Below, in pieces: positions 1 to 64,000 of a stretch of 64,000 bases of DNA (within the stretch, counting starts at the first letter, position 1; every line of letters begins with the position of its first letter). Origin of the DNA: Lentzea tibetensis (GTDB lineage Bacteria > Actinomycetota > Actinomycetes > Mycobacteriales > Pseudonocardiaceae); contig NZ_VOBR01000005.1 in the NCBI RefSeq assembly GCF_007845675.1, forward strand, positions 232,429-296,428, in the 5' to 3' direction. A model generated the notes under the pieces. The model was given only the letters and a program-made list of their open reading frames with translations, searched no databases and was not told the origin of the DNA. The position numbers were made by a program, and so were the translations under genes.

Positions 1-45
1 GGGCCCAGCGTGCGCCTACTCAGGGCCCCGGAAACTCAGGACTAC

Positions 46-570
46 CTACGCACCATGGCCAAGTAGCGCCAGCCACTCCAGCTGTTCGGACGTGAGCACG
101 AACCTGTTGCTGCGACACGGATAGATCTCCGCCTCGTCCCACAACGCCGTGCGCACGCTGGACGCGACCCCGATCTTGCGGCCGCGACTGAGCAGGTCCG
201 ACACGAGAGTCGCCCCGTCGAACAGGTAGACGGCGTTCACCGTCATCGGACGGGTCGATCCACGTGAGCTGACCGGAGGTGCCTTCGGACCCGTCATCAC
301 GAGGTAGAGATCCGGACCGTCGACGGGACACAGGTCGATGAGGCCTTCGCGTTCGAGGTACCACTTGACGTTGACGGTCCGGCCGTCGGCGAACCTGCCG
401 TCGATCCCCTTCGCCGTGGCGTGATGCTCCAGTTCCACACCGAACACTTGCGACGCGATCCACTCGCCGAGATGCCCCACCAGGGCAGGACGCCCGATGC
501 AGGCGGCCAGCTCGGCGTCGATCAGGTTGCGCTGCCTGATCAGCTCGGCGACCCGTGCGACGGCGTCCAT
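46..570 (-). CDS. Hypothetical protein, nuclease-like fold suspected
   Basis: A 174-residue protein of unknown function. The middle (around residues 26-90) runs GEWIASQVFGVEL, then GIDGRFADGRTVNVKWY, then a strand DLYLVMTGPK. This is the pattern of small proteins that recognise or cut nucleic acid, but I cannot name a family with certainty. The ATG start directly follows the stop of the upstream small gene and has an AGGGG box about 6 bases before it. It is the last gene of a minus-strand run that begins with a DnaQ-like exonuclease, so a role in DNA metabolism is possible but only inferred from position. Confidence 0.6.
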   Translation of the reverse strand: MDAVARVAELIRQRNLIDAELAACIGRPALVGHLGEWIASQVFGVELEHHATAKGIDGRFADGRTVNVKWYLEREGLIDLCPVDGPDLYLVMTGPKAPPVSSRGSTRPMTVNAVYLFDGATLVSDLLSRGRKIGVASSVRTALWDEAEIYPCRSNRFVLTSEQLEWLALLGHGA

Positions 571-774
571 TCACACCCCTGCCCGGTGCGTGTACGCATC
601 GGAGACGACACGTTCCCTGACGGGAGGCAGAGCGGTGGGTTCGCCGAACTCCATGCGCAGGAACTCCCTGTGGCCGAGCGCGGTCGTGGTCTCCGGCCAG
701 CGGCGGATCGTCCACGACACGAGCCGACAGAGCTGGAGTGCCTCGACCGCACGAGCGGGGAGCAGGTCAGCCAA
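571..774 (-). CDS. Small hypothetical protein (67 aa, TTG start)
   Basis: A 67-residue protein. The chosen start is TTG at 774, which overlaps the exonuclease stop (TGA at 769-767) and is preceded by GAGGTGG with a 6-base gap, a good ribosome binding site. The same frame is open further upstream and would fuse it to the exonuclease reading frame, but that fusion passes through an Arg-rich, non-native stretch created by a frameshift, so I treat this as a separate gene. The sequence has a basic helical segment (LCRLVSWTIRRW) and no motif I recognise. It ends one codon before the next gene starts, so the genes are probably translated together. Confidence 0.5.
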   Translation of the reverse strand: MADLLPARAVEALQLCRLVSWTIRRWPETTTALGHREFLRMEFGEPTALPPVRERVVSDAYTHRAGV

Positions 775-1998
775 GGCGTGCCACCTCGTCGAGCATCCGC
801 GCGAACGAGCACTCCGCCACGACGGGAATTCCGTAGCTCCGCGCCTTCTTCGCCTTGCCGGACAACGAGTCCACATCCGCGGCCACAAGCAGCTTCGTCT
901 TCTTGCTGACGCTGCCCCGTTGACCGCGAGCCCTGCGGACAACGCGCGGTCCTCCCACACTTCACGCGGCTCGCGCATCTGACCGGTGAACACGACGAGA
1001 TCACCGCGTTCGAGCCGGAAGAGATTCCCTGCCGCGCCCTTGCCTTCTTCGAGTGCGAGACCGATGTCGTCACCTCCGAGCCCGAGCAACGCGGCAACCA
1101 GTTTCAGGTCAGCGCTCTCGGCGCCAGAGACGAGACCATCCGACCACGCCGCACGAGCCAATGTGACGAGATAGCTGCGGTGCAAGGAAATTACGTCGGG
1201 CAGGGTCAGGCCGAGGTCACGGGCCACGTCGACGAGCTCTTCCTGCTCGGTCGAGGAGAGATGCCGGTCCAGGAGCGCGCGGTCCAGGACGTCGAGGTAG
1301 TCATCGGCCTGTGGCGGCTGCACCACGCGCGGCAGGAGTTCCACCAGCCGCGCGAGGAAGTGCTCTTCCTGAGGGTAGGCCTGCTGTCGTTGCAAGGTGC
1401 GGCTGCTCGCCGCGGACATCGCCGGCCACTCCCAGGTGTCGGCCTTCTCGATCACGTCACCCCACGGTTCGGGCTTTCCGGCCCTGGAAAGGTAGAGCGC
1501 CAGCAGCGCTGCGGCCGCCCGTGCGTCGTGGAGTGCGGAATGCGCTTCGGCGTGCTGGATTCCCGCCGCGGCACAGCAGGCGGCAAGTGAACGGGCAGCT
1601 GCGCGGAGGAACCTGTCCGCCAAGCGCATCGTGCACAGGCCAGGAGCCTCGCCGAGCGGCACGTCCAGGCCCGCTCGGGCGAACTCCGCCTGGAGGAACC
1701 GGGCGTCGAACGAGAGGTTGTGCGCGACGATCACGCGTCCGGCCAGCCGTTCGGCGAGATCACCCGCGATGTCGGCGAACGTGGGCGCGTTGCGCACCTC
1801 GGCTGCCCTGATGCCGTGGATGTGTTGTGGTCCGAGATCTCGCCGCGGATTGACGAGCGTGCACCATTCAGCGATCGTCCGGCCGCGGTGATCGAGCTGG
1901 ACCACCGCTACCTCCACGACGCGATGATGCAGTCCAGGTGCCAATCCGGTGGTTTCCACGTCGACGACCGCGTACCCGTTGCCCATCAATCCTCGCAT
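767..1998 (-). CDS. DEDDh 3'-5' exonuclease with frameshifted C-terminal BRCT domain
   Basis: A DnaQ-like exonuclease. The DEDDh motifs are visible: VVDVETTGL (residues 11-19), AHNLSFDARFL, and HSALHDARAAA. The family normally carries a C-terminal BRCT domain. Here the BRCT begins in frame (GDLVVFTGQM...AGLAVNG) but continues in another frame (SVSKKTKLLVAADVDSLSGK to VARLG-stop at 767). The switch lies at a run of four C on the plus strand at 916-919. Without the shift the frame runs on to 571 as an Arg-rich sequence. Either this is a true frameshift that costs the BRCT domain or a homopolymer base-count error. The exonuclease core itself is intact. The start could also be ATG at 1986, which has GAGGA close upstream. 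Confidence 0.75.
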
Positions 1999-2176
1999 GG
2001 TTGCGACTGCAGAAGGCGTTCGAGCAGCCTGTCGTTCCGACCTCGGGCTGGCGTTAACGGACAGTAGTGACGGTCAGCCTTTTGGCCTAGCGCCAGCCGG
2101 TTCGCCGAACGGGCCGATCCGCGCGGTTTGGCTCAGCGTGGCTGGGTTCGTCCTAGTCCTGCGGTTCCGGCTTCAC

Positions 2177-2635
2177 CTACTCGGCTCGTTCGCCGGGTTC
2201 CGGGATGTACTTCTTCAGCAACGGATTCGCCACCCGTGCCATCACGTATATCCACAGGCAGGCGAACACCAGTGTCAGGAACCCACCGAGGCCCTGATAG
2301 GGGCGCTCCGGTGCAAGCGCACCGCGTCTGAATCCGGTGCCGGCCACGTCCTTGCCGATGAGCTCGGGCTTGAGAAATCCTCGCGCCGTCGCGGTCACGA
2401 CGTTGCCGTTCACCTTGTTCTTGACCGTCGCCCGGCAGTCGTACCAGTACCCGAAGCCGCGCAGGGCCACCGGGCCGTGCCGCACGCAGGACTGCGCCGT
2501 GATGACGTGGCTCGCTTCGCTCAGGTCGTCGGTCTCGGCGATGTCCCAGAAGTGGATGAAGATCGTCGCACCGATCAGGTACCCGAGAGCGGGGATGATC
2601 AGGAAAGCGAAGAACCTGTGCAGCACGATCCTCAT
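2177..2635 (-). CDS. Small membrane protein, last gene of ESX-associated cassette
   Basis: A 152-residue protein with one hydrophobic segment near the N terminus (FFAFLIIPALGYLIGATIFI) and a second near the C terminus (LGGFLTLVFACLWIYVMA). The central outer part has two cysteines (QSCVRHGP and YWYDCRATV) that could form a disulfide. It resembles uncharacterised actinobacterial membrane proteins of the DUF6346 type. ATG at 2635 overlaps the stop of the preceding WXG-like gene by four bases, so the two are translationally coupled. Its position suggests a membrane partner for the secreted-type proteins upstream; this is inference from position. Confidence 0.7.
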   Translation of the reverse strand: MRIVLHRFFAFLIIPALGYLIGATIFIHFWDIAETDDLSEASHVITAQSCVRHGPVALRGFGYWYDCRATVKNKVNGNVVTATARGFLKPELIGKDVAGTGFRRGALAPERPYQGLGGFLTLVFACLWIYVMARVANPLLKKYIPEPGERAE

Positions 2636-3708
2636 TCGCCGCGTGCTTCCTTCCGCTTCTCCTCCTGCTTCTCCGCTTCCTCCGCCCGCAGGTCCCGCCA
2701 CGTCCGCCAGCCACCCCCGTCCTTGGCCTTGTCCTCCCAGTCCCGGAACTTGGTGGACTCCTTGGTCGCCTCGATGCCCAGCTTGGGCAGGAAGTCGGCT
2801 GGCGTGCTCTTGATGCCGTCGACGGCCACCTTCTTCGCCTCGCCCAACGCGTCCTTCGCCATGCCGCTCCAGGAGAAGTCGGCCACGCGACGGGCGTTGT
2901 CGGCCTCGATGCTCTTCTTGAGGACATCGACGAAGTTGTCGCCGCCCTTGGACAGCGCGGTCTTGGCGTTGACCAGGATGTCGTCGAGCTTCTTGAACAA
3001 CCTGCTCGCGTTGCTGAACGCCTTGGTCAGCTTGCGGCAGAACTCCAGCGCCTTGTTGGCCCACTTGATCGCGGTCGGCACGCACTCCGCGACAGCGCCC
3101 GCGATGCCCGCGCCGAACGCGGCGACCGCAGGCGCCCAGCGCAGGCAGATCGCGATCAGCTTGCCGATCGCCTCGGCGATGATGTCCCGAACGATGTCCC
3201 GGACGACCTTGAGGACGATCTTGCACGTCCTGACCAGGCCCGCGATACCTCCGGCCGCGGTGGCGACACCGGCGTAGGTGTCGGCCCGGTCGGCGCCGAA
3301 CGCCCGGTACTGCTCGCTGTCCTTGCCCGACCACGCCGAACTGTCGTTCTCGACCCAGTTCCGAAGATCGTCGGCGGTCTCCTTCAGGTAGCCGGACACG
3401 GCCTCCCAGGTCTTCGCCATGCCATCCAGGGCCTCCTGGTCGCCGACGAGCCAGTCGAGCGGCTCACGCAGGAAGTCGACGTGCTCGATCAGCCAGCCGA
3501 AGCCCGCGCTGAGCAGGCCGGCCATCGGATCGGCGAGGAAGCCCGCGGCACCGGCGACCGTCGCGCCAGCGTTGATCAGGCCCTCGGCCCAGTTGCCGTC
3601 CGAGAAGCCCTTCACCGTCTCGGTGGCGTCGTGGAAGATCCCCGCCCCCTCGGTGGCCGCTGTCTCCTCGCCCGTGTTGACCAGGTAGTTCGTCCCGGGG
3701 TTGGTCAT
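2632..3708 (-). CDS. WXG100-like, ESX-associated large protein
   Basis: A 358-residue protein. Around residues 110-150 it has a helix, a turn containing WSGKDSEQYRA and a second helix, which is the helix-turn-helix hairpin of WXG100/ESX substrates. A Gly/Ala-rich hydrophobic stretch follows (VRDIIAEAIGKLIAICLRWAPAVAAFGAGIAGA), then a highly charged helical C terminus ending in EKQEEKRKEARGE. There is no recognisable C-terminal toxin domain. ATG at 3708 overlaps the EspC-like gene by four bases. Layout and family resemblance point to a type VII secretion-related role, with no core ESX machinery in the window. Confidence 0.7.
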   Translation of the reverse strand: MTNPGTNYLVNTGEETAATEGAGIFHDATETVKGFSDGNWAEGLINAGATVAGAAGFLADPMAGLLSAGFGWLIEHVDFLREPLDWLVGDQEALDGMAKTWEAVSGYLKETADDLRNWVENDSSAWSGKDSEQYRAFGADRADTYAGVATAAGGIAGLVRTCKIVLKVVRDIVRDIIAEAIGKLIAICLRWAPAVAAFGAGIAGAVAECVPTAIKWANKALEFCRKLTKAFSNASRLFKKLDDILVNAKTALSKGGDNFVDVLKKSIEADNARRVADFSWSGMAKDALGEAKKVAVDGIKSTPADFLPKLGIEATKESTKFRDWEDKAKDGGGWRTWRDLRAEEAEKQEEKRKEARGE

Positions 3709-4007
3709 TGGTCGTGCATCCCGTCGAAGATGTCCGACTGCGCCTGCTCGTGCTCCTCGACGTGCCGGCGCCACTCGTCGAACCGCTTCACGTGATCCAC
3801 CGCGGCGTCCGAGGCCTGGCGCATCGTGTCCAGCGCCGTGTTCTGCGCGGCGGTGCAGATGGCCGCCAGCGGGAATCCGAGCTTGCCGAACGCATCCAGG
3901 TTGGTGACGGCCTGCCCGGCACTCAGAGCCCTGTTCACCTGCTCGTCCACGTTGTTGAGCTTCATCGCGTGGGCCTGCATCTCGACCAGGTCGATTCGAT
4001 AGTTCAT
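3705..4007 (-). CDS. EspC-like ESX secretion-associated protein
   Basis: A 100-residue, mostly helical protein that begins MNYRIDLVEMQAHAMKLNNV and has the size and helical pattern of the EspC/ESX-1 secretion-associated family. These proteins usually sit next to a WXG-type partner and a YbaB-like protein, as here. It overlaps both neighbours by four bases, so the cassette is tightly coupled. No signal peptide is present, as expected for type VII substrates. Secretion itself cannot be shown from the sequence. Confidence 0.75.
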   Translation of the reverse strand: MNYRIDLVEMQAHAMKLNNVDEQVNRALSAGQAVTNLDAFGKLGFPLAAICTAAQNTALDTMRQASDAAVDHVKRFDEWRRHVEEHEQAQSDIFDGMHDQ

Positions 4008-4516
4008 CGCAGGAACCCGCCGTTGCCGAAGTCCTCGTCATCGTCCTGCGGCCGCGCTGGTCGCTGCGGACGCGGAGGCGGAGGCGGCACGTCGTCCTCG
4101 ATCGCACCGAACTGCGGGCCGGCCCCGTACCCGCCGCCACCCGGCACGTACTGCGGCGGAGGCGGCGGCTGAGCGCTGCGCAGCTTGTCCATCATGAAGT
4201 GCATCGCCTCGGAGTCGTCACCACCCAGCACCGGCGACATGGCCTCCTGCACGGCGCTGGCCACGCGGCTCTGCGCGGCCTGCACCACGCGCAACACGTC
4301 CTGCCCGACGGCGTCACCGTCCTTGCGCTGCAACGCACTGCCGAGCTTCAGGTCGACGAGGTTGCCCGCGTCGTTGACCGTGACGGTGATCTGCCCGTCC
4401 GCGCTGCGCTCGGTGACGCGCAGGTTCGCCAAGCTCTCCTTGATCGCCTCGCTCTTGCGCTGCGCCTCAGCCAACTTCCCCTCGTACTGGCTGAGGATCT
4501 GGTCCGGATCGGTCAT
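4004..4516 (-). CDS. YbaB/EbfC family DNA-binding-type protein
   Basis: A 170-residue protein. Residues 1-95 match the YbaB/EbfC fold, with a long N-terminal helix (QILSQYEGKLAEAQRKSEAIKESL), a beta hairpin (GQITVTVNDAGNLVDLKL) and a second helix (VLRVVQAAQSRVASAVQEAM). The tail is Pro/Gly-rich and acidic (QPPPPPQYVPGGGG, then QDDDEDFGNGG), an extension common in actinobacterial YbaB-like proteins coded beside ESX-type genes. It is the first gene of the four-gene cassette. Its promoter should lie in the 164 bases shared with the divergent DUF2075 gene. Confidence 0.85.
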   Translation of the reverse strand: MTDPDQILSQYEGKLAEAQRKSEAIKESLANLRVTERSADGQITVTVNDAGNLVDLKLGSALQRKDGDAVGQDVLRVVQAAQSRVASAVQEAMSPVLGGDDSEAMHFMMDKLRSAQPPPPPQYVPGGGGYGAGPQFGAIEDDVPPPPPRPQRPARPQDDDEDFGNGGFLR

Positions 4517-4629
4517 CCGTCTGCCCCCTGGTCGTTCTCACCCACCGTCATCAGACGGTAGCGGAACGTTGCACATCGCACAGGAGAAGCCGCGCAACGC
4601 GCACACCCAACCTCAGCAACTCGTTTGGG

Positions 4630-4657
4630 TATAACCTGATCGAGTGACTGCGGTCAC
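4630..4657 (+). promoter_or_regulatory. Putative -10 box and inverted repeat upstream of first DUF2075 gene
   Basis: TATAAC at 4630-4635 is a plausible -10 element. It is followed by a perfect inverted repeat GTGAC-TGCG-GTCAC at 4644-4657, which would overlap the transcription start and could be an operator. There is no clear -35 box. The two DUF2075 genes lie downstream. Confidence 0.35.
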
Positions 4658-4680
4658 ATTGGGCAAGCATGGGGGATCTG

Positions 4681-6534
4681 GTGCCACTCGTACGAGGCAG
4701 AGCGGCGACTCTGCTGCAGGAGTCACGGCAGGAGAAGCTGCAGGCACGTGTGGGGCAGGCGTACTGCGCCGCCCACTTCAGGCCCGTCAACGCGCGTGAG
4801 TTCCGCTCCTGGCGGCACAGCCTGAGGGCTTTGCTGGAGGCCTTGCACGAGGCGGGGCTGGGTGACACCGAAGTGCTGCTGGAGCACTCGCTGCCGCGCT
4901 CGTCCCTGCGCGTCGACGCCATCGCGTGCGGGTACAACCCGGAAACCCGTCGTCCGTCCTACGTGTTCATCGAACTGAAGCAGTGGACCGAGTTGCACTC
5001 CGTCGAGGCAGGTCTCGTCCGGCTGAACAGCGGTGACGAGCTGAGGGCTCACCCGGCGGACCAGGTGCGCGACTACTGCCGCTACGTGCGCCACTCGATC
5101 CAGCTGGTGGCCGAGGACGAGAAGCTCGTCAGCGGTCTCGCCTACCTGCACAACGCGGACCGGCGGAACGCGAGGCTGCTCCTGGACCACCCGGCCGACC
5201 ACTGGGGCCGGATCTACACCGGCGAGGACCTGCCCGCGTTCCTCCAGCAGTTGAACCTGCTGCTCGATCGGAACAGGACGCACGACGAGAACGCGGCAGC
5301 GGCAGACCGGTTCCTCAAGTATCCGGCGAGGCCGTCGGCGCAGTTCATCGAGATCGCTCACGACGCTCTCCGCAAGCGCGAGCTGCTGCCGCTGGTGGAC
5401 CAGCAGCGAGTCGCCTACAAGCGGATCGAACAGGCTTTGAAGGCGGCGAACGAAGGCACCCGCAAGACGGTCGTGATCGTCGTCGGCGGGCCCGGTTCCG
5501 GCAAGAGCGCAATCGCGGTGAGCCTGCTGAGCGAGCTCGAGGAGCTGGACATGCGCGGGTACCACGCAACCGGCTCCAGGTCGTTCACCGAGACGTTGCG
5601 GCGCCACCTCGACCCGGATCGCACCGGGGTCCGGCACATCTTCAAGTACAACAACGACTTCCGGGACAACCGGAACCACGGCGTGGACATCATCATCAGC
5701 GACGAGGCACATCGGCTGCGCCGGTCGAGCACCCCGTCGGGCTCGAAGAGGAGCAACGCCAAGGCCGAGCCCCAGATCAAGGAGCTGATCACAGCGGCGC
5801 GTGTGCCAGTCTTCCTCCTCGACGAGAACCAGCGCGTGCGCGCGGACGAGGTCGGGTCCGTCGCCGAGATCAGCAGGATCGCCGGCGAGCTCGGCTGCGA
5901 GGTCGAGGTGATCAACCTGCGCGGTCAGTTCCGTTGCGGCGGTAGCGACGCGTTCGACCGGTGGGTCGACTGCCTGCTCGGGATCGTCGAGGAACCACCC
6001 GTCACCTGGTCCAGTCTGGACTCCGGCGGCAGGTTCGAGGTGCACGTCGGCAATGACCCGCGCGACATGGAGAAATGGCTGGGATCCCACCGGGGCGACA
6101 CGGGAACTGCCCGGATGTCCGCCGGGTTCTGCTGGGACTGGCCGTACGACCACCGTTCGGAAACACCAGACATCGTGATCGGCGACTGGAAGCGGTGGTG
6201 GAACCTCCGCAAGCCAGCGGCGGACGGTCCCGAGTCGACCTACTGGGCCACGGACCCGAGAGGCGCGCGCCAGGTCGGGTGCGTCTACACCGCGCAGGGT
6301 TTCGAGTACGACTGGGCGGGTGTGATCTTCGGGTCGGACCTGGTCTGGCGCACGGACAAGTGGGTGGCTCAGTCAGCCGAGTCCCGCGACTACAAGGCCA
6401 AGGAAGATTCGCGGTTGTTCCCCGAACTCGTGCGCAACGCGTACCGGGTGTTGCTGACCAGGGGAATGCGCGGAGTCACCATGTTCTCGGTCGACCCGGA
6501 GACGCAGAGCCACCTCCGGGCGATGGCCGGTTGA
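4681..6534 (+). CDS. PD-(D/E)XK nuclease-DUF2075 helicase fusion, copy 1
   Basis: A 617-residue protein. N-terminal residues 60-105 contain RVDA (D79) and YVFIELKQ (E98-L-K100), the D...ExK signature of PD-(D/E)XK nucleases. A superfamily 1 type NTPase of the DUF2075 group follows: Walker A GGPGSGKSA (269-277), Walker B IIISDEAHR (337-345), DENQ (381-384), and near the end YTAQGFEYDWAGVIFG and LLTRGMRG, which look like helicase motifs V and VI. GTG at 4681 is preferred over ATG at 4669 because GGGGG lies five bases upstream and because the start then aligns exactly with that of the paralogue downstream. Predicted to be a nucleic acid translocase/nuclease. A defence role is inferred from the neighbouring Wadjet genes. 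Confidence 0.85.
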   Translation: MPLVRGRAATLLQESRQEKLQARVGQAYCAAHFRPVNAREFRSWRHSLRALLEALHEAGLGDTEVLLEHSLPRSSLRVDAIACGYNPETRRPSYVFIELKQWTELHSVEAGLVRLNSGDELRAHPADQVRDYCRYVRHSIQLVAEDEKLVSGLAYLHNADRRNARLLLDHPADHWGRIYTGEDLPAFLQQLNLLLDRNRTHDENAAAADRFLKYPARPSAQFIEIAHDALRKRELLPLVDQQRVAYKRIEQALKAANEGTRKTVVIVVGGPGSGKSAIAVSLLSELEELDMRGYHATGSRSFTETLRRHLDPDRTGVRHIFKYNNDFRDNRNHGVDIIISDEAHRLRRSSTPSGSKRSNAKAEPQIKELITAARVPVFLLDENQRVRADEVGSVAEISRIAGELGCEVEVINLRGQFRCGGSDAFDRWVDCLLGIVEEPPVTWSSLDSGGRFEVHVGNDPRDMEKWLGSHRGDTGTARMSAGFCWDWPYDHRSETPDIVIGDWKRWWNLRKPAADGPESTYWATDPRGARQVGCVYTAQGFEYDWAGVIFGSDLVWRTDKWVAQSAESRDYKAKEDSRLFPELVRNAYRVLLTRGMRGVTMFSVDPETQSHLRAMAG

Positions 6535-6659
6535 TCGGCCAGAAGATCGGCTAACCTCGGGAACGCGGCCCGACGGACACCGAGCGTGACCGGATCCGGC
6601 ACCTCGTCGCTGCCCCCACCCGCATGTGGATTCCGCATGCTCGAAGTAGGGGAACACCA

Positions 6660-8549
6660 TTGGCTCTCGTCCGCCAAAGCGCCCGGTCACTGCTCGTTGA
6701 CGCCAACGCGGGCAAGCTGCACACCCTGCTCGCCGAACAGGCGCGGATCCAGTACCAGGCAGGTGTGGGCGATGGCGAGGTGCGCTCCTGGCAGAACAGT
6801 CTGCCCGCGTTCCTCGACGACGTCGTCGATGCTGGTCTCGGCCACGTCGAGGTGCTGCTCGAGCACAAACTCCCGCACAGTCCGAAGCGCGTGGACGTGG
6901 TTCTGTGCGGAACTCACCCGAAGCACCGGCGCCCGACGTACGTGCTGGTGGAGCTGAAGCAGTGGTCGAAGGCCGAGTCGTTCGGCGACGGGCTCGTGCG
7001 AGTCGACCAGTACGCCCAACCGGTGCTGCACCCGGTCGAGCAGGTGCGCAGGTACTGCGAGTACCTGGTGGACTCGACACCGTCGCTCGCTGAACAGCCC
7101 GGATCGGTGCACGGGGTCGCGTACCTGCACAACGCACGCGAGGCCGGTGTCTGGAACATCTCGCAGTACACGATGGACGACTACGGACGGCTGTTCACGC
7201 TGGACACCAAGGGACAACTGGTCGACCGGCTGCGGTCGCTCCTCGACACCGATCCGTCGAAGCGGGACGAGTCGCGGAATGCCGCGGACGAGTTCCTGGC
7301 GATGCGTCACGCTCCGACGAAGCCATTGCTGTCCGCCGCGGCGAAGGAAATCCAGGAACGAGAGCAGTTCGTTCTGCTGGACGAGCAGCAGGTCGCGTAC
7401 AGCCTGGTCAAACAGGCCGTGCACCGAGCGCGTGTGGCGCGCACGCAGACAGTGGTGATCGTGCTCGGTGGTCCGGGCTCAGGCAAGAGCGTGATCGCGC
7501 TGAGCCTGCTCGGAGACCTGGCGCGTGGCGGACATCCGGTCTTTCACGCAACGGGTTCCAGCTCGTTCACGAACACGATGCGCAAACACGCCGGTAGGCG
7601 GAATCCCCGTGTGCAGACGATGTTCAAGTACTTCAACAACTTCATCGACGCCGGGCACCGCGACCTCAAGGTGCTGATCTGCGATGAAGCCCACCGCATC
7701 AGGGAGACCAGCCTCAACCGCTACACGAAGCGCGAGGTGCGTGAGCGAGCGAGGAGGCAGATCGAGGAACTGATCGACGCCGCCGACGTGCCGGTGTTCC
7801 TGCTGGACGAGAACCAGACCGTGCGGCCAGGCGAGATGGGGTCGTTGGACGAGATCAGCCAGGCGGCGACGGCCGCGGGCTGCCAGGTCGAGGTCGTGCA
7901 CCTCGGCGGGCAGTTCCGCTGCGGCGGCTCGGAGTTCTTCGACGACTGGGTCGCCAGGTTGCTCGGACTGAGGAGGCAACCGGCCACTTGGTCGGCGCTG
8001 GTGACCCGCACTGACGACGAGTTCGTCGTGCGGAGTGCCGAGTCGCCGCGGGAGATGGAGTCGTGGTTGCTCTCGCAGCAGGCGAAGCACGACGGCACCG
8101 CCCGCATCGCGGCCGGGTACTGCTGGCGGTGGAGCGATCCGGTCACCGAGGAGGGCACGAAGGTGCTGGTCCCGGATGTGCGGATCGGCGAATGGCATCG
8201 ACCGTGGAACGCCAAGCCGGAGAAACGGGTGCCGGACGCTCCGGCGTCGCACTTCTGGGCGAGCGACGATCGCGGGTTCGGCCAGGTCGGCTGCATCTAC
8301 ACCGCCCAGGGCTTCGAGTACGACTGGGCTGGTGTCATCTTCGGCAACGACTTCGTCTGGCGCCGTGACCACTGGGTCGCCCGGCGCGAGCACTCCCACG
8401 ACCCCGCGGTGAAGAAGGCCGACGAGCTCCACTTCGCCCGCCTGATCCGCAACACCTACAAGGTGCTGCTCACTCGGGGTATGCGCGGGGTGTGCGTGTA
8501 CTCCGAAGATCCGGAGACCCAGGACCACCTCCGCACAATGGCCCAGTAG
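6660..8549 (+). CDS. PD-(D/E)XK nuclease-DUF2075 helicase fusion, copy 2
   Basis: A 629-residue paralogue of the gene just upstream, alike over its whole length (about half identical by eye). Nuclease residues D79 and E98-L-K100 fall at the same positions. Walker A is GGPGSGKS (270-277), Walker B VLICDEAHR, then LLDENQTVRPGE, YTAQGFEYDWAGVIFG and LLTRGMRG. TTG at 6660 is chosen because AGGGG lies 7 bases upstream and the start aligns with copy 1; ATG at 6624 is in frame but lacks a ribosome binding site. Only 125 bases separate it from copy 1. Both copies keep all motifs, so the duplication looks functional and diverged, not decaying. Confidence 0.85.
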   Translation: MALVRQSARSLLVDANAGKLHTLLAEQARIQYQAGVGDGEVRSWQNSLPAFLDDVVDAGLGHVEVLLEHKLPHSPKRVDVVLCGTHPKHRRPTYVLVELKQWSKAESFGDGLVRVDQYAQPVLHPVEQVRRYCEYLVDSTPSLAEQPGSVHGVAYLHNAREAGVWNISQYTMDDYGRLFTLDTKGQLVDRLRSLLDTDPSKRDESRNAADEFLAMRHAPTKPLLSAAAKEIQEREQFVLLDEQQVAYSLVKQAVHRARVARTQTVVIVLGGPGSGKSVIALSLLGDLARGGHPVFHATGSSSFTNTMRKHAGRRNPRVQTMFKYFNNFIDAGHRDLKVLICDEAHRIRETSLNRYTKREVRERARRQIEELIDAADVPVFLLDENQTVRPGEMGSLDEISQAATAAGCQVEVVHLGGQFRCGGSEFFDDWVARLLGLRRQPATWSALVTRTDDEFVVRSAESPREMESWLLSQQAKHDGTARIAAGYCWRWSDPVTEEGTKVLVPDVRIGEWHRPWNAKPEKRVPDAPASHFWASDDRGFGQVGCIYTAQGFEYDWAGVIFGNDFVWRRDHWVARREHSHDPAVKKADELHFARLIRNTYKVLLTRGMRGVCVYSEDPETQDHLRTMAQ

Positions 8550-8588
8550 CGCTCGCTGCGTCGAAGGTGGGGCGAACGGCTCACCATG

Positions 8589-8637
8589 TTGAACTGACCG
8601 GCGCGACAGCTACGGTGTGCCCGAAGGAGGTGGTCAG
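8589..8637 (+). promoter_or_regulatory. Promoter and strong ribosome binding site for the jet genes
   Basis: TTGAAC at 8589-8594 and TACGGT at 8611-8616 are separated by 16 bases and form a plausible SigA-type promoter. AAGGAGG at 8624-8630 lies 7 bases before GTG at 8638. Together they indicate that the shortened jetA reading frame is expressed as it stands. Confidence 0.5.
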
Positions 8638-9201
8638 GTGACCGAACACGAGCAGCCGGACACTGCGGCCGCCTTCAGGCACCTCGCCCGCCGGTTCGCC
8701 GCCGCCGCGACGGACGCCCAGGCGCACGAGCTGTTCAGCGCCGCGTTCGGCCTCCAACCGGCCCGGCACGCCCACCTCACGCACATCGACGACGAGCTCA
8801 TCTCCAGCGCCCGCAGCTGGGCCGAGGCACCGCCGGTGAAAGTGCCGCCGCACCTGCGGAAGATCGACAAGGACTACCTCGGCACCGTCGGCAAGGTGCG
8901 CGACGTCGAGCCGCTCCGGAGAAAGCGGAAAGCCGACGAACGCCGCGAGTTGACCGATTCCGGCCCGATCAGGATCTCCACGCTGGGGCAGCTCGACGAC
9001 GACACGCTCCGCGAGCTGCTCGACGTCATCGGGCGGGCGCTGGGCAACAAGCCGGACGACACCGGTACGAGAACGGCAGTCCACGGACACGTGGAGGTCA
9101 GTCTGCGCGTCGCGGGTGGGGTGGCCACCATCGAGACCCCGAGCGGCACGTTCACCGGGCCCGACTTCCTGATCGACGTGCGCAGGAGCGGTGAACGGTG
9201 A
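8638..9201 (+). CDS. JetA-like protein, C-terminal part only (Wadjet type I)
   Basis: A 187-residue protein resembling only the C-terminal part of the TIGR02677 family (JetA, the kleisin-like subunit of type I Wadjet), which is normally about 490 residues. Recognisable segments are HLARRFAAAATDAQAHELFSAAFGLQPARH, WAEAPPVKVPPHLRK and the closing TPSGTFTGPDFLIDV. About 300 N-terminal residues are absent, and the 88 bases to the upstream DUF2075 gene leave no room for them. The fragment nevertheless has its own promoter-like sequence, a strong Shine-Dalgarno and an open frame, and its stop overlaps the jetB start (GTGA). It may be a retained functional domain or a recent truncation. Confidence 0.7.
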   Translation: MTEHEQPDTAAAFRHLARRFAAAATDAQAHELFSAAFGLQPARHAHLTHIDDELISSARSWAEAPPVKVPPHLRKIDKDYLGTVGKVRDVEPLRRKRKADERRELTDSGPIRISTLGQLDDDTLRELLDVIGRALGNKPDDTGTRTAVHGHVEVSLRVAGGVATIETPSGTFTGPDFLIDVRRSGER

Positions 9202-10085
9202 TCTCCCGCGGCATCCGGCTGCTGCTCGGCACCCCGCTGCTGACCGCCCGTGACGAAGGGTTCGACCTGGTCACGAGGCATCGCGACGCGATCGCCAAGT
9301 GGTTCGACGACCACTGCGGCTGGCCGTTGCACGTCGAACGCGAGTACGTGCGGCTGGTCAAGGCCGGCCAGCGGACCAGCCGAGGGTCGTTCGACCGGCG
9401 GCGCTACACGCTGCTCTGCCTGGTGTGCGCGGAGCTGCTGGCCGCCCCCGTGACGACCGCCGAGCTGCTGCGCGAACGCATCACGCGGCCCGTCGACGGG
9501 ATCCCGCCGTTCGACCCGGCGCGGAACGACGAGCGTGCGGCGTTCGAGGACGTGCTCGAGTTCCTCGAACAGCGGGGCGTGCTCGCCGGCACGGGCAAGT
9601 ACCGGGTCGACCGGACACTGGTCAGACGTCTCATCGAACCGTCAACGACAGAAACGAAGCACGAAGTCATGCGCAGGCTGGTGGACGAACCCGTTGTGTA
9701 CAAAGAAGATCTCACGCCCGAACAACGGAGCTACCTGAAGCAGCCCGCCGTCCGCCGAGGCGTCGAGCAGGCGGGATTCGTCCTGGAGGAACGCGAGGAG
9801 GGCTTTCTCCTCGTCGACCCCGACGGCCTCGCCACGGACGCGAAGTTCCCGCACGACGACACCATCGTGGCGCTCGCACTCCTGGACCGGCTCGTGCAGG
9901 GCCCGGCGACCCACGAGGAGTTGGACGCGACGACGCAGGACCTGCGGGCCAAGTACAAGGTCCTCCGGTCCGAACCAGGAGAGCTGACGCAGGACGGGCT
10001 CGACGTGCTGGTGGCCTTCGGGCTGGCCGAGCAGGACGACACCAGGGCACGTGCGCTGCCCGCAGCCGCGAGATACAGACGATGA
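9198..10085 (+). CDS. jetB: JetB-like protein (TIGR02678, Wadjet type I)
   Basis: A 295-residue protein matching the TIGR02678 family. Diagnostic segments are LLGTPLLTARDEGFDLVTRHRDAIAKWF, FDRRRYTLLCLVCAELL, VDRTLVRRLI, MRRLVDEPVVYKEDLTPEQRSYL and a winged-helix-like C-terminal half. Family members are usually about 370-400 residues; here the loops between the GW.L segment and RRYTLLCL and before the DEPVVY block are short. GTG at 9198 overlaps the jetA stop, and the stop overlaps jetC (ATGA), so the three genes form one translation-coupled operon. In known systems JetB bridges kleisin and the SMC-like ATPase. Confidence 0.8.
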   Translation: MISRGIRLLLGTPLLTARDEGFDLVTRHRDAIAKWFDDHCGWPLHVEREYVRLVKAGQRTSRGSFDRRRYTLLCLVCAELLAAPVTTAELLRERITRPVDGIPPFDPARNDERAAFEDVLEFLEQRGVLAGTGKYRVDRTLVRRLIEPSTTETKHEVMRRLVDEPVVYKEDLTPEQRSYLKQPAVRRGVEQAGFVLEEREEGFLLVDPDGLATDAKFPHDDTIVALALLDRLVQGPATHEELDATTQDLRAKYKVLRSEPGELTQDGLDVLVAFGLAEQDDTRARALPAAARYRR

Positions 10086-13000
10086 CGAGATGGCGACCGA
10101 GCCGCGCCGGAGTCCTCAACGTCTGGCGCTTCCACGACGAGACGTTCACGTTCCACGACGGCCGTCTGCTGTTGAGGGGGCCGAACGGCTCGGGGAAGTC
10201 CAAGGCGCTCGAGCTGCTCGTGCCGTACCTGCTCGACGCGGAGCCGCCGGGCGCGATGCACTGGAACCTCATGGGCGAGGGCGGTGACGGCGTCCGCGCC
10301 GGGTACGCGTGGCTGGAGTTCCAGCGCGACGACGAGTGGTTCACCTGCGGCGTGCGGCTGCAGGCGTCGACGAACACCACGGACGTCCAGGCGAGCTACT
10401 TCACGACCGGTCAGCGCATCGGCGACCTGCTGCTGGTGAACGACGTGCGGCGGCCGCTCACGCGGGTGAACCTGGCCCGAGCCATCGGTGACCGCGGCGA
10501 GGTGCACGGCTCGCCCGCCGGCTACCGCGCGGCGGTGCGCACCACCCTGTTCGCCGGGATGAGCGAGCAGCACTACGAGTCGCTGGTCACCGCGTTGCGA
10601 CAGGCGCGTCGCCCCGATCCGAACGTCCTCGCAGGCGTCATGCCGCCCGTCGATCACCACGACGTCGGTGAGAGCTTCGAACGCCTTGCGCGGCAACGGG
10701 AGAAGCTCCGGTCACTGGAGGACGCGCTCGAGGTGACCGAGACGCTCGTCCATCGGCAGCGCGACTACGCCCAGCGCGTCCTCAGCGCCGCACAGGCGAG
10801 GCTGACGGCGACCGAGCGCCAGGCCGGCCCGGCTGACGAAACCGACCAGCAGCACCGGGAACAGCTGGTCGAGGTCACCGGCGCGGAACAACGGCTCGCC
10901 CACGAGGCGACCGAGATCGACGCACAGCTCAACGGGACGCAGCGGCTCGACGAGCTCAAGGAGCAGGCGGCCGCGGCGCGCACGCGAACCGAGAACGCCG
11001 CGAAGCACGCAGCCCAGCTCCGCGCACGCGCCGACGAGGACGCCGAACTGGCGGCGAACGCCGCCACAGCCGCGGAAAACGCGCGAGCAGCCGCTGGAAC
11101 CGCGGCGGAGCAAGCACGGGAGACCGCGCGACGAGCAGACATGTCATCGGTCTTCGAGAACCTCGAGCAGAACGATGACCGACAGCTGCTCAGCGCGGCC
11201 GTCGACGCCCGCGTCAAACAGCTGACCCAGGTGCGGAAAGCGCTTGTGCAGCAAGAGATCCTCCAAGAGACCCGTGACCGGGCACAGGCCCGGCTCGACC
11301 GGGAGCGCGCGGACCTCGCACTGGCCGAGGCCGCGGAAACCCAGGCGGCGCAAGCACACGAGGCGGCTCGCGCGAAGCTGGACGACGACCTCGCCGGGTG
11401 GGCGCTGCGCTGCCGCGAGCTGGTCGTCCTCGAGCCCACCGCGCCGCTCGCGATCAGCGAGGCCGTCTCACGGGTACGCGAGGAGCTCGGCCTCGCGGAG
11501 GTGCGGCTCGACGAGAGCAGGCAGGCCGCGGCCGACCGGCTCGCGCAGTACACGGTGCTGCGCAAGAAGCTGGCCAAGCAGATCGTGCCGCCGCCCGCGC
11601 CGTACACGCGCGAGGCGGACCGCGCCGCGATGACGGGCGGACCGCTGTGGCACCTCGTCGAGTTCCGACCGCACATGCCGCTCAACCTCTGCGCCGCGGT
11701 CGAGGCCGCGCTGGAGGCGTCCGGGCTGCTCGACGCGTGGGTCACGCCGGACGGCTCGCTCGACCACGACACGTTCGCCGAGCAGGAGCTGGCCTCGCCG
11801 GCACCGGGCGCCAGCCTGCTCGACGTGCTCGTGCCGGAGGGCCACGCGGTGCACCAGCTGCTGGCGGGCATCGCCTTCGGTGAGACCGCACCCGACCACG
11901 CCGCCGCGATCGGCGCGGACGGCACCTGGCGGCTCGGCAGCCTGCGCGGACGCTGGGCCAAGGCCGAACCGACCTACATCGGTGTCGACGCTCGCGAGCT
12001 GGCCGCGCAACGCCGCGTCGCCGAGCTGTCGACGTTCATCGACAAGCTCCACCAGGACATCGGCGAGCTCGACGAGTCCCGGCAGCGGATCACGGCGAGG
12101 CGCGAGGCGCTGGCGAGCGAGCTCGCCGACCAACCCGGCCGCGGCCCCGTGGACGAGGCAAGCGCACTCCTGATCGAGGCGCAGGCACGATGCGCTGTCC
12201 TCCGCGACGCCGTCTCCAGGGCTGAGCACCATCGCGACGACGCGGCATCCCAAGCGGTGCACGACACCGCGGTGTCCGAACACGAGCTCGACGACGTGCT
12301 CGACGCGGTCAGCGCGTTCCGCGCGGCCGGGGACCGGTGGCTGGACGAACGGCGCGCGGCAGGCGTCGCGGAACTCGCCGCCACCACCGCCAGGAGCCGG
12401 GCGACGACCAGTCGCGAGCACGCCGACGACGCCGAGCGGGCCGCGACGGCGCACGCGCAGGAGGAAGAGGAGCTCGGCGCCGCGATCGGGAGCGCGATCG
12501 ACCGCGACCAGCTGAGCGCCCGCAAGCAGGAGATCGAGACCGAGCTCCAGGACGTGCGCGGACAGCGCAGCACCCTCGAGCGCGTGGTCGGCGCCCTGGA
12601 GGAGAAGCGCAAGGCCGACGCGGAGGCCCATCGGGAGGCGGCCGAGGCCGACGCACGACTCCAGCACCTCATGAGCGGCCCGCTGGCCGAGTACGTGCGA
12701 CTCGACGCGACTCCACGCGAGCCGCTGTCCATCGCCGACGCGGAACGGCGGCTGGCCAACGCGGTGCAGGACGCTCGGCTGCTGCTGTCCAGCCGCGTCC
12801 AGCTGGCGCTGGAGCCCGACGAGGACGTCACCGTGCTGACGGCGACGCTCGACTGGAAGCCGCTGAGCCTCGCGGCGCTCGTCGAGTTCTCCCGTGACCA
12901 GCGCGATCGGATGAGCGAGCAGGTCGTGGCCGGTGAACGTGAGCTGGCCGACCGGACGCTGACCCCGGACATCCGCGGCCAGATCGCGGAACGGATCCAG

Positions 13001-13645
13001 GCCGCCGACGAGCTGGTCGACCTCGTGAACCAGCGACTCGAGCGGGTGCGCACCGCCTCGAAGCTCCGCGTCCGGCTCGCGTTGCAGGTCGATCCCCAGG
13101 CCTCGCAGGCGCGTGACCTGCTGACCAAGGACCCCCTGACCGACGCGGAACGCGAGGTGCTGCACCGGTTCTTCCGCGAACGCCTGGACGAGCTCCGCAC
13201 CGCGGGCACGGAGCAGCAGCTCGCGCACGTGCTGGACTACCCGGCGTGGCACCGGTTCGTCGTGCAGGTCGACCGCGGCGACGGCTGGCAGCCGCTCACG
13301 AAGCGGACGCACCGCGCGCTCTCGGCCGGCGAGAAGGCTCTGGTACGGCACCTGTCCCACGTCGCCGTCACCGCGGCGCACTACCAGGCCGCACCGGACG
13401 GACCGCGGCTCATCGCGCTGGACGACGTCTTCGCCGCGGTGGACCACGCGAACCGCGCCCGGTTGCTGGAGCTGCTCGTCGCGTTCGACGTGGACCCCGT
13501 GCTGACCTCGGACGACGAGTGGTGCGCCTACCGCGAGCTACCCGGTATCGCGATCCACCAGCTCATCACCGGACCCGACGACGACGCGGTCACGACCGTG
13601 CGCTTCACCTGGGACGGCGACAGCGTCACCCCCGGCGGATCCTGA
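10082..13645 (+). CDS. jetC: JetC-like SMC-family ATPase (TIGR02680, Wadjet type I)
   Basis: An SMC-like protein of 1187 residues. The ATPase head has Walker A GPNGSGKS (33-40). The C-terminal half-head has the signature LSAGEKALVRHLS and Walker B LIALDDVFAAVD. Between them lie long Ala/Glu/Arg-rich coiled coils with a central hinge region (GGPLWHLVEFRPHM...). The N-terminal RPSRAGVLNVWRFHDETFTFHDGRLLLRGPNGSGKS matches the TIGR02680 family, and the length is somewhat below the usual roughly 1350. No jetD (TIGR02679 nuclease with Toprim-type domain) follows: the next gene is a methyltransferase on the opposite strand, overlapping by 20 bases. The motor looks intact while the usual nuclease subunit is missing. 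Confidence 0.85.
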   Translation: MTRWRPSRAGVLNVWRFHDETFTFHDGRLLLRGPNGSGKSKALELLVPYLLDAEPPGAMHWNLMGEGGDGVRAGYAWLEFQRDDEWFTCGVRLQASTNTTDVQASYFTTGQRIGDLLLVNDVRRPLTRVNLARAIGDRGEVHGSPAGYRAAVRTTLFAGMSEQHYESLVTALRQARRPDPNVLAGVMPPVDHHDVGESFERLARQREKLRSLEDALEVTETLVHRQRDYAQRVLSAAQARLTATERQAGPADETDQQHREQLVEVTGAEQRLAHEATEIDAQLNGTQRLDELKEQAAAARTRTENAAKHAAQLRARADEDAELAANAATAAENARAAAGTAAEQARETARRADMSSVFENLEQNDDRQLLSAAVDARVKQLTQVRKALVQQEILQETRDRAQARLDRERADLALAEAAETQAAQAHEAARAKLDDDLAGWALRCRELVVLEPTAPLAISEAVSRVREELGLAEVRLDESRQAAADRLAQYTVLRKKLAKQIVPPPAPYTREADRAAMTGGPLWHLVEFRPHMPLNLCAAVEAALEASGLLDAWVTPDGSLDHDTFAEQELASPAPGASLLDVLVPEGHAVHQLLAGIAFGETAPDHAAAIGADGTWRLGSLRGRWAKAEPTYIGVDARELAAQRRVAELSTFIDKLHQDIGELDESRQRITARREALASELADQPGRGPVDEASALLIEAQARCAVLRDAVSRAEHHRDDAASQAVHDTAVSEHELDDVLDAVSAFRAAGDRWLDERRAAGVAELAATTARSRATTSREHADDAERAATAHAQEEEELGAAIGSAIDRDQLSARKQEIETELQDVRGQRSTLERVVGALEEKRKADAEAHREAAEADARLQHLMSGPLAEYVRLDATPREPLSIADAERRLANAVQDARLLLSSRVQLALEPDEDVTVLTATLDWKPLSLAALVEFSRDQRDRMSEQVVAGERELADRTLTPDIRGQIAERIQAADELVDLVNQRLERVRTASKLRVRLALQVDPQASQARDLLTKDPLTDAEREVLHRFFRERLDELRTAGTEQQLAHVLDYPAWHRFVVQVDRGDGWQPLTKRTHRALSAGEKALVRHLSHVAVTAAHYQAAPDGPRLIALDDVFAAVDHANRARLLELLVAFDVDPVLTSDDEWCAYRELPGIAIHQLITGPDDDAVTTVRFTWDGDSVTPGGS

Positions 13646-14222
13646 GCACGTTGTCCGCACGCGTCCCGAGCTCGGGAACCTCGCGGGTGATCACCTCATC
13701 GGCCTCGACCACCCACTCGGGCCCGAGGTCGAGCGCGGCGAGCACCTCCGCCGTGGTCGGGAAGTGCACGTCGGCCGGGTGATCGTGCTGGTGCGACGCC
13801 CACCCGGCGTGCCCGGCGATCAGCAGCACGCCACCCGGCGCCACGACAGCCGCCGCCTTGCGCAGCACGGAGTCCCGCTCACCGTCGACCTCGACCGGCG
13901 AGTGGAAGAACTGCGCGGACACCAGCGAGTACGAACCCGACGGGAACGACACCGACAGGTCGTGCTGCTGCCAGTCGACGGTCACACCGGCTTCCGAGGC
14001 GCGACGAGCAGCGCGCTCCAGAGCGACCGACGACACGTCCACGGCCGTCACCTGCCAGCCCAGTGAGGCCAGCCAGATCGCGTCGCCTCCCTCGCCGCAG
14101 CCGAGGTCCAGCGCGGTGCCCGGCTCGAGTGCCGCCACCTCGCGGACCAGCAGCTCGTTGGGCTTGCCGGTCCACACCTGGTCCCGGTCGCGGTAGAAGT
14201 CTTCCCAGAACGCCTCAGTCAT
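13626..14222 (-). CDS. SAM-dependent methyltransferase (class I)
   Basis: A 198-residue class I methyltransferase. Motif I is ALDLGCGEGGDAIWLA, followed by the acidic end of strand 2 (VTAVDVSSVALERA) and a post-motif strand GGVLLIAGH. It resembles actinobacterial small-molecule methyltransferases of the Methyltransf_11/25 type and TehB-like tellurite resistance enzymes. The substrate cannot be read from sequence. It is convergent with jetC and overlaps its end by 20 bases; it seems to be a chromosomal gene and not part of the Wadjet operon. Confidence 0.8.
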   Translation of the reverse strand: MTEAFWEDFYRDRDQVWTGKPNELLVREVAALEPGTALDLGCGEGGDAIWLASLGWQVTAVDVSSVALERAARRASEAGVTVDWQQHDLSVSFPSGSYSLVSAQFFHSPVEVDGERDSVLRKAAAVVAPGGVLLIAGHAGWASHQHDHPADVHFPTTAEVLAALDLGPEWVVEADEVITREVPELGTRADNVLRIRRG

Positions 14223-14255
14223 GAGTCCAGCATGCGCACACCCGGCGCGAAACAG

Positions 14256-16538
14256 CTAACCGTGTTGCCGACTCAGCAAGTCGACCAACTCCCCCCGTGC
14301 ACCGATCCCGAGCTTCGAGTAGACGCTCGACAGGTGGTTGTCGACCGTCCGCACGGACGTCACGAGCGACGACGCGATCTCCTTGTTCGTCAGGCCTCGG
14401 GCGGCGAGCGACGCCACCTCCAGCTCGCGCTTCGTCAGCCGCGGCATGCTGAACGCGGCCAGCGCGGGTGTGCGGGCCCCCTGGCACAGGGCGACCAACC
14501 GCGCGAACAGAGCGCGATTCCCTGCTGCCGCAGCGGCTTCCGCCGCGTGCAGCATCAGGCCGGCCGACTCGAAGCCGAGAGCGACGCGCTCCAGCAAGGC
14601 GCGATCGCTCCGCACCAACCCCAGTGCGTGATCTACGTACAACGGCATGAGCGCGCTGTGCACGTCCAGAGCGCCGAGCCGATCAACGGCCTCAGCGGCG
14701 TGCCCCAGCCGCACGGCCTCGTGCAGCAACATGGCCTCGACCGCGTGCTCACCGAACGCACGCGCGTCGTCAGCGAGCTCGAACGGTGAGACGCCGCCTG
14801 CCCAGATCTGCGCCTGCCAGTACCCGCAGCGGTAAGGACGCTGCCCGGCGGGCAACAGTTCCGTAGCGGACGTGAGGAGTTCGCGAGCATCGTTGCCCCG
14901 CAACGCTTCCACGTGCGCCAGCTCGCACAGCTGGACGAACCGCTGCGCGGGCTGGGCCTCGCGCAGCAACCGCAGTGCGTCGTCGAGCCGCCCGCACGAC
15001 CGCGCCAGCCCTGCCCGCACCACGGTCCAGTGGGCGCGCATCGCGTCCCACTCGCCCTTCTCCCGATGGGCCTCGTCGGCGATGGACGACGCACCGAGCA
15101 CGTCGCCGTACATCGTGCGCACGAACACCGACGCGGACGTGAGCATCTCGCCGCCCAGCGGCATCGACTCCCGTACCCACACCTCGGGGTACGGGCGCCG
15201 CGGACGGCCCTGGATCGCGTCGATCATCGCCTCGACCACGGCCTCTTCCGGGTCGACACCCGGTAACGACGCGCGGGCCTCCTCGTACTTCCCCGCGTCG
15301 AACAGCAGGTTCGCCCGCACGATCGGCATGTCCACCATGGACGCCGCTTCCTCGCTGCGGCCCAGTCCCCAGCCGAGGTTCATCGCGCGCATCGCGACGA
15401 TCTCCACCGGATCGTCATCGCTGGCGGCCATCGCGAACACCTCCTCCGCCTCCGCGGGGCGGTCGGTGTACACGAGGATCTGGGCGAGCAGGTGCGCGGC
15501 GACCGGACCGCCGCCCACCGACCAGGCGGCGCGCGCGAGCCGTTCCGCCAGCACGACGTCGAGGGTGGCGCAGGCCCGACGTGCGGCGACCAGCAGCAGA
15601 TCGGGATCATCGGCCGAGCCGCTGTCCAGGCGCAGCACGGCCACGCGCAGCGGGTCGTCCAGCACCGAGGCCAGGTAGCGCTGGTGGTTGTGCGCCCGCA
15701 GCGAGGAGCACTGCGCGCGCAACACCTCGCCGTACAACGGATGCGCCAGGCGCAGGCCGTCCGACGACGCGGTCACCAGTCCGTCCAGCGACTCCAGCAG
15801 CTCCGCGGAGAACAGCGCGAAGCCCAGCGGCTCACCGAAAGCGAGCAGTTCCAGCACGCGCCGCTGGTCGGCGGACAGCGAACCGAGCCGTTCCTCGATC
15901 AGCGACACCAGTCGCGGCGACACGGGCAACGGGCCGTCCAGCCGCCACAGGCCGTCACGCGACACGAGAGGCGACGCGAGCAGCAACTCCCGCAGCAGCA
16001 ACATGTTCCCCGAGGTCGCCGCCCAGAACCGGTCTACGGCCCAGCTGTCCACCGGCCCGCCGAGCACCTCCGTCAGCACCGACTCGACGGCGGCGCGATC
16101 CAGCGGTGCGAGGTCCAGCCGGTCGAGCAGCTGGTCCTTCCACAGCGCGGTGATCGGTGCGGGCGCCGGCTCACCCGACCGGATCGTCGCCAGCACGACC
16201 GCCTCGCCGTGCTGCACGAGCTGGTGCAGCACGACCGCGCTGGTGTCGTCGAGCAGGTGCGCGTCGTCGACGCCGACGACCTTGCCGCGCAACGACTCCC
16301 GTGCCGCCGTCAGCATCGCGAGCGGCCCCTCGGGGATCGACTCCGGCAACAGCGGGGCCAGCGCTCCCAGCGGAATCGCCTGCGACGCGGACGTCGCGCG
16401 CACCAGCGTCAGCCCGGCTGCCTCCAGCAGCTTGGTCTTGCCCACCCCGGCGGGACCCGCCACGACCACTCCGGCGCCCCTCAACGCCTTCCTGATCGCG
16501 GCCAGTTCCTCCGTTCTCCCCACAAACGGCCACCCCAT
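14256..16538 (-). CDS. LAL-type LuxR family transcriptional regulator with AAA ATPase
   Basis: A 760-residue regulator of the LAL (large ATP-binding LuxR) class. The N terminus has FVGRTEELAAIRKAL, Walker A GPAGVGKT (28-35) and Walker B-like GVDDAHLLDD. The middle is an alpha-helical repeat region, and the last 65 residues form a LuxR helix-turn-helix (LTKRELEVASLAARGLTNKEIASSL...VDNHLSSVYSKLG). These proteins activate secondary metabolism or carbon-use genes. It diverges from the P450 gene, with 84 bases between them holding an inverted repeat, so regulation of that gene or of itself is likely. The ligand is unknown. Confidence 0.88.
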   Translation of the reverse strand: MGWPFVGRTEELAAIRKALRGAGVVVAGPAGVGKTKLLEAAGLTLVRATSASQAIPLGALAPLLPESIPEGPLAMLTAARESLRGKVVGVDDAHLLDDTSAVVLHQLVQHGEAVVLATIRSGEPAPAPITALWKDQLLDRLDLAPLDRAAVESVLTEVLGGPVDSWAVDRFWAATSGNMLLLRELLLASPLVSRDGLWRLDGPLPVSPRLVSLIEERLGSLSADQRRVLELLAFGEPLGFALFSAELLESLDGLVTASSDGLRLAHPLYGEVLRAQCSSLRAHNHQRYLASVLDDPLRVAVLRLDSGSADDPDLLLVAARRACATLDVVLAERLARAAWSVGGGPVAAHLLAQILVYTDRPAEAEEVFAMAASDDDPVEIVAMRAMNLGWGLGRSEEAASMVDMPIVRANLLFDAGKYEEARASLPGVDPEEAVVEAMIDAIQGRPRRPYPEVWVRESMPLGGEMLTSASVFVRTMYGDVLGASSIADEAHREKGEWDAMRAHWTVVRAGLARSCGRLDDALRLLREAQPAQRFVQLCELAHVEALRGNDARELLTSATELLPAGQRPYRCGYWQAQIWAGGVSPFELADDARAFGEHAVEAMLLHEAVRLGHAAEAVDRLGALDVHSALMPLYVDHALGLVRSDRALLERVALGFESAGLMLHAAEAAAAAGNRALFARLVALCQGARTPALAAFSMPRLTKRELEVASLAARGLTNKEIASSLVTSVRTVDNHLSSVYSKLGIGARGELVDLLSRQHG

Positions 16539-16541
16539 GAG

Positions 16542-16565
16542 GTCAGACTAGGTGAGAGGTCTGAC
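16542..16565. promoter_or_regulatory. Inverted repeat in the regulator/P450 intergenic region
   Basis: GTCAGAC (16542-16548) and GTCTGAC (16559-16565) form a perfect 7-bp inverted repeat with a 10-base spacer, one helical turn between half-site centres plus a little. It lies a few bases upstream of the LAL regulator start and is a candidate operator for it. Confidence 0.4.
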
Positions 16566-16622
16566 GAAAATAGGTGGTTGGTTGCTCAGGCACTGGAACG
16601 AGTGAGGAGACAGCCTCAGGAC

Positions 16623-17705
16623 ATGCACATCGACGAGGCCTTCTACCAGGACCCGTTCCCGTTCCTGGCCCGGTGCCGCGAGATCGGGGCGCTGAAGGTG
16701 GGGATGCCGGACGGCACGACGCCGTGGCTGCTCACCCGCTACGACGACGTGGTCGCCGCGCTCAACCACCCGGCGTTGAGCAGCCAGATCACGCCGAGCG
16801 GCATGATGAACCACACCGACCCGCCGGACCACACGCGGCTGCGCAAGCTCGTCATGCGGGGGTTCAGCGCGAAGCAGACCAAAGCGCTGCGGCCGCGCAT
16901 CCAGCAGATCGCCGACGAGCTGCTCGACGACTGGGTGGGCGCGCCGGTCGTGGACGTCATCGACACGTTCGCGTTCCCGTTGCCCATCAGGGTGATCGGC
17001 GAGTTGCTCGGCGTTCCGGACGAAGATCACCCCTGGCTGCGCGAGCTCACCTCCGCCTTGATGCGGCCGGAGGACATGGTGACCGGGTACTCGTCACTGG
17101 TCGAGTACGTCGGCGAGCTGGTGGTGCGCAAGCAACCCGGCGACGACCTGATCACCGCGCTGCTCGACGACGAGCAGCTCGCCAGGCACGAGCTGATCTC
17201 GATGCTGATCCTGCTGATCGTCGCGGGGCACGAGACGACCGTGCAGCTCATCGGCAACGGAATTCTCGCGCTGCTGCGCGATCCGGCGAAGTTCGCCGAG
17301 CTGAAGGCCAACCCCGAGGACGTTCCCATCGCGGTGGAGGAGCTGCTGCGGTTCGACGGGCCGATCAACCCCGGCGTGCTGCGGCTCGCGGTTGACGACG
17401 TTGTCATCGGTGGTGCCGAGATGGCGGCTGGAGACTTCGTGCTGGTCTCGCTCGCCTCGGCGAACCGGGATCCGTCCCGGTTCAAGAATCCGGACGTGCT
17501 GTCCTTCGACCGGGGCCGGCACCTCGCGTTCGGCCACGGCATCCACCACTGCCTCGGCGCGTGGCTGGCCAGGCTGGAGGGTGAGATCGCCTTCGCGACG
17601 CTGCTCCGGCGCTATCCGGACATCGAGCTCGCTACCGAGGAGTTCACCTGGAAGGTGTCGGTCACCCGCGGCTTGACAGCACTTCCCGTGCGACCGAAGC
17701 CCTGA
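16623..17705 (+). CDS. Cytochrome P450
   Basis: A 360-residue bacterial P450. Visible are the I-helix AGHETT, the K-helix EELLR (ExxR) and the heme loop FGHGIHHCLG with the axial Cys at about residue 310. The family is usually about 400 residues; this one has a short N terminus and a short segment between the B and C helices (ALSSQITPSGMMNHTDPPDHTRLRKLV). ATG at 16623 is used; GTG at 16602 is in frame and would add seven residues. No ferredoxin gene is adjacent. The role is probably monooxygenation in a biosynthetic or degradative step, possibly under control of the divergent LAL regulator. Its last 44 bases overlap an opposite-strand small gene. Confidence 0.88.
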   Translation: MHIDEAFYQDPFPFLARCREIGALKVGMPDGTTPWLLTRYDDVVAALNHPALSSQITPSGMMNHTDPPDHTRLRKLVMRGFSAKQTKALRPRIQQIADELLDDWVGAPVVDVIDTFAFPLPIRVIGELLGVPDEDHPWLRELTSALMRPEDMVTGYSSLVEYVGELVVRKQPGDDLITALLDDEQLARHELISMLILLIVAGHETTVQLIGNGILALLRDPAKFAELKANPEDVPIAVEELLRFDGPINPGVLRLAVDDVVIGGAEMAAGDFVLVSLASANRDPSRFKNPDVLSFDRGRHLAFGHGIHHCLGAWLARLEGEIAFATLLRRYPDIELATEEFTWKVSVTRGLTALPVRPKP

Positions 17706-17946
17706 GCGCGGCGCGCGCGGCCGGGATGTCGTCGACCGCGAACACTTCCGGGCCGGTCGCGAGAACAAGATCCTTGTCCGACGCCACCGCGAGCAGAGAA
17801 TGTTTCTCAGTCAACGATTTGGCTTGCCGGACAACTCCCTTGGCATCAACGCGGATCAACGTGATCGTCGTCTCCGACCAGGGAAAATCCTCGACGGTGC
17901 TCGATTTTCGAAGTCCGTCCACGTCGAACAGAGCAAATCTGGGCAT
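17662..17946 (-). CDS. Hypothetical protein (94 aa)
   Basis: A 94-residue protein with no recognised motif. It reads as an alternating beta/alpha sequence (MPRFALFDVDGLRKSSTVEDF, TITLIRVDAKGVVRQAKSL, SLLAVASDKDLVLATGPEVFAVDD, ARAALRASVAREV) and looks like a genuine folded domain. It ends inside the 3' end of the convergent P450 gene. AT content is a little higher at its 5' end than in its neighbours. No function is proposed. Confidence 0.5.
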   Translation of the reverse strand: MPRFALFDVDGLRKSSTVEDFPWSETTITLIRVDAKGVVRQAKSLTEKHSLLAVASDKDLVLATGPEVFAVDDIPAARAALRASVAREVLSSRG

Positions 17947-17994
17947 ACCTCCAACGTAGCGAGGAAAGGTTACCGAAAGCCAAAGATCACCCGG

Positions 17995-18888
17995 TCACCG
18001 CAATGCGGCCAGCAGATGAGACAGGTTGACACCAACGGCGTCAGCCAATCGGCGGACGTGTTCTGGTGCCGGTGCCAGAGGATGCGAGTCGCGCGTGGGT
18101 GGAAGGCCCTCACCACCGGAGAACTTCGACTGCGGAGTCACCGGCGCCTTGATCTGGTAGACCCGCCAACGGGGAATCTTCGAGTCCGCCATCGCGAGGG
18201 TTCCGTCGTGCCACAGCAGCACGACGGACTGCTTGGTGTTGCGCGCCAGCACGCAGCTCTCGCCGATCAACGTCGAGGCGCGGGCGGCGACGCGCAACGG
18301 GTTGCGGAAGTCGCCGTCGATCACCCACACGCCGTTCATCAGCTCGGCGGTGATGCCCTCGGCCTCCAGCGCGGCCAGCAGTTCGGCGTGCTGGTCGTCC
18401 GCGGCGGCCATGGCCAGCTCGACGACCTCCTGCACCTCGCCCGCCGTGACGACCCGCGCGCCCGCCTCGGTCGAGGCCTGCAGGAACCGTTCGACGTGCT
18501 TGTCCTCGGCGAACGCGGCCCACTCCTGGGCCTGTTCCCACGCGGCGCGGGCGACCGCGTCCGCCTCCGAGCCGCCACGCAGCCGGGCGTCCTGCAGCAG
18601 CTGGGCGAGACACACCGCGATCAACGAGCTGAGCTCGCCGTCATCCCTGGTCTCGTCCTCCCCCGGCACCAGCGACGTGGTCACGTCGCGCAGGTCCGCG
18701 CGCCAGCTCTCGTCACCCGCCCAGACGCCCACCGCGAGCGTGTTGAGGTACCGGTAGGCGAGCGCCATGCGTTCCGGCAGCGGCAGGCCGGCGACGTCCT
18801 TCGCCTCGCGCCGCAGTTCGGCCTTGTGCTGTGCGCGCTCCGCGGGGTCCACCCGTTCGAGATCCGCCGGAAAGCCCACTTCTCTCAT
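17995..18888 (-). CDS. Hypothetical protein coupled to FolP2
   Basis: A 297-residue soluble protein of unknown function. The N-terminal half is acidic and helical; the second half has a beta-rich segment (GVWVIDGDFRNPLRVAARASTLIG, SVVLLWHDGTLAMADSKIPRWRVYQI) and ends in a helix-rich tail (RRLADAVGVNLSHLLAALR). Its start overlaps the stop of the dihydropteroate-synthase-like gene by four bases (ATGA), so the two are co-translated. No catalytic motif is visible. Confidence 0.65.
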   Translation of the reverse strand: MREVGFPADLERVDPAERAQHKAELRREAKDVAGLPLPERMALAYRYLNTLAVGVWAGDESWRADLRDVTTSLVPGEDETRDDGELSSLIAVCLAQLLQDARLRGGSEADAVARAAWEQAQEWAAFAEDKHVERFLQASTEAGARVVTAGEVQEVVELAMAAADDQHAELLAALEAEGITAELMNGVWVIDGDFRNPLRVAARASTLIGESCVLARNTKQSVVLLWHDGTLAMADSKIPRWRVYQIKAPVTPQSKFSGGEGLPPTRDSHPLAPAPEHVRRLADAVGVNLSHLLAALR

Positions 18889-19718
18889 TCCTCCCGCAAC
18901 CGTGCCACTGTGTCGAGCACTTTCCGGGTGCGCGCCACCTCGTGCGCCCGGAACACGGCGGCCCCCGCCACCGCCGCGATCGCCGTCGCGACGAGGGTGC
19001 CCTCGACGCGCTCGTGCAGCTCGACGCCGAGGGTCTCCCCGACGAAATCCTTGTTGGACAAGGCCATCAGCACCGGCCAGCCGGACGCGACGAGCTCGTC
19101 CGCGCGGCGCAGCAGCTCGAGGCCGTGCCAGGTGTTCTTGCCGAAGTCGTGCGTCGGGTCGATCAGGATGCCGCGGCGCGGCACGCCCAGCCTCGCGATC
19201 TCCTCGGCCTTCGCCGTCGTCTCCTCGAGCACCGATCCGACGATGTCGGGGAACATGACGCGATGCGGCCGGGTGCGCGGCGTGATGCCGCCGGTGTGCG
19301 AGCAGACGTAGCCCGCCTGGAACTCGGCGGCCACCTCGGCGAGCCGCGGGTCCGCGCCCGCCCAGGTGTCGTTGAGCAGGTCGGCGCCCTCTTCGCAGGC
19401 CTGCCTGCCCACCTCGGAACGCCAGGTGTCGCTGCTGATCAGCAGGTCCGGGTAGGCGCCGCGCACGCGTGCGATGAACGGGATGACGCGGCGGATCTCC
19501 TCGTCGGCGTCGACGAGGTCACCGGGCCCCGCCTTGACGCCGCCGATGTCAACGATGTCGGCGCCCTCGTCGACGAGGCGGTGGACGGCCTCCATCGCGA
19601 CGTCCTCGGCGTAGGTCGCGCCCTTGTCGTAGAACGAGTCCGGAGTGCGGTTGATGATCGCCATCACCAGTGGGCGTTCCCGGACAACCGTCCGGCCGCG
19701 GAACTGGAGCTCGATCAC
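18885..19718 (-). CDS. folP2: Dihydropteroate synthase paralogue, FolP2 type
   Basis: A 277-residue TIM-barrel protein of the dihydropteroate synthase family. NRTPDSFYDKG (around 24-34) corresponds to the pterin-site loop, DIGGVKAGPG replaces the usual DVGGESTRPG, and SNKDFVGETLGV replaces the canonical SRKRFLG-type loop. These substitutions mark the mycobacterial-type FolP2 paralogue, for which normal DHPS activity has been reported as absent. The para-aminobenzoate-binding loop is therefore atypical, and folate synthesis should not be assumed. It is the first gene of a two-gene operon and diverges from the DUF2786 gene. Confidence 0.85.
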   Translation of the reverse strand: MIELQFRGRTVVRERPLVMAIINRTPDSFYDKGATYAEDVAMEAVHRLVDEGADIVDIGGVKAGPGDLVDADEEIRRVIPFIARVRGAYPDLLISSDTWRSEVGRQACEEGADLLNDTWAGADPRLAEVAAEFQAGYVCSHTGGITPRTRPHRVMFPDIVGSVLEETTAKAEEIARLGVPRRGILIDPTHDFGKNTWHGLELLRRADELVASGWPVLMALSNKDFVGETLGVELHERVEGTLVATAIAAVAGAAVFRAHEVARTRKVLDTVARLREE

Positions 19719-19803
19719 AACTGCTGTCTACCAGGCTCGGGCTTGGTCTGGCACATGGCGCCCGTCTCAAAAACTGTCAGACCTCGCCGTCATACTCGCG
19801 GGC

Positions 19804-20847
19804 GTGGAGGAAGAGCTTCTCGGCAACGCCGTCGACGCGCTGTGGCGCGGTGGCTGGCTGCCGTACGACGTGCACCAGGTCGTGACGCGGAACCTCGACG
19901 AGTCAGCGGTCTTGCTCGTCGTGGACGCGATCGCGGCGGACTGCGCGCGTCATCCCGAGGCTTCGATCCACCCGCGCTGGCGCGAGCAGCTGACCGAGAT
20001 CGGCGCCGAGGTGTGGTGGGACACCTCTCGGCCGGTGCTGGGTCAGTGGGCCGGGCGGCACATCGAGACGCCGGAGTACACCGCGCGGACCGCGCAGCGG
20101 CTGGTCTCGTTCGTGGGAACGCTGGGTGCGCTGCCGCGAATCCTGCCGCTGCCGGGGTCCTTCTCGGGTTCGGTCGTGCGCAGCGGCGTGGATCCGAAGG
20201 TGCTGAACCGGGTGCGCGGGCTGCTGGCGAAGGCCGAGTCGACGCAGTTCCCCGAGGAGGCCGAGGCGTTGTCGGCCAAGGCGCAGGAGCTGATGAACCG
20301 GCACGCGCTGGAGCGGGCGATGCTGGAGAGCGACCTGCCGCAGCACGCGGCGTCGCGGCGGATGTGGCTGGAGAAGAGCTACTTCAAGGCGAAGGCGCAG
20401 CTGGTGGCCGTCGTCGCGGACGCCAACAGGTGCCGGGCGGTGATCTACCCCAAGGTGGGGTTCGTGGCACTGGTCGGTGACGACGTGGATCTCGAGATCA
20501 CCGAGCTGCTGTCGACGTCGCTGCTGGTGCAGGCGACGCGCGCGATGGTCGCGGCCGGTGCTGGGTCGGACTCGCGGTCGAGGACGTACCGGCAGTCGTT
20601 CCTGGTGTCGTACGCGCACCGGATCGGTGAGCGGATGGCCGAGGTGAACGAGCCGGTGGCCGATCCGCGGCTGCTGCCGGTGCTCGCGGATCGGGCGAAG
20701 GCCGTCGACGAGCTGTTCGACCAGCTGTTCACGCGCACGAAGGCGATGCGGGTGTCGGTGGGCAGCGCTGCCGGGTGGCACGCGGGGCGCACGGCGGCGG
20801 ATCTGGCCGACATCGAGGTGCGCAGATCGTCGGTGACGTCGGGCTAG
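19804..20847 (+). CDS. DUF2786 domain protein
   Basis: A 347-residue protein. Residues about 135-175 (VLNRVRGLLAKAESTQFPEEAEALSAKAQELMNRHAL) match the DUF2786 helical domain. A following domain (YFKAKAQLVAVVADANRCRAVIYPKVGFVALVGDDVDLEITELL) resembles the DUF7168-type region often found after it. The GTG start at 19804 is the first sensible start after the divergent folP2 promoter; the frame is open further upstream but would run into the folP2 5' region. The family's function is unknown, although DUF2786 proteins also occur in phages. Confidence 0.8.
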   Translation: MEEELLGNAVDALWRGGWLPYDVHQVVTRNLDESAVLLVVDAIAADCARHPEASIHPRWREQLTEIGAEVWWDTSRPVLGQWAGRHIETPEYTARTAQRLVSFVGTLGALPRILPLPGSFSGSVVRSGVDPKVLNRVRGLLAKAESTQFPEEAEALSAKAQELMNRHALERAMLESDLPQHAASRRMWLEKSYFKAKAQLVAVVADANRCRAVIYPKVGFVALVGDDVDLEITELLSTSLLVQATRAMVAAGAGSDSRSRTYRQSFLVSYAHRIGERMAEVNEPVADPRLLPVLADRAKAVDELFDQLFTRTKAMRVSVGSAAGWHAGRTAADLADIEVRRSSVTSG

Positions 20848-20887
20848 GATGTCCGCACCGCCCCGCGACATTGGGTGGTGCACGTCC

Positions 20888-22117
20888 ATGTTCAGGACAT
20901 CTCTCCTGCTGGCTGCCGTTGTGGTGATCGCTTCGGCGTCGCCTGCGTCCGCCTCGACGCTCAGACAGCTGACCTCCGGCAACGGTGACTCGCTGACGCC
21001 CGTGATCAGCGCGGACGGCCGGTTCGTCGCGTTCCCGTCGGAGGCGTCCGACCTCGTGCGGGGCGACCGCAACGGCGTGTCGGACATCTTCGTGCGCGAC
21101 CTGCGGTCCGGTTCCGTGCGGATCGTGTCGCGCGGCGGCGACGGCGCCTCGTTCGACCCGCCCGCGATCTCGGCGGACGGACGGTACGTGGCGTTCGTGT
21201 CGTCCGCCACGAACCTCGTCGCCGGTGACACGAACGGCGTCGACGACGTGTTCCTGACCGACCTGTGGACCGGCCGGGTGCGGCGGGTCAGCGGTGGCGA
21301 CGGCCCGGCGTTCGGGTCGCCCGCGATCAGCGCGGACGGGCGGTACGTGGCGTTCCGGTCGGAGGCGACGACCGTGGTTCCCGGTGACACCAACAAGGTC
21401 GCGGACGTGTTCCTGCGCGACATGACGTCCGGCGTGACGACGCGGGTGTCCGTCGCGGCCGACGGGACGCAGGGCGACCGGCTGGTGCACCACGGCATCG
21501 CGATGTCGGCGGACGGCCGTCAGGTCGTGTTCCCTTCCGCGGCCACGAACCTGGTGCCCGGTGACACGAACGGCAGCGTGGACATGTTCGTGAAGGACAC
21601 CGTGTCCGGGTCGATCGAACGGGTGAACGTGACGGCCGCCGGCGCGCAGTCCACTTCGTACACCCTGATGCCGTCGATCACCGCCGACGGCAGGCTCGTC
21701 GCGTTCGTGGCGTGGGGCGACAACCTGGTGCCGGGCGACACCGAGGACACCCCGGACATCTTCGTGAAGGACCTGCGCACCAAGGAGATCCGGCGCGCCA
21801 ACACGCGTCCCGACGGGACGGTGTCCGACGCACAGCCCTACCAGCCCGCACTGTCCGCCGATGGCCGCTACGTGGTGTTCAGTTCGCTCGCAGCGAACCT
21901 CGTGCGCGGTGACACGAACAACGTGGACGACGTGTTCCGCAAGGACCTGCGCACGGGTTCGGTCGAGCGACTGAGCTCGCGATTCGGCAGGCAGGGCAAC
22001 GGTTTCTCGGTGGCGCCGACGATCTCGCGCGACGGCCGCGTGGTGTTCGCGTCGCAGGCTTCGAATCTGTCCGCTGTGGACCGGAACGGAAAATCGGACG
22101 TCTTCGCAACGCGCTGA
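20888..22117 (+). CDS. Secreted TolB-like beta-propeller protein
   Basis: A 409-residue exported protein. The signal peptide is MFRTSLLLAAVVVIASASPASAS. The rest consists of about seven repeats of roughly 50 residues with the core ISADGRYVAF and a loop of the form NLVxGDTNxxxDVFxxDL, as in WD40-like/TolB PD40 beta propellers. The GDTNxxxD loop looks like a calcium-binding loop. ATG at 20888 is chosen because it starts the signal peptide. It may bind cell-wall or extracellular ligands; no catalytic residues are seen. Confidence 0.82.
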   Translation: MFRTSLLLAAVVVIASASPASASTLRQLTSGNGDSLTPVISADGRFVAFPSEASDLVRGDRNGVSDIFVRDLRSGSVRIVSRGGDGASFDPPAISADGRYVAFVSSATNLVAGDTNGVDDVFLTDLWTGRVRRVSGGDGPAFGSPAISADGRYVAFRSEATTVVPGDTNKVADVFLRDMTSGVTTRVSVAADGTQGDRLVHHGIAMSADGRQVVFPSAATNLVPGDTNGSVDMFVKDTVSGSIERVNVTAAGAQSTSYTLMPSITADGRLVAFVAWGDNLVPGDTEDTPDIFVKDLRTKEIRRANTRPDGTVSDAQPYQPALSADGRYVVFSSLAANLVRGDTNNVDDVFRKDLRTGSVERLSSRFGRQGNGFSVAPTISRDGRVVFASQASNLSAVDRNGKSDVFATR

Positions 22118-22154
22118 GCATTTTCTGTCAGGGGTCCGGTCTACCGTCGAACCC

Positions 22155-22634
22155 ATGACATCGACCTACACGAGCGAGATCAAACTGGGCGACGTGACGT
22201 ACTCGTTGCGCGCCACCACAGAGCCGTCCGGCATGGTGCTCGACCTGCTGGGCGCGGACCCCGATGGCACGGTGCTCGCGGACGGCCGCCTGAGACTCCC
22301 CGTCGAGGGCGGCATCGCGGTCGGCCGCCTGGTCGGCCGCGTGCTCGACGCGCACAGCAGGCTGGGCAGGGGCAAACGCCAGCCGGCCAACGCGAACCAG
22401 CGCTGGTCCGACGAACTGGACGCGGTCCTGCGCGCCGAGTGGCTGTCCGGCGCCGACGGCGCGGCGGCCGAGCGCATCCGAGCCATCGCCCGCTCGATGC
22501 AACGCTCGCCGACGGCGATCCGCGCCCGCCTGCCTCGGGTCGGGTGCGATCCGGACGTTCCCGGCCGCACCCTGTCCGCTGACGCCGCGAAGCTGATGGG
22601 GGTGAAGTCAGGGGGATCTCAGGGAGAAGCCTGA
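22155..22634 (+). CDS. Hypothetical protein with HTH-like C-terminal half
   Basis: A 159-residue protein. The N-terminal half (ITSEIKLGDVTYSLRATTEPSGMVLDLL-like) is beta-rich. The second half, starting RWSDELDAVLRAEWLSG and continuing IRAIARSMQRSPTAIRARLPRVGCDPD, resembles a small helix-turn-helix/Myb-like fold that helps to bind DNA in some actinobacterial proteins. It is monocistronic, with a start 13 bases after the likely promoter-proximal sequence. DNA binding is a guess from the fold pattern. Confidence 0.6.
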   Translation: MTSTYTSEIKLGDVTYSLRATTEPSGMVLDLLGADPDGTVLADGRLRLPVEGGIAVGRLVGRVLDAHSRLGRGKRQPANANQRWSDELDAVLRAEWLSGADGAAAERIRAIARSMQRSPTAIRARLPRVGCDPDVPGRTLSADAAKLMGVKSGGSQGEA

Positions 22635-22701
22635 TTCGCCGCCCCGCTCCCGAGGCGGACGCTGGAACCACAACAGCGTCCGCTCAGCACAGGGGGCAAC
22701 A

Positions 22702-22974
22702 GTGGAGATCACCGGGCTCATCTCGGCGCTCATCATCGGGGCGATCATCGGTGGACTTGGCCGTCTCGCCATTCCGGGCAAGCAGCACGTCTCGCTGCTG
22801 GCGACCATCCTCGTCGGCATCGTGGCGGCCCTGCTCGGCACCGCGGCGGCAACCGTCCTAGGCGTGGCCGACACCTCGGGCATCGACTGGATCGAACTCG
22901 CCCTCCAGGTAGGCCTGGCCGGCGCGGGCGTCTCCGCGCTGGCAGGCAGGGCACGCACCAAGCTCCACCGCTGA
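22702..22974 (+). CDS. GlsB/YeaQ/YmgE family stress-response membrane protein
   Basis: A 90-residue, three-helix membrane protein with the GlsB/YeaQ family features: ISALIIGAIIGGLGRLAIPGKQ at the N terminus, a second helix SLLATILVGIVAALLGTA, and a third LALQVGLAGAGVSALAG. It starts with GTG, with AGGGGG six bases upstream. The family is linked to membrane stress responses. The 1.1-kb repeat region follows directly. Confidence 0.88.
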   Translation: MEITGLISALIIGAIIGGLGRLAIPGKQHVSLLATILVGIVAALLGTAAATVLGVADTSGIDWIELALQVGLAGAGVSALAGRARTKLHR

Positions 22975-22989
22975 TCCCTGCGGCACACC

Positions 22990-23075
22990 GTGAACGGCCC
23001 GTTCACGCACCGGTTTCATACTTCGCCTGGAACCCGTTGCGTGGCCGCGCGTCCCGCGAAAAGGAGGACGCGCGG
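22990..23075. repeat. Two-hairpin repeat element, copy 1
   Basis: The element starts with the 17-bp palindrome GTGAACGGCCCGTTCAC (22990-23006) and ends with a 10-bp stem CCGCGCGTCC / GGACGCGCGG (23045-23054 and 23066-23075) around an A-rich loop. The spacer between the hairpins is diverged from the other two copies. It directly follows the GlsB-type gene and may also serve as its terminator. Confidence 0.75.
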
Positions 23076-23111
23076 CAGGGCGGTCCACCAGCCACGCGTC
23101 GGCCGCAGAAC

Positions 23112-23381
23112 GACACCTGGCACACACGGCTGTCGGGCGTGCCAGGCACACACGAAGTGTTGTGCGCTGTCTGGCACGCACAGCTGTCGGGCGATGCCTC
23201 GCACTCATGACGTGTTGTGCACCGCCCGGCGCGCAGAGCTGCCGGAGCAATGCCTGGCACGCATGAAGTGTTGTGCGATGCCCAGTACCCACGAGGTGTG
23301 CGATGCCTGGCGCCCACGGCCACCTGAGCGATGTCCGGCACGCGCGAAGTGTTGTGCGACAGCCGGCACGCGCCAGGTGCG
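23112..23381. repeat. Degenerate 28-bp tandem repeat, about 10 units
   Basis: About ten imperfect units of 25-30 bases. The consensus begins CCTGGCACGCACGAAGTG and ends TTGTGCGATG. Units alternate between a GAAGTGTTGTGCGATG ending and an AGCTGTCGGGCGATG ending. Clear units begin at 23169, 23196, 23225, 23252, 23280, 23306 and 23333. There are no unique spacers, so this is a minisatellite-like array and not a CRISPR. No convincing gene crosses it. Confidence 0.65.
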
Positions 23382-23426
23382 GAGTGACGAGCCTGGCCGC
23401 GGCAGGGGCGGCCAGGCTCGTCACTC
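23382..23426. terminator. 19-bp perfect stem-loop
   Basis: GAGTGACGAGCCTGGCCGC at 23382-23400 pairs perfectly with 23408-23426 around the 7-base loop GGCAGGG. It has no T-run on either side, so it may be a strong structured element in place of a classic intrinsic terminator. It lies between the 28-bp array and the 54-bp array. Confidence 0.55.
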
Positions 23427-23604
23427 ACGGTTGCTCGTAGGGCGCCGCGGCCGGGCAAGGGCGTCGCGGTGCCTGGCCAGAGCACCGTGCGTGCCGGGCG
23501 TCGTGTCGCGGTGCCGGCAACGCTGCCGCGGGGACACCGGGCGCGGGGTGGGGCGGGAGTCGATCGTCGGCGTGCAGGCGGTCAGACCTGGTCTGAGGTG
23601 GCGG

Positions 23605-23775
23605 CTCAAGCTGGTGCGTGAGGCAGGCAGCTGTGCCCGGTCTGTGAGGCGCACGGCCCAAGTCGGTGCGTCAGGCAGGCGGCTATGCCCGGCCTGGCTG
23701 TGAGGCGGGCGGGCCAAGTCGGTGCGTCAGGCAAGCAGCTATGCCCGGTCTGTGAGGAAGGCGGCCGTGCCCGGT
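23605..23775. repeat. Tandem repeat of about 54 bp, three copies
   Basis: Three consecutive imperfect copies of about 52-57 bases share the core GGTGCGTCAGGCAGGC and a CTATGCCCGGTCTGTGAGG segment, each introduced by CCAAGTC or CTCAAGC. They run into the second two-hairpin element. The repeats are not in a credible reading frame. Confidence 0.6.
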
Positions 23776-23862
23776 GTGTGAACGGCCCGTTCACACGCCG
23801 GCCTCGCGCACCGGGCGCAACCGGGGTCGGCATCGCGCGTCCCGCGAAAGGAAGGACGCGCG
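23776..23862. repeat. Two-hairpin repeat element, copy 2
   Basis: A 21-bp perfect palindrome (23776-23796, core GTGAACGGCCCGTTCAC) is followed by a C/G-rich spacer and a 9-bp stem CGCGCGTCC / GGACGCGCG (23834-23842 and 23854-23862). The first 81 bases are identical to copy 3. Confidence 0.8.
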
Positions 23863-23988
23863 GCGGGGCGGGCAGCCGCATGGGCCGATCGCGGCGGAGC
23901 GAGAGCCGCACGGCCGATCCATGTGCCAATCACCGGCCTGGCCATCGCCAGTGGCTAGGCCGGCGTGAGGCACGTGGCCAAGCGCGGC

Positions 23989-24076
23989 GTGTGAACGGCC
24001 CGTTCACACGCCGGCCTCGCGCACCGGGCGCAACCGGGGTCGGCATCGCGCGTCCCGCGAAAGGAAGGAGGCGCGG
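23989..24076. repeat. Two-hairpin repeat element, copy 3
   Basis: This copy has the same order of 21-bp palindrome (23989-24009) and distal stem as copy 2. Bases 23989-24069 are identical to 23776-23856; the distal stem then carries one C-to-G mismatch. It ends 10 bases from the stop of the ammonia-lyase-like gene and could terminate its transcript. Confidence 0.8.
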
Positions 24077-24085
24077 CCGGCGGGG

Positions 24086-25558
24086 TCAGCAGATCGCGAA
24101 CTCGTCCAGCAGCGCCGAAGCAGCCTCGACGTCGGGACTGAGCTGCCGATCGGACATGTCCGGGTTCAACTTGGACTCGGCCAGCTCGTAAGCCGTCCGC
24201 AACGGCTCGGTGTCCGGCGTGACACCGCGCAGGCGCAGGGCGCGCACCGCGGCGACCAGTTCGCACGCGAGCACGAGCCGGAATGCCGACAGCGAGCGAA
24301 TCGCCTGGTTCGCCGACTGGAACGCGAAGCTGGAGTGTTCCTCCAGGCCGCGCGACACGACGGCGTTGCCGAGGCTCGCGGGCTCGGCGAGGGTGCGCAC
24401 CTCGGCGAGTGCGGAGTTGGCGCTGTACTCGAGGATCATCACGCCCGAGCTGCCGCGGGTTCCGTCCGCCAGGAACGGGCGGAGTCCGGTGAAGTTCGGT
24501 TCCACGAGCGTGGCGAGGCGTGCGGTCGACAGGTGGCCGGTGTGCAGCACGGCCAGGCGGACGCGATCGAGGGTCTGGCCGAGGTAGGCGCAGTGGAAGG
24601 CGCCGTGGTGGTAGGCGGCTTCGTCCTCGGCCCAGATGAGCGGGTTCTCCGCCGCGGCGTTGATCTCGATCTCGATCACCCGGCCCAGGTCGGCGGTGGC
24701 GTCGATCGCGGGGCCGTGGATCTGCGGGAAGCAGCGGTAGCCGAACGGGTCCTGGATGCGGGCGCCTGCGCGGGGCGTGCCGAGCAGGCGGCGCATCTCG
24801 GTGGCGACCGCGACCTGGCCGGGGTGCGGGCGGCCCTGGTGGACGCGTTCCGCGTAGGCCTCGGCCGAGCCGTTGACGGCCAGGAACGACAGAGCCGTGA
24901 CGAGGTGGGTTGCCTGGAGCAGTTGCCGGGCGGTGTGCCAGGCGAGGCCGGCCATGCCGATGGTCAGTGCGTTGCTGCTGATCAAGGCGAGTGCGTCGCC
25001 CGAGTCGAGCTCGATCGGGTCCGGGGTGTTCGTCGAACCCAGCCAGTAGCGCTCGCCGATCAGGGTGAGGCCGGTCTCGGCCAGTGCGGTGAGGTCGCCG
25101 GTGCCGATCGCGCCGTACTCGTGGACGCCGGGGTAGCAGCCGCTGTTCAGTGCTGTGGCCAGGGCGTCGATGACGGTGGGGCGCAGGCCCGCGCCGCCTG
25201 CGAGGAGCTGGTTGAGGCGGACGACCAGCATCGCGCGGACCTGTTCCTCCGGGAGCATGCCGCCGAGGCCGCCGGCGTGGCTGCGCAGCAGGCGCAGGCC
25301 GTGTTCGGCCCAGCCCTCGGTGTCGATGATCTCGGTGCGGTTCGCGCCGACGCCGGTGGTGCGGCCGTACACCTGCTGCCTGGCGACCAGGCGTCCGCTG
25401 GCGTGCCAGGACGCGACGACGCGCTGCTTGCCGTCGGCGTGCACGGCGACGGGGACGTGGAAGCGGGCGACGCGGACGACGTCCTCGCCGCCGAGCGAGC
25501 TGCCGTCGAGGACGACCGGCTCGTCCGACGGGCCCAGGTCCAGGGTGTCTTCGGCCAT
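24086..25558 (-). CDS. Aromatic amino acid ammonia-lyase homologue with non-canonical MIO triad
   Basis: A 490-residue protein of the histidine/phenylalanine ammonia-lyase fold. Conserved family positions are YGRTTGVG (Y64, the general base loop), QDPFGYRCFPQIHG, ENPLIWAEDE and LEEHSS. The prosthetic MIO group normally forms from Ala-Ser-Gly. The aligned segment here, in EYGAIGTGDLTALAE, is Gly152-Thr153-Gly154, with no serine. The protein may therefore lack a normal MIO and differ from classic lyases in activity. No urocanase or other hut genes are near. ATG at 25558 is used. The adjacent SNF2 gene diverges. Confidence 0.8.
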   Translation of the reverse strand: MAEDTLDLGPSDEPVVLDGSSLGGEDVVRVARFHVPVAVHADGKQRVVASWHASGRLVARQQVYGRTTGVGANRTEIIDTEGWAEHGLRLLRSHAGGLGGMLPEEQVRAMLVVRLNQLLAGGAGLRPTVIDALATALNSGCYPGVHEYGAIGTGDLTALAETGLTLIGERYWLGSTNTPDPIELDSGDALALISSNALTIGMAGLAWHTARQLLQATHLVTALSFLAVNGSAEAYAERVHQGRPHPGQVAVATEMRRLLGTPRAGARIQDPFGYRCFPQIHGPAIDATADLGRVIEIEINAAAENPLIWAEDEAAYHHGAFHCAYLGQTLDRVRLAVLHTGHLSTARLATLVEPNFTGLRPFLADGTRGSSGVMILEYSANSALAEVRTLAEPASLGNAVVSRGLEEHSSFAFQSANQAIRSLSAFRLVLACELVAAVRALRLRGVTPDTEPLRTAYELAESKLNPDMSDRQLSPDVEAASALLDEFAIC

Positions 25559-25627
25559 GCGGATATGTGAACACACGAATGGAGGTGGTACCGACCAGTG
25601 ATTCTGACGACCGCATAGGGTCTTGGG

Positions 25628-28609
25628 GTGCTGGTGCTGCAGGGGCTGTGCGCCGCCGACGGCCGGCTGGTGCTGTGGGCGGAGGACTCCGAGCTGCCCG
25701 CGCGCACGGACAGCAAGCGCCGCGAGGTGCCGCACCCGTTCGCGGTGCCGGGTGACGTGCTCGCCGCCGCGCTCGGCCACGACGAGGTGAAGGCGACGCC
25801 GCGCAAGTTGCTGTTGCCGTCGTACGCGAGCGGACCGGCCGCGTCGCCGGAGCTGGTGCGCGATCCGCTCACGGCTGGGCGCGCGCCGCGCGGGGCGGTG
25901 AAGCTGCGGCAGTGGGTCGTGCCGACGATCCCGCTGCGAGCGGACGCCGAGCCCGGCGCGGACGTGCGGCTGAGCGACTCGGCCCGGTTCGTGCTCGAGG
26001 TGGCCGCGTTCGCGCGGGAGCTGGTCGCGCGCGGGCGGGTGCTGCCGTCCGTGCAAGCCGATCAGGCGGTGGCGTGCTGGCTGCCCGCGCTGACGGGTGC
26101 GGACACGGCGCGGTTCGCCTCGTTGCAGGCGGCGATGCCGCCCGCGTGCCGGTGTGAGGAGATCGTCAGCAGTCCGGCCGAGCTGGTGCGGGCCGCGCTC
26201 GCCACGGCCGTGGACGAGGAGGTTCGCGCGCGGCTCGGTGCGCTGCAGGTCGTGCCGCGGCGGCGCGGGCGGGTGTCCACGGCCGAGGCGTGGCTCGGGG
26301 CGCTCAGCGGTGAACCGGCGTTCGAGGCGGATCCGGTCGAGCTGTACGAACTGCGCGAGCAGCTCGAGCGGTGGCACGCGAGCGGTGCGCAGAGCAGTCC
26401 GGTGCGGACGTGCTTCCGGCTGCGCTCCCCCGGTCAGGGCGAGCTGGAGCAGGACGAGTGGGCGGTCGAGTTCCTGCTGCAGTCGGTCGACGACCCGAGC
26501 GTGCTCGTGGGCGCCGAGCGCGTGTGGTTCGCGGACGACAGCGTGCTGCGGCGGTGGATCCCGTCGCCGCAGGAGTTCCTGCTCGCGGACCTCGGGCGCG
26601 CGAGCAGGCTGTGCCCGGACCTGGACCTGGCGCTGCACACGTCGCACCCGGCCGAGCTGGAGGTCGACGCCGAGGGTGCGTACCGGTTCCTGCAGACGGC
26701 GCCGCTGCTGACGCAGGCCGGGTTCGGCGTGCTGTTGCCGTCGTGGTGGCAGCAGCCGGCGAAGCTCGGGCTGAAGCTGACGACGTCGAGTCGCGGCACG
26801 GCGGGCACGGTCGCCAAGGAGAGCGAGATCGGGCTCAAGTCGATCGTCGACTACAAGTGGGAGCTCGCGCTCGGCGAGGACGCACTGACCGAGGCGGAGC
26901 TGGTCGCACTGGCGGCGGCGAAGGTGCCGCTGGTCAAGGTGCGCGGGCAGTGGGTGCAGGTCGACCAGAAGCGGCTCGCCGCTGGGCTCGCGTTCCTCAA
27001 GCGCGGCGGTGGGCAGATGACGGCCGCGCAGGTCATGCTCCACAGTGGACTGCATCCGGAGGACGAGAGCCTTCCGCTGCCGCTCACGTCGGTGACCGGT
27101 GACGGCTGGCTCGGGGACCTGTTGTCCGGCAAGGCGGAGCAGAGCCTGGAACCCGTCGAGCCGCCCGAGGGGTTCGGCGCGACGCTGCGGCCGTACCAGC
27201 GGCGCGGGCTCGCCTGGCTCGCGTTCCTCGACAAGCTCGGGCTCGGTGCGTGCCTCGCGGACGACATGGGGCTCGGCAAGACCGTGCAGCTGCTGGCGTT
27301 GGAGGCGCTCAACCGCGCTGAAGGCAAGCGTCCGCCGACGCTGTTGATCTGCCCGATGTCCGTGGTGGGCAACTGGCAGCGCGAGGCCGCGCGGTTCACG
27401 CCCGAGCTGTCGGTGCACGTGCACCACGGCGCGGACCGGTTCGGCGGCGACGCGTTCCGGGAGGCCGTCGAGGAACACGACCTGGTGCTCACGACGTACT
27501 CGCTGGCCGCGCGCGACGGCGACGTGCTCAGCGAGATCAACTGGGACCGCGTGGTGCTCGACGAGGCGCAGAACATCAAGAACAGCAACACGAGGCAGTC
27601 GCAGGCCGTGCGGCAGCTGCCCGCGCGCCACCGCGTCGCGCTGACCGGTACGCCAGTGGAGAACCGGCTCGCCGAGCTCTGGTCCATCATGGACTTCGCG
27701 AACCCCGGCGTGCTGGGCACGATCAACACGTTCCGCGCGCGGTTCGCCGTGCCGGTCGAGCGGCACAACGACCAGGGCGCCGCGGCGCGGCTGCGCAAGA
27801 TCACGAGCCCGTTCGTGCTGCGCCGCGTCAAGACCGACCCTCGGGTCATCTCCGACCTGCCGGACAAGGTCGAGATGCGCCAGCTGTGCAACCTGACGCC
27901 CGAGCAGGCGTCGCTCTACCAGGCCGTCGTGAACGACATGCTGCTGCGCATCGAGGAGAGCGAAGGCATTCAGCGCAAGGGACTCGTGCTCGCGACGATG
28001 TCGAAGCTCAAGCAGGTCTGCAACCACCCGGCGCATTTCCTCAGCGACGGGTCCCGCGTCGCGGGCCGGTCCGGCAAGCTGACGCGGCTCGAGGAGATTC
28101 TCGACGAGGTGCTCGCCGAAGGCGACAAGGCCTTGTGCTTCACGCAGTTCACCGAGTTCGGCAGCATGCTCGTGCCGCACCTGAGCGCGCGCTTCGACAC
28201 CGACGTGCTGTTCCTGCACGGCGGCACCAGCAAGGCCGCGCGCGACGCGATGGTCGAGCGGTTCCAGTCGACGGGCGGGCCGTCGATCTTCCTGTTGTCG
28301 CTCAAGGCGGGCGGCACCGGTCTCAACCTCACCGCGGCGAACCACGTGATCCACCTCGACCGCTGGTGGAACCCGGCCGTCGAGGACCAGGCGACCGACC
28401 GCGCGTTCCGGATCGGCCAGCAGCAGAAGGTGCAGGTGCGCAAGTTCGTCTGCATCGGCACGCTCGAGGAGCGCATCGACCGGATGATCGAGGAGAAGCG
28501 CGCGCTCGCCCAGCTCGTGATCGGCGCGGGTGAGAACTGGCTGACCGAGCTGTCCACGACGCAGCTGCGCGAGCTGCTCGCGTTGTCCGGGGAGGCCATC
28601 GGTGAGTGA
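25628..28609 (+). CDS. SNF2-family DEAD/DEAH-box helicase
   Basis: A 993-residue SF2 ATPase of the bacterial SNF2 group. The first 500 residues are a family-specific N-terminal region (LGLKLTTSSRGTA near its end). The motor has ADDMGLGKTVQLLAL (motif I), DEAQ in RVVLDEAQNIKN (motif II), ALTGTPVENRL (III), LHGGTSKAARDAMVERFQ, SLKAGGTGLNLTAANHV (V) and DQATDRAFRIGQQQ (VI). GTG at 25628 is preferred. Eight bases overlap the SWIM protein gene, with which it probably forms a complex. It could remodel nucleoprotein or RNA polymerase complexes; the substrate is unknown. Confidence 0.9.
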   Translation: MLVLQGLCAADGRLVLWAEDSELPARTDSKRREVPHPFAVPGDVLAAALGHDEVKATPRKLLLPSYASGPAASPELVRDPLTAGRAPRGAVKLRQWVVPTIPLRADAEPGADVRLSDSARFVLEVAAFARELVARGRVLPSVQADQAVACWLPALTGADTARFASLQAAMPPACRCEEIVSSPAELVRAALATAVDEEVRARLGALQVVPRRRGRVSTAEAWLGALSGEPAFEADPVELYELREQLERWHASGAQSSPVRTCFRLRSPGQGELEQDEWAVEFLLQSVDDPSVLVGAERVWFADDSVLRRWIPSPQEFLLADLGRASRLCPDLDLALHTSHPAELEVDAEGAYRFLQTAPLLTQAGFGVLLPSWWQQPAKLGLKLTTSSRGTAGTVAKESEIGLKSIVDYKWELALGEDALTEAELVALAAAKVPLVKVRGQWVQVDQKRLAAGLAFLKRGGGQMTAAQVMLHSGLHPEDESLPLPLTSVTGDGWLGDLLSGKAEQSLEPVEPPEGFGATLRPYQRRGLAWLAFLDKLGLGACLADDMGLGKTVQLLALEALNRAEGKRPPTLLICPMSVVGNWQREAARFTPELSVHVHHGADRFGGDAFREAVEEHDLVLTTYSLAARDGDVLSEINWDRVVLDEAQNIKNSNTRQSQAVRQLPARHRVALTGTPVENRLAELWSIMDFANPGVLGTINTFRARFAVPVERHNDQGAAARLRKITSPFVLRRVKTDPRVISDLPDKVEMRQLCNLTPEQASLYQAVVNDMLLRIEESEGIQRKGLVLATMSKLKQVCNHPAHFLSDGSRVAGRSGKLTRLEEILDEVLAEGDKALCFTQFTEFGSMLVPHLSARFDTDVLFLHGGTSKAARDAMVERFQSTGGPSIFLLSLKAGGTGLNLTAANHVIHLDRWWNPAVEDQATDRAFRIGQQQKVQVRKFVCIGTLEERIDRMIEEKRALAQLVIGAGENWLTELSTTQLRELLALSGEAIGE

Positions 28610-29456
28610 CCACTGGTCCGGCGAGCGCCAGTTCCGCAAGCCCATCCGCGTCGAGGGCGGTCTCAAGGCGCAGAGCAAACGCGGTGAGATCGGCCAGACG
28701 TGGTGGTCGCGCCGGTTCATCGAGGTGCTCGAGTCGTTCGGCATGGGCGGACGCCTGACGCGCGGTCGCAACTACGCGCGCCAGGGCCAGGTGCTCAGCC
28801 TCTCGCTGTCAACGAGCATGGTGATCGCGCTCGTGCAGGGCTCGCGGGACACCCCGTACCGGACGCGCATCGCCATCAAGGCCTTCACCGCCGACGAGTG
28901 GCGCCGGATCGAGCACGCGCTGGCGGGCAAGGCCTTGTACGCGGCCAAGTTGCTGGCCGGTGAGATGCCGCCCGACATCGAGGACCTGTTCGCCGAGCTC
29001 GGCCTGCGGCTCTTCCCGACGTCGATGCGCGAGCTCACCATGGACTGCTCGTGCCCCGACTGGGAAGTGCCGTGCAAGCACCTCGCGGCGACCTGCTACC
29101 TGCTCGCCGAGTCGTTCGACTCCGACCCGTTCGAGATCCTCGCCTGGCGCGGCCGCAGCCGCGACGACCTGCTCGAGCGGCTGCGCACGTTGCGTGCCAG
29201 CAAGGGTGACGGCAAGAAGGTGCGGACGACTGCCCAGGACGAGGCTCCGCCGCTGACGAAGTGCCTCGACGACTTCTGGCGCAAGCAGGACTCGATCGCG
29301 CTCGGCGGGCCGGCCGAACCGCTCACGGTGCGTCCCGACGCGGTGCTCGACCAGCTCGACGCCGTGCCGATCACCGTGCGCCGCACCAACTTCGTCGACC
29401 TGCTGCGCCCCGTCTACCGGGCGATGATCGAAGACCCTTCCGCTACCGACGGCTGA
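28602..29456 (+). CDS. SWIM zinc-finger protein, partner of SNF2 helicase
   Basis: A 284-residue protein. The SWIM motif CxC...CxH is present as DCSCPDWEVPCKHLAATCYLL at about residues 148-168. The N-terminal part (GEIGQTWWSRRFIEVLESFGMGGRLTRGRNYARQGQVL) matches proteins encoded with bacterial SNF2 helicases. GTG at 28602 overlaps the helicase end by 8 bases, so the two are coupled. It is likely the nucleic acid- or protein-binding partner of the helicase. Confidence 0.88.
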   Translation: MSDHWSGERQFRKPIRVEGGLKAQSKRGEIGQTWWSRRFIEVLESFGMGGRLTRGRNYARQGQVLSLSLSTSMVIALVQGSRDTPYRTRIAIKAFTADEWRRIEHALAGKALYAAKLLAGEMPPDIEDLFAELGLRLFPTSMRELTMDCSCPDWEVPCKHLAATCYLLAESFDSDPFEILAWRGRSRDDLLERLRTLRASKGDGKKVRTTAQDEAPPLTKCLDDFWRKQDSIALGGPAEPLTVRPDAVLDQLDAVPITVRRTNFVDLLRPVYRAMIEDPSATDG

Positions 29457-30155
29457 TCGGGACCTGGGCACGGAAGGACGCGGGAACCGGCGCGTCGCGG
29501 AGCGGGCACAGAGCCAGCGCCACCCGGTGCACGTTCGGTGGGGCAGGACGGGACCTGCAGCACGTCCGCGCCGTCCGGGACCAGCAGCACCGGGGAAGTC
29601 ACGCACAAATACAGCTGCGCGGCACCGATTCGTGCTCGGCGCACGAAGGCCACGGCTCGTCAGTAGGCGCAGGAGCGGGCATCCGATGTGGCCGGTGTGC
29701 AGCTAGGTAGGAACGCAACCGCCGGGAGGTGCGCACGAGATCAGACATGCACCGTGTTTCGCAGCTCCGCACCAACGGCGATCGCCCAGCCGCTAGGTCG
29801 CCCGCCCTGGCGCTCCGAGTACAGAGTCGCCAGGTAGTGCCTGGTCCACGCACGGATGGTCCCGAAGCGAGCTGCGGACAGCACGATCCGAGCACTCCGA
29901 CGGCGCGTCCACGCTGACGAAGCAGTGGCGCGAGCAGCTCGTCCGGAAGCCGGATCGCCTGAGGTGACGGCCGTCGCCGGGCTGGCCAGACACGTGGCTC
30001 GCGGTCTGCGCGACTCAGCTGCCGAGGAAGCGTCCAGGCTCAGCCCATGCCACCGACAGGATGAGCTGGATCTCCGCGCCTGGCATGACAGCCGTTGCCA
30101 GGCCGTCCACACGCGCGGCTCTGCGCGATTCAGTTGTTGGAGGAAGGGGCCAGGG
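29457..30155. other. Gene-free region with decaying repeats
   Basis: About 700 bases with no ORF I can support. The right-hand part holds tandem copies of the 3' end of the MoaD-like gene. The left part (to about 29840) has no recognisable protein in any frame; one minus-strand frame reads AQLYLCVTSPVLLVPDGADV without any further similarity. A degenerated gene is possible but not shown. Confidence 0.5.
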
Positions 30156-30226
30156 TCAGCCTCCCGCTACGGACGGGATGATCTGGATTTCCGCGCCTGG
30201 GGTGACGGCCGTCGCCGGGCCGTCGA
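29963..30226. repeat. Tandem repeats of a gene 3' end, period about 118-120
   Basis: The segment GGTGACGGCCGTCGCCGGG occurs at 29963 and 30201, with the diverged form GCATGACAGCCGTTGCCAGG at 30083, so the period is 120 then 118 bases. The shared unit covers the stop-proximal codons of the MoaD-like gene (at 30156-30226, minus strand) and downstream sequence (CTCCGCGCCTGG at 30071-30082 and TTCCGCGCCTGG at 30189-30200). It looks like an old tandem duplication whose outer copies are decaying. Confidence 0.65.
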
Positions 30227-30440
30227 GGCGGCGACATTCCTCGCCGTCCACGTAGATGTTGACGTAGCGGCGCAGGGTGGCGCGTTCGTCGCGGAGTTTG
30301 CGGTCGAGTGCCGGGTAGCGCTCGGCCAGCGAGTCGAGCACCGCGCCGAGGGTGGCTGGGTCGGCGACGTCCACGTCGAGACGAGAGGCGCCGCCCACTG
30401 CCGAGCGCAGGACGCCGGGCACCAGTACGGACACCTTCAC
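30156..30440 (-). CDS. MoaD/ThiS-like ubiquitin-fold protein
   Basis: A 94-residue beta-grasp protein that ends in Gly-Gly (SVAGG), the feature of MoaD/ThiS sulfur carriers and ubiquitin-like proteins. It begins MKVSVLVPGVLRSAVGG and contains TLRRYVNIYVDGEECRRLDG, which fit the MoaD/ThiS pattern. There is no MoeB/ThiF-type activating enzyme next to it. Its start overlaps the BNR propeller gene by four bases, so it is coupled to a non-sulfur-transfer protein. This pairing occurs in other actinobacteria, but its function is not known to me. Confidence 0.82.
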   Translation of the reverse strand: MKVSVLVPGVLRSAVGGASRLDVDVADPATLGAVLDSLAERYPALDRKLRDERATLRRYVNIYVDGEECRRLDGPATAVTPGAEIQIIPSVAGG

Positions 30441-31522
30441 GTCGCGATCACCGCGGCCCTGATCGACAGCACGTCCGGCAGGTTCTCGGCGACCAGGTGC
30501 CAGTGGTCGCCCTCGTCCGAGCTGCCGTAGACGGCGCCGGAGCGCGAGCCGAAGTAGATGCCGGCCGGGTCGGCGTCATCCACGCACATCGCGTCGCGCA
30601 TGACGGCCGTCCAGAAGCCGTCCGGCAGGCCGTCGCCGAGGCACTCCCAGGTGTTGCCCGCGTCGCGGCTGCGGTACACGCGGCACTTGCCCTCCGGCGG
30701 GAAGCGCATGCCGTCGGCCTTGATCGGGAAGTTGTAGATCGTGTCCGGCTGGCGCGGGTGCACGACCATCGCGAAACCGAAGTCCGTCGGCAGGCCGTCC
30801 GCGATCGACTTCCACGTCTCGCCGCCGTCGTCGCTGCGGTACACGCCGTGGTGGTTCTGCGCGTAGAAGCGGGACGGCTCGGCGGGGTGCTGCGCGATCT
30901 TGTGCACGCACTGGCCGAACTCCGGGTACGGGTCCGGCAGGAAGTACGCCTTGATGCCGGTGTTGCTCGCCTGCCAGGAGCTGCCGCCGTCCGACGTGCG
31001 GTAGACGCCGCCGGTCGACATCGCCACGGTCATCCGGTCGGGGTCGGCGGGGTCGGGCACGATCGAGTGAATCGCCTGGCCGCCGAAGCCCGCGCCCCAC
31101 TCCTCGCGGTGCGGGTGCTTCCACAGTCCCTCGACCAGCGCGTAGGTGCTGCCGCCGTCGGTGGACTTGAACAGGGCGGACGGCTGGGTGCCCGCCCACA
31201 CCACGCCCGGCTGCGACGCCGGGCCGGGCTGGAGCTGCCACACCCGTTCCAGCGCGCCCTCTTCCGGGAACGAGATGGGCGCGTGGTCCGGTTCGTCCCA
31301 GGTGGCGCCGAGGTCGTCGGACGTCGCCACCGACGGCCCGAAGTGTTCGCTCGTCACGCCCGCCAGCAGGCGTGGCGCTGGGCCGCGCGTGTCGATGCCG
31401 ACCGCGTACACGCCGGTCATCGCGTGGTGCGGTCCGTCGAGCTGCCACGTCGAGCGGTCGTCGCTGGTCGCCACCCACAGCCCTTTGCGGGTGCCGATCG
31501 CGAGGAGGACTTTCGAAGCCAT
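30437..31522 (-). CDS. BNR/Asp-box beta-propeller (sialidase-like fold)
   Basis: A 361-residue cytosolic protein with several BNR/Asp-box repeats: STDGGSTYAL, TSDGGSSWQAS, RSDDGGETWKS, RSRDAGNTWEC and SSDEGDHWHLV. The repeats form a six- or seven-blade propeller. It has no signal peptide and lacks the arginine triad I would expect of true sialidases, so enzyme activity is unlikely. It heads an operon with the MoaD-like gene. It could be a binding scaffold for the ubiquitin-like protein; this is inference. Confidence 0.82.
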   Translation of the reverse strand: MASKVLLAIGTRKGLWVATSDDRSTWQLDGPHHAMTGVYAVGIDTRGPAPRLLAGVTSEHFGPSVATSDDLGATWDEPDHAPISFPEEGALERVWQLQPGPASQPGVVWAGTQPSALFKSTDGGSTYALVEGLWKHPHREEWGAGFGGQAIHSIVPDPADPDRMTVAMSTGGVYRTSDGGSSWQASNTGIKAYFLPDPYPEFGQCVHKIAQHPAEPSRFYAQNHHGVYRSDDGGETWKSIADGLPTDFGFAMVVHPRQPDTIYNFPIKADGMRFPPEGKCRVYRSRDAGNTWECLGDGLPDGFWTAVMRDAMCVDDADPAGIYFGSRSGAVYGSSDEGDHWHLVAENLPDVLSIRAAVIAT

Positions 31523-31645
31523 CTCGCCTCCTGGTTTGTGATGTGGAGCACGCTACGCCGGGGGTCTGACAATTTCTGGTCGCGAGGCCGGGACCTCGTC
31601 GAATGCGCCGCTATGCACTGTGGAAACACCACGTGGTGCCGCAAG

Positions 31646-31659
31646 TTACTCACTGGTAG
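31646..31659. promoter_or_regulatory. FadR/TetR-like operator half-palindrome
   Basis: TTACTCACTGGTAG lies 29 bases upstream of the acyl-CoA dehydrogenase start. It resembles the TTACTCACNGGTAA-type imperfect palindromes bound by regulators of fatty acid oxidation genes in actinomycetes. The match is my recollection of the motif and is weak evidence. Confidence 0.3.
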
Positions 31660-31687
31660 CCTCCGAAACGAGACGAGGAGGTCCCCA

Positions 31688-33394
31688 GTGCTGTTCGACC
31701 CCAACAGCTACCAGCCCGAGCACCTGGACGCCGAGACCCAGAGGCTGCTGCGCGCGACCATCGACTGGTTCGAGAACCGCGGCAAGCGCCAGCTGATCGC
31801 GGACGCCCAGGACAAGGTCTGGTACAGCGAGTTCCTGGACTTCGTGAAGCGCGAGAAGCTCTTCGCCACCTTCTGCACCCCGCAGTCAGAGGCAGGCCAG
31901 GACGCGAACAAGCGCTGGGACGGCGCCCGCAACGCGGCGTTCAGCGAGGTGCTCGGGTTCTACGGGCTGCAGTACTGGTACGCCTGGCAGGTCACGGTCC
32001 TCGGCCTCGGCCCGATCTGGATGAGCGCCAACGCCGAAGCCCGCCAGAAGGCGGCCAACCTGCTCGACAGCGGCGCGGTGTTCGCGTTCGGCCTGTCCGA
32101 GAAGGAGCACGGCGCGGACGTCTACTCGACGGACATGCTGCTCACGCCCACCGAGGACGGGTACAAGGCCAACGGCGGCAAGTACTACATCGGCAACGGC
32201 AACGTCGCGGGCATGGTCAGCGTCTTCGGCCGCCGCACGGACATCGACGGCACCGACGGGTACGTGTTCTTCGCGGTCGACAGCCAGAGCGACAACTTCA
32301 AGCTCATCAAGAACGTCGTGGACTCGCAGATGTTCGTCAGCGAGTTCCGCCTCGAGGACTACCCGGTCAGCGAAGCGGACATCCTGCACACCGGCGCCGA
32401 GGCGTTCTCCGCCGCGCTGAACACGGTGAACGTCGGCAAGTTCAACCTGTGCACGGCGAGCATCGGCATCTGCGAGCACAGCTTCTACGAGGCGATCACG
32501 CACGCGCACAACCGGATCCTGTACGGCAGCCCGGTCACGGACTTCCCGCACGTCAAGCAGAACTTCGTCGACGCGTACGCGCGCCTGACCGCGATGAAGC
32601 TCTTCGCGGACCGGAGCGTCGACTACTTCCGCAGCGCCAACGACACCGACCGCCGCTACCTCCTCTTCAACCCCATCACGAAGATGAAGGTGACGAGCGA
32701 GGGCGAGCAGGTCATCGACCTGCTGTGGGACGTCATCGCGGCCAAGGGCTTCGAGAAGGACACGTACTTCACCCGCGCCACCGCGGACATCCGCGCGCTG
32801 CCCAAGCTCGAGGGCACGGTGCACGTCAACCTCGCGCTGGTGCTGAAGTTCATGCCGAACTACCTGTTCAACCCGAAGCAGTACGACGAGGTCCCGAGCA
32901 GGCACGACGCCACGAACGACGACTTCTTCTTCAAGCAGGGTCCCGCGCGCGGTCTCGGCAAGATCCAGTTCCACGACTGGGAACCGGTCTACGCCGAGCA
33001 CGCGCACATCCCGAACGTCCAGCTGTTCCACGAGCAGGCGAACGCGATCAAGACGCTGCTGACCACCGCGGCGCCGGACGAGAAGCAGCAGCAGGACCTC
33101 GACTTCCTGCTCAACCTCGGCCACCTGTTCACGCTCGTCGTGTACGGCCAGCTGGTGCTGGAGCAGGCGAAGATCACGGGCACCGACCCGAAGCTCCTCG
33201 ACCAGATCTTCGACTTCCTCGTCCGCGACTTCAGCGGCTACGCGGTCGCGCTGCACGGCAAGACGAGCTCGACCGAGAAGCAGCAGCAGTGGGCGCTGGG
33301 CCAGGTCCGCAAGCCGCACTCCGACCAGGAGCGCTTCGACCACGTGTGGGAGCAGGTGAAGGGCCTGTCGGGCGCGTACGCGATGCGCCCGTAG
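31688..33394 (+). CDS. Acyl-CoA dehydrogenase family protein
   Basis: A 568-residue flavoprotein of the long, plant-ACX-like or DUF1974-type dehydrogenase class. Features are GAVFAFGLSEKEHGADVYS (the substrate and FAD site strand), GYKANGGKYYIGNGNVAG, NVGKFNLCTASIGICEHSFYEAITHAHNR (helix G region) and a C-terminal domain with long helices. GTG at 31688 follows GAGGAGG 7 bases upstream. It is monocistronic, with a good terminator 31 bases after the stop. It likely carries out the first step of beta-oxidation; the chain length is unknown. Confidence 0.85.
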   Translation: MLFDPNSYQPEHLDAETQRLLRATIDWFENRGKRQLIADAQDKVWYSEFLDFVKREKLFATFCTPQSEAGQDANKRWDGARNAAFSEVLGFYGLQYWYAWQVTVLGLGPIWMSANAEARQKAANLLDSGAVFAFGLSEKEHGADVYSTDMLLTPTEDGYKANGGKYYIGNGNVAGMVSVFGRRTDIDGTDGYVFFAVDSQSDNFKLIKNVVDSQMFVSEFRLEDYPVSEADILHTGAEAFSAALNTVNVGKFNLCTASIGICEHSFYEAITHAHNRILYGSPVTDFPHVKQNFVDAYARLTAMKLFADRSVDYFRSANDTDRRYLLFNPITKMKVTSEGEQVIDLLWDVIAAKGFEKDTYFTRATADIRALPKLEGTVHVNLALVLKFMPNYLFNPKQYDEVPSRHDATNDDFFFKQGPARGLGKIQFHDWEPVYAEHAHIPNVQLFHEQANAIKTLLTTAAPDEKQQQDLDFLLNLGHLFTLVVYGQLVLEQAKITGTDPKLLDQIFDFLVRDFSGYAVALHGKTSSTEKQQQWALGQVRKPHSDQERFDHVWEQVKGLSGAYAMRP

Positions 33395-33424
33395 ATCCAA
33401 CAGGATCAAACAACGGACAAGCAG

Positions 33425-33455
33425 GGCGGAGCTGTCGATTCAAGACAGCTCCGCC
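33425..33455 (+). terminator. Intrinsic terminator after acyl-CoA dehydrogenase
   Basis: A perfect 12-bp stem, GGCGGAGCTGTC (33425-33436) and GACAGCTCCGCC (33444-33455), around a 7-base loop, followed by TCTTG. Strong secondary structure with a weak T-run. Confidence 0.75.
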
Positions 33456-33472
33456 TCTTGACGTGACAACGA

Positions 33473-33486
33473 TGAAAACGTTTTGA
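33473..33486. promoter_or_regulatory. LacI-family operator upstream of alpha-galactosidase
   Basis: The palindrome TGAAAACGTTTTGA (core AAAACGTTTT at 33475-33484), with its central CG, is typical of LacI/CcpA-type sugar-responsive repressors. It sits about 90 bases before the alpha-galactosidase start, within reach of its promoter. No LacI gene is in the window. Confidence 0.55.
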
Positions 33487-33576
33487 TGTGTCCGGTCGTG
33501 TTCAACCTTGTTGCATCTTGAGCGCGATCCCGCCGCCGCCACTCCTGACCGTCCCCTTGCCAAGGAGCGCGTGCAC

Positions 33577-35604
33577 GTGGATCAACGCAGATCGAAGTGG
33601 CGCACAGCCCTCATCGCGACCGTTCTCGGCGCCGGACTCATCACCGCACCGCAGGCCACCGCGCAGCCCACGGCCCAGATCGACGACGGCCTGGCGCTGA
33701 CGCCCCCGATGGGCTTCAACAACTGGAACTCGACGCACTGCCGTGCGGACTTCAACGAGGCCATGGTCAAGGGCATCGCCGACATCTTCGTCGACAAGGG
33801 CCTGAAGGACGCGGGCTACCAGTACGTCAACATCGACGACTGCTGGGCGCTGCCGGAACGCGCCGCCGACGGCAACCTGGTGCCGCACCCGGTGCGCTTC
33901 CCCAACGGCATCAAGGCCGTCGCGGACTACGTGCACGGCAAGGGCCTCAAGTTCGGCATCTACACGAGCGCCGGAACCAAGACCTGCAACAAGGACGGCG
34001 GTTTCCCCGGCGGGCTCGGGCACGAGGAGCAGGACGCGAAGCTGTTCGCCAGCTGGGGCATCGACTACCTCAAGTACGACAACTGCAACAACCAGGGCGT
34101 CGACGCCAAGATGCGCTACACGAAGATGCGCGACGCGCTGAAGGCCACGGGACGGCCCATCGTGTTCTCTCTGTGCGAGTGGGGCCAGAACAAGCCGTGG
34201 GAGTGGGCGAAGGACGTCGGCCACCTGTGGCGCACCACCGGCGACATCGGTGACAACTGGAACAGCATGGTGTCGATCGCCAAGCGCAACATGGTGCTCG
34301 CCGAGTACGCGGGCCCCGGCCACTGGAACGACCCGGACATGCTCGAGGTCGGCAACGGCGGCATGACGGACGTCGAGTACAAGAGCCACTTCGGGCTCTG
34401 GGCGATCATGGCCGCACCACTGCTCATCGGCGCGGACCTGCGCAAGGTCAAGCCCGAGATGTTCGAGATCCTGGGCAACAAGGACGTCATCGCGGTCGAC
34501 CAGGACAAGCTCGGCGTGCAGGGCAAGGCGATCCGCACCGAGGGCGGCATGTACGTCTTCGTGAAGCCGCTGACGAACGGCGACAAGGCCGTCCTGCTGT
34601 TCAACGAGAACGACAGCGGCGCGCAGATCAGCACCACCGCCGAGGAGATCGGGCTGCCGAAGTCGTTCGCGTACACGGTCCGCGACCTGTGGGCGAAGAC
34701 CACGACGCACTCCGCCGGCTCGATCAGCGCGGCGCTCCCGCCGCACGGCAGCGCGATGTTCCGCGTCAGCGCGAGCAACGACTGGTACAGCTACCCGCCC
34801 GCCGTCACCGCCGGTGCCGACGCGGCCGTGCTCTACCCCGGCGCGATGCCGCTCGTGACGCCCGGCAAGCCGGTCACCTACACGACGACCGTCAGCAACA
34901 CCGGACGCCTGCCGATCTTCCACACGCAGGCGAAGCTGACCGTGCCGGACGGCTGGACGGTCACGCCGAAGTCGTCGCCCACGAAGCTGATCCTCTCCGG
35001 TGAGAAGCAGTTCCAGACCACGTGGGAGGTGCTGGTCCCGGCGACCGCGAAGCCCGGCAGGTTCCCGGTGGGCGCGACGTTCACCTACACCTCGCCGAGC
35101 AGCACGACGCCGGTCAGCACGAGCTACCAGACCGAGGCGGTCGTGCCCGGAGCGGCGCCCGTGGGCGTGAAGTTCCTCAGTGACCACAGCTGGCTGCGCG
35201 CCAGCAACGGCCACGGCCCCGTCGAGATCGACACGACCAACGGCGAGGCAGGCGCCCGTGACGGCGGGACGATCTCGATCCGCGGCCAGAAGTTCACGAA
35301 GGGCCTCGGCACGCACGCCCCCGCGCACATCGAGTACTACGCGGGCGGCGACTGCACCCAGGTCACCGCGACCATCGGCATCCAGGACAACAAGGTCAAC
35401 CCGCTGAGCCTCGTGACCTACGAGGTGTGGGGCGACAACAAGAAGGCCTACGACAGCGGCCCGGTCACCGGCCAGGACGCGGCGAAGCAGCTCACCGCCG
35501 ACGTCACCGGCGCGACGGTCGTCCGCCTGATCATCACCGACGGCGGCAACGGCAAGTCCTACGACCACGCCAACTGGGGTGACCTGAAGATCACCTGCAA
35601 GTAG
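33577..35604 (+). CDS. Secreted GH27 alpha-galactosidase with NPCBM domain
   Basis: A 675-residue exported glycoside hydrolase. Signal peptide: RSKWRTALIATVLGAGLITAPQATAQ. The GH27 catalytic domain has LTPPMGFNNWNS, the nucleophile D168 in YLKYDNCNN and the acid/base D254 in HWNDPDMLEVGN. It is followed by a beta-sandwich linker domain (VTYTTTVSNTG) and a C-terminal NPCBM domain (RGQKFTKGLGTHAPAHIEY, closing DHANWGDLKITCK). GTG at 33577 is chosen with AAGGAG nine bases upstream. It cleaves alpha-1,6-linked galactose or related ends from plant oligosaccharides. Control by a LacI-type operator upstream is likely. Confidence 0.92.
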   Translation: MDQRRSKWRTALIATVLGAGLITAPQATAQPTAQIDDGLALTPPMGFNNWNSTHCRADFNEAMVKGIADIFVDKGLKDAGYQYVNIDDCWALPERAADGNLVPHPVRFPNGIKAVADYVHGKGLKFGIYTSAGTKTCNKDGGFPGGLGHEEQDAKLFASWGIDYLKYDNCNNQGVDAKMRYTKMRDALKATGRPIVFSLCEWGQNKPWEWAKDVGHLWRTTGDIGDNWNSMVSIAKRNMVLAEYAGPGHWNDPDMLEVGNGGMTDVEYKSHFGLWAIMAAPLLIGADLRKVKPEMFEILGNKDVIAVDQDKLGVQGKAIRTEGGMYVFVKPLTNGDKAVLLFNENDSGAQISTTAEEIGLPKSFAYTVRDLWAKTTTHSAGSISAALPPHGSAMFRVSASNDWYSYPPAVTAGADAAVLYPGAMPLVTPGKPVTYTTTVSNTGRLPIFHTQAKLTVPDGWTVTPKSSPTKLILSGEKQFQTTWEVLVPATAKPGRFPVGATFTYTSPSSTTPVSTSYQTEAVVPGAAPVGVKFLSDHSWLRASNGHGPVEIDTTNGEAGARDGGTISIRGQKFTKGLGTHAPAHIEYYAGGDCTQVTATIGIQDNKVNPLSLVTYEVWGDNKKAYDSGPVTGQDAAKQLTADVTGATVVRLIITDGGNGKSYDHANWGDLKITCK

Positions 35605-35607
35605 GGG

Positions 35608-36255
35608 TCAGCCGCTCCGGTCGAACTGACCGGGGTCCAGGAGGCCGTGTCGCACTGCCAGCGACGCGGCCTCCAGGCGTGAGTGGACCCCGAGCTTGGT
35701 GAGCAACGACTGGACGTGCGTGCGCACGGTCGTCGCGGACACCCCGAGCCGGCGGGCCATCGCGGTGGTCCCGAGCCCTTCCACCAGCATCTCCAGGCAC
35801 TCCCGCTCGCGCCGCGTCAGGTACCCGGCGAGCCGGTACGCGTCGGCGGCGGCAGCGGAACGCTTCGGCCCGCGCCACGCGGGCAGGTCCACGACCACCT
35901 CGCCCGACGCCACGCGCCGGATCGCGGCCGCGAGCGCGGCCACCCCGCGCGACTTGTGCACGTACCCCGCGGCACCGGAGTCCAGCGCGCGCACGACCGC
36001 GTCACCATCGCCGTCCGCGGTCAGCACCACGACCTTGGTGCCCCCGGCGACCACGCCCGCGATGTGGTCGACGGCGTCGCCGTCGGTGAAGTGCCGGTCG
36101 ACCACGCACACGTCCGGCCGCACGGCCTGCACGCGTTGCACCAGTGCGGCCACCGACCCGGCGACCGCGGCCACCTCGAACCCGTGCTGGGTCAGCACGG
36201 TCTTCAGCGCGTCGACGAAGACGGCGTGGTCGTCGGCGAGCACGAGGTTGATCAC
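35608..36255 (-). CDS. NarL-type response regulator
   Basis: A 215-residue response regulator. The receiver has the acidic pair in LADDHAV, phosphoacceptor Asp in VCVVDRHF and Lys in HKSR. The C terminus is a LuxR-type HTH (YLTRRERECLEMLVEGLGTTAMARRLGVSATTVRTHVQSLLTKL). GTG at 36255 overlaps the stop of the histidine kinase gene (GTGA). The target genes are unknown; the neighbouring secreted deacetylase is a candidate by position. Confidence 0.85.
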   Translation of the reverse strand: MINLVLADDHAVFVDALKTVLTQHGFEVAAVAGSVAALVQRVQAVRPDVCVVDRHFTDGDAVDHIAGVVAGGTKVVVLTADGDGDAVVRALDSGAAGYVHKSRGVAALAAAIRRVASGEVVVDLPAWRGPKRSAAAADAYRLAGYLTRRERECLEMLVEGLGTTAMARRLGVSATTVRTHVQSLLTKLGVHSRLEAASLAVRHGLLDPGQFDRSG

Positions 36256-36836
36256 GGTTCCCCCTGGAAGACGATGCGGACACACGTTCCGCGCGGCAGC
36301 CGGGCCCGCACGTCGAAACTCCCCCCGCACGCCGCGACCAGGCCGGTCACGATGTTCAGACCGCGCGTCGCCCACCCCGGTGAGCCGTTGCCGAAACCAA
36401 GCCCGTCATCGGACACCTCGATGGCGATCTGACCGTCCACGGAGGTGACGTCGACCTCGACCCGGCCGGACGAACCTGCCGCACGCACCGCGTTGTCCAC
36501 GACGTTGCGCAGGATCCGCCACAGCACCGACTCGTCGACCCGCAGCCACGCCTGCGCGCCCGGCCGCAGCACGACGGACGTCTCGGCAGCTTCGTCCGAG
36601 AGCACCACGATGCGCTCGGCGACGTCGCGCACCGACAGCGACACCGGCTCCCCCGACCGCATCACCGCGTGCCGGACGTGGTCGCGCAGCCGGACCATCT
36701 CCTCGTCGATCAGCTCGACCCGGCGACGCGCCTGTGCGGGCAGCATCGGGTCACCGCGCAGCGCTTCGACGAGGCAGGAAAGCGTGGCGAGATCGTGGCC
36801 GAGATCGTGCAGCACATCGCGCAGGGCACTTCGCAT
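36252..36836 (-). CDS. Soluble histidine kinase, GHKL ATPase
   Basis: A 194-residue kinase without transmembrane segments. It has an H-box like LHDLGHDLATL, an N-box NVVDNAVRAAG, a G1 box DDGLGFGNG and the G2-like RGLNIVTGLVAACGG. It is short, with no recognised sensor domain, so the signal is probably supplied by another protein. It pairs with the response regulator that overlaps it. The start at ATG 36836 is followed by the phosphoacceptor helix at once, as in minimal soluble kinases. Confidence 0.8.
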   Translation of the reverse strand: MRSALRDVLHDLGHDLATLSCLVEALRGDPMLPAQARRRVELIDEEMVRLRDHVRHAVMRSGEPVSLSVRDVAERIVVLSDEAAETSVVLRPGAQAWLRVDESVLWRILRNVVDNAVRAAGSSGRVEVDVTSVDGQIAIEVSDDGLGFGNGSPGWATRGLNIVTGLVAACGGSFDVRARLPRGTCVRIVFQGEP

Positions 36837-37067
36837 TCGGACCTCCGTCCGTTCTCAAATACCATCGACCTGATCACGGATTCCGTTGCGCAGTGATCAT
36901 CCTCAGCGGCGCGACCGCGCAAAACCAGAGGCCAATGACCTGCATCGGGGCACAATGCATGCCCGACCCCACGAATGACGTATGCGCTCTCACCCGCGAA
37001 CACGAGCCGTGACGGACAAATTCGATCTACCGTGGATTTCAGTCCCGCGAAATGCGAGTGATCCTCA

Positions 37068-38348
37068 ATGAAATCACTCTTCGCGATTGTTCTCACCATC
37101 GGAGTAATCGCAGCGCTCCCCGCCACCGCACAGCAGGCGGGCCCCGTCGTCACGTTCACGATCGACGACAGCACGGCCGACCAGATGGCAGGTGCGCGGA
37201 TCCTGAGCAAGTACGGCCTGCACGGCACCTTCTACGTGATCTCCGGATCGGTCGGCACGGCAGCCCACCTGACGCGCGCCCAGCTCGACGAGCTGAAGGC
37301 GGCCGGGCACGAGATCGGCGGGCACACCGTCTCCCACCCGGATCTCACCAAGATCGCCCCGGACGAGGCGCGGCGGCAGATCTGCGCGGACCGCGCGACC
37401 CTCACCGAGTGGGGCCACCAGGTCACCTCGTTCGCCTACCCGTTCACCGCGTACAACCCCGACGTCCAGCGCTTCGCCGCCGAGTGCGGCTACACCAGCG
37501 CCCGGTCGCTCGGTGACCTGCGCGGACCGCGCGACTGCCTGGACTGCTCCACCGCCGAGACCATCCCGCCGGAGAACCCGTACGACGTGCGCGCACCGGA
37601 CCTCGTCACCCGCGACTGGACGCTCGCCGACCTCCAGTCGCTGGTGCTGAACGCGAGCAGCGGGTGGGTGCCGATCGTGCTGCACCAGATCTGCGACGGC
37701 TGCGCGGACCTCTCGCTCAGCCCGGCGATCATGGACGCGTTCGCGGCGTGGCTGGTCGCGCGCCGCGTGCAGGTGCGCACGGTGCACGAGGTGATGGGCG
37801 GGCCGGTCCGGCCGGTCGTCGCGGTGCCACCGGCGGCGCGCACCGCGCTGGTCAACCCCGGCCTCGAGGACGGGCCGCCGGACGCCAACGGGCTGCCGAT
37901 CTGCTGGTCCACCGCCGGGTGGGGCGAGAACAAGGTGACCCGCACGCGGACGAACGACGCGCACACCGGGCAGTGGGCGCAACGACTCGACGTCATCTCG
38001 CACCGCAACGGCGACGCGAAGATCCTGCCGGACTTCGACCTCGGCACGTGCGCTCCGTCCGCGACGCCCGGTCGTGCCTACCGGGTCAGCGCGTGGTTCA
38101 AGTCGACCGGCTTCACCCAGTTCGCGGTGTACCGCAGGCTCGCGACGGGCGGCTGGGTGTACTGGACGAGCAGTCCGCCGGTCGGCCCGTCGCTGGAGTG
38201 GAGCGAGGCGCGGTGGATGACGCCTGCCCTGCCGAGGGACTCGACGGGGCTGAGCTTCGGCGTCGCCCTGATCTCCGTCGGCTCGCTCACCACCGACGAC
38301 TACGGGTGGACGCTGACGGGTTCCGGGCCGCGGGCGCGGGCGTCATGA
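37068..38348 (+). CDS. Secreted polysaccharide deacetylase (NodB/CE4) with C-terminal binding domain
   Basis: A 426-residue exported protein. Signal peptide MKSLFAIVLTIGVIAALPATAQ. The NodB domain covers residues 30-240: TFTIDDSTAD at the Asp-Asp site, GHEIGGHTVSHPDL (metal-binding HxxxH), RAPDLVTRDW, and a final VPIVLHQICDGC. It is followed by about 150 residues of a beta-sandwich, carbohydrate-binding-like domain (ALVNPGLEDGPPDANGLPICWST...). It likely deacetylates an amino-sugar polymer such as chitin or peptidoglycan outside the cell. Its stop overlaps the next lipoprotein gene. Confidence 0.85.
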   Translation: MKSLFAIVLTIGVIAALPATAQQAGPVVTFTIDDSTADQMAGARILSKYGLHGTFYVISGSVGTAAHLTRAQLDELKAAGHEIGGHTVSHPDLTKIAPDEARRQICADRATLTEWGHQVTSFAYPFTAYNPDVQRFAAECGYTSARSLGDLRGPRDCLDCSTAETIPPENPYDVRAPDLVTRDWTLADLQSLVLNASSGWVPIVLHQICDGCADLSLSPAIMDAFAAWLVARRVQVRTVHEVMGGPVRPVVAVPPAARTALVNPGLEDGPPDANGLPICWSTAGWGENKVTRTRTNDAHTGQWAQRLDVISHRNGDAKILPDFDLGTCAPSATPGRAYRVSAWFKSTGFTQFAVYRRLATGGWVYWTSSPPVGPSLEWSEARWMTPALPRDSTGLSFGVALISVGSLTTDDYGWTLTGSGPRARAS

Positions 38349-39046
38349 GAGCGCTGCTCGTCCTCCTCCTGCTGGCCGCGTGCACACCGGTGCCCGCGCC
38401 GGACCTCCCCTGGCACACCGGGATCGTCGCGACGACGTTCTGGGTCGGCGAGGTGTTCGACCCGTCGGCCGACGACGGCAGCCAGGTGCTGTCGACGTAC
38501 GACGCGCGCTGGATGGAGAACTACGGCGGCTGCGACGGGATCCAGGACGGCGACGAGTGCCGGACCGAGCCGCGCACGGCAGCGAACGACTACTTCCCCA
38601 CCGCCATGACGCCCCGGCACAACCCGTTCTACCTCGACCTGCCGTTCGACGACCTCAACGACCCCGGCGCGTTCGCCCGGCGGGCGAACGTCGTGCCGTG
38701 GGCGGCCGAGTTCAAGGGGAAGGAGACCGACCAGGGCTTCTCCTACCTCAAGAACCGCTGGGTGCAGCTGCGCAAGGGTGACCGCACCTGTTACGGGCAG
38801 ATCGAGGACGCCGGGCCCGGCCAGTACGACGACGCCGAGTACGTGTTCGGGCGCGACGACCGGCGGCCGGCCAACAAGGAGTTCAACGGGGCGGGCATGG
38901 ACGTCTCCCCCGCGCTGAACGGCTGCCTCGGGTTCGCCGAGCTCGACGGGGAAACCGACGAGGTGGACTGGCGGTTCGTCGCGGAGCAGGCCGTTCCGGA
39001 CGGCCCGTGGAAGAAGGTCGTCACGCGCCAAGGGGTTGTGCTGTGA
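38345..39046 (+). CDS. Secreted lipoprotein of unknown function
   Basis: A 233-residue protein. N-terminal lipobox LLLLAAC, so it is probably anchored to the membrane by a lipid. The body has many Trp, Asp, Gly and Cys residues (FWVGEVFDPSADDGSQVLSTYD, WMENYGGCDGIQDGDECR, CYGQIEDAGPG, NGCLGFAELDGETDEVDWRF) and paired cysteines. It resembles uncharacterised extracellular actinobacterial proteins. It is translationally coupled to the deacetylase gene (ATGA), and its last 26 bases overlap an opposite-strand gene. It may bind or process the same polymer. Confidence 0.75.
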   Translation: MRALLVLLLLAACTPVPAPDLPWHTGIVATTFWVGEVFDPSADDGSQVLSTYDARWMENYGGCDGIQDGDECRTEPRTAANDYFPTAMTPRHNPFYLDLPFDDLNDPGAFARRANVVPWAAEFKGKETDQGFSYLKNRWVQLRKGDRTCYGQIEDAGPGQYDDAEYVFGRDDRRPANKEFNGAGMDVSPALNGCLGFAELDGETDEVDWRFVAEQAVPDGPWKKVVTRQGVVL

Positions 39047-39995
39047 CGTCCTCGACGACCGACGCGATGATGTCGTCGAGCGTGCGCCGCGGCCGGAACC
39101 CGATCTGCTGCTCGGCGCGCGAGCAGTCCGGCACCCGCCGCAGCATGTCCTCGTACCCCTCGCCGTACGCCTCCCCGTACGGGACGTAGGTGATCTCGCT
39201 GCGCGACCCGGTCGTCGCGATGATCCGCTTCGCCAGGTCCGAGATGGTCACCTGCTCGGAGCTGCCGACGTTGAACACCTGCGCGGTGGCGGTGTCGTCC
39301 TCCAGCAACGCGATCAGCGCGGGCACCACGTCGGCGACGTGGCAGAAGCAGCGGATCTGCTGCCCCGTCCCGTACACGGTCAGCGGCTCACCGGCGAGCG
39401 CCTGCCCGACGAACCGCGGCACGACCATGCCGTACCGCCCGCTCTGCCGCGGCCCCACGGTGTTGAACAGCCGCACGATCACCGCGCGCAGCCCGAGCTC
39501 GCGCGCGTAGATGTGCGTCAGCGTCTCGTCGACGGCCTTCGCCTCGGCGTACGACCAGCGGCTGACCAGCGGCGACCCGATGATCCGGTCGTCGTCCTCG
39601 GTCAGCCCGACCTTGGTGTTCTTGCCGTACACCTCGGACGTCGACGCGACCAGCAAGCGCGTGCCGTACCGGTACGCGGCGTCGACGACGTTCTCCGTGC
39701 CGCGGATGTTGGTGCGCAACGAGAGCAGCGTCTTGTCGAGGATCGTGAACAGGCCGACCGCGGCGGCGAGGTGGTACACCGCGTCCACCGACGAGACGCA
39801 ACGGTCCACAGTGGACGAGTTGGTGACCGATCCCTTGATGACCGAGAGAGCGGGGTGGTCGGCGACGGGCGCCAGGTTCTCGGCTCTGCCGGTCGTCATG
39901 AGGTCGAGGACCGTGACCTCGTGCCCGTCAGCCAGCAGGCGCTCGGTCAGGTGGGAGCCGATGAACCCGGCGCCGCCGGTGACCAGGATCTTCAT
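39021..39995 (-). CDS. NAD-dependent epimerase/dehydratase (extended SDR)
   Basis: A 324-residue extended [19 protein letters not shown] gives the Rossmann GxxGxxG. The active site Tyr-Lys is in [11 protein letters not shown], and S/T in VASTSEVYG. It resembles UDP-glucose 4-epimerases and UDP-glucuronate/galacturonate-type enzymes. ATG at 39995 lies within the 3' end of the nucleotide-sugar dehydrogenase frame. With it, the pair would make or modify a UDP-uronic acid for a cell-surface polymer. The exact substrate is uncertain. Confidence 0.85.
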
Positions 39996-41238
39996 GGCGT
40001 GGCCTCGCGAATCGGTAGGTGGCGTCGAGCACGACCGGGCACTCGTGCGCCCACTGGTAGTCGAAACCGGGGTGGATCGTGTGGATGACCGCGAGGTCCC
40101 AGTCCACACCGCGCGGGTCCCGCACGCTCTCCAGCACGCGGCCGCCCGGCAGCTCGAGCGTCGGGACCAGCGGGTCGTGGAACGACACCAGCGCGCCGCG
40201 GGCGCCGAGCTCGCCGATCAGCTCCAGCGCGGACGACTCGCGGAGGTCCTGCACGCCCGGCTTGTAGCTGACCCCGACCACCAGCACCCGCGCGCCGGTC
40301 ATGCCGCGGCCCGCGGACGACAGCGTCTCCACCGCGTGCTCGGCGACCTGGCGCGGGCGCTGGGCGATCGAGCGCATCGCCTCCTCGACGATCGGTGCGG
40401 CCCTCCGCGATCTTCGGAGCTGCCACAACAGGTAGTGCGGGTCGCACGGGATGCAGTGCCCGCCGACGCCGGGCCCCGGATACGACACGAGGAACCCGTA
40501 CGGCTTGGTGCCCGCCGCGTGCGTCACCTCGATCGGGTCGAGCCCGAAGCAGCGGCTGATCTCGGCGAACTCGTTGGCCAGCGCCAGGGTCACGGCGCGG
40601 AACGAGTTCTCGTACAGCTTGGTCAGCTCGCTCGCCTCCGCCGAGCTCACCGGGTGCACGATCGGTGTGATGAGCCGCAGCACGTCGCGCGCCCGCGCGG
40701 TGCACTCCGGTGTCACGCCACCGACGACGCGCGGTGTGCGCTGCTGCAGGTGATCTGGGCGTCCGGGGTCGATGCGCTCCGGGCTGAACGCCACGTACAC
40801 GTCGCGTCCAGGCACCAAACCCCGGCGCAGCAACGGTTCCACCAGCAGCTCGCGGGTCGTGCCGACGAAGCTCGTCGACGTGAGCACCAGCACCTGGCCG
40901 GGCACGACGTGCTCGACGACGGACGCGCAGGCCGCGCGCAACGGATCCAGGTCCGGCGTCAGGTAGCGGTCGAGCGGCGTCGGCACGCACACGATCACCG
41001 CGCCGGCGCCGCTCACGAGGGAGGTGTCTGCCGTCAGCAGGAAGTTCTTGTCCCCCAACGCCTCGATCAACCGGAGGCGGTCGTCGTCGAGCAGGTCCGC
41101 CGAACCGTCCCTGATCGCGGCGAGCCTGCGCGCGCTGATGTCGATGCCGATCGTCCGCACACCGTTCGCGTACAACCCGAGCGCGGTCGGCAGCCCGACG
41201 TACCCCATGCCCAGGATGGCGACCGACTCCACGTCCAC
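39928..41238 (-). CDS. UDP-glucose/GDP-mannose dehydrogenase family protein
   Basis: A 436-residue nucleotide-sugar dehydrogenase. N-terminal Rossmann [12 protein letters not shown], the linker helix with [24 protein letters not shown], catalytic Cys in [17 protein letters not shown], and the C-terminal NAD half-site [18 protein letters not shown]. It resembles the UDP-N-acetylmannosamine or UDP-GlcNAc 6-dehydrogenase branch (WecC/TviB-like). GTG at 41238. Its last 68 bases overlap the epimerase gene in another frame; the C-terminal [13 protein letters not shown] tail coded there looks non-native, so the stop may be a relatively recent change. Confidence 0.85.
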
Positions 41239-41247
41239 GCATCGACA

Positions 41248-41970
41248 TTAAGCACCGGTCCCGGTCACCGGATCACGCCGCGGGGTGAGCGGTGCTACGC
41301 CGTCGGCATGGGCGTGCGGTCGTACACCCGCAGCACGCGCGACGGACACGGCCTCCAGCCTGCTGTGCACGTCGAGCTTCGTGAAGATGCTGTGGGTGTG
41401 GGTGCGCACGGTGTTCGCGGACACCTTGAGCTGCCCCGCGATCTCGTCGCCGCGCAGGCCGTCGACCATCGCCTGGAGCACCTCGCGTTCCCGCGCGCTC
41501 AACGCGTCGAGCGGGCCGCCGCCGTCGCGCACCCGACGCACGTCCTCGCGCAGCTCCCTCAGCACCGCACCGAGGTGCTCGGGCGGAAAGCTGGCCTGGC
41601 CGCGGCACACACCGCGCAGCACGTCGACGAGGTGCTCGGTCGAGCTGGACTTGTGCACCCACCCGTCCGCGCCCGCGCGGGCCGCCTCGACGGCCTGGAG
41701 GTGGTCGTGGCTGGCGGTGAGCACCACCATCCGCGTGGTGGGCGACGCCTCCTTCAGCGCGCCGACCACGTCCGCGATCGCGAGGCCGTACTGCTCGATC
41801 TCGATCGTGATGACGTTGGGGCGCAAGCGGTGGACGGTGTCCGCGAGGTGCTGGTCGTCGGTCGTGCGGCACCCGACGACCCACAGGTCCGGCGCGGTGG
41901 AGAGCTTCGCCGACAACGCCTCGGTGAGCATCTGGTGGTCGTCGACGAGCAGCACCCGCAGGAGGTTCAT
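41248..41970 (-). CDS. NarL-type response regulator with Asp-to-Glu receiver
   Basis: A 240-residue regulator. The receiver keeps the acidic pair (VLLVDDHQM) and the Lys (VHKSSS), but the phosphorylation site reads [10 protein letters not shown], with Glu57 in place of Asp. This mimics constant phosphorylation in known cases. The C-terminal LuxR HTH is intact ([25 protein letters not shown]...[12 protein letters not shown]). No kinase gene is next to it. It may be constitutively active or regulated by other means. ATG at 41970 is used; GTG at 41979 is also possible. Confidence 0.8.
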
Positions 41971-42024
41971 GGCCCCCACGGTCCTACCGAACGGAGTGGT
42001 TGTCCTCGTCCAAACGCACGAGTC

Positions 42025-42657
42025 TCATCCCTCCGAGTACTGCTCCAGCGCCTTGATCATCAGTTCCAGCCCGAACTCGAACTCCATGTCGTGGTCGTAC
42101 CGGCCCAGTTCGTCGAGCACCGCCGACGAGCGCGGGAACGCCTCGGGGTCGATCGGCTGGTACGGCGAGAGCGCGACCCCGCCGAGCTCCGGCGTCGTCG
42201 CCATCTCCCGTGTGAGCGTACCCAGCAGGTACGACACCATCGCCCGGACCACCCGCACCGCGACCTCGCCTTTGAACCCGGCGCGTTCGAGGTTCATCAG
42301 CGCCACCTCGATCGGCCGAAGCCCGACGTCACCGCTCATCCTGCGGGTGGCGAGGAGCACGAACGCCCTGGGGTGCTTGCGCGCGTGGTCGCGCACCGCA
42401 CGTGCGTGCGCTCTCATGTGGTCGCGCCAGTCGTCGGTCTCGACGGTGTACGGCTCGATGTCCGCCATGATCTGCTCGGCCGCGTAGTCGAGCAGCGCGA
42501 TCTTGCTGGGCACGTGGTTGTAGAGCGACATCGTGCCCGCGCCGAGCTCGGCCGCCACGCGACGCATCGAAACGGCGCCAACGCCCTCGTGCTCGATCAG
42601 CCGCACCGCGGCATCCACGATGCGCGCGCGGGTCAACGGTTCACGAAGTTCGGACAC
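42025..42657 (-). CDS. TetR family repressor
   Basis: A 210-residue regulator with the TetR HTH in the first 55 residues ([44 protein letters not shown]) and a TetR-C-like helical ligand domain. It diverges from the SnoaL-like gene. A 15-bp palindrome lies between them, so it likely represses that gene and itself. The ligand is unknown. Confidence 0.85.
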
Positions 42658-42694
42658 TGGCGCAAACGATACGTGGTGGAGTAGCTTCGCTGCG

Positions 42695-42709
42695 ACGTAC
42701 AGCGTACGT
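42695..42709. promoter_or_regulatory. Palindromic TetR-type operator
   Basis: ACGTAC-AGC-GTACGT is a perfect 15-bp palindrome in the 83-base gap between the divergent TetR and SnoaL-like genes. It is placed where binding would block both promoters. Confidence 0.6.
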
Positions 42710-42740
42710 AGCTGGATTTTTCCGGGGAGGATTTGCCGGC

Positions 42741-43181
42741 ATGACCGAATCCAAGGCGCTGCGTGCGCTGCGTGAGGCGATCGTCCTGGAGCACATGGAC
42801 TCGGAGAACGACCACGAGTTCGACACGACGCTGGGGACGTTCCACCACCCGCGCTACGAGCTCGTCGCGACCGGCCAGGTGTTCGACGGCGCGGAAGAGG
42901 TCGGCGCCTACTACGAACGCACCCGCAAGGCCTTCCCGGACCAGCGCAACAAGCTGATCGAGCTGCACCACGCCGACGACGCGGTCATCGTCGAGTTCGA
43001 GCTCGAGGGCACGCACCGCGGCAGCCTGCTCGGCGAGGAGCCGACCGGGCGCGCGTTCAAGGTGCGGATGACGGCCTTCTTCCTGTTCGAGAAGGACCGC
43101 CTCGTCTGCGAACGCGTCTACGGCGACATGGCCACGATCTTCGCGCAGCTGGGCGTCTCCCCTGCCGCGCTCACCACCTGA
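42741..43181 (+). CDS. SnoaL-like / NTF2-fold protein
   Basis: A 146-residue cystatin-like (NTF2 superfamily) protein with the pattern of SnoaL polyketide cyclases and ester cyclases: an N-terminal helical pair (HMDSENDHEFDTTLGTFHHPRYEL), FDGAEEVGAYYERTRKAFPD, and strands DDAVIVEFELEGTHRG, FKVRMTAFFLFEKDRLVCERVYGD. Without other biosynthetic genes nearby, a general detoxification or modification role is more likely than polyketide cyclisation. Its last 11 bases overlap the asparaginase gene. Confidence 0.8.
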   Translation: MTESKALRALREAIVLEHMDSENDHEFDTTLGTFHHPRYELVATGQVFDGAEEVGAYYERTRKAFPDQRNKLIELHHADDAVIVEFELEGTHRGSLLGEEPTGRAFKVRMTAFFLFEKDRLVCERVYGDMATIFAQLGVSPAALTT

Positions 43182-44070
43182 CGCGCACCTCGCCGACGAC
43201 CCGGCCGCCCCCGGTCACCGGGACGCTCAGCAGCTCGGCCGCGTCCGACACGTCGAAACCCATGGCGGACAACGCGGTCAGCCCGATCGCCGTCGTCGCG
43301 CGGGGGCTGCCGTCGATCACCTTCACCGCCACCGCGTGCCCGAGCACGGTGCCCAGCACCAGCACGCCCTCCGCGCCGCCCTTGGCCACGACGCCCGGCA
43401 GCAGCCTCATCACCTCGGTGTTCACGTGGCCGGTGCCGCCGACGAACTCCGGGTGCAGGCGCATCGCCTGCGCCACCGGCGTCACCACCAGCGCCCGCAC
43501 CGCGCGCGCCAGGCCGACGAGTGAGAGCGCGAACAGCGGGGTGCCGCACCCGTCGACCGCCATGTGCCCCGACTGCTCCTCGGCCATCTCCTCCAGGCCG
43601 TGCCGCACGCTCTTCTGCAGCGGGTGGGAGAAGTCGAGGTAGCTCTCGGTCGGCCAGCCGCGCGCGACGCACGCCGCGAGCATCGCCGCGTGCTTGCCCG
43701 AGCAGTTCATCCTGATCCGCGACGGCACGGACAGCCGCGCGCGCGTCGGCTCGTCCTCCGGCCACGACTCGGGGCACCGCAACGCGGTCGCCGGGAGGTC
43801 GCCCAGGATCTCGCGCACGACGTCGACGTGCCGCTGCTCACCGGTGTGGCTGCCGGCCGCGATCGCGAGCGCCGGTCCGTGCAGCGCCGCGCCCGCGTCG
43901 AGACATGCCAGTGCCTGGAACGGTTTCATCGACGACCGCGGCAGCACCAGGTCGTCGACCCGGCCGCGGTGCACGGCGACCGAGCCGTTCGGCGCGATGC
44001 CGACGACGCTGCCGTGGTGCAGGCTCTCCACGAACCCGGACCGGGTGACCTCAGCGAGCAGTTCGTGCAA
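43171..44070 (-). CDS. Asparaginase, Rhizobium-type family
   Basis: A 299-residue protein of the thermolabile (Rhizobium etli AnsA-like) asparaginase family: SGFVESLHHGSVV, SSMKPFQALACLDAGAA with the catalytic-type Ser-Lys, IAAGSHTGEQRHVDVV, RMNCSGKHAAML and VDGCGTPLFALSL. Deamidation of L-asparagine to aspartate is likely. It is the last gene of an operon whose upstream genes code for a polar amino acid ABC importer, so uptake and hydrolysis are probably linked. Overlap with the permease gene is 20 bases. Confidence 0.88.
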   Translation of the reverse strand: MHELLAEVTRSGFVESLHHGSVVGIAPNGSVAVHRGRVDDLVLPRSSMKPFQALACLDAGAALHGPALAIAAGSHTGEQRHVDVVREILGDLPATALRCPESWPEDEPTRARLSVPSRIRMNCSGKHAAMLAACVARGWPTESYLDFSHPLQKSVRHGLEEMAEEQSGHMAVDGCGTPLFALSLVGLARAVRALVVTPVAQAMRLHPEFVGGTGHVNTEVMRLLPGVVAKGGAEGVLVLGTVLGHAVAVKVIDGSPRATTAIGLTALSAMGFDVSDAAELLSVPVTGGGRVVGEVRVRW

Positions 44071-44818
44071 GGGAGACCTCCAGGTACCGGGACAGCTGGG
44101 ACAGCGCGAGGTTCACCGCGAGGTAGACGACGGCGATGACGATGTAGGTCTGGATGAGCAGGTGGTTGTAGTTCGCCAGCACCCGGCCGCTGTGCAGCAG
44201 CTCGGTGTAGCTCACGACGTAGCCGAGCGCGGTGTCCTTGAGCAGGCCGACGGTCTGGCTGACGAGTGACGGCGCCATGTTGCGGACCGCCTGCGGCAGC
44301 ACGACCGCGCGCAGCGCCTGGCGTTCGGTCATGCCCAGCGACAGGCCCGCCTCGCGTTGCCCGCGGTCGACCGCCGCGACACCGGCGCGGAAGATCCCCG
44401 CGTACAACGCCGCGTGCGACAGCGCCAGCGGCACCACGAGCTTCCAGAACAGCGGCAGGTCGAGCCCGTACGACGGCAGCACGAACAGCATCACGTAGAT
44501 GATCAGCAGCACCGGGACCGTGCGCATGACCTCGACGTACGCCCGCGCGATCCGGCTGCGGGTCACCGCGAGCAGCAACCCGCCCGCCATCGCGAGCACG
44601 CCGGTCGCCACCGCGGCCAGCACCGTCGCCCGCAGGCCGATCAGCAGGTAGCGCCACATCGGCCAGGTCAGGTACGGCCGCCACCGGTCCGGGTTCAGCT
44701 GGCCGTTGTCCGCGAACTGCCGGACGGCCAGCGCGACCAGCGCGCCGACGACCACAAGGGACACCGCGGTGACGACGCGGGTGCGCCTGCGGGCGCGCGG
44801 GCCTGGCGGGTCGAACAT
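44051..44818 (-). CDS. Polar amino acid ABC transporter permease (HisM/GlnP type)
   Basis: A 255-residue inner membrane permease with about five transmembrane helices and the EAA-type loop in QREAGLSLGMTERQALRAVVLPQAVR. It matches the HisMQ/GlnP family that imports polar amino acids. It forms a pair with the upstream permease, overlapping by a single base (ATG A). There is no ATP-binding subunit in the operon. Confidence 0.88.
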   Translation of the reverse strand: MFDPPGPRARRRTRVVTAVSLVVVGALVALAVRQFADNGQLNPDRWRPYLTWPMWRYLLIGLRATVLAAVATGVLAMAGGLLLAVTRSRIARAYVEVMRTVPVLLIIYVMLFVLPSYGLDLPLFWKLVVPLALSHAALYAGIFRAGVAAVDRGQREAGLSLGMTERQALRAVVLPQAVRNMAPSLVSQTVGLLKDTALGYVVSYTELLHSGRVLANYNHLLIQTYIVIAVVYLAVNLALSQLSRYLEVSLARTAR

Positions 44819-45435
44819 CAGTGCGCGACCCTCCGTTCCACCAGACCGGCCAGCGCGCCGATGCCCGCCGCCAGCCCGAGGTAGCACAGCCCCGCGCCGG
44901 CGAACACGAGCACGGGCTGCGCGAGGTCGAGGTTGATCCGGTTCGCCGCGCGCGTCAGTTCCACGACGCCGACCGCGCCCGCGAGCGAGGTCGCCATCGT
45001 CAACGCGATCGCGATGTTCGCCACCGGCTGCACGACCCGGCGCAGCGCCTGCGGCACCACGACGTGCCGCAGCGACTGGGCCGTGGTGAGCCCGAGCGCC
45101 CGCGCCGCCTCGCCCTGACCGCGCGCCACCGAGTTCACGCCGGACCGCAGCGCCTCGGCGACGTACGCCGCCTCGTACAGCGAGATCACCAGCGCGGCCG
45201 TCCAGAAGAGCGGGAAGGTGATCCCGGCCTCCGGGAGGCCGAAGACGAACAGCACCAGCCACACCAGCAGCGGCACGTTCTGGAACGTCTCGACGTACGC
45301 GGTGCCGACAGCTCGCAGCACCGGCACCGGCACGACGCGGAGCACGACGACGCACACCCCGAGTGAGAACGCTCCCGCGAACGACAGCAACGTGAGCGCC
45401 ACCGTGCTGAGAAAACCTTCCGCGAGCAGGCTCAC
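44818..45435 (-). CDS. Polar amino acid ABC transporter permease
   Basis: A 205-residue permease of the HisMQ family with the loop GQGEAARALGLTTAQSLRHVVVPQALR. GTG at 45435 overlaps the stop of the binding-protein gene (GTGA). It starts with the hydrophobic MSLLAEGFLSTVALTLLSF, the usual N-terminal helix. Pairs with the downstream permease as a heterodimer. Confidence 0.88.
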   Translation of the reverse strand: MSLLAEGFLSTVALTLLSFAGAFSLGVCVVVLRVVPVPVLRAVGTAYVETFQNVPLLVWLVLFVFGLPEAGITFPLFWTAALVISLYEAAYVAEALRSGVNSVARGQGEAARALGLTTAQSLRHVVVPQALRRVVQPVANIAIALTMATSLAGAVGVVELTRAANRINLDLAQPVLVFAGAGLCYLGLAAGIGALAGLVERRVAH

Positions 45436-46328
45436 GAGCCCTCTGCGGAACCGATCGCTGGAGGCACCGGCGCCTCGCCCTTGACCACGGTGCCGATCGA
45501 GCCGCGCCACGCCTCGTGCCACAGGCCGGACCGCTGGATCTCGCGCAACCAGTCGTTGACGAACGTCTTGAACTCGGCGTCGTCGTGCTCGAGCCCGACG
45601 CCGTACGGGTCGGTGGTGAACGGCTCACCGACGAGCTGGAGCTCGGGGTCGAGGCTCGCGTCCGCGATCAGCAACGCCTGGTCCTGCACGTACGCGTCGC
45701 CACGCCCCTGCTTGAGCGCCGCGAGGCATTCGGGGTCCGAGCCGAACTCGACGATCTTCGCGGTCGGCGCGACCTTCTGGATCGCGGCGATCGACGGCGT
45801 GTTCGCACCGGCGATCACCGTCTTGCCCGCGAGGTCCTCGGGTTTCTTGATCTCCTCGTGGCCCTTGACGACCGCGATCGACTGCCCGGACTCGTAGTAC
45901 GGCCCGGCGAACGCCACCTGCTCGGCGCGCTTCGGCGTGATCGTGTACGTCTGGAAGATCACGTCCACGGTTCCGTTGGACAGCAACGGTTCCCGCGTCT
46001 CGGACGTCGCCGTCACGAGCTTCGTCCTCGGCTGCCCGATGATGTACTTCGCCAGGAGCTTGCTCAGCTCCGCGTCGAAACCCGACACCTCACCGGTGGC
46101 CGGGTTCTGCTGCGAGAGCAGCGGCGCGTCCAGCGAGCCGCCGACCAGCAGCTCGCCGCGTTTCCTGATCTTGTCCATGGTGGATCCGGCGGGCAACTCG
46201 CCCGCGACCGGCGCCTTGGCCAGCAGCTGGTCGGCGGTCGACGTCGAGCCGGGCACCCCACTCGGGCCGCCGGTGCACCCCGCGACCAGTGCGAGGAGCA
46301 CCGACAACGATGTCAACCGAATCCCCAT
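45432..46328 (-). CDS. Amino acid ABC transporter substrate-binding lipoprotein
   Basis: A 298-residue SBP_bac_3 family lipoprotein. Signal peptide with lipobox LVAGC. It has SLDAPLLSQQNPATGEVSGFDAELSKLLAKYI (the ligand-binding first lobe), KLVTATSETREPLLSNGTVD and the second lobe YVQDQALLIADASLDPELQLV. It resembles glutamate/aspartate-binding proteins. With asparaginase at the operon's end, asparagine, glutamine or aspartate is the likely substrate. It is the first gene of the operon. Confidence 0.88.
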   Translation of the reverse strand: MGIRLTSLSVLLALVAGCTGGPSGVPGSTSTADQLLAKAPVAGELPAGSTMDKIRKRGELLVGGSLDAPLLSQQNPATGEVSGFDAELSKLLAKYIIGQPRTKLVTATSETREPLLSNGTVDVIFQTYTITPKRAEQVAFAGPYYESGQSIAVVKGHEEIKKPEDLAGKTVIAGANTPSIAAIQKVAPTAKIVEFGSDPECLAALKQGRGDAYVQDQALLIADASLDPELQLVGEPFTTDPYGVGLEHDDAEFKTFVNDWLREIQRSGLWHEAWRGSIGTVVKGEAPVPPAIGSAEGS

Positions 46329-46501
46329 GGGTCCGGACGCTACTGCGCGCGTTCGCCCGCACACAAGGGGTGCTTGGCGTCCGGTCCTGCATCAATAGGC
46401 GACATGCGTGGTCGGGTCGACTATTCGGTCAAGGTCAAAGGAGTGCCAACGAGCCCTTGGCTCCCCAGCGTCACGACAGGCGGCCGTCGAGCCGCGTGGA
46501 G

Positions 46502-46594
46502 CACCAGCGCATGGCCGAGTGTCTGGACGACAGCCACGGCAACGGCATCCGCGTCATCGCCTGCAACGACCTCGACTACCAGCGCTGGTGTTGA
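46502..46594 (+). pseudogene. Fragment of a ricin-type beta-trefoil lectin
   Basis: The plus frame reads HQRMAECLDDSHGNGIRVIACNDLDYQRWC-stop. This matches the QxW repeat of ricin B-type lectin domains, normally of the form ATGxCLDxxxNGxVxxxxCNxxxxQxW. Only this roughly 30-residue piece is present and no upstream part can be read in any frame. It lies in the 300 bases between the ABC operon and the Tct operon, so it is the remnant of a deleted secreted lectin or enzyme. Confidence 0.5.
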
Positions 46595-46625
46595 TCGGCG
46601 AGGTGCGCGCTCGCCAGGCGCGCAC

Positions 46626-48170
46626 CTAGTCCTCGTCGCTGAACACCAGTTTCCGCGTCTCGATCCGCCGTCCGCGCACCCGTGCGAGCACACCGGGTGC
46701 GTACGGGAGGACCAGCGCGACCACGGCCAGCAGGAGGATCGCCAGCGTCAGCGGGCGCGTCACGATGGCGGTGAAGCTGCCGTCCGAGACGACGAGCGCG
46801 CGGCGCAGCTGGGTCTCCATCATCGGGCCGAGGATGACGCCGAGGATGACCGGCGCGATCGGGAAGTCGTAGCGCCGCATGAAGTAGCCGAGCACGCCGA
46901 TGCCGTACGCGAGGAACACCTGCAACACGTTGCCGGACAACGAGTACACGCCCAGCGTGGCCAGCACGAGAATGCCGCCGTAGAGCAGCGGGCGCGGCAC
47001 CAGCAGTACCTTCACCCAGATCTGGATCAGCGGCAGGTTCAGCACGAGCAGCAGGACGTTGCCGACGAACAGCGACGCGATCAGCGCCCACACCAGCGAG
47101 CTGGACGTCTGGAACAGCTGCGGGCCCGGCTGGAGGTTGAAGATCTGGAACGCCGCCAGCATCACGGCCGCGGTCGCCGACGTCGGCAGGCCGAGCGTCA
47201 GCAGCGGCACCAGCACGCCGGAGAACGACGCGTTGTTCGCGGCCTCCGGACCGGCGACGCCTTCGATCGCGCCGTGGCCGAAGTCCTCACGGCCGGCGCG
47301 TTCCGCGCGCCGCTTCTCGTATGTGTACGACAGGAAGGTCGGCACCTCGGCGCCACCGGCGGGCAGCGCGCCGAACGGGAAACCGATCGCCGCGCCGCGC
47401 AACCACGGCCGCCACGACCGCGCCCAGTCGGACCGCGACAGGTAGCCGGTGCGCAGGGAAGCCTTCTCCAGCGGTGCGATGGTGTCCTCGCCCGAACGCA
47501 CCCGCGAGGCGCAGTGCAGCACCTCGCCGATGGCGAACAGCCCGACGATCACGATGGTGATGCCGATGCCCTCGGTCAGCACCGGCGCGCCGAACGTGAA
47601 CCGCACCTGGCCGGTCACCTGGTCGAGGCCGACCAGGCCGAGGAAGAGGCCCAGCACCAACGAGATCAGCCCGCGCACGAGCGACGCGCCGAGCAACGCG
47701 GTCACCGACACCATGGCCAGCACGGCCAGCGCGAAGTAGTCCGCGGCCTGGAACTTCACGGCCAGCGCGCCGATCGGCGCGGCCACGAACGCCAGCAGCA
47801 CGGTCGAGATCACGCCCGCGACGAACGAACCTATTGCGGCCGTGGCCAAAGCGGCACGGGCACGTCCGTTGCGAGCCATCTGATGGCCCTCGATCGCGGT
47901 GGCCACGGACGCCGACTCTCCTGGTGTGTTCAGGAGAATCGACGTCGTGGAGCCGCCGTACATTGCGCCGTAGTAGATGCCGGCGAACATGATGAACGCG
48001 CCGGTCGGGTCGTCGAAGTTGAACGTGATCGGCAGCAGCAGCGCGATCGTCAACGCGGGCCCGATACCGGGCAGGACGCCGACGAGCGTCCCGATCGTCA
48101 CGCCCAGCGCGGCGAACAGCAGGTTGAGCGGCTGCAGCACGGTGGCGAAGCCCTCGATCAGGTCCATCAC
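46626..48170 (-). CDS. tctA: Tripartite tricarboxylate transporter permease TctA
   Basis: A 514-residue large permease subunit with about 11-12 transmembrane helices. Typical TctA blocks are [60 protein letters not shown] and [15 protein letters not shown]. It imports citrate or related acids with TctB and the TctC binding protein. GTG at 48170 or ATG at 48167 start; it overlaps tctB. Order tctC-tctB-tctA in one operon. Confidence 0.93.
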
Positions 48171-48628
48171 AGCGGCAGCACCCCTCGTGGCAGTCGGATG
48201 GACAGCAGCTCGGTGAAGGCGAAGTACACGACCAGCGCCATCACCACGCCGGCGACGACGTCGCGCACCACCTTGCGGCTGCCCAGGATTCGCGCGGTCA
48301 GCACGAACGACACCGCGGTCGACAGCACGTAGCCGAGCGGGATGACGACGTACGCGTAGCCGATCAGCGTGGCCATCAGCAGCGCGGCGGTCCGGTCGAA
48401 CTCACCGGATCCGCCGAGCCGCCTGAACACCTGCACCACGTAGACGACGGAGAGCAGAACCCAGGCGGCGCACACGAGAAGCGGCACGAACCGGGGCCCG
48501 CTCACCGCCCAGCCCTCGTTGCCCGCGATCGCCCGCACCTGGGTCAATGCGACGACGCCCAGCGCGACGAGCACAAGCCCGAAGGCGAGCTCGCCGCGCG
48601 TCGACGCCGTGGTGGCGGGAGCGGTCAC
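48167..48628 (-). CDS. tctB: Tripartite tricarboxylate transporter small subunit TctB
   Basis: A 153-residue membrane protein with four transmembrane helices and the TctB pattern ([78 protein letters not shown]). GTG at 48628 overlaps the tctC stop (GTGA). It pairs with TctA. Confidence 0.9.
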
Positions 48629-49611
48629 GACAGCCCCAGCTCCTTGATGAGCTCGGAGATCCGCATCGTCTCGTTGGCGATGAAGTTCCGCGCCTCGGTG
48701 TCCTTCTTGTAGAAGTCCTCCCAGCCCTGCTTGGCCAGCGCTTCCTTCCACTTGGCCGAGCCGTGCATCTTGTCGATCATCCCGATGACCGTGGTGCGGT
48801 CGGCGTCGTTCAGTCCGGGACCCGCAACGATGGCGCGCCAGTTCATCAGCTCCGCGTCGTAGCCGGACTCCTTCAGCGACGGCGCGCCCGCCGTGCCCTT
48901 CGGACTGGTCACCGCCAGCAGTCGCATCTGGCCCGCCTCGATGTTCGCCTTGAACTCGCTGACACCCGAGACACCGGCGGTCACGTCGCCGGACAGGATG
49001 CCCGCCTTCGCCTCGCCGCCACCGGAGTAGCCGACGTACTGGATCTTCTTGACGTCCGCACCGGCCGCCTTGGCGAGCACCCCGACCACCAGGTGGTCAC
49101 TGCCGCCTGCCGAACCGCCGCCCCACTTCACCGACGCCGGGTTGGCCTTGAAGTCGTCGACCAGCTGCTTGATGTTCTGGTACTTGGAGTCCGAGCGCAC
49201 GACGATGGCCTCGGCCTCGGCGGTGAGCGTCGCGATGGGCGTGGCCTGGGTGAGGTCGCTGCCGTTCTTGGCGCGCTCCGCGGCACCGATCATGACCAGC
49301 CCGGTGACCATCCACTGGTGCGGGTCGCCCTTGCCCTTGCTGAGCAGCTGCTGCAGTCCGGTCGCGCCACCCGCGCCCACGACGTTGCTGACCTCGATGG
49401 ACTTCTCGAACAGCTTTTCGTCGCGCAACGTCGACTGCATCGTGCGAGCCGTGAGGTCCCACCCGCCACCGGCCGCCGCCGGAGCCATGATCTCGAGGTT
49501 CCGCGTCGGGAACGCGGGTCCACCGCCGCCTGCGGTGTCGGTGAACTGACCGCAGGCGGACGCGGTCACAACTGCGGCGGCAGCGAGTCCTGCTCTGAAG
49601 GACGGCCTCAT
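48625..49611 (-). CDS. tctC: Tripartite tricarboxylate transporter binding protein TctC
   Basis: A 328-residue lipoprotein (lipobox TASAC). Body shows the Bug/TctC family pattern: FPTRNLEIMAPAAAGGGWDLTARTMQSTL, VVGAGGATGLQQLLSKGKGD, and ANPASVKWGGGSAGGSDHL. It binds the carboxylate on the outside. ATG at 49611, GGAAG ribosome site upstream. It diverges from the CoA-transferase gene, and the gap has a strong palindrome. Confidence 0.92.
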   Translation of the reverse strand: MRPSFRAGLAAAAVVTASACGQFTDTAGGGGPAFPTRNLEIMAPAAAGGGWDLTARTMQSTLRDEKLFEKSIEVSNVVGAGGATGLQQLLSKGKGDPHQWMVTGLVMIGAAERAKNGSDLTQATPIATLTAEAEAIVVRSDSKYQNIKQLVDDFKANPASVKWGGGSAGGSDHLVVGVLAKAAGADVKKIQYVGYSGGGEAKAGILSGDVTAGVSGVSEFKANIEAGQMRLLAVTSPKGTAGAPSLKESGYDAELMNWRAIVAGPGLNDADRTTVIGMIDKMHGSAKWKEALAKQGWEDFYKKDTEARNFIANETMRISELIKELGLS

Positions 49612-49648
49612 TGCACGTCTTCCTTTCGGTCCGTCTAGTGGTACGTTC

Positions 49649-49665
49649 AAACCGCCAGGCGGTTT
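49649..49665. promoter_or_regulatory. 17-bp palindromic operator in tctC/CoA-transferase gap
   Basis: AAACCGCCAGGCGGTTT is a perfect palindrome midway between the divergent tctC and CoA-transferase genes. It resembles the palindrome in the 5' part of the IclR gene at 56682-56692 (AACC-ACC-T-GGT-GG pattern), so the IclR protein may bind both. Confidence 0.6.
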
Positions 49666-49722
49666 CACGGGACTATATGTCCCCCATTCGGCGGTGGCAA
49701 GGCTCACAGGAAAGGCGGCCGC

Positions 49723-50862
49723 ATGCTCCTCGACGGGATTCGCGTGCTGGATCTGACGAACGTCCTGGCCGGGCCGTTCGCGAGCTACCAGCTGGCGCTG
49801 TTCGGCGCCGACGTCGTGAAGATCGAGGTGCCGGGCACCGGTGATCTCGCACGTCAGCTCGGTGCCGACCCCGAGCTGAACACCCGCCTGCTCGGCGCGT
49901 CGTTCCTCGCGCAGAACGGCGGCAAGCGGTCCGTCGAGGTGGATCTCAAGTCCGCCGAGGGCAAGGAGGCCTTCCAGCGGCTGGTGGCGACCGCAGACGT
50001 GGTGCTGGAGAATTTCCGCCCCGGCGTGCTCAGCAGGCTCGGCTTCTCCTGGGAGACGTTGCGGGAGATCAACCCCGGCCTCGTCTACTGCGCGATCTCC
50101 GGGTTCGGCCAGACCGGGCCGATGCGCGACCGGCCGGCGTACGACCAGGTCATCCAGGGTCTCGCCGGGATGATGAGCGTGACCGGCACGTCGGAGGCCG
50201 CGCCGTTGCGGGCCGGCTACCCGATCGCGGACACCATGGGCGGGCTCGCCGCGGCGTTCGCGGTCTGCGCCGCGCTCGTCCAGCGCGAACGCACCGGCGA
50301 GGGCTCCTACCTGGACGTGTCCATGCTCGAGACCGCGATCACCGCGCTGGGCTGGGCCGTGTCGAACTACCTGATCGCGGGCCAGGAGCCGACACCGCTG
50401 GGCAACGAGAACGCGACCGCCGCGCCGTCCGGCACGTTCCGGACGCTCGAGGGCGAGCTGAACATCGCGGCCAACAAGCAGGAGCAGTTCGAGACGCTGT
50501 GCCGCCTGGTGGACCGCCCCGAGCTGGTCGCCGACCCGAGGTTCGCGCTGCGCGAGGACCGCAAGGTGCACCGCGAGGCGCTGCGCGACGAGCTGGAAAC
50601 CGGGCTGGCCGGCCGTTCCGCAGCCGACTGGGAGACGACGCTGTCCGAGGCGGGCGTCCCGGCCGCGCGGGTGCTGACCGTGCCGCAGGCGCTCGGACTC
50701 GACCAGCTCGCCGCGCGCGACCTGGTGCACGAGCTGCCGTTCCCCGGTGCGCCGGAACGCACGATCCGCGTGCTGGGCAACGGGATCAGGGTCAACGGCA
50801 GGCCGTCGGTGCCGAAGTCGCCGCCGCCGCTGCTGGGTGAGCACAACGCGGAGGTGCTGTGA
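49723..50862 (+). CDS. CaiB/BaiF family CoA-transferase
   Basis: A 379-residue class III CoA-transferase: DGIRVLDLTNVLAGPFASYQLALFGADVVKIEVPG, LKSAEGKEAFQRLVATADVVLENFRPGVLSRLGFSWETL, YDQVIQGLAGMM and the conserved Asp of the DQ/GD loop. Partner substrates cannot be read from sequence. Its stop overlaps the citryl-CoA-lyase-like gene. Together with the adjacent tct importer this suggests activation of an imported acid such as citrate to its CoA ester. Confidence 0.88.
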   Translation: MLLDGIRVLDLTNVLAGPFASYQLALFGADVVKIEVPGTGDLARQLGADPELNTRLLGASFLAQNGGKRSVEVDLKSAEGKEAFQRLVATADVVLENFRPGVLSRLGFSWETLREINPGLVYCAISGFGQTGPMRDRPAYDQVIQGLAGMMSVTGTSEAAPLRAGYPIADTMGGLAAAFAVCAALVQRERTGEGSYLDVSMLETAITALGWAVSNYLIAGQEPTPLGNENATAAPSGTFRTLEGELNIAANKQEQFETLCRLVDRPELVADPRFALREDRKVHREALRDELETGLAGRSAADWETTLSEAGVPAARVLTVPQALGLDQLAARDLVHELPFPGAPERTIRVLGNGIRVNGRPSVPKSPPPLLGEHNAEVL

Positions 50863-51629
50863 TGGACGAGAAGACCGTGACGGGGTGGTGGCAGACCGCG
50901 CTGGTGCGGATCAGACCGGGTGAGATCGCGTTGCGCGGCTACCCGATCGAGCAGCTGATCGGGTCCGCGTCGTTCCCGCAGACGATCTGGTTGCTGCTGC
51001 GCGGAGAGCTCCCCACGCCGGACGAGGCCGCGTTGCTCGAAGCGGCACTCGTCGCGGCGGTCGACCACGGCCCGCAAGCACCGTCGATCGCGGCCGCGCG
51101 GATGGCCGCGACGTGCGGGGTCGGGCTCAACAACGCCGTCGCCACCGGCGTGAACCTGCTCGGCGACGTGCACGGCGGCGCCGGTCAGCAGGCCATGGGG
51201 ATGTACACCGACATCGCCGACTGCGACCTCCCGCTCGCCGATGCTGTCGCGGAGTACCGCCGCTGGCACAGGTATCTGCCCGGCTTCGGGCACCGGTTCC
51301 ACCCGCGCGACCCGCGCCGCGACCCGCTGGTCGGGCTCGTCGAGGACGCCGTGGCGAAGGGCGTGATCACCGACCGGTACCTGAAGGTGGCCATGGAGAT
51401 CGAGCGCCAGCTCGACCCGGTGCCGATGAACATCGACGGCGCGACCGCGTTGATCTACGCGTCGCTGGGCTTCCCCGCCGAGCTGGGCCGGGGGCTGTTC
51501 GTGCTGTCCCGGTCGGTCGGGATCCTGGCGCACGCGTGGGAGGAACAGCAGTCCGGCGTGCGCATCAAGGGCCCGATCCCCCGCCCGCTGCTCGCGGACT
51601 ACACGGGCCCCGCGCTAAGGGACCTCTAG
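50862..51629 (+). CDS. Citryl-CoA lyase-like (citrate synthase family) protein
   Basis: A 255-residue protein, about half the length of citrate synthase, with the citrate synthase fold: HRYLPGFGHRFHPRDPRRDPL (the His loop), the Asp loop in PMNIDGATALIYASLGFP, and the R/S-rich end. This length and these motifs match standalone citryl-CoA lyases. It would cleave citryl-CoA to acetyl-CoA and oxaloacetate. ATG at 50862 with GGAGG 7 bases upstream; it overlaps the CoA-transferase stop. With TctCBA this gives a complete import-activate-cleave route. Confidence 0.82.
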   Translation: MDEKTVTGWWQTALVRIRPGEIALRGYPIEQLIGSASFPQTIWLLLRGELPTPDEAALLEAALVAAVDHGPQAPSIAAARMAATCGVGLNNAVATGVNLLGDVHGGAGQQAMGMYTDIADCDLPLADAVAEYRRWHRYLPGFGHRFHPRDPRRDPLVGLVEDAVAKGVITDRYLKVAMEIERQLDPVPMNIDGATALIYASLGFPAELGRGLFVLSRSVGILAHAWEEQQSGVRIKGPIPRPLLADYTGPALRDL

Positions 51630-52241
51630 AACGGCCTCGACGATCACGTTGTCGTAGTAGTTGCGCGACGCGGAGTCGAACGCGCCGCCGCACGTGACGA
51701 GCCGCAGCTCGGACACGGGCGTCGGCGCGTACACGAGGTCGGTGGGAAACGTCGTCTTGGCCGTGGAGTAAGTCTTGCTGACGACGAACCGCAGCTCGCT
51801 TCCGTCCACACGGGACACGAAGACCTCGTCACCGGGACGCAGCTCGTGCAACCGGTAGAAGACGCCGGGCCCGGCGCGGGAGTCGACGTGCCCGGCCAGC
51901 ATCGCCGGCCCACGCCCTCCCGGTGCCGGCCCGGCCGCGTACCACCCGGCCACGTCGAACCGCTGCGGCGGCACCAGTGCGCCCGTGCCGTCGACGGCGA
52001 GGTCCACCAGCGGGCTCGCCACCCCGATCGACGGCACGCGCACACCGACCGGTCGCGGCACCGCCCCGTCCACGAGGGGTGGCGCGACCGGCTGCACGGC
52101 GACCGGCCCCCACGACGGCGGCCCGGACGGCACCTCCACCGGCTCCCACAGCGGTTTCGGTTCGTCCGGACGCGTCATGGCGGTCGCGTCGCCGGCGAGC
52201 AGCACCAGCGGCAGCAGTGCGCTCAGCAGTCCACGGATCAT
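51615..52241 (-). CDS. Class F sortase
   Basis: A 208-residue sortase. Signal anchor MIRGLLSALLPLVLLAGDA. The catalytic His is in AMLAGHVDS (H118), Cys in RLVTCGG (C184) and Arg in SASRNYYDN (R193). Class F sortases occur in actinobacteria and attach proteins to the wall. It is the third gene of an operon with a DUF4397 protein and a glycosyltransferase and overlaps the former by four bases. No LPXTG-type motif is seen on the neighbour. Its end overlaps the citryl-CoA-lyase gene by 15 bases. Confidence 0.85.
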   Translation of the reverse strand: MIRGLLSALLPLVLLAGDATAMTRPDEPKPLWEPVEVPSGPPSWGPVAVQPVAPPLVDGAVPRPVGVRVPSIGVASPLVDLAVDGTGALVPPQRFDVAGWYAAGPAPGGRGPAMLAGHVDSRAGPGVFYRLHELRPGDEVFVSRVDGSELRFVVSKTYSTAKTTFPTDLVYAPTPVSELRLVTCGGAFDSASRNYYDNVIVEAVLEVP

Positions 52242-53047
52242 GCGACCCTTCGGTTCGCACGATCCTTCTTGGGCAGCACCAAGAACGCAGCCATGATCAG
52301 CAGGCCCAGCGCGAACGGCTGCCACGGCACGCCCATGCCGCCGACGCCGGTCTGCTGGCCGCCGACCGGGACGACCTCGGCACCCTTGGCGTCCGTGCGG
52401 ACCACGGTCGACAGCTTGCCCTCGTGCTCCAGCACCAGAACGCTGTACACGCCACCGGCTTCGACGGTCACCGGCAGGTCCAGCGACGCACCGGTCTTCG
52501 GCGTCACCTTGAGCCCGGTCGTGCCGCCCGGTACGAGCGCGTACGGCGTGGCCGACCCGAACGCGGCGTTCTCGATGACCGGCGCGTCACCGCGGACGAT
52601 CTTCAGGTCACCGGTGACCGGTGCCGCGTTGACGACGCGCATCCTCGCCTGGCCGGACGGCGGCAGCGTGATGTCGTCGTCGAGCACCTTCAACGAGAGC
52701 GCGGCGAACTTGCCGAGCCCGGCGACGGTGTAGGCCTTGCCGTCGGCCGCGGGCAGCGTCGCCGAGATGACCGGCGGACTGCTCGGGTCGGCACCGGCCG
52801 GCCGCATCGCGATCGTGTACGTGCCGGGCTGGACGCGCTGGTAGTCGGACAGGGCCCCGTAGCCCACACCGGGAATCCGCAGCGGCGCCTCCGGGTGCTC
52901 GAACGAGCTGACCGTGACGTCGACCTGCGGGGTGTCCGGTGAGAGGTGCGCGAGCCTCAGGTAGGTGCCGGTCGCCGCGGCGGCGGGTACCACCCACACC
53001 AACGAGGCGACGACCGCGGCCACAGCGGCGACAGCGAGATTTCTCAT
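52238..53047 (-). CDS. DUF4397 surface protein
   Basis: A 269-residue exported protein. Signal peptide ends in VVPAAAATG. The body has two DUF4397 beta-sandwich repeats (TYLRLAHLSPDTPQVDVTV...LSDYQRVQPGTYTIAMRPAG and ARMRVVNAAPVTGDLKIV). Ends with a hydrophobic segment (PWQPFALGLLIMAAFLVLP) and KKDRANRR, so it is anchored in the membrane. It lacks a clear LPXTG; the QQTGVGGMG stretch before the helix might serve a sortase. It is coupled on both sides (ATGA), and the adjacent class F sortase is a likely partner. Confidence 0.82.
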   Translation of the reverse strand: MRNLAVAAVAAVVASLVWVVPAAAATGTYLRLAHLSPDTPQVDVTVSSFEHPEAPLRIPGVGYGALSDYQRVQPGTYTIAMRPAGADPSSPPVISATLPAADGKAYTVAGLGKFAALSLKVLDDDITLPPSGQARMRVVNAAPVTGDLKIVRGDAPVIENAAFGSATPYALVPGGTTGLKVTPKTGASLDLPVTVEAGGVYSVLVLEHEGKLSTVVRTDAKGAEVVPVGGQQTGVGGMGVPWQPFALGLLIMAAFLVLPKKDRANRRVA

Positions 53048-55842
53048 GATCCCTCCTGCACTAGCCAGGTGATGACCGCTCCCTGCGGAGTGATCCGGGT
53101 GCTCGCCGGGGCGTACGGCGCCTGTTGCGCCTTCAGCCAGGTGAGCAGGACCTGCTCGGACTGCGGGTAGTCGACGCCACGACCATCCACAGCGGACAGC
53201 ACGACCTCGCGGCGCGGCGTGCCCAGCCCGCGTTCGGCCTCGGTGGCGCGGACGTCCGCGACGACCAGCTCGTGCGTGCTGCTCAGCCCGGCGAGCAGCG
53301 TCATCGCGCGCAGGTCGACCTCGCCGTCGCGCAGCGCCCGCCCGACCTCGTCGGACACCAGCAGCCTGGGGTTGGCGGCGAGCTGGCGCCCGGCGTCCGC
53401 ACGCACGAAAGAGTCCTCTGTGGACGGCCGGTCGCGGTACTGGACGGTGTAGTCGCCGAACCGGGCGACGACGGCACCGGCACCGGCACCGGCACCGGCC
53501 ACCACGTCGAAGGTGGCCGGGCCGGCCCGATGCACGCGGGCCGGGGCAAGACCCGCGTGCAGCAGCTCCGACCACAACCCCGGTGGGGCAGTGAGGATCG
53601 AGGTCGGGGTCGTGTTGGCGGTGATCCACGCGGCGAGGCGCGCCTCGTCGTGCCAGCGGCCGGTGCGCGGCACGAGCAGCGTTCCGGCGACCGCGACCAC
53701 CACGGCGAGCACGATCGCGTTCGCGAGCAGCAGCGGCCGGTGCACCGCGTCGAGCAGTCCGGCGAGCAGCACCGCCGACAGCACGGCCAGCGCGGGCAGC
53801 AGCACGTCACCGGACTGGCCGAGCCACGCGCACTGCGCGGCGAGCACGAGCGCGAGCACCGCGAACGGCCGGATCTCCTTGCGCGGCAACGCGACCAGCG
53901 CGACGACGACGGCCGTCACCAGCAGCACCGCCCGTTGCTCCACGGTCAGCGCGTCCGCGACGTCCGACGGCAGCCTCCGGGCCAGCAGCACCTGCGCCCC
54001 GACCGCGGCCACGGCGAGGTACGGCCAGCGCAGCGCGCACACGGCGAACAGCGGGACGAGCAGGATCGGCGCGGTGAGCACGGCCGCGGTCGCCGCCGCA
54101 CCGCCGAGCGCAAGCAGGAAACCGTCGCGCCTCTGCACGCCCGGCACCAGGAGCGCCGCGGCGAGCGCGATCCACGCGGCGGCGAGCACACCCGTGCCGA
54201 CCGGCGTGAGCGCGACGACTGCGGGACCGCTGAACGCCAGCAGCAGCACCGCGATCCCCGCCGCGAGCGGACGCATCCGCAGCCCGAACACCAGCAGCGC
54301 CACCACCGACACCGCGGCCACAGCCGTTGCCACGGCGGACAGTTCGCGCGCGGCCACCAGCACGCCGTCGTGCCGCTCGAGCGCCCGCGTGACCGACAGG
54401 TAGCCGCGCAGTTGCAGCTCGGTGACACCGGTCCCGGCCGGAAGATCCTTCAGCGCACCGAACGCGGCGTCGACGAGCCGGTGCTCGGCGCCGGACGCGG
54501 GCAGCGTCACCGACACCAGCAGCACCCGCAGGGCGACGACGAGCGATGCCGCGCCGGCCAGCACCGCGCCGAGCTTCGGCACGCCCGCACCGCGGGCCCC
54601 GTTGCGCTGAACCTTGCGCCGCGCCGGGCTCACCCACCGCCCGGTCGAGTGCTCCAGCCACGCGCGCGGCAACGTGCGCAGCGCCGTGCACGCGTCGACC
54701 ACCCGCAGCGGCAGGTAGAACGCGGCGAACAGCAGGTACCGCGCGCGTCGCTCGGCGATGGCGACGCCCAGCGTCAGCACCAGGTCCGGCACCAGCACGC
54801 CGAGCAGGATCGACCGCGCGTTGACGTAGTGGGAGATCGACTCGCTGACGCCCCAGCTCGCGAGCTCGGGGATCACCTCGGGCAGCAGGAGCAGCACGAG
54901 CAGGATCGGCGCCACGATCAGCAGGACGCTGCTGACCAGCACCTCCAGCACGTACAACGCGAGCATCGCGGAGAACAGGTCCGCGCGCGGCCGGTGCCGT
55001 CGCACCGACTGCCAGAACCCGAGCGCCCACCGCCGGGTCTGCTTGAGGTAGTCCTCGAACGCGTCCGGGTCCTGCGTCGCGGCGTGGCCCGCGAGCGAGA
55101 ACCCGACCTTGCCGAGCCGCTGCCGGTAGACCTCGAACGTCATGTTGAAGTCCTCGATCACCAGCCCCGGCCGATCGATCTTGATCTTCGGCAGCGCGCG
55201 GGTGCGGTACATGCTCGCGAACCCCGGCACGATGAACGTGGCGTTGGTGGGCTGCCAGGTCTGCCCGTACTTCAGCAGGCGTTGCGTCAGCGCGTAGACG
55301 CGCGCCCGGTGCGTCACCAGCAACGCGCCCAGCGTCGTGCGCGGTGGCGTGCTCCAGTCGCTCGTGGCGCACCCCGCGACCGCCACGATGTTGTCGTCGT
55401 CGAAGAACGGCAGCGTGTGCTCGAAGTAGTCGTGCTCCAGCCGCGTGTCCGCGTCCAGCAGCAGCACCACCGCGTACTGGTCGACGAGCCCGAACCGCCG
55501 GATGCCCTCCTCCAGCGCGCCCGCCTTGCCGACGTTCTCCGGCGTCTCGACCACGTGCACGCCCTGCCACCGCGCCAGCTCGACCGTGCGGTCCGTCGAC
55601 CCGTCCGACACGACGTGGATGTTGTGCCGCGGCAACAGCTTCGCGACCGACTCGAGGCTCTCGGTGATGACCAGTTCCTCGTTGTGCGCGGCCATCAGCA
55701 CCGCCACGTCGTCGACGGTCAGCCTCGTGTCCGGTGGCGTGCCGCCTCCGCGGCTCGTGAGAGCGCGCAGCAGCCCGATCGCACCCCACAGCGTGAAGTT
55801 GACGCCGAGGACCGCGACGACGAGCAACCACCACGGGATCAC
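53044..55842 (-). CDS. Giant GT2 glycosyltransferase fused to a multi-TM module
   Basis: A 932-residue membrane protein. One TM helix leads into a GT2 catalytic domain with DxD (D130-A-D132 in LLLDADTR), ED (E230-D231 in GLVIEDFN) and QTRRW (268-272), as in cellulose/hyaluronan synthase-type processive enzymes. After about residue 430 there are about 12 more hydrophobic helices and a C-terminal extracellular domain. This fusion is unusual. It heads the operon with DUF4397 and sortase; export or assembly of a surface glycan is likely. A GAGAGAGA repeat near the C terminus comes from a CGGCAC-type repeat. GTG at 55842. Confidence 0.82.
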   Translation of the reverse strand: MIPWWLLVVAVLGVNFTLWGAIGLLRALTSRGGGTPPDTRLTVDDVAVLMAAHNEELVITESLESVAKLLPRHNIHVVSDGSTDRTVELARWQGVHVVETPENVGKAGALEEGIRRFGLVDQYAVVLLLDADTRLEHDYFEHTLPFFDDDNIVAVAGCATSDWSTPPRTTLGALLVTHRARVYALTQRLLKYGQTWQPTNATFIVPGFASMYRTRALPKIKIDRPGLVIEDFNMTFEVYRQRLGKVGFSLAGHAATQDPDAFEDYLKQTRRWALGFWQSVRRHRPRADLFSAMLALYVLEVLVSSVLLIVAPILLVLLLLPEVIPELASWGVSESISHYVNARSILLGVLVPDLVLTLGVAIAERRARYLLFAAFYLPLRVVDACTALRTLPRAWLEHSTGRWVSPARRKVQRNGARGAGVPKLGAVLAGAASLVVALRVLLVSVTLPASGAEHRLVDAAFGALKDLPAGTGVTELQLRGYLSVTRALERHDGVLVAARELSAVATAVAAVSVVALLVFGLRMRPLAAGIAVLLLAFSGPAVVALTPVGTGVLAAAWIALAAALLVPGVQRRDGFLLALGGAAATAAVLTAPILLVPLFAVCALRWPYLAVAAVGAQVLLARRLPSDVADALTVEQRAVLLVTAVVVALVALPRKEIRPFAVLALVLAAQCAWLGQSGDVLLPALAVLSAVLLAGLLDAVHRPLLLANAIVLAVVVAVAGTLLVPRTGRWHDEARLAAWITANTTPTSILTAPPGLWSELLHAGLAPARVHRAGPATFDVVAGAGAGAGAVVARFGDYTVQYRDRPSTEDSFVRADAGRQLAANPRLLVSDEVGRALRDGEVDLRAMTLLAGLSSTHELVVADVRATEAERGLGTPRREVVLSAVDGRGVDYPQSEQVLLTWLKAQQAPYAPASTRITPQGAVITWLVQEGS

Positions 55843-55923
55843 CGGTCGGACGTTAGGGACGTTTCACCGTTGACGGATCGTCACCAAGGACGAGTGCGCC
55901 TACGCAGTCGGCACCACAAGCCG

Positions 55924-56661
55924 CTAGCCGGACACGACGGGCGGCAGCCCGAGCCGCGACACGGCCCGAGCGGCCCGCACCAGTTCGTCGCGGAACGACG
56001 CGACCCGCTCGTCGGTGAACCGGGCGGTGGGTCCGCCGAGTGCGAGAGCGGCGACGACGACGCCGGCGGCGTCCAGGATCGGTGCGGCGGCACCGGAAGC
56101 ACCGGACTCGCGCTCGCCGTGGGTCACCGCGAAACCCTCGGCCCGTGCCCGGTCGACGGCGTCGGCCAGCGCGGGCCCAGCCCGTTCGACCATGGCGTCC
56201 AGCACGTCGGCGGGGGCCGCGGTCAGCAGCACCTTGCTGGCCGCGCCGACCCACAGCGGCAGCTCGTCACCGGTGCGCACGACGTGCCGCAACGTCTGCG
56301 GCCCCTCGGCCTGGGCGACGCACACGCGGACAGAACCCTGACGCACGTACAGGTTCACGGTCTCCCCGCACCGGTCGGCCAGGTCGCTCATCACCTCGCG
56401 CACGGACTCGGGGAGCTCCCACCCTGCCCGCGCGAGGCGCGCCCACCGCAGCAGCCCGGCACCCACGGTGACCTGGCCATCCGGCCGTTCCCACAGCATC
56501 CCGGTGGAGGCGAGTGTCGCGACCAGCCGCACGACGGTCGTCTTCGGCAGCCCGGAGGTGCGGGCCAGCTCGCTGACCGACCACACCATGCGCCGCTCGG
56601 TGAAGTGTCCGAGCAGGTCCAGAGCCCTGGTCACGCTGCGCACCGCGCCGTCGTCCGCCAC
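55924..56661 (-). CDS. IclR family regulator
   Basis: A 245-residue IclR protein. The HTH is near the start (AVRSVTRALDLLGHFTERRMVWSVSELARTSGLPKTTVVRLVATLASTGML), followed by the effector domain (VRVCVAQAEGPQTLRHVVRTGDELPLWVGAASKVLL, GFAVTHGERESGASGAAAPILDA). I prefer the start at GTG 56661 (MADDGAVRSV), because an in-frame GTG at 56685 lies within a palindrome that is likely its own operator. The family often governs aromatic and organic acid genes. A palindrome with the same pattern lies in the tctC/CoA-transferase gap 6.3 kb away. Confidence 0.85.
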   Translation of the reverse strand: MADDGAVRSVTRALDLLGHFTERRMVWSVSELARTSGLPKTTVVRLVATLASTGMLWERPDGQVTVGAGLLRWARLARAGWELPESVREVMSDLADRCGETVNLYVRQGSVRVCVAQAEGPQTLRHVVRTGDELPLWVGAASKVLLTAAPADVLDAMVERAGPALADAVDRARAEGFAVTHGERESGASGAAAPILDAAGVVVAALALGGPTARFTDERVASFRDELVRAARAVSRLGLPPVVSG

Positions 56662-56681
56662 CACTACACGGTACAGCCGAA

Positions 56682-56692
56682 CCACCTGGTGG
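56682..56692. promoter_or_regulatory. Palindrome at the IclR gene start
   Basis: CCACCTGGTGG is a perfect 11-bp palindrome within AACCACCTGGTGGAGG. It matches, at the conserved positions AACC.CC.GG.GG, the 17-bp operator at 49649-49665, and would allow autoregulation. Confidence 0.5.
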
Positions 56693-56703
56693 AGGCAAAG
56701 CGA

Positions 56704-56733
56704 AGGCCGCCGTCCCGAGCGGGACGACGGCCT
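56704..56733 (-). terminator. Terminator after cold-shock gene
   Basis: Stem AGGCCGCCGTCCC (56704-56716) and GGGACGACGGCCT (56721-56733), 12 of 13 pairs, loop GAGC. It lies 15 bases after the csp stop and should end that transcript. Confidence 0.75.
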
Positions 56734-56748
56734 CAGCGAAAAAGGGGG

Positions 56749-56958
56749 TCAGGCGACCGGACGAACACCCTGCGCCTGCGGGCCCTTCTGGCCCTGACCG
56801 ATCTCGAACTCCACCCGCTGGTTCTCCTCCAGGCTCTTGTAACCGTTGACCTGGATCTCGGAGTAGTGGACGAACACGTCGGCGCCACCGTTGTCAGGGG
56901 AGATGAAGCCGAAGCCCTTCTCCGCGTTGAACCACTTGACGGTGCCCTGTACTGCCAT
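56749..56958 (-). CDS. Cold-shock protein (CspA family)
   Basis: A 69-residue cold-shock domain protein with both RNP motifs: KGFGFISP (RNP1) and DVFVHYSEI (RNP2). Begins [18 protein letters not shown]. The long 5' region (about 230 bases to the divergent gene) is typical of cold-shock mRNAs. It binds single-stranded RNA and acts as an RNA chaperone. Confidence 0.95.
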
Positions 56959-57194
56959 CTTGCTACTTCTCCTCTAACAGGTGCCGGATCGCGCTCGCGA
57001 CCACCGGGTCAAGTCCGAACGGCCACTTCTCCGGTACCTGGAGGAAGCACCACGTTCGCAACTTCGTTCCGCGAGCGTGGGTGAAACACGAACACAGAAA
57101 CGTACGACCGCAGACAGTCAACCACGCTTCCCCACTCTCAGTCGAGCAGCCTTCTGGCACTGATACCGTCAGATCTTGACCACTGGAGGTAGTG

Positions 57195-57545
57195 ATGGCA
57201 GAGCCTGTTCTCATCTCGATCGCAGCCGCGTTGGCTGGCCGTGCGGTGGTCGGTCTCTACCAGTTCGTCAAGGCTCGCTTCGCGGATGATCCGGACGCGA
57301 CCGCGGCACTCGAAGCCGCCGAAAACCTCACTGAAGCGGCCGAGGACTCCGAAGAGGTGCAGGAGCTCGGCAGGCAGCTGGAGCGCGTCGAGAGCGAGGA
57401 CCCCGAGTTCGGCAAGCGTTTGCGGGCCGAGTGGGCCGCGGTGCGGCTGCACGCGGAGACCGGCGGCGTCACGAACCAGGTCAGCGGCACCGTCCACGGC
57501 AAGGTCGTCCAGGCTCGCGACATCCACGGCGACGTGAGCTTCTAG
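57195..57545 (+). CDS. Small protein with VSGTVHGKVVQARDIHGDV tail
   Basis: A 116-residue protein. The N-terminal 80 residues form an Ala/Glu-rich helical pair (AAALAGRAVVGLYQFVKARFADD...EAAENLTEAAEDSEEVQELG). The last 25 residues carry VSGTVHGKVVQARDIHGDVSF. Similar VSGTV.G.VVQARDIHG-type beta segments occur at the ends or junctions of actinobacterial signalling and NTPase-regulated proteins, and are thought to be repeat-like recognition elements. ATG at 57195 has GGAGG 5 bases before it. It stands alone between csp and a membrane protein gene. The function is not known. Confidence 0.65.
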   Translation: MAEPVLISIAAALAGRAVVGLYQFVKARFADDPDATAALEAAENLTEAAEDSEEVQELGRQLERVESEDPEFGKRLRAEWAAVRLHAETGGVTNQVSGTVHGKVVQARDIHGDVSF

Positions 57546-57586
57546 AGGCGTAACCTGGACCTTTCGCTGGCTCCAGGGGGCAGTGC

Positions 57587-58330
57587 TTGCTCAGCTCCGG
57601 CAGTTCCCGGCTGATGTTCTTCTTCGTCGGGCTCGTACTCACGTTCGTGTTCATCCGGATCAGCGTCCGGTTGATCCGCGCGAAGGTGCGCTGGTGGCCG
57701 GGCAACATCGTGCACGGCGACACGCACGTGCACCACGTCGTCTTCGGCACCGTGCTGCTGCTCGTGTCCAGCGTGGGCGGCCTCGTGATCCCGGACGACA
57801 TGCACGGCGCGCGGCTCGGCCTGGCCGCGATGCTCGGCGTGGGGGCCGCGCTCGTGCTCGACGAGTTCGCGCTGATCCTGCACCTGCGCGACGTGTACTG
57901 GACGAACGCGGGCAGGCTGTCGGTCGACGCCGTGTTCCTGGCGGTCGGGCTGACCGGGCTGTTCCTGCTGGGTGCGCGGCCGCTCGGCTACGACGACCTG
58001 CTCGACCTCAACCCCGACTCCACACCCGTTGACGCGTTCGCGCTGCGCATCGTCGCGATCCTGGTGAACCTCTGCTTCGCGATCGTCGCCCTGCTCAAGG
58101 GCAAGATCTGGACCGGGCTGCTCGGCCTGCTGCTCCCGGTCGTGCCCGTGATCGGCGCCGTCCGGCTGGCCAGACCGGGCTCTCCGTGGGCGCGCTGGCG
58201 CTACGCGGAGGGCTCCCGCAAGCTCACCACGGCGTACCGGCGTGAGGCGCGCCTGCGCCAGCCGATCATCCGCGCCAAGATCGCCGTGCAGGAGTTCATC
58301 TCCGGCAGGCACGACTTACCGGACAACTAG
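57587..58330 (+). CDS. Multi-pass membrane protein of unknown function
   Basis: A 247-residue protein with about six transmembrane helices. A conserved HGDTHVHHVVFG segment near the N terminus (residues 43-54) suggests metal-binding or active-site histidines. TTG at 57587 is preceded by GGGGG at a fair distance. The Asp- and Glu-rich loops (LDEFALILHLRDVYW) follow. I cannot place it in a named family; the His cluster could point to a membrane hydrolase or to metal transport. Confidence 0.65.
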   Translation: MLSSGSSRLMFFFVGLVLTFVFIRISVRLIRAKVRWWPGNIVHGDTHVHHVVFGTVLLLVSSVGGLVIPDDMHGARLGLAAMLGVGAALVLDEFALILHLRDVYWTNAGRLSVDAVFLAVGLTGLFLLGARPLGYDDLLDLNPDSTPVDAFALRIVAILVNLCFAIVALLKGKIWTGLLGLLLPVVPVIGAVRLARPGSPWARWRYAEGSRKLTTAYRREARLRQPIIRAKIAVQEFISGRHDLPDN

Positions 58331-59443
58331 CTAGCCGAACACGATGTTCTGCTCCGTGCAGATCGGTGCGACGTCGCCGGCGCACAGCACGGCCGGCTTG
58401 ACGACACCGCTGGTCACGAGGGTGCGGACGGTGTTCTTGGTGATCAGCGTGGCACCCAGCAGCACGGCCTTGATGTCACGCTTGGCGACCGGGTCGCGCA
58501 TGTTGCCGGTCGCGAGGTCGTCGGCACCGTCGGTGTCGCCCCTGGCGATCGCGATGGCGAGCCGCGCCGCGGCCTCCGCCTCGTCGCGCACCGGCTTGTC
58601 CACGGTCATGCACTGGTCGCCGCGCAGCACCGCGCGCAGTCCGTCCACAGTGGCGTCCTGGCCGGTCACGGGCACCTTGCCCGCCATTCCCTTGCGCCGC
58701 AGCACGTCGATGACCGCACCGGCGAGGCCGTCGTTCGCGGCCACCACACCGTCCACTTTGCCGCCGTTGGCGTTGAGGATCTGCTCGAACAACTGTCCAC
58801 CGAGGACGTTGTCCCAGTCCTCGACGGGCTGGCTCTTCACGAGCTTCAGCACGCCGCTGTCGTACTTGGCGCCGAGCTTGGCCCGCTGGCCCTGCGAGAA
58901 CAGCGTCGCGTTGTGGTCGGACGGGGCGCCCTCGATCTCGATGATCTGCGCGCCCGGCTTGTTGCCGAGGCACTGGAGCAGGCCGTCCGCCTGCAGCTGT
59001 CCGACGTTCACGCTGTCGAAGCCCACGTGGTACTCGGCCTCGCCGCCCAGCGTCACGCGGTCGTAGTCGATCACCGGGATGCCCGCCGCCTTGGCCTTGC
59101 GCTGGGCGGACAGGCCGCCCTCCTTGCTCAGCGGGGTGATCATCAGGACCTTGACCTTGCGCTCCACCATCTGGTCGACGATCGACGCGAACTTCGTCTC
59201 GTCGCCTTCCGCGTTCATGATGAACGGCTCGATGTCCGCGTAGTTCAGCGCGGATGACAGCAATGGCCGGTCCTGTTCTTCCCAACGCGCCGAAGTCGTT
59301 CGGTCAGGAAGGACTACACCCACGATCGGTTTCACCGCCTTGGTGGGCCCGGTCGGGGCAGCACCCTGCCCTGCTCGGCCGCCACAAGCGGCCAGCATAA
59401 GAACCAGGCAACCCGCCACCAACATTCCCAGCGGTGTTCGCAT
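58331..59443 (-). CDS. Sugar ABC transporter substrate-binding lipoprotein
   Basis: A 370-residue lipoprotein (lipobox MLAAC) of the periplasmic-binding protein type 1 family, like XylF: KPIVGVVLPDRTTSARWEEQDRPLL, the ADIEPFIMNAEGDETKFASIVDQMVERKVKVLMITPLSKEGG lobe, PVIDYDRVTLGGEAEYHVGFDSVNVGQLQADGL and GVVAANDGLAGAVIDVLRRKGMAGKVPVTGQDA. It binds a sugar such as xylose. No permease or ATPase is adjacent. ATG at 59443; an IR at 59465-59506 in its promoter region may be a regulator site. Confidence 0.88.
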   Translation of the reverse strand: MRTPLGMLVAGCLVLMLAACGGRAGQGAAPTGPTKAVKPIVGVVLPDRTTSARWEEQDRPLLSSALNYADIEPFIMNAEGDETKFASIVDQMVERKVKVLMITPLSKEGGLSAQRKAKAAGIPVIDYDRVTLGGEAEYHVGFDSVNVGQLQADGLLQCLGNKPGAQIIEIEGAPSDHNATLFSQGQRAKLGAKYDSGVLKLVKSQPVEDWDNVLGGQLFEQILNANGGKVDGVVAANDGLAGAVIDVLRRKGMAGKVPVTGQDATVDGLRAVLRGDQCMTVDKPVRDEAEAAARLAIAIARGDTDGADDLATGNMRDPVAKRDIKAVLLGATLITKNTVRTLVTSGVVKPAVLCAGDVAPICTEQNIVFG

Positions 59444-59464
59444 GAATGCGGACTCCACTACTTG

Positions 59465-59506
59465 CCGGTGTGTTAAGTCAAGATTTCAGTCGTACATTCA
59501 CACCGG
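59465..59506. promoter_or_regulatory. Inverted repeat upstream of the sugar-binding lipoprotein
   Basis: CCGGTGTG (59465-59472) and CACACCGG (59499-59506) form an 8-bp perfect inverted repeat with a 26-base AT-richer spacer, in the 195-base gap between the divergent sugar-binding and subtilisin genes. Candidate site for a looped or paired regulator. Confidence 0.35.
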
Positions 59507-59638
59507 CCATCACGCTGCGTTTCTGATCGACTACAGTCGTCACCTCCTACGAAAGGCGCTAACGCAACAGATCTTTCCGTGTCAGGGTGTCGCCCTTGGA
59601 CCCTGATCGGGTGCATCGCGTGTGAGGAGACAGCTCAG

Positions 59639-61387
59639 GTGAGAACACGCAGAACCGTTCCTTCGGCATTGGCGGTCGCGGCAACGCTGACGCTGCTGGC
59701 CGCCGGAACGCAGGCGGCCGCCGCCCCGGCCGCGTCTGCTGGGCAGGAGAAGACCACCGAGTACACCGTCCTCGTCGAGGACGGCGCCAGCCGGGACGCC
59801 GCGGTCGCGGCGATCAAGGCCGCCGGCGGCGAGGTCGTCAAGGAGAACGCCGCGGTCGGCCTGCTGACCGCCAAGGCTCCCGCCACCGGCTTCGTGCAGA
59901 AGGTGTCCGCCACGGACGCCGTGTCCGGTGCCGCCCGCGCCAAGCCGATCGGCCACTCCCCGTCCGCCAAGTCCGGCACGAAGCCGGGCGCCAAGCGCGA
60001 CGAGGTGGAGAAGGAGAACAAGACGGCCGCGCCCAAGGCGTCGGCGCAGTCGCAGAAGGCCGCCACCGCGGGCATGGACCCGCTCGACGGCGACCTGTGG
60101 GGCCTCAAGCTGGTCCGCTCCGACATCGCCCGCGCCAAGCAGGCCGGCGACAAGAAGGTCTACGTCGGCATCCTGGACACGGGCGTCGACGGCACGCACC
60201 CGGACATCGCGCCGAACTTCAACAACGAGCTGTCGCGCAACTTCACCGTCGACATCCCGTTCGACGCCGACGGCGGCGTGTTCGACGGCCCGTGCGAGTT
60301 CCGCGGCTGCGTCGACCCGGCGAACCACGACGACGGCGGCCACGGCACGCACGTCGCGGGCACCATCGGTGCCGCGGCGAACGGCTTCGGTGTCTCCGGT
60401 GTCGCGCCGAACGTGTCGCTGGTGAACATCCGCGGCGGTCAGGACGCGGGCTCGTTCTTCCTGCAGCCGGTCGTCGACGCGCTCACCTACGGCGCCGACG
60501 TCGGCCTGGACGTCATCAACATGTCGTTCTACGTCGACCCGTGGTACATGAACTGCCTCAACGACGCCACCGCTTCGGCGGAGGAGCAGCTGGAGCAGCG
60601 CACGATCATCAAGTCCGTTCAGCGCGCGCTGAACTACGCCCACCGCAAGGGCGTCACGCTGATCGGTGCGGCCGGCAACAACCACGAGGACCTGGGCAAG
60701 CCGCGCCAGGACGTGCAGTCGCCGAACTACCCGCCCGACCACGCCCGGCCGCGTCCGGTCGACAACGCCACGTGCCTCAACCTCCCGACCGAGGGTGACC
60801 ACGTGATCTCGGTGTCGGCGCTCGGCCCGTCGACGTTCAAGGCGGACTACTCGAACTACGGTGTCGAGCAGACCGCGATCTCCGCGCCCGGTGGCTACTT
60901 CCGCGACTTCTTCGGCACGGAGTGGTACCGCACCAACGAGAACCTGATCCTGTCGACGTACCCGAAGAACGTGGCGATCGCCGACGGCAACGTCGACGCC
61001 GACGGCAACGTCACGCCTCAGGGTGTCGCGGCGGGTGTCAAGAAGGCCGTCAGCGGCAACTCGGTGGGCTACTACCAGTTCCTGCAGGGCACCTCGATGG
61101 CCGCTCCGCACGCCTCCGGTGTCGCGGCGCTGATCGTCAGCCAGTACGGCAAGAACGACAAGGGCCGTCCGGGCCTCACGCTGGCCCCGGACAAGGTGGC
61201 GAAGGTGCTCTACGGCACCGCCATCCAGCGCGCCTGCCCGAACCCGCGCACGGTGTCGTACGTGAACGTCGGCCGCACGCCGGAGTTCGACGCCACCTGC
61301 GAGGGTGACGCGAAGTTCAACGGCTTCTACGGTCGCGGCATCGTGGACGCCTACGGCGCGGTGACCCGCGGCGGCAGCTTCATCTGA
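59639..61387 (+). CDS. Secreted subtilisin-like serine protease (S8)
   Basis: A 582-residue exported protease. Signal region MRTRRTVPSALAVAATLTLLAAGTQAAAA. An inhibitor I9-type propeptide (EYTVLVEDGASRDAAVAAIKAAGGEVVKE) is followed by the S8 domain: Asp180 in GILDTGVDGTHPD, His238 in GHGTHVAGT, Ser486 in GTSMAAPHASG. GTG at 59639 with GAGGAG nine bases upstream. It likely degrades extracellular protein. A clear terminator follows its stop. Confidence 0.93.
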   Translation: MRTRRTVPSALAVAATLTLLAAGTQAAAAPAASAGQEKTTEYTVLVEDGASRDAAVAAIKAAGGEVVKENAAVGLLTAKAPATGFVQKVSATDAVSGAARAKPIGHSPSAKSGTKPGAKRDEVEKENKTAAPKASAQSQKAATAGMDPLDGDLWGLKLVRSDIARAKQAGDKKVYVGILDTGVDGTHPDIAPNFNNELSRNFTVDIPFDADGGVFDGPCEFRGCVDPANHDDGGHGTHVAGTIGAAANGFGVSGVAPNVSLVNIRGGQDAGSFFLQPVVDALTYGADVGLDVINMSFYVDPWYMNCLNDATASAEEQLEQRTIIKSVQRALNYAHRKGVTLIGAAGNNHEDLGKPRQDVQSPNYPPDHARPRPVDNATCLNLPTEGDHVISVSALGPSTFKADYSNYGVEQTAISAPGGYFRDFFGTEWYRTNENLILSTYPKNVAIADGNVDADGNVTPQGVAAGVKKAVSGNSVGYYQFLQGTSMAAPHASGVAALIVSQYGKNDKGRPGLTLAPDKVAKVLYGTAIQRACPNPRTVSYVNVGRTPEFDATCEGDAKFNGFYGRGIVDAYGAVTRGGSFI

Positions 61388-61402
61388 TCCACCAGCTCGA
61401 CG

Positions 61403-61436
61403 CGAAGGCCCCCAGCTCACCGGCTGGGGGCCTTCG
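61403..61436 (+). terminator. Terminator after subtilisin gene
   Basis: Stem CGAAGGCCCCCAGC (61403-61416) and GCTGGGGGCCTTCG (61423-61436) around a six-base loop, then TCCGTTTCG. Fourteen perfect pairs. Confidence 0.85.
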
Positions 61437-61563
61437 TCCGTTTCGTCCGCTGTAAAGGATTACTGAAATAGTAAAGACTCTTGCCAGTAATGGTCTGCAC
61501 CGGTTACCTTCATCAACACCGCCGCCGGGTTCCCCTGTACCCCCTTTGCCCGGAGGAAATCAC

Positions 61564-62355
61564 GTGAAGATCTCTGGCCGCATCGCGGCCGCTCTGCTGG
61601 CCTGCGTGGCGCTCGTGGGCACCACGTCGGGCACCGCCTCCGCCGCCCCCGACCTCAACGACCCGCGCATGAAGGACATCGCGATGCAGATCGTGTCCAG
61701 CGCGGAGAACTCGTCGTTGAACTGGCGCGCCCAGTTCAGCTACATCGAGGACATCAAGGACGGTCGCGGTTACACCGCGGGCATCATCGGCTTCTGCTCG
61801 GGTACCGGTGACATGCTCGACCTGGTCGAGCTGTACTCGCAGCGCAAGCCGGGCAACGTGCTGGAGAAGTACCTTCCCGCCCTGCGCAAGGTGGACGGCA
61901 CGTCGTCGCACGCGGGTCTCGACCCGAACTACACGAAGGACTGGAAGACCGCAGCCAAGGACTCCGTCTTCAAGAACGCGCAGGAGTCCGAGCGCGACCG
62001 CGTGTACTTCAACCCGTCCGTGTCGCAGGCCAAGAAGGACGGCGTGCGCGCACTCGGCCAGTTCGCGTACTACGACGCGATCGTCATGCACGGTGACGGC
62101 TCCGACAAGACGAGCTTCCGCAACATCCGCGCCCGCGCGCTGGCCAAGGCGAAGCCGCCGGCACAGGGTGGCAACGAGACCACGTGGCTCAACGCGTTCC
62201 TCGACGCCCGCGTGTGGGCGATGAAGCAGGAGCAGGCGCACGAGGACACCAGCCGCGTCGACACGGCGCAGCGCGTGTTCCTGAAGAACGGCAACTTCGA
62301 CCTGAAGACCCCGCTCAAGTGGAAGGTCTACGGGGAGTCGTTCGAGATCAAGTGA
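61564..62355 (+). CDS. Secreted GH46 chitosanase, copy 1
   Basis: A 263-residue exported GH46 chitosanase. Signal peptide MKISGRIAAALLACVALVGTTSGTASA. Catalytic Glu48 in IVSSAENSS and Asp66 in IEDIKDGRGYTAGIIGFCSGTGDML, at the 18-residue spacing of Streptomyces chitosanase. It hydrolyses chitosan outside the cell. GTG at 61564 with GGAGG upstream. It has a paralogue about 1.5 kb downstream. Confidence 0.95.
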   Translation: MKISGRIAAALLACVALVGTTSGTASAAPDLNDPRMKDIAMQIVSSAENSSLNWRAQFSYIEDIKDGRGYTAGIIGFCSGTGDMLDLVELYSQRKPGNVLEKYLPALRKVDGTSSHAGLDPNYTKDWKTAAKDSVFKNAQESERDRVYFNPSVSQAKKDGVRALGQFAYYDAIVMHGDGSDKTSFRNIRARALAKAKPPAQGGNETTWLNAFLDARVWAMKQEQAHEDTSRVDTAQRVFLKNGNFDLKTPLKWKVYGESFEIK

Positions 62356-62368
62356 ACCGCTGTTCGTG

Positions 62369-62400
62369 AACGGGCCGTCGCGTCAGCGGCGGCCCGTTTT
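62369..62400 (+). terminator. Terminator after chitosanase 1
   Basis: Stem AACGGGCCG (62369-62377) and CGGCCCGTT (62390-62398), ending in TTTTC. A strong intrinsic terminator. Confidence 0.75.
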
Positions 62401-62416
62401 CTCGTGGCCGTCTCGA
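62394..62416. repeat. 23-bp direct repeat, copy 1
   Basis: CCGTTTTCTCGTGGCCGTCT plus CGA, identical to the sequence at 63006-63028. Copy 1 overlaps the chitosanase-1 terminator; the repeats flank the membrane protein gene. Confidence 0.8.
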
Positions 62417-62452
62417 CGACGGAAAGCACTCACGAGCCGTAAGGTGCCGTCC

Positions 62453-62986
62453 GTGGCGAAGAACAGGCGCGGGGCCGAACCCGAGGACGTCCTGACCGAG
62501 CTCAACATCTGCCTGCGCGGGATGTCGCAGGCCAGGCAGACGCTGGTGCTGCTGCCGTTCGTCGCCGTGCTCGGTCTGCTGTACTTCCTGTTCTGGCCCT
62601 ACATCGCGCCGTGGACGGCCGCGGTGGTGGATCCCGTGCCGGTGCTGTCCACCGTGGCCGGCTGGATCCTTCCCGGCGGTGTCGTTGCTGCGACCGGTCT
62701 CTACTTCCTCAATCGCGGCGCGCTGACCCGGCAGGTGCGGCGTCGGGTCGAGATCATCCTTTGCGTGTGGGGAGTGCTCGCGTTGCTCTGCTACCCCCGT
62801 GGTTTCGGAGCTTTCAGCGCCGACGAGCACCGGGCGTACTGGACGGGGCTCGCGGCGGGCACGGTCGCGTTCACCCTGCTGGTGCTCGGCAAGCTGATCT
62901 CGGACAAGGTGCTCGATCGCACCAAGGGCTGGTTCCTGCTCGCCGAGTCCGTCGCGTTCCTCTTCCTCGCCGCCGTCATCCGTTGA
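62453..62986 (+). CDS. Multi-pass membrane protein
   Basis: A 177-residue protein with about four transmembrane helices (TLVLLPFVAVLGLLYFLFW, VLSTVAGWILPGGVVAATGLYF, VEIILCVWGVLALLCY, GLAAGTVAFTLLVLGKLI, AESVAFLFLAAVI). The start is GTG at 62453 with AAGG upstream. It lies between the two chitosanase genes and between two 23-bp repeats, so it may have been carried along when the chitosanase gene duplicated. No family recognised. Confidence 0.65.
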   Translation: MAKNRRGAEPEDVLTELNICLRGMSQARQTLVLLPFVAVLGLLYFLFWPYIAPWTAAVVDPVPVLSTVAGWILPGGVVAATGLYFLNRGALTRQVRRRVEIILCVWGVLALLCYPRGFGAFSADEHRAYWTGLAAGTVAFTLLVLGKLISDKVLDRTKGWFLLAESVAFLFLAAVIR

Positions 62987-63005
62987 GCGCGGTACCCAGC
63001 GCCTG

Positions 63006-63028
63006 CCGTTTTCTCGTGGCCGTCTCGA
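63006..63028. repeat. 23-bp direct repeat, copy 2
   Basis: Identical to 62394-62416. It lies about 90 bases before chitosanase 2 and just after the membrane protein gene. Confidence 0.8.
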
Positions 63029-63118
63029 AATAGAGCATCCCTTGCTGAGGCGGGGATGGCCTGGCTACCGTCCTCGCAGTCGCCGCCGAGCCCACTTCAC
63101 CGTGCACAAAGGACCCTT

Positions 63119-63907
63119 GTGAAGATCTCTGGCCGGCTCACGGCTGCGCTCATGGCCGCCGTCGCCCTCGTCACCACCACCGGCACGGCTTCGGCCGCCG
63201 ACCTCGCCGAACCGCGCAAGAAGGACATCGCGATGCAGATCGTGTCCAGCGCGGAGAACTCGACGCTCGACTGGCGCGGCCAGTTCGGCTACATCGAGGA
63301 CATCAAGGACGGTCGCGGCTACACCGCGGGCATCATCGGCTTCTGCTCCGGCACCGGCGACATGCTCGAGCTCGTCGAGCTGTACCAGCGGCGCAAGCCC
63401 GTCGCCAACGTGCTGGAGAAGTACCTTCCCGCGCTGCGCAAGGTGAACGGCACGTCGTCGCACGCCGGTCTCGACCCGACGTTCACGACGGACTGGAAGA
63501 CCGCGGCCAAGGACTGGATCTTCCAGAACTCGCAGGAGTCCGAGCGCGACCGCGTGTACTTCAACCCGGCCGTCACCGCGGCCAAGCTGGACGGTCTCCG
63601 CGCGCTCGGCCAGTTCGCCTACTACGACACGTTCGTCGTGCACGGCAACGGCGACGACAGGACCAGCTTCAACGCCATCCGCTCCCGCGCGCTCGCCAAG
63701 GCGAAGCCGCCGACGCAAGGCGGCGACGAGACCACGTGGCTCAACGCCTACCTCGACGCCCGTGTGTGGGCGATGAAGCAGGAACCCGCGCACGCCGACA
63801 CGAGCCGGATCGACACGGCGCAGCGCGTGTTCCTCAAGAACGGCAACCTCGACCTGAACACGCCGCTGCGGTGGAAGGTCTACGGCGAGAGCTACGAGAT
63901 CAAGTGA
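63119..63907 (+). CDS. Secreted GH46 chitosanase, copy 2
   Basis: A 262-residue paralogue of the chitosanase at 61564, about 80% identical in the mature part by eye. Signal peptide MKISGRLTAALMAAVALVTTTGTASA; Glu46 and Asp64 are the catalytic pair. The start GTG at 63119 has AAGGA five bases upstream. Differences are concentrated in surface loops (KPVANV with one extra residue, FNAIRSRALA). Two active copies suggest a gene dose or substrate-range effect on chitosan use. Confidence 0.95.
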   Translation: MKISGRLTAALMAAVALVTTTGTASAADLAEPRKKDIAMQIVSSAENSTLDWRGQFGYIEDIKDGRGYTAGIIGFCSGTGDMLELVELYQRRKPVANVLEKYLPALRKVNGTSSHAGLDPTFTTDWKTAAKDWIFQNSQESERDRVYFNPAVTAAKLDGLRALGQFAYYDTFVVHGNGDDRTSFNAIRSRALAKAKPPTQGGDETTWLNAYLDARVWAMKQEPAHADTSRIDTAQRVFLKNGNLDLNTPLRWKVYGESYEIK

Positions 63908-63923
63908 CCGACGGGTCGTGAGT

Positions 63924-63951
63924 GATTGGGAGCGTCATGACGCTCCCAATC
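63924..63951. terminator. 28-bp perfect palindrome after chitosanase 2
   Basis: A perfect 28-bp palindrome with outer arms GATTGGGAGCG and CGCTCCCAATC and a TCATGA centre. It lies 17 bases after the stop and would terminate in both directions, though T-runs are short. Confidence 0.75.
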
Positions 63952-64000
63952 CCACAACACCCGAATTCAACACTTTACCATTCAGCACCCGCGCCGCAGA

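Follow-up and report, generated by a model that had tools for sequence, protein, structure and literature searches.

The 64,000-nucleotide stretch of Lentzea tibetensis DNA analysed here (the window) carries, on the plus strand at 8638-13645, three coupled genes that are homologues of type I Wadjet jetA, jetB, and jetC. Specifically, profile searches matched them to TIGR02677, TIGR02678, and TIGR02680, respectively, and to the PADLOC JetA, JetB, and JetC models, far above chance (E 1e-35 to 1e-200), and the stop of each of the first two overlaps the start of the next gene (GTGA and ATGA). These results bore out the original prediction of a type I Wadjet core without its cutting subunit, in which overlapping JetA-, JetB-, and JetC-like genes are followed not by jetD but by a methyltransferase: no jetD adjoins the operon, and the minus-strand methyltransferase has its end within the final 20 bases of jetC. 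The start had been placed at 8589 and had to be moved, the best-supported jetA start being the GTG at 8638 behind AAGGAGGTG. A sigma-70 consensus scan for the single promoter of the original prediction gave no match, a result of little weight in an actinomycete. The features discussed below are:

4669-6534, plus strand: S1, a DUF2075/Schlafen-group-3 helicase gene with an N-terminal PD-(D/E)XK-like motif (PF09848, E=6.5e-79; PADLOC PDC-S41, E=1.6e-21).
6624-8549, plus strand: S2, a second DUF2075 nuclease-helicase-like gene (PF09848, E=8.1e-80).
8608-8617, plus strand: agctacgGTG, the retained start context of the ancestral full-length jetA, out of frame with the present jetA; the deletion begins just behind it.
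8624-8632, plus strand: AAGGAGGTG, the Shine-Dalgarno of the shortened jetA, read from sequence and with a counterpart in the sister species.
8638-9201, plus strand: jetA, a reduced kleisin of 187 aa, C-terminal part only (TIGR02677 positions 299-494).
9198-10085, plus strand: jetB, a shortened KITE subunit of 295 aa (TIGR02678, alignment).
10082-13645, plus strand: jetC, an SMC ATPase of 1187 aa (TIGR02680, alignment, tree).
10178-10204, plus strand: JetC Walker A, GPNGSGKSK, intact (alignment).
13319-13336, plus strand: JetC signature, LSAGEK (alignment).
13409-13426, plus strand: JetC Walker B, LIALDD, with Asp at the catalytic Glu position (alignment; Asp also in the sister species).
13514-13516, plus strand: JetC Asp replacing the His of SDHEW (the sister species has Ser here, and the distant JetC1 has Arg).

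Two departures from a standard Wadjet had escaped the original prediction, namely the truncation of JetA and altered motifs in JetC. Of the kleisin, the window JetA retains the C-terminal 40% and no more, the N-terminal 60% being gone; it covered positions 299-494 of the 494 in TIGR02677 and scored 123.5 bits, below the cut-off of 165.85. JetB (168.6 bits) and JetC (668.5 bits) exceeded their curated cut-offs of 124.65 and 462.85, JetB lacking some 14 N-terminal residues in the alignment. Full-length Lentzea orthologues (jetA') are 457-472 aa as called, versus 187 aa in the window, and profile coverage placed the kleisin N-terminus in 23 of 25 Lentzea genomes. A split kleisin with its N-terminus encoded elsewhere was rejected, as a search of the window genome gave no match to that part and the sister species (G165) gave one weak match (E 0.65) on another contig. 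The sequence agctacg precedes the start of 15 of the 23 full-length jetA' genes, with a one- or two-base variant in seven and another sequence in one, and the agctacgGTG context also lies 25 bases before the reduced jetA start in G165, where AGGAGGTG stands at the place matching the Shine-Dalgarno of the window. None of the 23 full-length genes has such a Shine-Dalgarno at 20 bases or less from its called start. Because the separate G165 assembly has the same deletion site, an assembly error in jetA is unlikely. In Foldseek comparisons, the AF2 model of the short JetA matched JetA of Wadjet-II (9qe1/9qe0, E ~1e-6), while the E. coli type I JetA (8as8) appeared only at rank 33 (E 1.8).

JetC had been predicted to keep Walker A, the signature, and Walker B; Walker A is indeed intact, but the other two are changed. 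The window protein reads LSAGEK, LDD, and SDDEW, versus the LSGGEK, LDE, and SDHEW kept in 33/33 intact close relatives aligned, a set that excludes the G156 copy, which is broken, and three JetC1 paralogues. More distant JetCs in Lentzea also vary, JetC1 having ASGGER and SEREW and the JetC of a second Wadjet on contig C18 having LSSGET; since both nonetheless keep the Glu, the Asp in Walker B is the telling change. Columns invariant across the 33 relatives were changed or gapped at 81/335 positions in the window copy and at 136/335 in G165, compared with 0-13 of 335-348 in six intact controls, most of which have kin in the set that flatter them. In G165, 39 residues are additionally missing where the C-terminal head lobe begins, and in the JetC tree the end branches of the two reduced copies measured 0.31 and 0.7 (median 0.044). 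The changed invariant columns and the 39-residue gap in the alignment point to loosened constraint.

The original prediction had inspected only the 3' side of the operon for jetD, which is insufficient, since relatives carry it 5' of jetA in some cases and 3' of jetC in others. Across the whole window genome, PF09983 (JetD_C) had no match, and the only TIGR02679 match was in the second Wadjet, on C18. Each of the 25 Lentzea genomes, counting that of the window, had a JetC' orthologue; jetABC' was full-length in 22, had a broken jetC in one, and was reduced in two. An intact jetD was absent beside jetABC' in 21 of the 25 (remnants in six, none in 15). The JetDs standing beside jetABC' in the remaining four were 52-65% identical to JetDs that 12 other genomes carry 3' of JetABC1-type operons and therefore belong to an upstream ABCD operon, a second Wadjet; together with gene order, this ruled them out as jetABC' components. 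Five JetD queries against the 4 kb following jetC detected no JetD remnant (best E 0.09) in the 25 Lentzea loci, two loci of the order D-A-B-C, and five Amycolatopsis loci. The comparison with close relatives thus exposed no intact locus marked by a simple recent deletion; that scenario was rejected, and the JetD-less state appears old and genus-wide in Lentzea. The loss of jetD in Amycolatopsis is separate. There, the genes 3' of JetC, read in three of the five loci, were inconsistent as replacement effectors (a BTAD/NB-ARC/TPR regulator at two, a DUF222-HNH gene at the third). In the window, an RNase_T exonuclease gene (571-1998) was likewise dismissed as a replacement nuclease, being on the other strand here and in relatives and outside the operon. 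The nearest relative with an intact JetD in our sample was Actinophytocola xanthii (G094), whose JetC is 55-59% identical to Lentzea JetC' and whose gene order is the same, but which keeps JetD 3' of jetC (JetA 511, JetB 416, and JetC 1341 aa).

The C18 Wadjet looks complete, with a nuclease that is predicted to be dead. In its JetD, which sits in its own diverged operon, the alignment showed the TOPRIM Glu replaced by Arg and the second Asp of DFD by Thr. This Glu position held Arg or His in 10/10 C18-type JetDs read (nine of the 25 Lentzea genomes plus one more, G140), versus Glu in 31/31 canonical JetDs (35 alignment rows representing 31 different proteins). The residue was placed by alignment only, since neither the G160 JetD nor that of C18 had a match in PDB sequence searches. 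According to PMC10123090, changing E236 or D279 of MksG, both Mg-binding, to Ala drastically impaired the nuclease.

Upstream of jetABC, S1 and S2 are paralogues (47% identical, with a conserved D..ELK motif), and S2 ends 88 bases before jetA. The structure model of S2 matched the helicases RecD2 and SLFN14; its nuclease part is putative, being read from the motif. Both belong to the DUF2075/Schlafen-group-3 helicases (PADLOC PDC-S41), and their link to JetABC is one of adjacency only. To our knowledge, DUF2075 helicases are part of no described Wadjet. An S2 orthologue (79-83% identical) occurred in eight of the 25 Lentzea genomes, the window's included, always within ~10 kb of the Jet cluster, and S2 and jetA' were tightly spaced on the same strand in six of the 25 Lentzea loci. 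DUF2075 genes also flank JetD-less loci in two Amycolatopsis records. In the fetched flanks of relatives, DUF2075 was present at 7/27 loci without a near-complete JetD versus 0/46 with one, in two separate clades (Fisher p 5e-4, inflated by relatedness among loci). This count came from a named-record scan that kept 80 of 96 relatives, seven of which were dropped: L176, L178, L184, L200, and L248 for a second JetC in the same record, and L228 and L250 for contig ends. L171 and L177 were scored as JetD-present though carrying remnants of an upstream JetD, L174 as JetD-absent though holding a similar remnant, and L190 and L240 as JetD-present though each has a fragmented JetD; L185 and L186 come from a single genome, as separate contigs.

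Only two genomes are known to carry the reduced form, those of the window and of G165, which share the deletion site, the Shine-Dalgarno, and the coupled starts, and which were sisters with support 1.0 in an rpoB tree of 24 of the 25 genomes (G163 had no rpoB match). A single origin before the two species diverged is indicated by these sequences. All six reading frames of the two copies are open across 38 internal gaps, which were counted on protein alignments and are in frame by construction, such that the evidence is the lack of any broken frame, and the codon-position GC of the reduced genes is still coding-like. Codon maximum-likelihood fits gave an omega between the reduced copies of 0.09 for jetA, 0.05 for jetB, and 0.16 for jetC, values that are pairwise averages with near-saturated silent sites and are compatible with a recent loss of function; 12 intact comparisons (four pairs by three genes) gave 0.04-0.11. 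For the reduced pair, omega=1 was rejected (2dlnL 83.5, 95.2, and 295.8 for jetA, jetB, and jetC). Within JetC, omega was 0.03 in the N-lobe, 0.13 in the hinge, 0.11 in the C-lobe, and 0.24-0.39 in the coiled coils. A cruder NG86 count (dN 0.267, dS 0.628) put the ratio for the two reduced jetA copies above the codon-fit omega, and the G160-G105 pair had dN 0.153 and dS 0.652. By these estimates, jetABC' is under purifying selection in the pairs tested, which were chosen rather than exhaustive.

The idea that the locus is a relic under loss, raised in the original prediction, is not favoured. Under this explanation, function was lost after JetD and the kleisin N-terminus disappeared, and the frames have stayed open through the GC-rich genome during slow decay. 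It would account for the altered signature, Walker B, and SDHEW motifs in both reduced copies, the many invariant columns lost, the head-lobe gap in G165, and the long JetC branches. However, simple decay is unlikely given six frames still open despite 38 indels and an omega of 0.05-0.16, and the retained coupled starts and Shine-Dalgarno, the coding-like GC, and an origin older than the species divergence also speak against it; we consider a relic rather unlikely overall.

Three further explanations were considered. An exchange of effectors, whereby S1 and S2 cut or unwind what JetABC captures, is the fate suggested for the DUF2075 genes by the original prediction, and the recurrent vicinity of S2 to the Jet cluster (8/8), the tight same-strand spacing, the flank counts in two clades, and the conserved D..ELK motif give it weak support. 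But 17 of the 25 Lentzea genomes lack an S2 orthologue, the sister species G165 among them, S2 adjoins a complete JetABCD in G123, two opposite-strand genes part the DUF2075 genes from jetA in Amycolatopsis G015, the association is inflated by kinship, and defence islands cluster anyway. The linkage is thus not constant, as it should be in a defence system with a DUF2075 effector; we regard this exchange as improbable, and these genes are old, dispensable neighbours of jetABC. Alternatively, the reduced complex could modulate the C18 Wadjet or act as a decoy that blocks plasmid or phage factors, a role consistent with C18-type JetA in 25/25 Lentzea genomes and with the retained hinge and N-lobe; it is very improbable, the JetCs of the two systems being 33-36% identical and in matched parts only. 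Finally, the C18 JetD, as the sole TIGR02679 match in the genome, might serve the window JetABC in trans so that plasmids are still cut. A jetD elsewhere acting with the operon would have undone the original prediction, but on present evidence none does so: the C18 protein is part of a separate operon and no longer has the TOPRIM Glu or the second DFD Asp, and the MksG substitutions argue against activity, which makes cutting in trans scarcely credible.

We give an even chance to the reading that the locus is a type I Wadjet core whose nuclease disappeared long ago and which now functions without cleaving DNA; most likely, its product would be an SMC-KITE complex with no nuclease, which holds on to DNA but leaves it uncut and resembles MksBEF in its origin. 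As supported by sequence, JetD probably disappeared before Lentzea radiated or soon after the radiation began, and JetABC was then kept under purifying selection; subsequently, in the lineage of the window genome and G165, some 287 N-terminal kleisin residues appear to have been deleted and a new ribosome-binding site to have arisen before the shortened jetA, the three genes seemingly staying open and selected since. The JetC dimer, with its conserved hinge and N-lobe, may still bind ATP and DNA and carry JetB on the kleisin remnant. With the kleisin N-terminus gone, the two motors would be unpaired and the usual ring not closed, and the Asp in place of the catalytic Glu would slow ATP hydrolysis. 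From the missing N-terminus and this Asp, one would expect a DNA clamp or tether with a single motor and a slow cycle, serving to organise or silence DNA, rather than a plasmid-cleaving defence. We put forward only tentatively, as possible but doubtful, the fuller proposal that two or more steps turned a type I Wadjet into a selected SMC complex with a new architecture (a C-terminal kleisin, an open ring, an Asp ATPase, and no nuclease), a natural single-motor DNA clamp, and that cutting was abandoned twice in Lentzea with the motors kept, the TOPRIM Glu of the C18 JetD having been swapped independently.

Among known systems, the locus shares with type I Wadjet (JetABCD/MksBEFG/EptABCD) the homologous JetA-JetB-JetC order, the coupled frames, and the retained Walker A, hinge, and N-lobe; JetB and JetC qualify as members, but JetD in the operon, a full-length JetA, and the canonical signature and Walker B Glu are missing. 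MksBEF of Pseudomonas aeruginosa, which is condensin-like and has no nuclease, offers the other likeness, an SMC-kleisin-KITE set retained and selected without a nuclease. This pattern holds across Lentzea and, at omega 0.05-0.16, in the window copy, and the full-length JetD-less relatives in Lentzea and Amycolatopsis fit it. The window copy differs in its independent origin and in lacking the kleisin N-terminus that pairs two motors. In the review PMC10586767, which we cite as precedent for a nuclease-free complex, the relationship of MukBEF/MksBEF to Wadjet is described as unresolved and an origin from Wadjet as tempting to think.

Annotation as Wadjet should accordingly be read with caution, as it does not equate to plasmid cutting. 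Lentzea displays successive steps within one genus: a tandem ABCD-A'B'C' with one JetD, a JetABC stably lacking JetD, a kleisin reduced in length, and a Wadjet whose nuclease is predicted to be dead. The transition from Wadjet to condensin, and which parts a loop-extruding SMC complex can spare, are hence directly testable in this genus, where a plasmid-defence system may be turning into a non-cutting DNA handler.

Three overlapping genes in the window matched JetA, JetB and JetC, with no jetD adjoining them, just as the original prediction had it. They lie in contig C55 of a 9.36 Mb genome (G000), and the jetA/jetB and jetB/jetC overlaps are GTGA and ATGA:

8638-9201, + strand: jetA, partial TIGR02677 match (123.5 bits, under the cut-off) and PADLOC JetA model
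9198-10085, + strand: jetB, TIGR02678 match (168.6 bits, above the cut-off) and PADLOC JetB model
10082-13645, + strand: jetC, TIGR02680 match (668.5 bits, above the cut-off) and PADLOC JetC model

The window JetA has 187 aa and its match spans only positions 299-494 of the 494 in TIGR02677, while full-length orthologues in Lentzea (JetA', n = 23) were called at 457-472 aa. The missing part includes the kleisin N-terminus, through which two JetABC motors are joined according to sections of PMC10586767. The same sections place JetD in contact with an N-terminal JetB motif, and the window JetB is short of ~14 residues at this end. The JetC motifs, predicted to be intact, proved so for Walker A, but the signature is LSAGEK, Walker B ends in LDD, and the SDHEW motif reads SDDEW; LSGGEK, LDE and SDHEW were all kept in 33/33 intact close relatives in the JetC alignment. 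Because more distant JetCs of the genus vary in the signature and the His (ASGGER and SEREW in JetC1 of an upstream tandem set, LSSGET in the JetC on contig C18) and retain the Glu, the replacement of Glu by Asp is what most suggests altered catalysis in the window protein.

The jetA deletion was at the same site in G165, a species with a reduced jetABC that is sister to G000 on rpoB (support 1.0). At the deletion edge, both reduced copies retained the ancestral start context agctacgGTG, present in 15/23 full-length Lentzea jetA' (a near variant was in 7), followed by a new AGGAGGTG and then a new GTG 23 or 25 bases on. In none of the 23 full-length jetA' was such a Shine-Dalgarno motif found 20 bases or less from the called start.

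We read the reduced jetABC as genes whose role changed and whose constraint was then renewed, the main rival being slow decay. For the reduced pair, omega was 0.09 (jetA), 0.05 (jetB) and 0.16 (jetC), with omega = 1 rejected in each (2dlnL 83.5, 95.2 and 295.8, respectively), and in four pairs of full-length copies, among them pairs without an adjoining JetD (G140-G150, G083-G105), it was 0.04-0.11 across the three genes; these values are rough, since silent sites are close to saturation, and a cruder NG86 count for jetA of the reduced pair gave 0.267/0.628. Moreover, none of the six reading frames was broken across 38 internal alignment gaps between the G000 and G165 proteins. These tests and frames argue against decay, as does the regional pattern in jetC of the reduced pair, where omega was 0.03 in the N-lobe, 0.13 in the hinge and 0.11 in the C-lobe, the coiled coils being loose (0.24-0.39). 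The C-lobe was far tighter in two intact pairs (0.016-0.025). In favor of decay, columns invariant in 33 intact JetCs were changed or gapped at 81/335 positions in the window protein and 136/335 in that of G165, versus only 0-13 of 335-348 in six intact controls. In the G165 JetC, the C-terminal head lobe is also short of 39 residues at its beginning.

The JetC orthologue was present in 25/25 Lentzea genomes, the window's included. Gene maps of these 25 loci gave 22 full-length copies of jetABC', one copy with a broken jetC' (G156) and two reduced copies (G000 and G165). Immediately 5' of jetA', a jetD was present in 4/25 (G007, G123, G155, G160) and jetD remnants in 6/25 (G153, G156, G159, G163, G164, G167), with no trace in 15/25. 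Since the four intact jetDs close an upstream jetABC1D operon, and their products have 52-65% identity to JetDs that follow such operons on the 3' side in 12 genomes from outside Lentzea, we consider them the nuclease of the tandem neighbor. On this gene order, JetABC' is itself JetD-less, and the tandem set appears to have been lost in most species. Fragments of the lost first Jet set persist in several Lentzea species. The four loci with the intact jetD (L071, L073, L034 and L035, from G160, G155, G123 and G007) have seven consecutive Jet genes, A1-B1-C1-D1-A'-B'-C', that is, two JetABC sets and a single JetD, and the two different motors could conceivably form a mixed complex.

The nearest relatives of JetABC', from Actinophytocola and Saccharopolyspora, have JetD behind JetC (split into two frames in Saccharopolyspora), and Lentzea JetC' grouped with them in the JetC tree (94/97). 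JetD-less Amycolatopsis loci (5 genomes) instead grouped with a clade of D-A-B-C order (99/99), and from these separate positions JetD is reconstructed as lost at least twice. A scan with the window JetC found 80 named records, 73 of them scorable; JetD, scored present if at least 70% of it was in the expected places, reached this mark in 46 loci and not in 27 (16 Lentzea, 9 Amycolatopsis, 2 Streptomyces). The Streptomyces loci, from S. fulvorobeus (L235) and S. cavernae (L244, with a split JetA), lie outside the two JetD-less clades, and their fetched flanks gave no match to JetD.

Genome-wide, a jetD match does exist in G000, but TIGR02679 matches were confined to a second Wadjet on contig C18, whose JetD lacks the TOPRIM Glu; PF09983 had no match anywhere in G000.

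3330-4400 of L039 (G000:C18:148000-165000), - strand: C18-type JetD, TOPRIM Glu replaced (more loci: L252-L259, L260-L272)

JetA of the C18 type was present in 25/25 Lentzea genomes. The ENP-motif Glu was in all canonical JetD rows aligned (35 rows, 31 different proteins), and was replaced in the C18-type JetD by Arg (8) or His (1) in 9/9 Lentzea genomes read, and by Arg in a tenth (G140); the second Asp of DFD was Thr or Ser in the nine. Parts of PMC10123090 report that changing metal-binding E236 or D279 of MksG to Ala drastically impairs nuclease activity. The altered position would correspond to E236, an equivalence placed by motif as a sequence search found no match to a PDB JetD. Outside Lentzea, C18-like JetDs kept the Glu in 13/21 readable cases and lost it in G143, G032, G045, G136, G078, G119, G134 and G097 (30 loci fetched out of 78 matching genomes; two more matches fell short of the motif). 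JetC of the G000 C18 Wadjet kept the Walker B LDE, and such systems are possibly pseudo-nuclease Wadjets. As far as profiles and motifs indicate, no competent JetD was found in the window's genome. G165 differs in having a third Wadjet (G165:C1:380444-388820), whose TIGR02679 match scored 137 bits; other extra loci in single genomes were G105:C27:436477-444486 and G153:C23:112420-121023, and the JetD matches in all three were diverged. Between C18 jetC and jetD, G000 has an SBP_bac_3 solute-binding-protein gene on the opposite strand (L039 4738-6024, +). In eight other Lentzea this gap was <=20 bases (4), 0.6 kb (G162) or 1.4-2.5 kb (G083, G123, G007), and so would have been filled differently or repeatedly.

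The DUF2075 genes upstream of jetA, S1 (4669-6534, +) and S2 (6624-8549, +), had been proposed as substitute effectors. Both matched profiles of Schlafen group 3 type helicases. S2 carries a conserved RVDVV...ELKQW stretch, which we take to resemble a PD-(D/E)XK nuclease core; its nuclease activity is putative, since the Pfam NERD match reached only E 0.036 and the structure model resembles the helicases RecD2 and SLFN14. Linkage to Jet genes held in part: S2 orthologues (79-83%) were in 8/25 Lentzea, window included, every one near a Jet cluster (straight before jetA' in six, before jetA1 in G123, 10 kb off in G162), but G165 has neither gene and most genomes have no S2 orthologue. A 56% relative was at another place in G161. 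Within fetched flanks (<=8 kb), DUF2075 was found at 7/27 loci without a near-complete JetD versus 0/46 with one (p = 5e-4, inflated by kinship among loci). S1 and S2 are long-standing companions of jetABC, not an essential substitute. Also upstream is an RNase_T exonuclease (571-1998, -), presumably of DEDDh type, which in 15 other Lentzea loci comes after jetC' but on the opposite strand (some matches partial). A small cluster with a WXG100-like protein (2177-4516, -; PF25547 at 2632-3708) resembles, by eye, those upstream of jetA' in G140 and reduced jetA in G165.

In the open literature, no title or abstract start dealt with type I Wadjet lacking JetD in either Lentzea or Amycolatopsis, most subscription papers being outside this scope. 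As far as the indexed text of these sources goes, 'Wadjet' occurred with 'Lentzea' only in a Paenarthrobacter genome report and with 'Amycolatopsis' only in a Rhodococcus genome paper. PMC10586767 already puts forward the idea of MksBEF arising through loss of JetD.

At the sequence level, the nuclease and kleisin N-terminus are absent, and Walker A, hinge, N-lobe, frames and coupling are retained. The short JetA, as modelled by AF2 (mean pLDDT 76, pTM 0.44), matched Wadjet-II JetA 9qe1/9qe0 (E ~1e-6, prob 1.00), with poor global superposition; E. coli type I JetA was only rank 33 among the matches. In the mechanism we propose, JetB would be seated on the kleisin remnant and a JetC dimer would form through the hinge, pairing of motors would be impossible, and ATP would be bound yet slowly hydrolysed, such that the complex may act as a DNA clamp or tether that does not cut.
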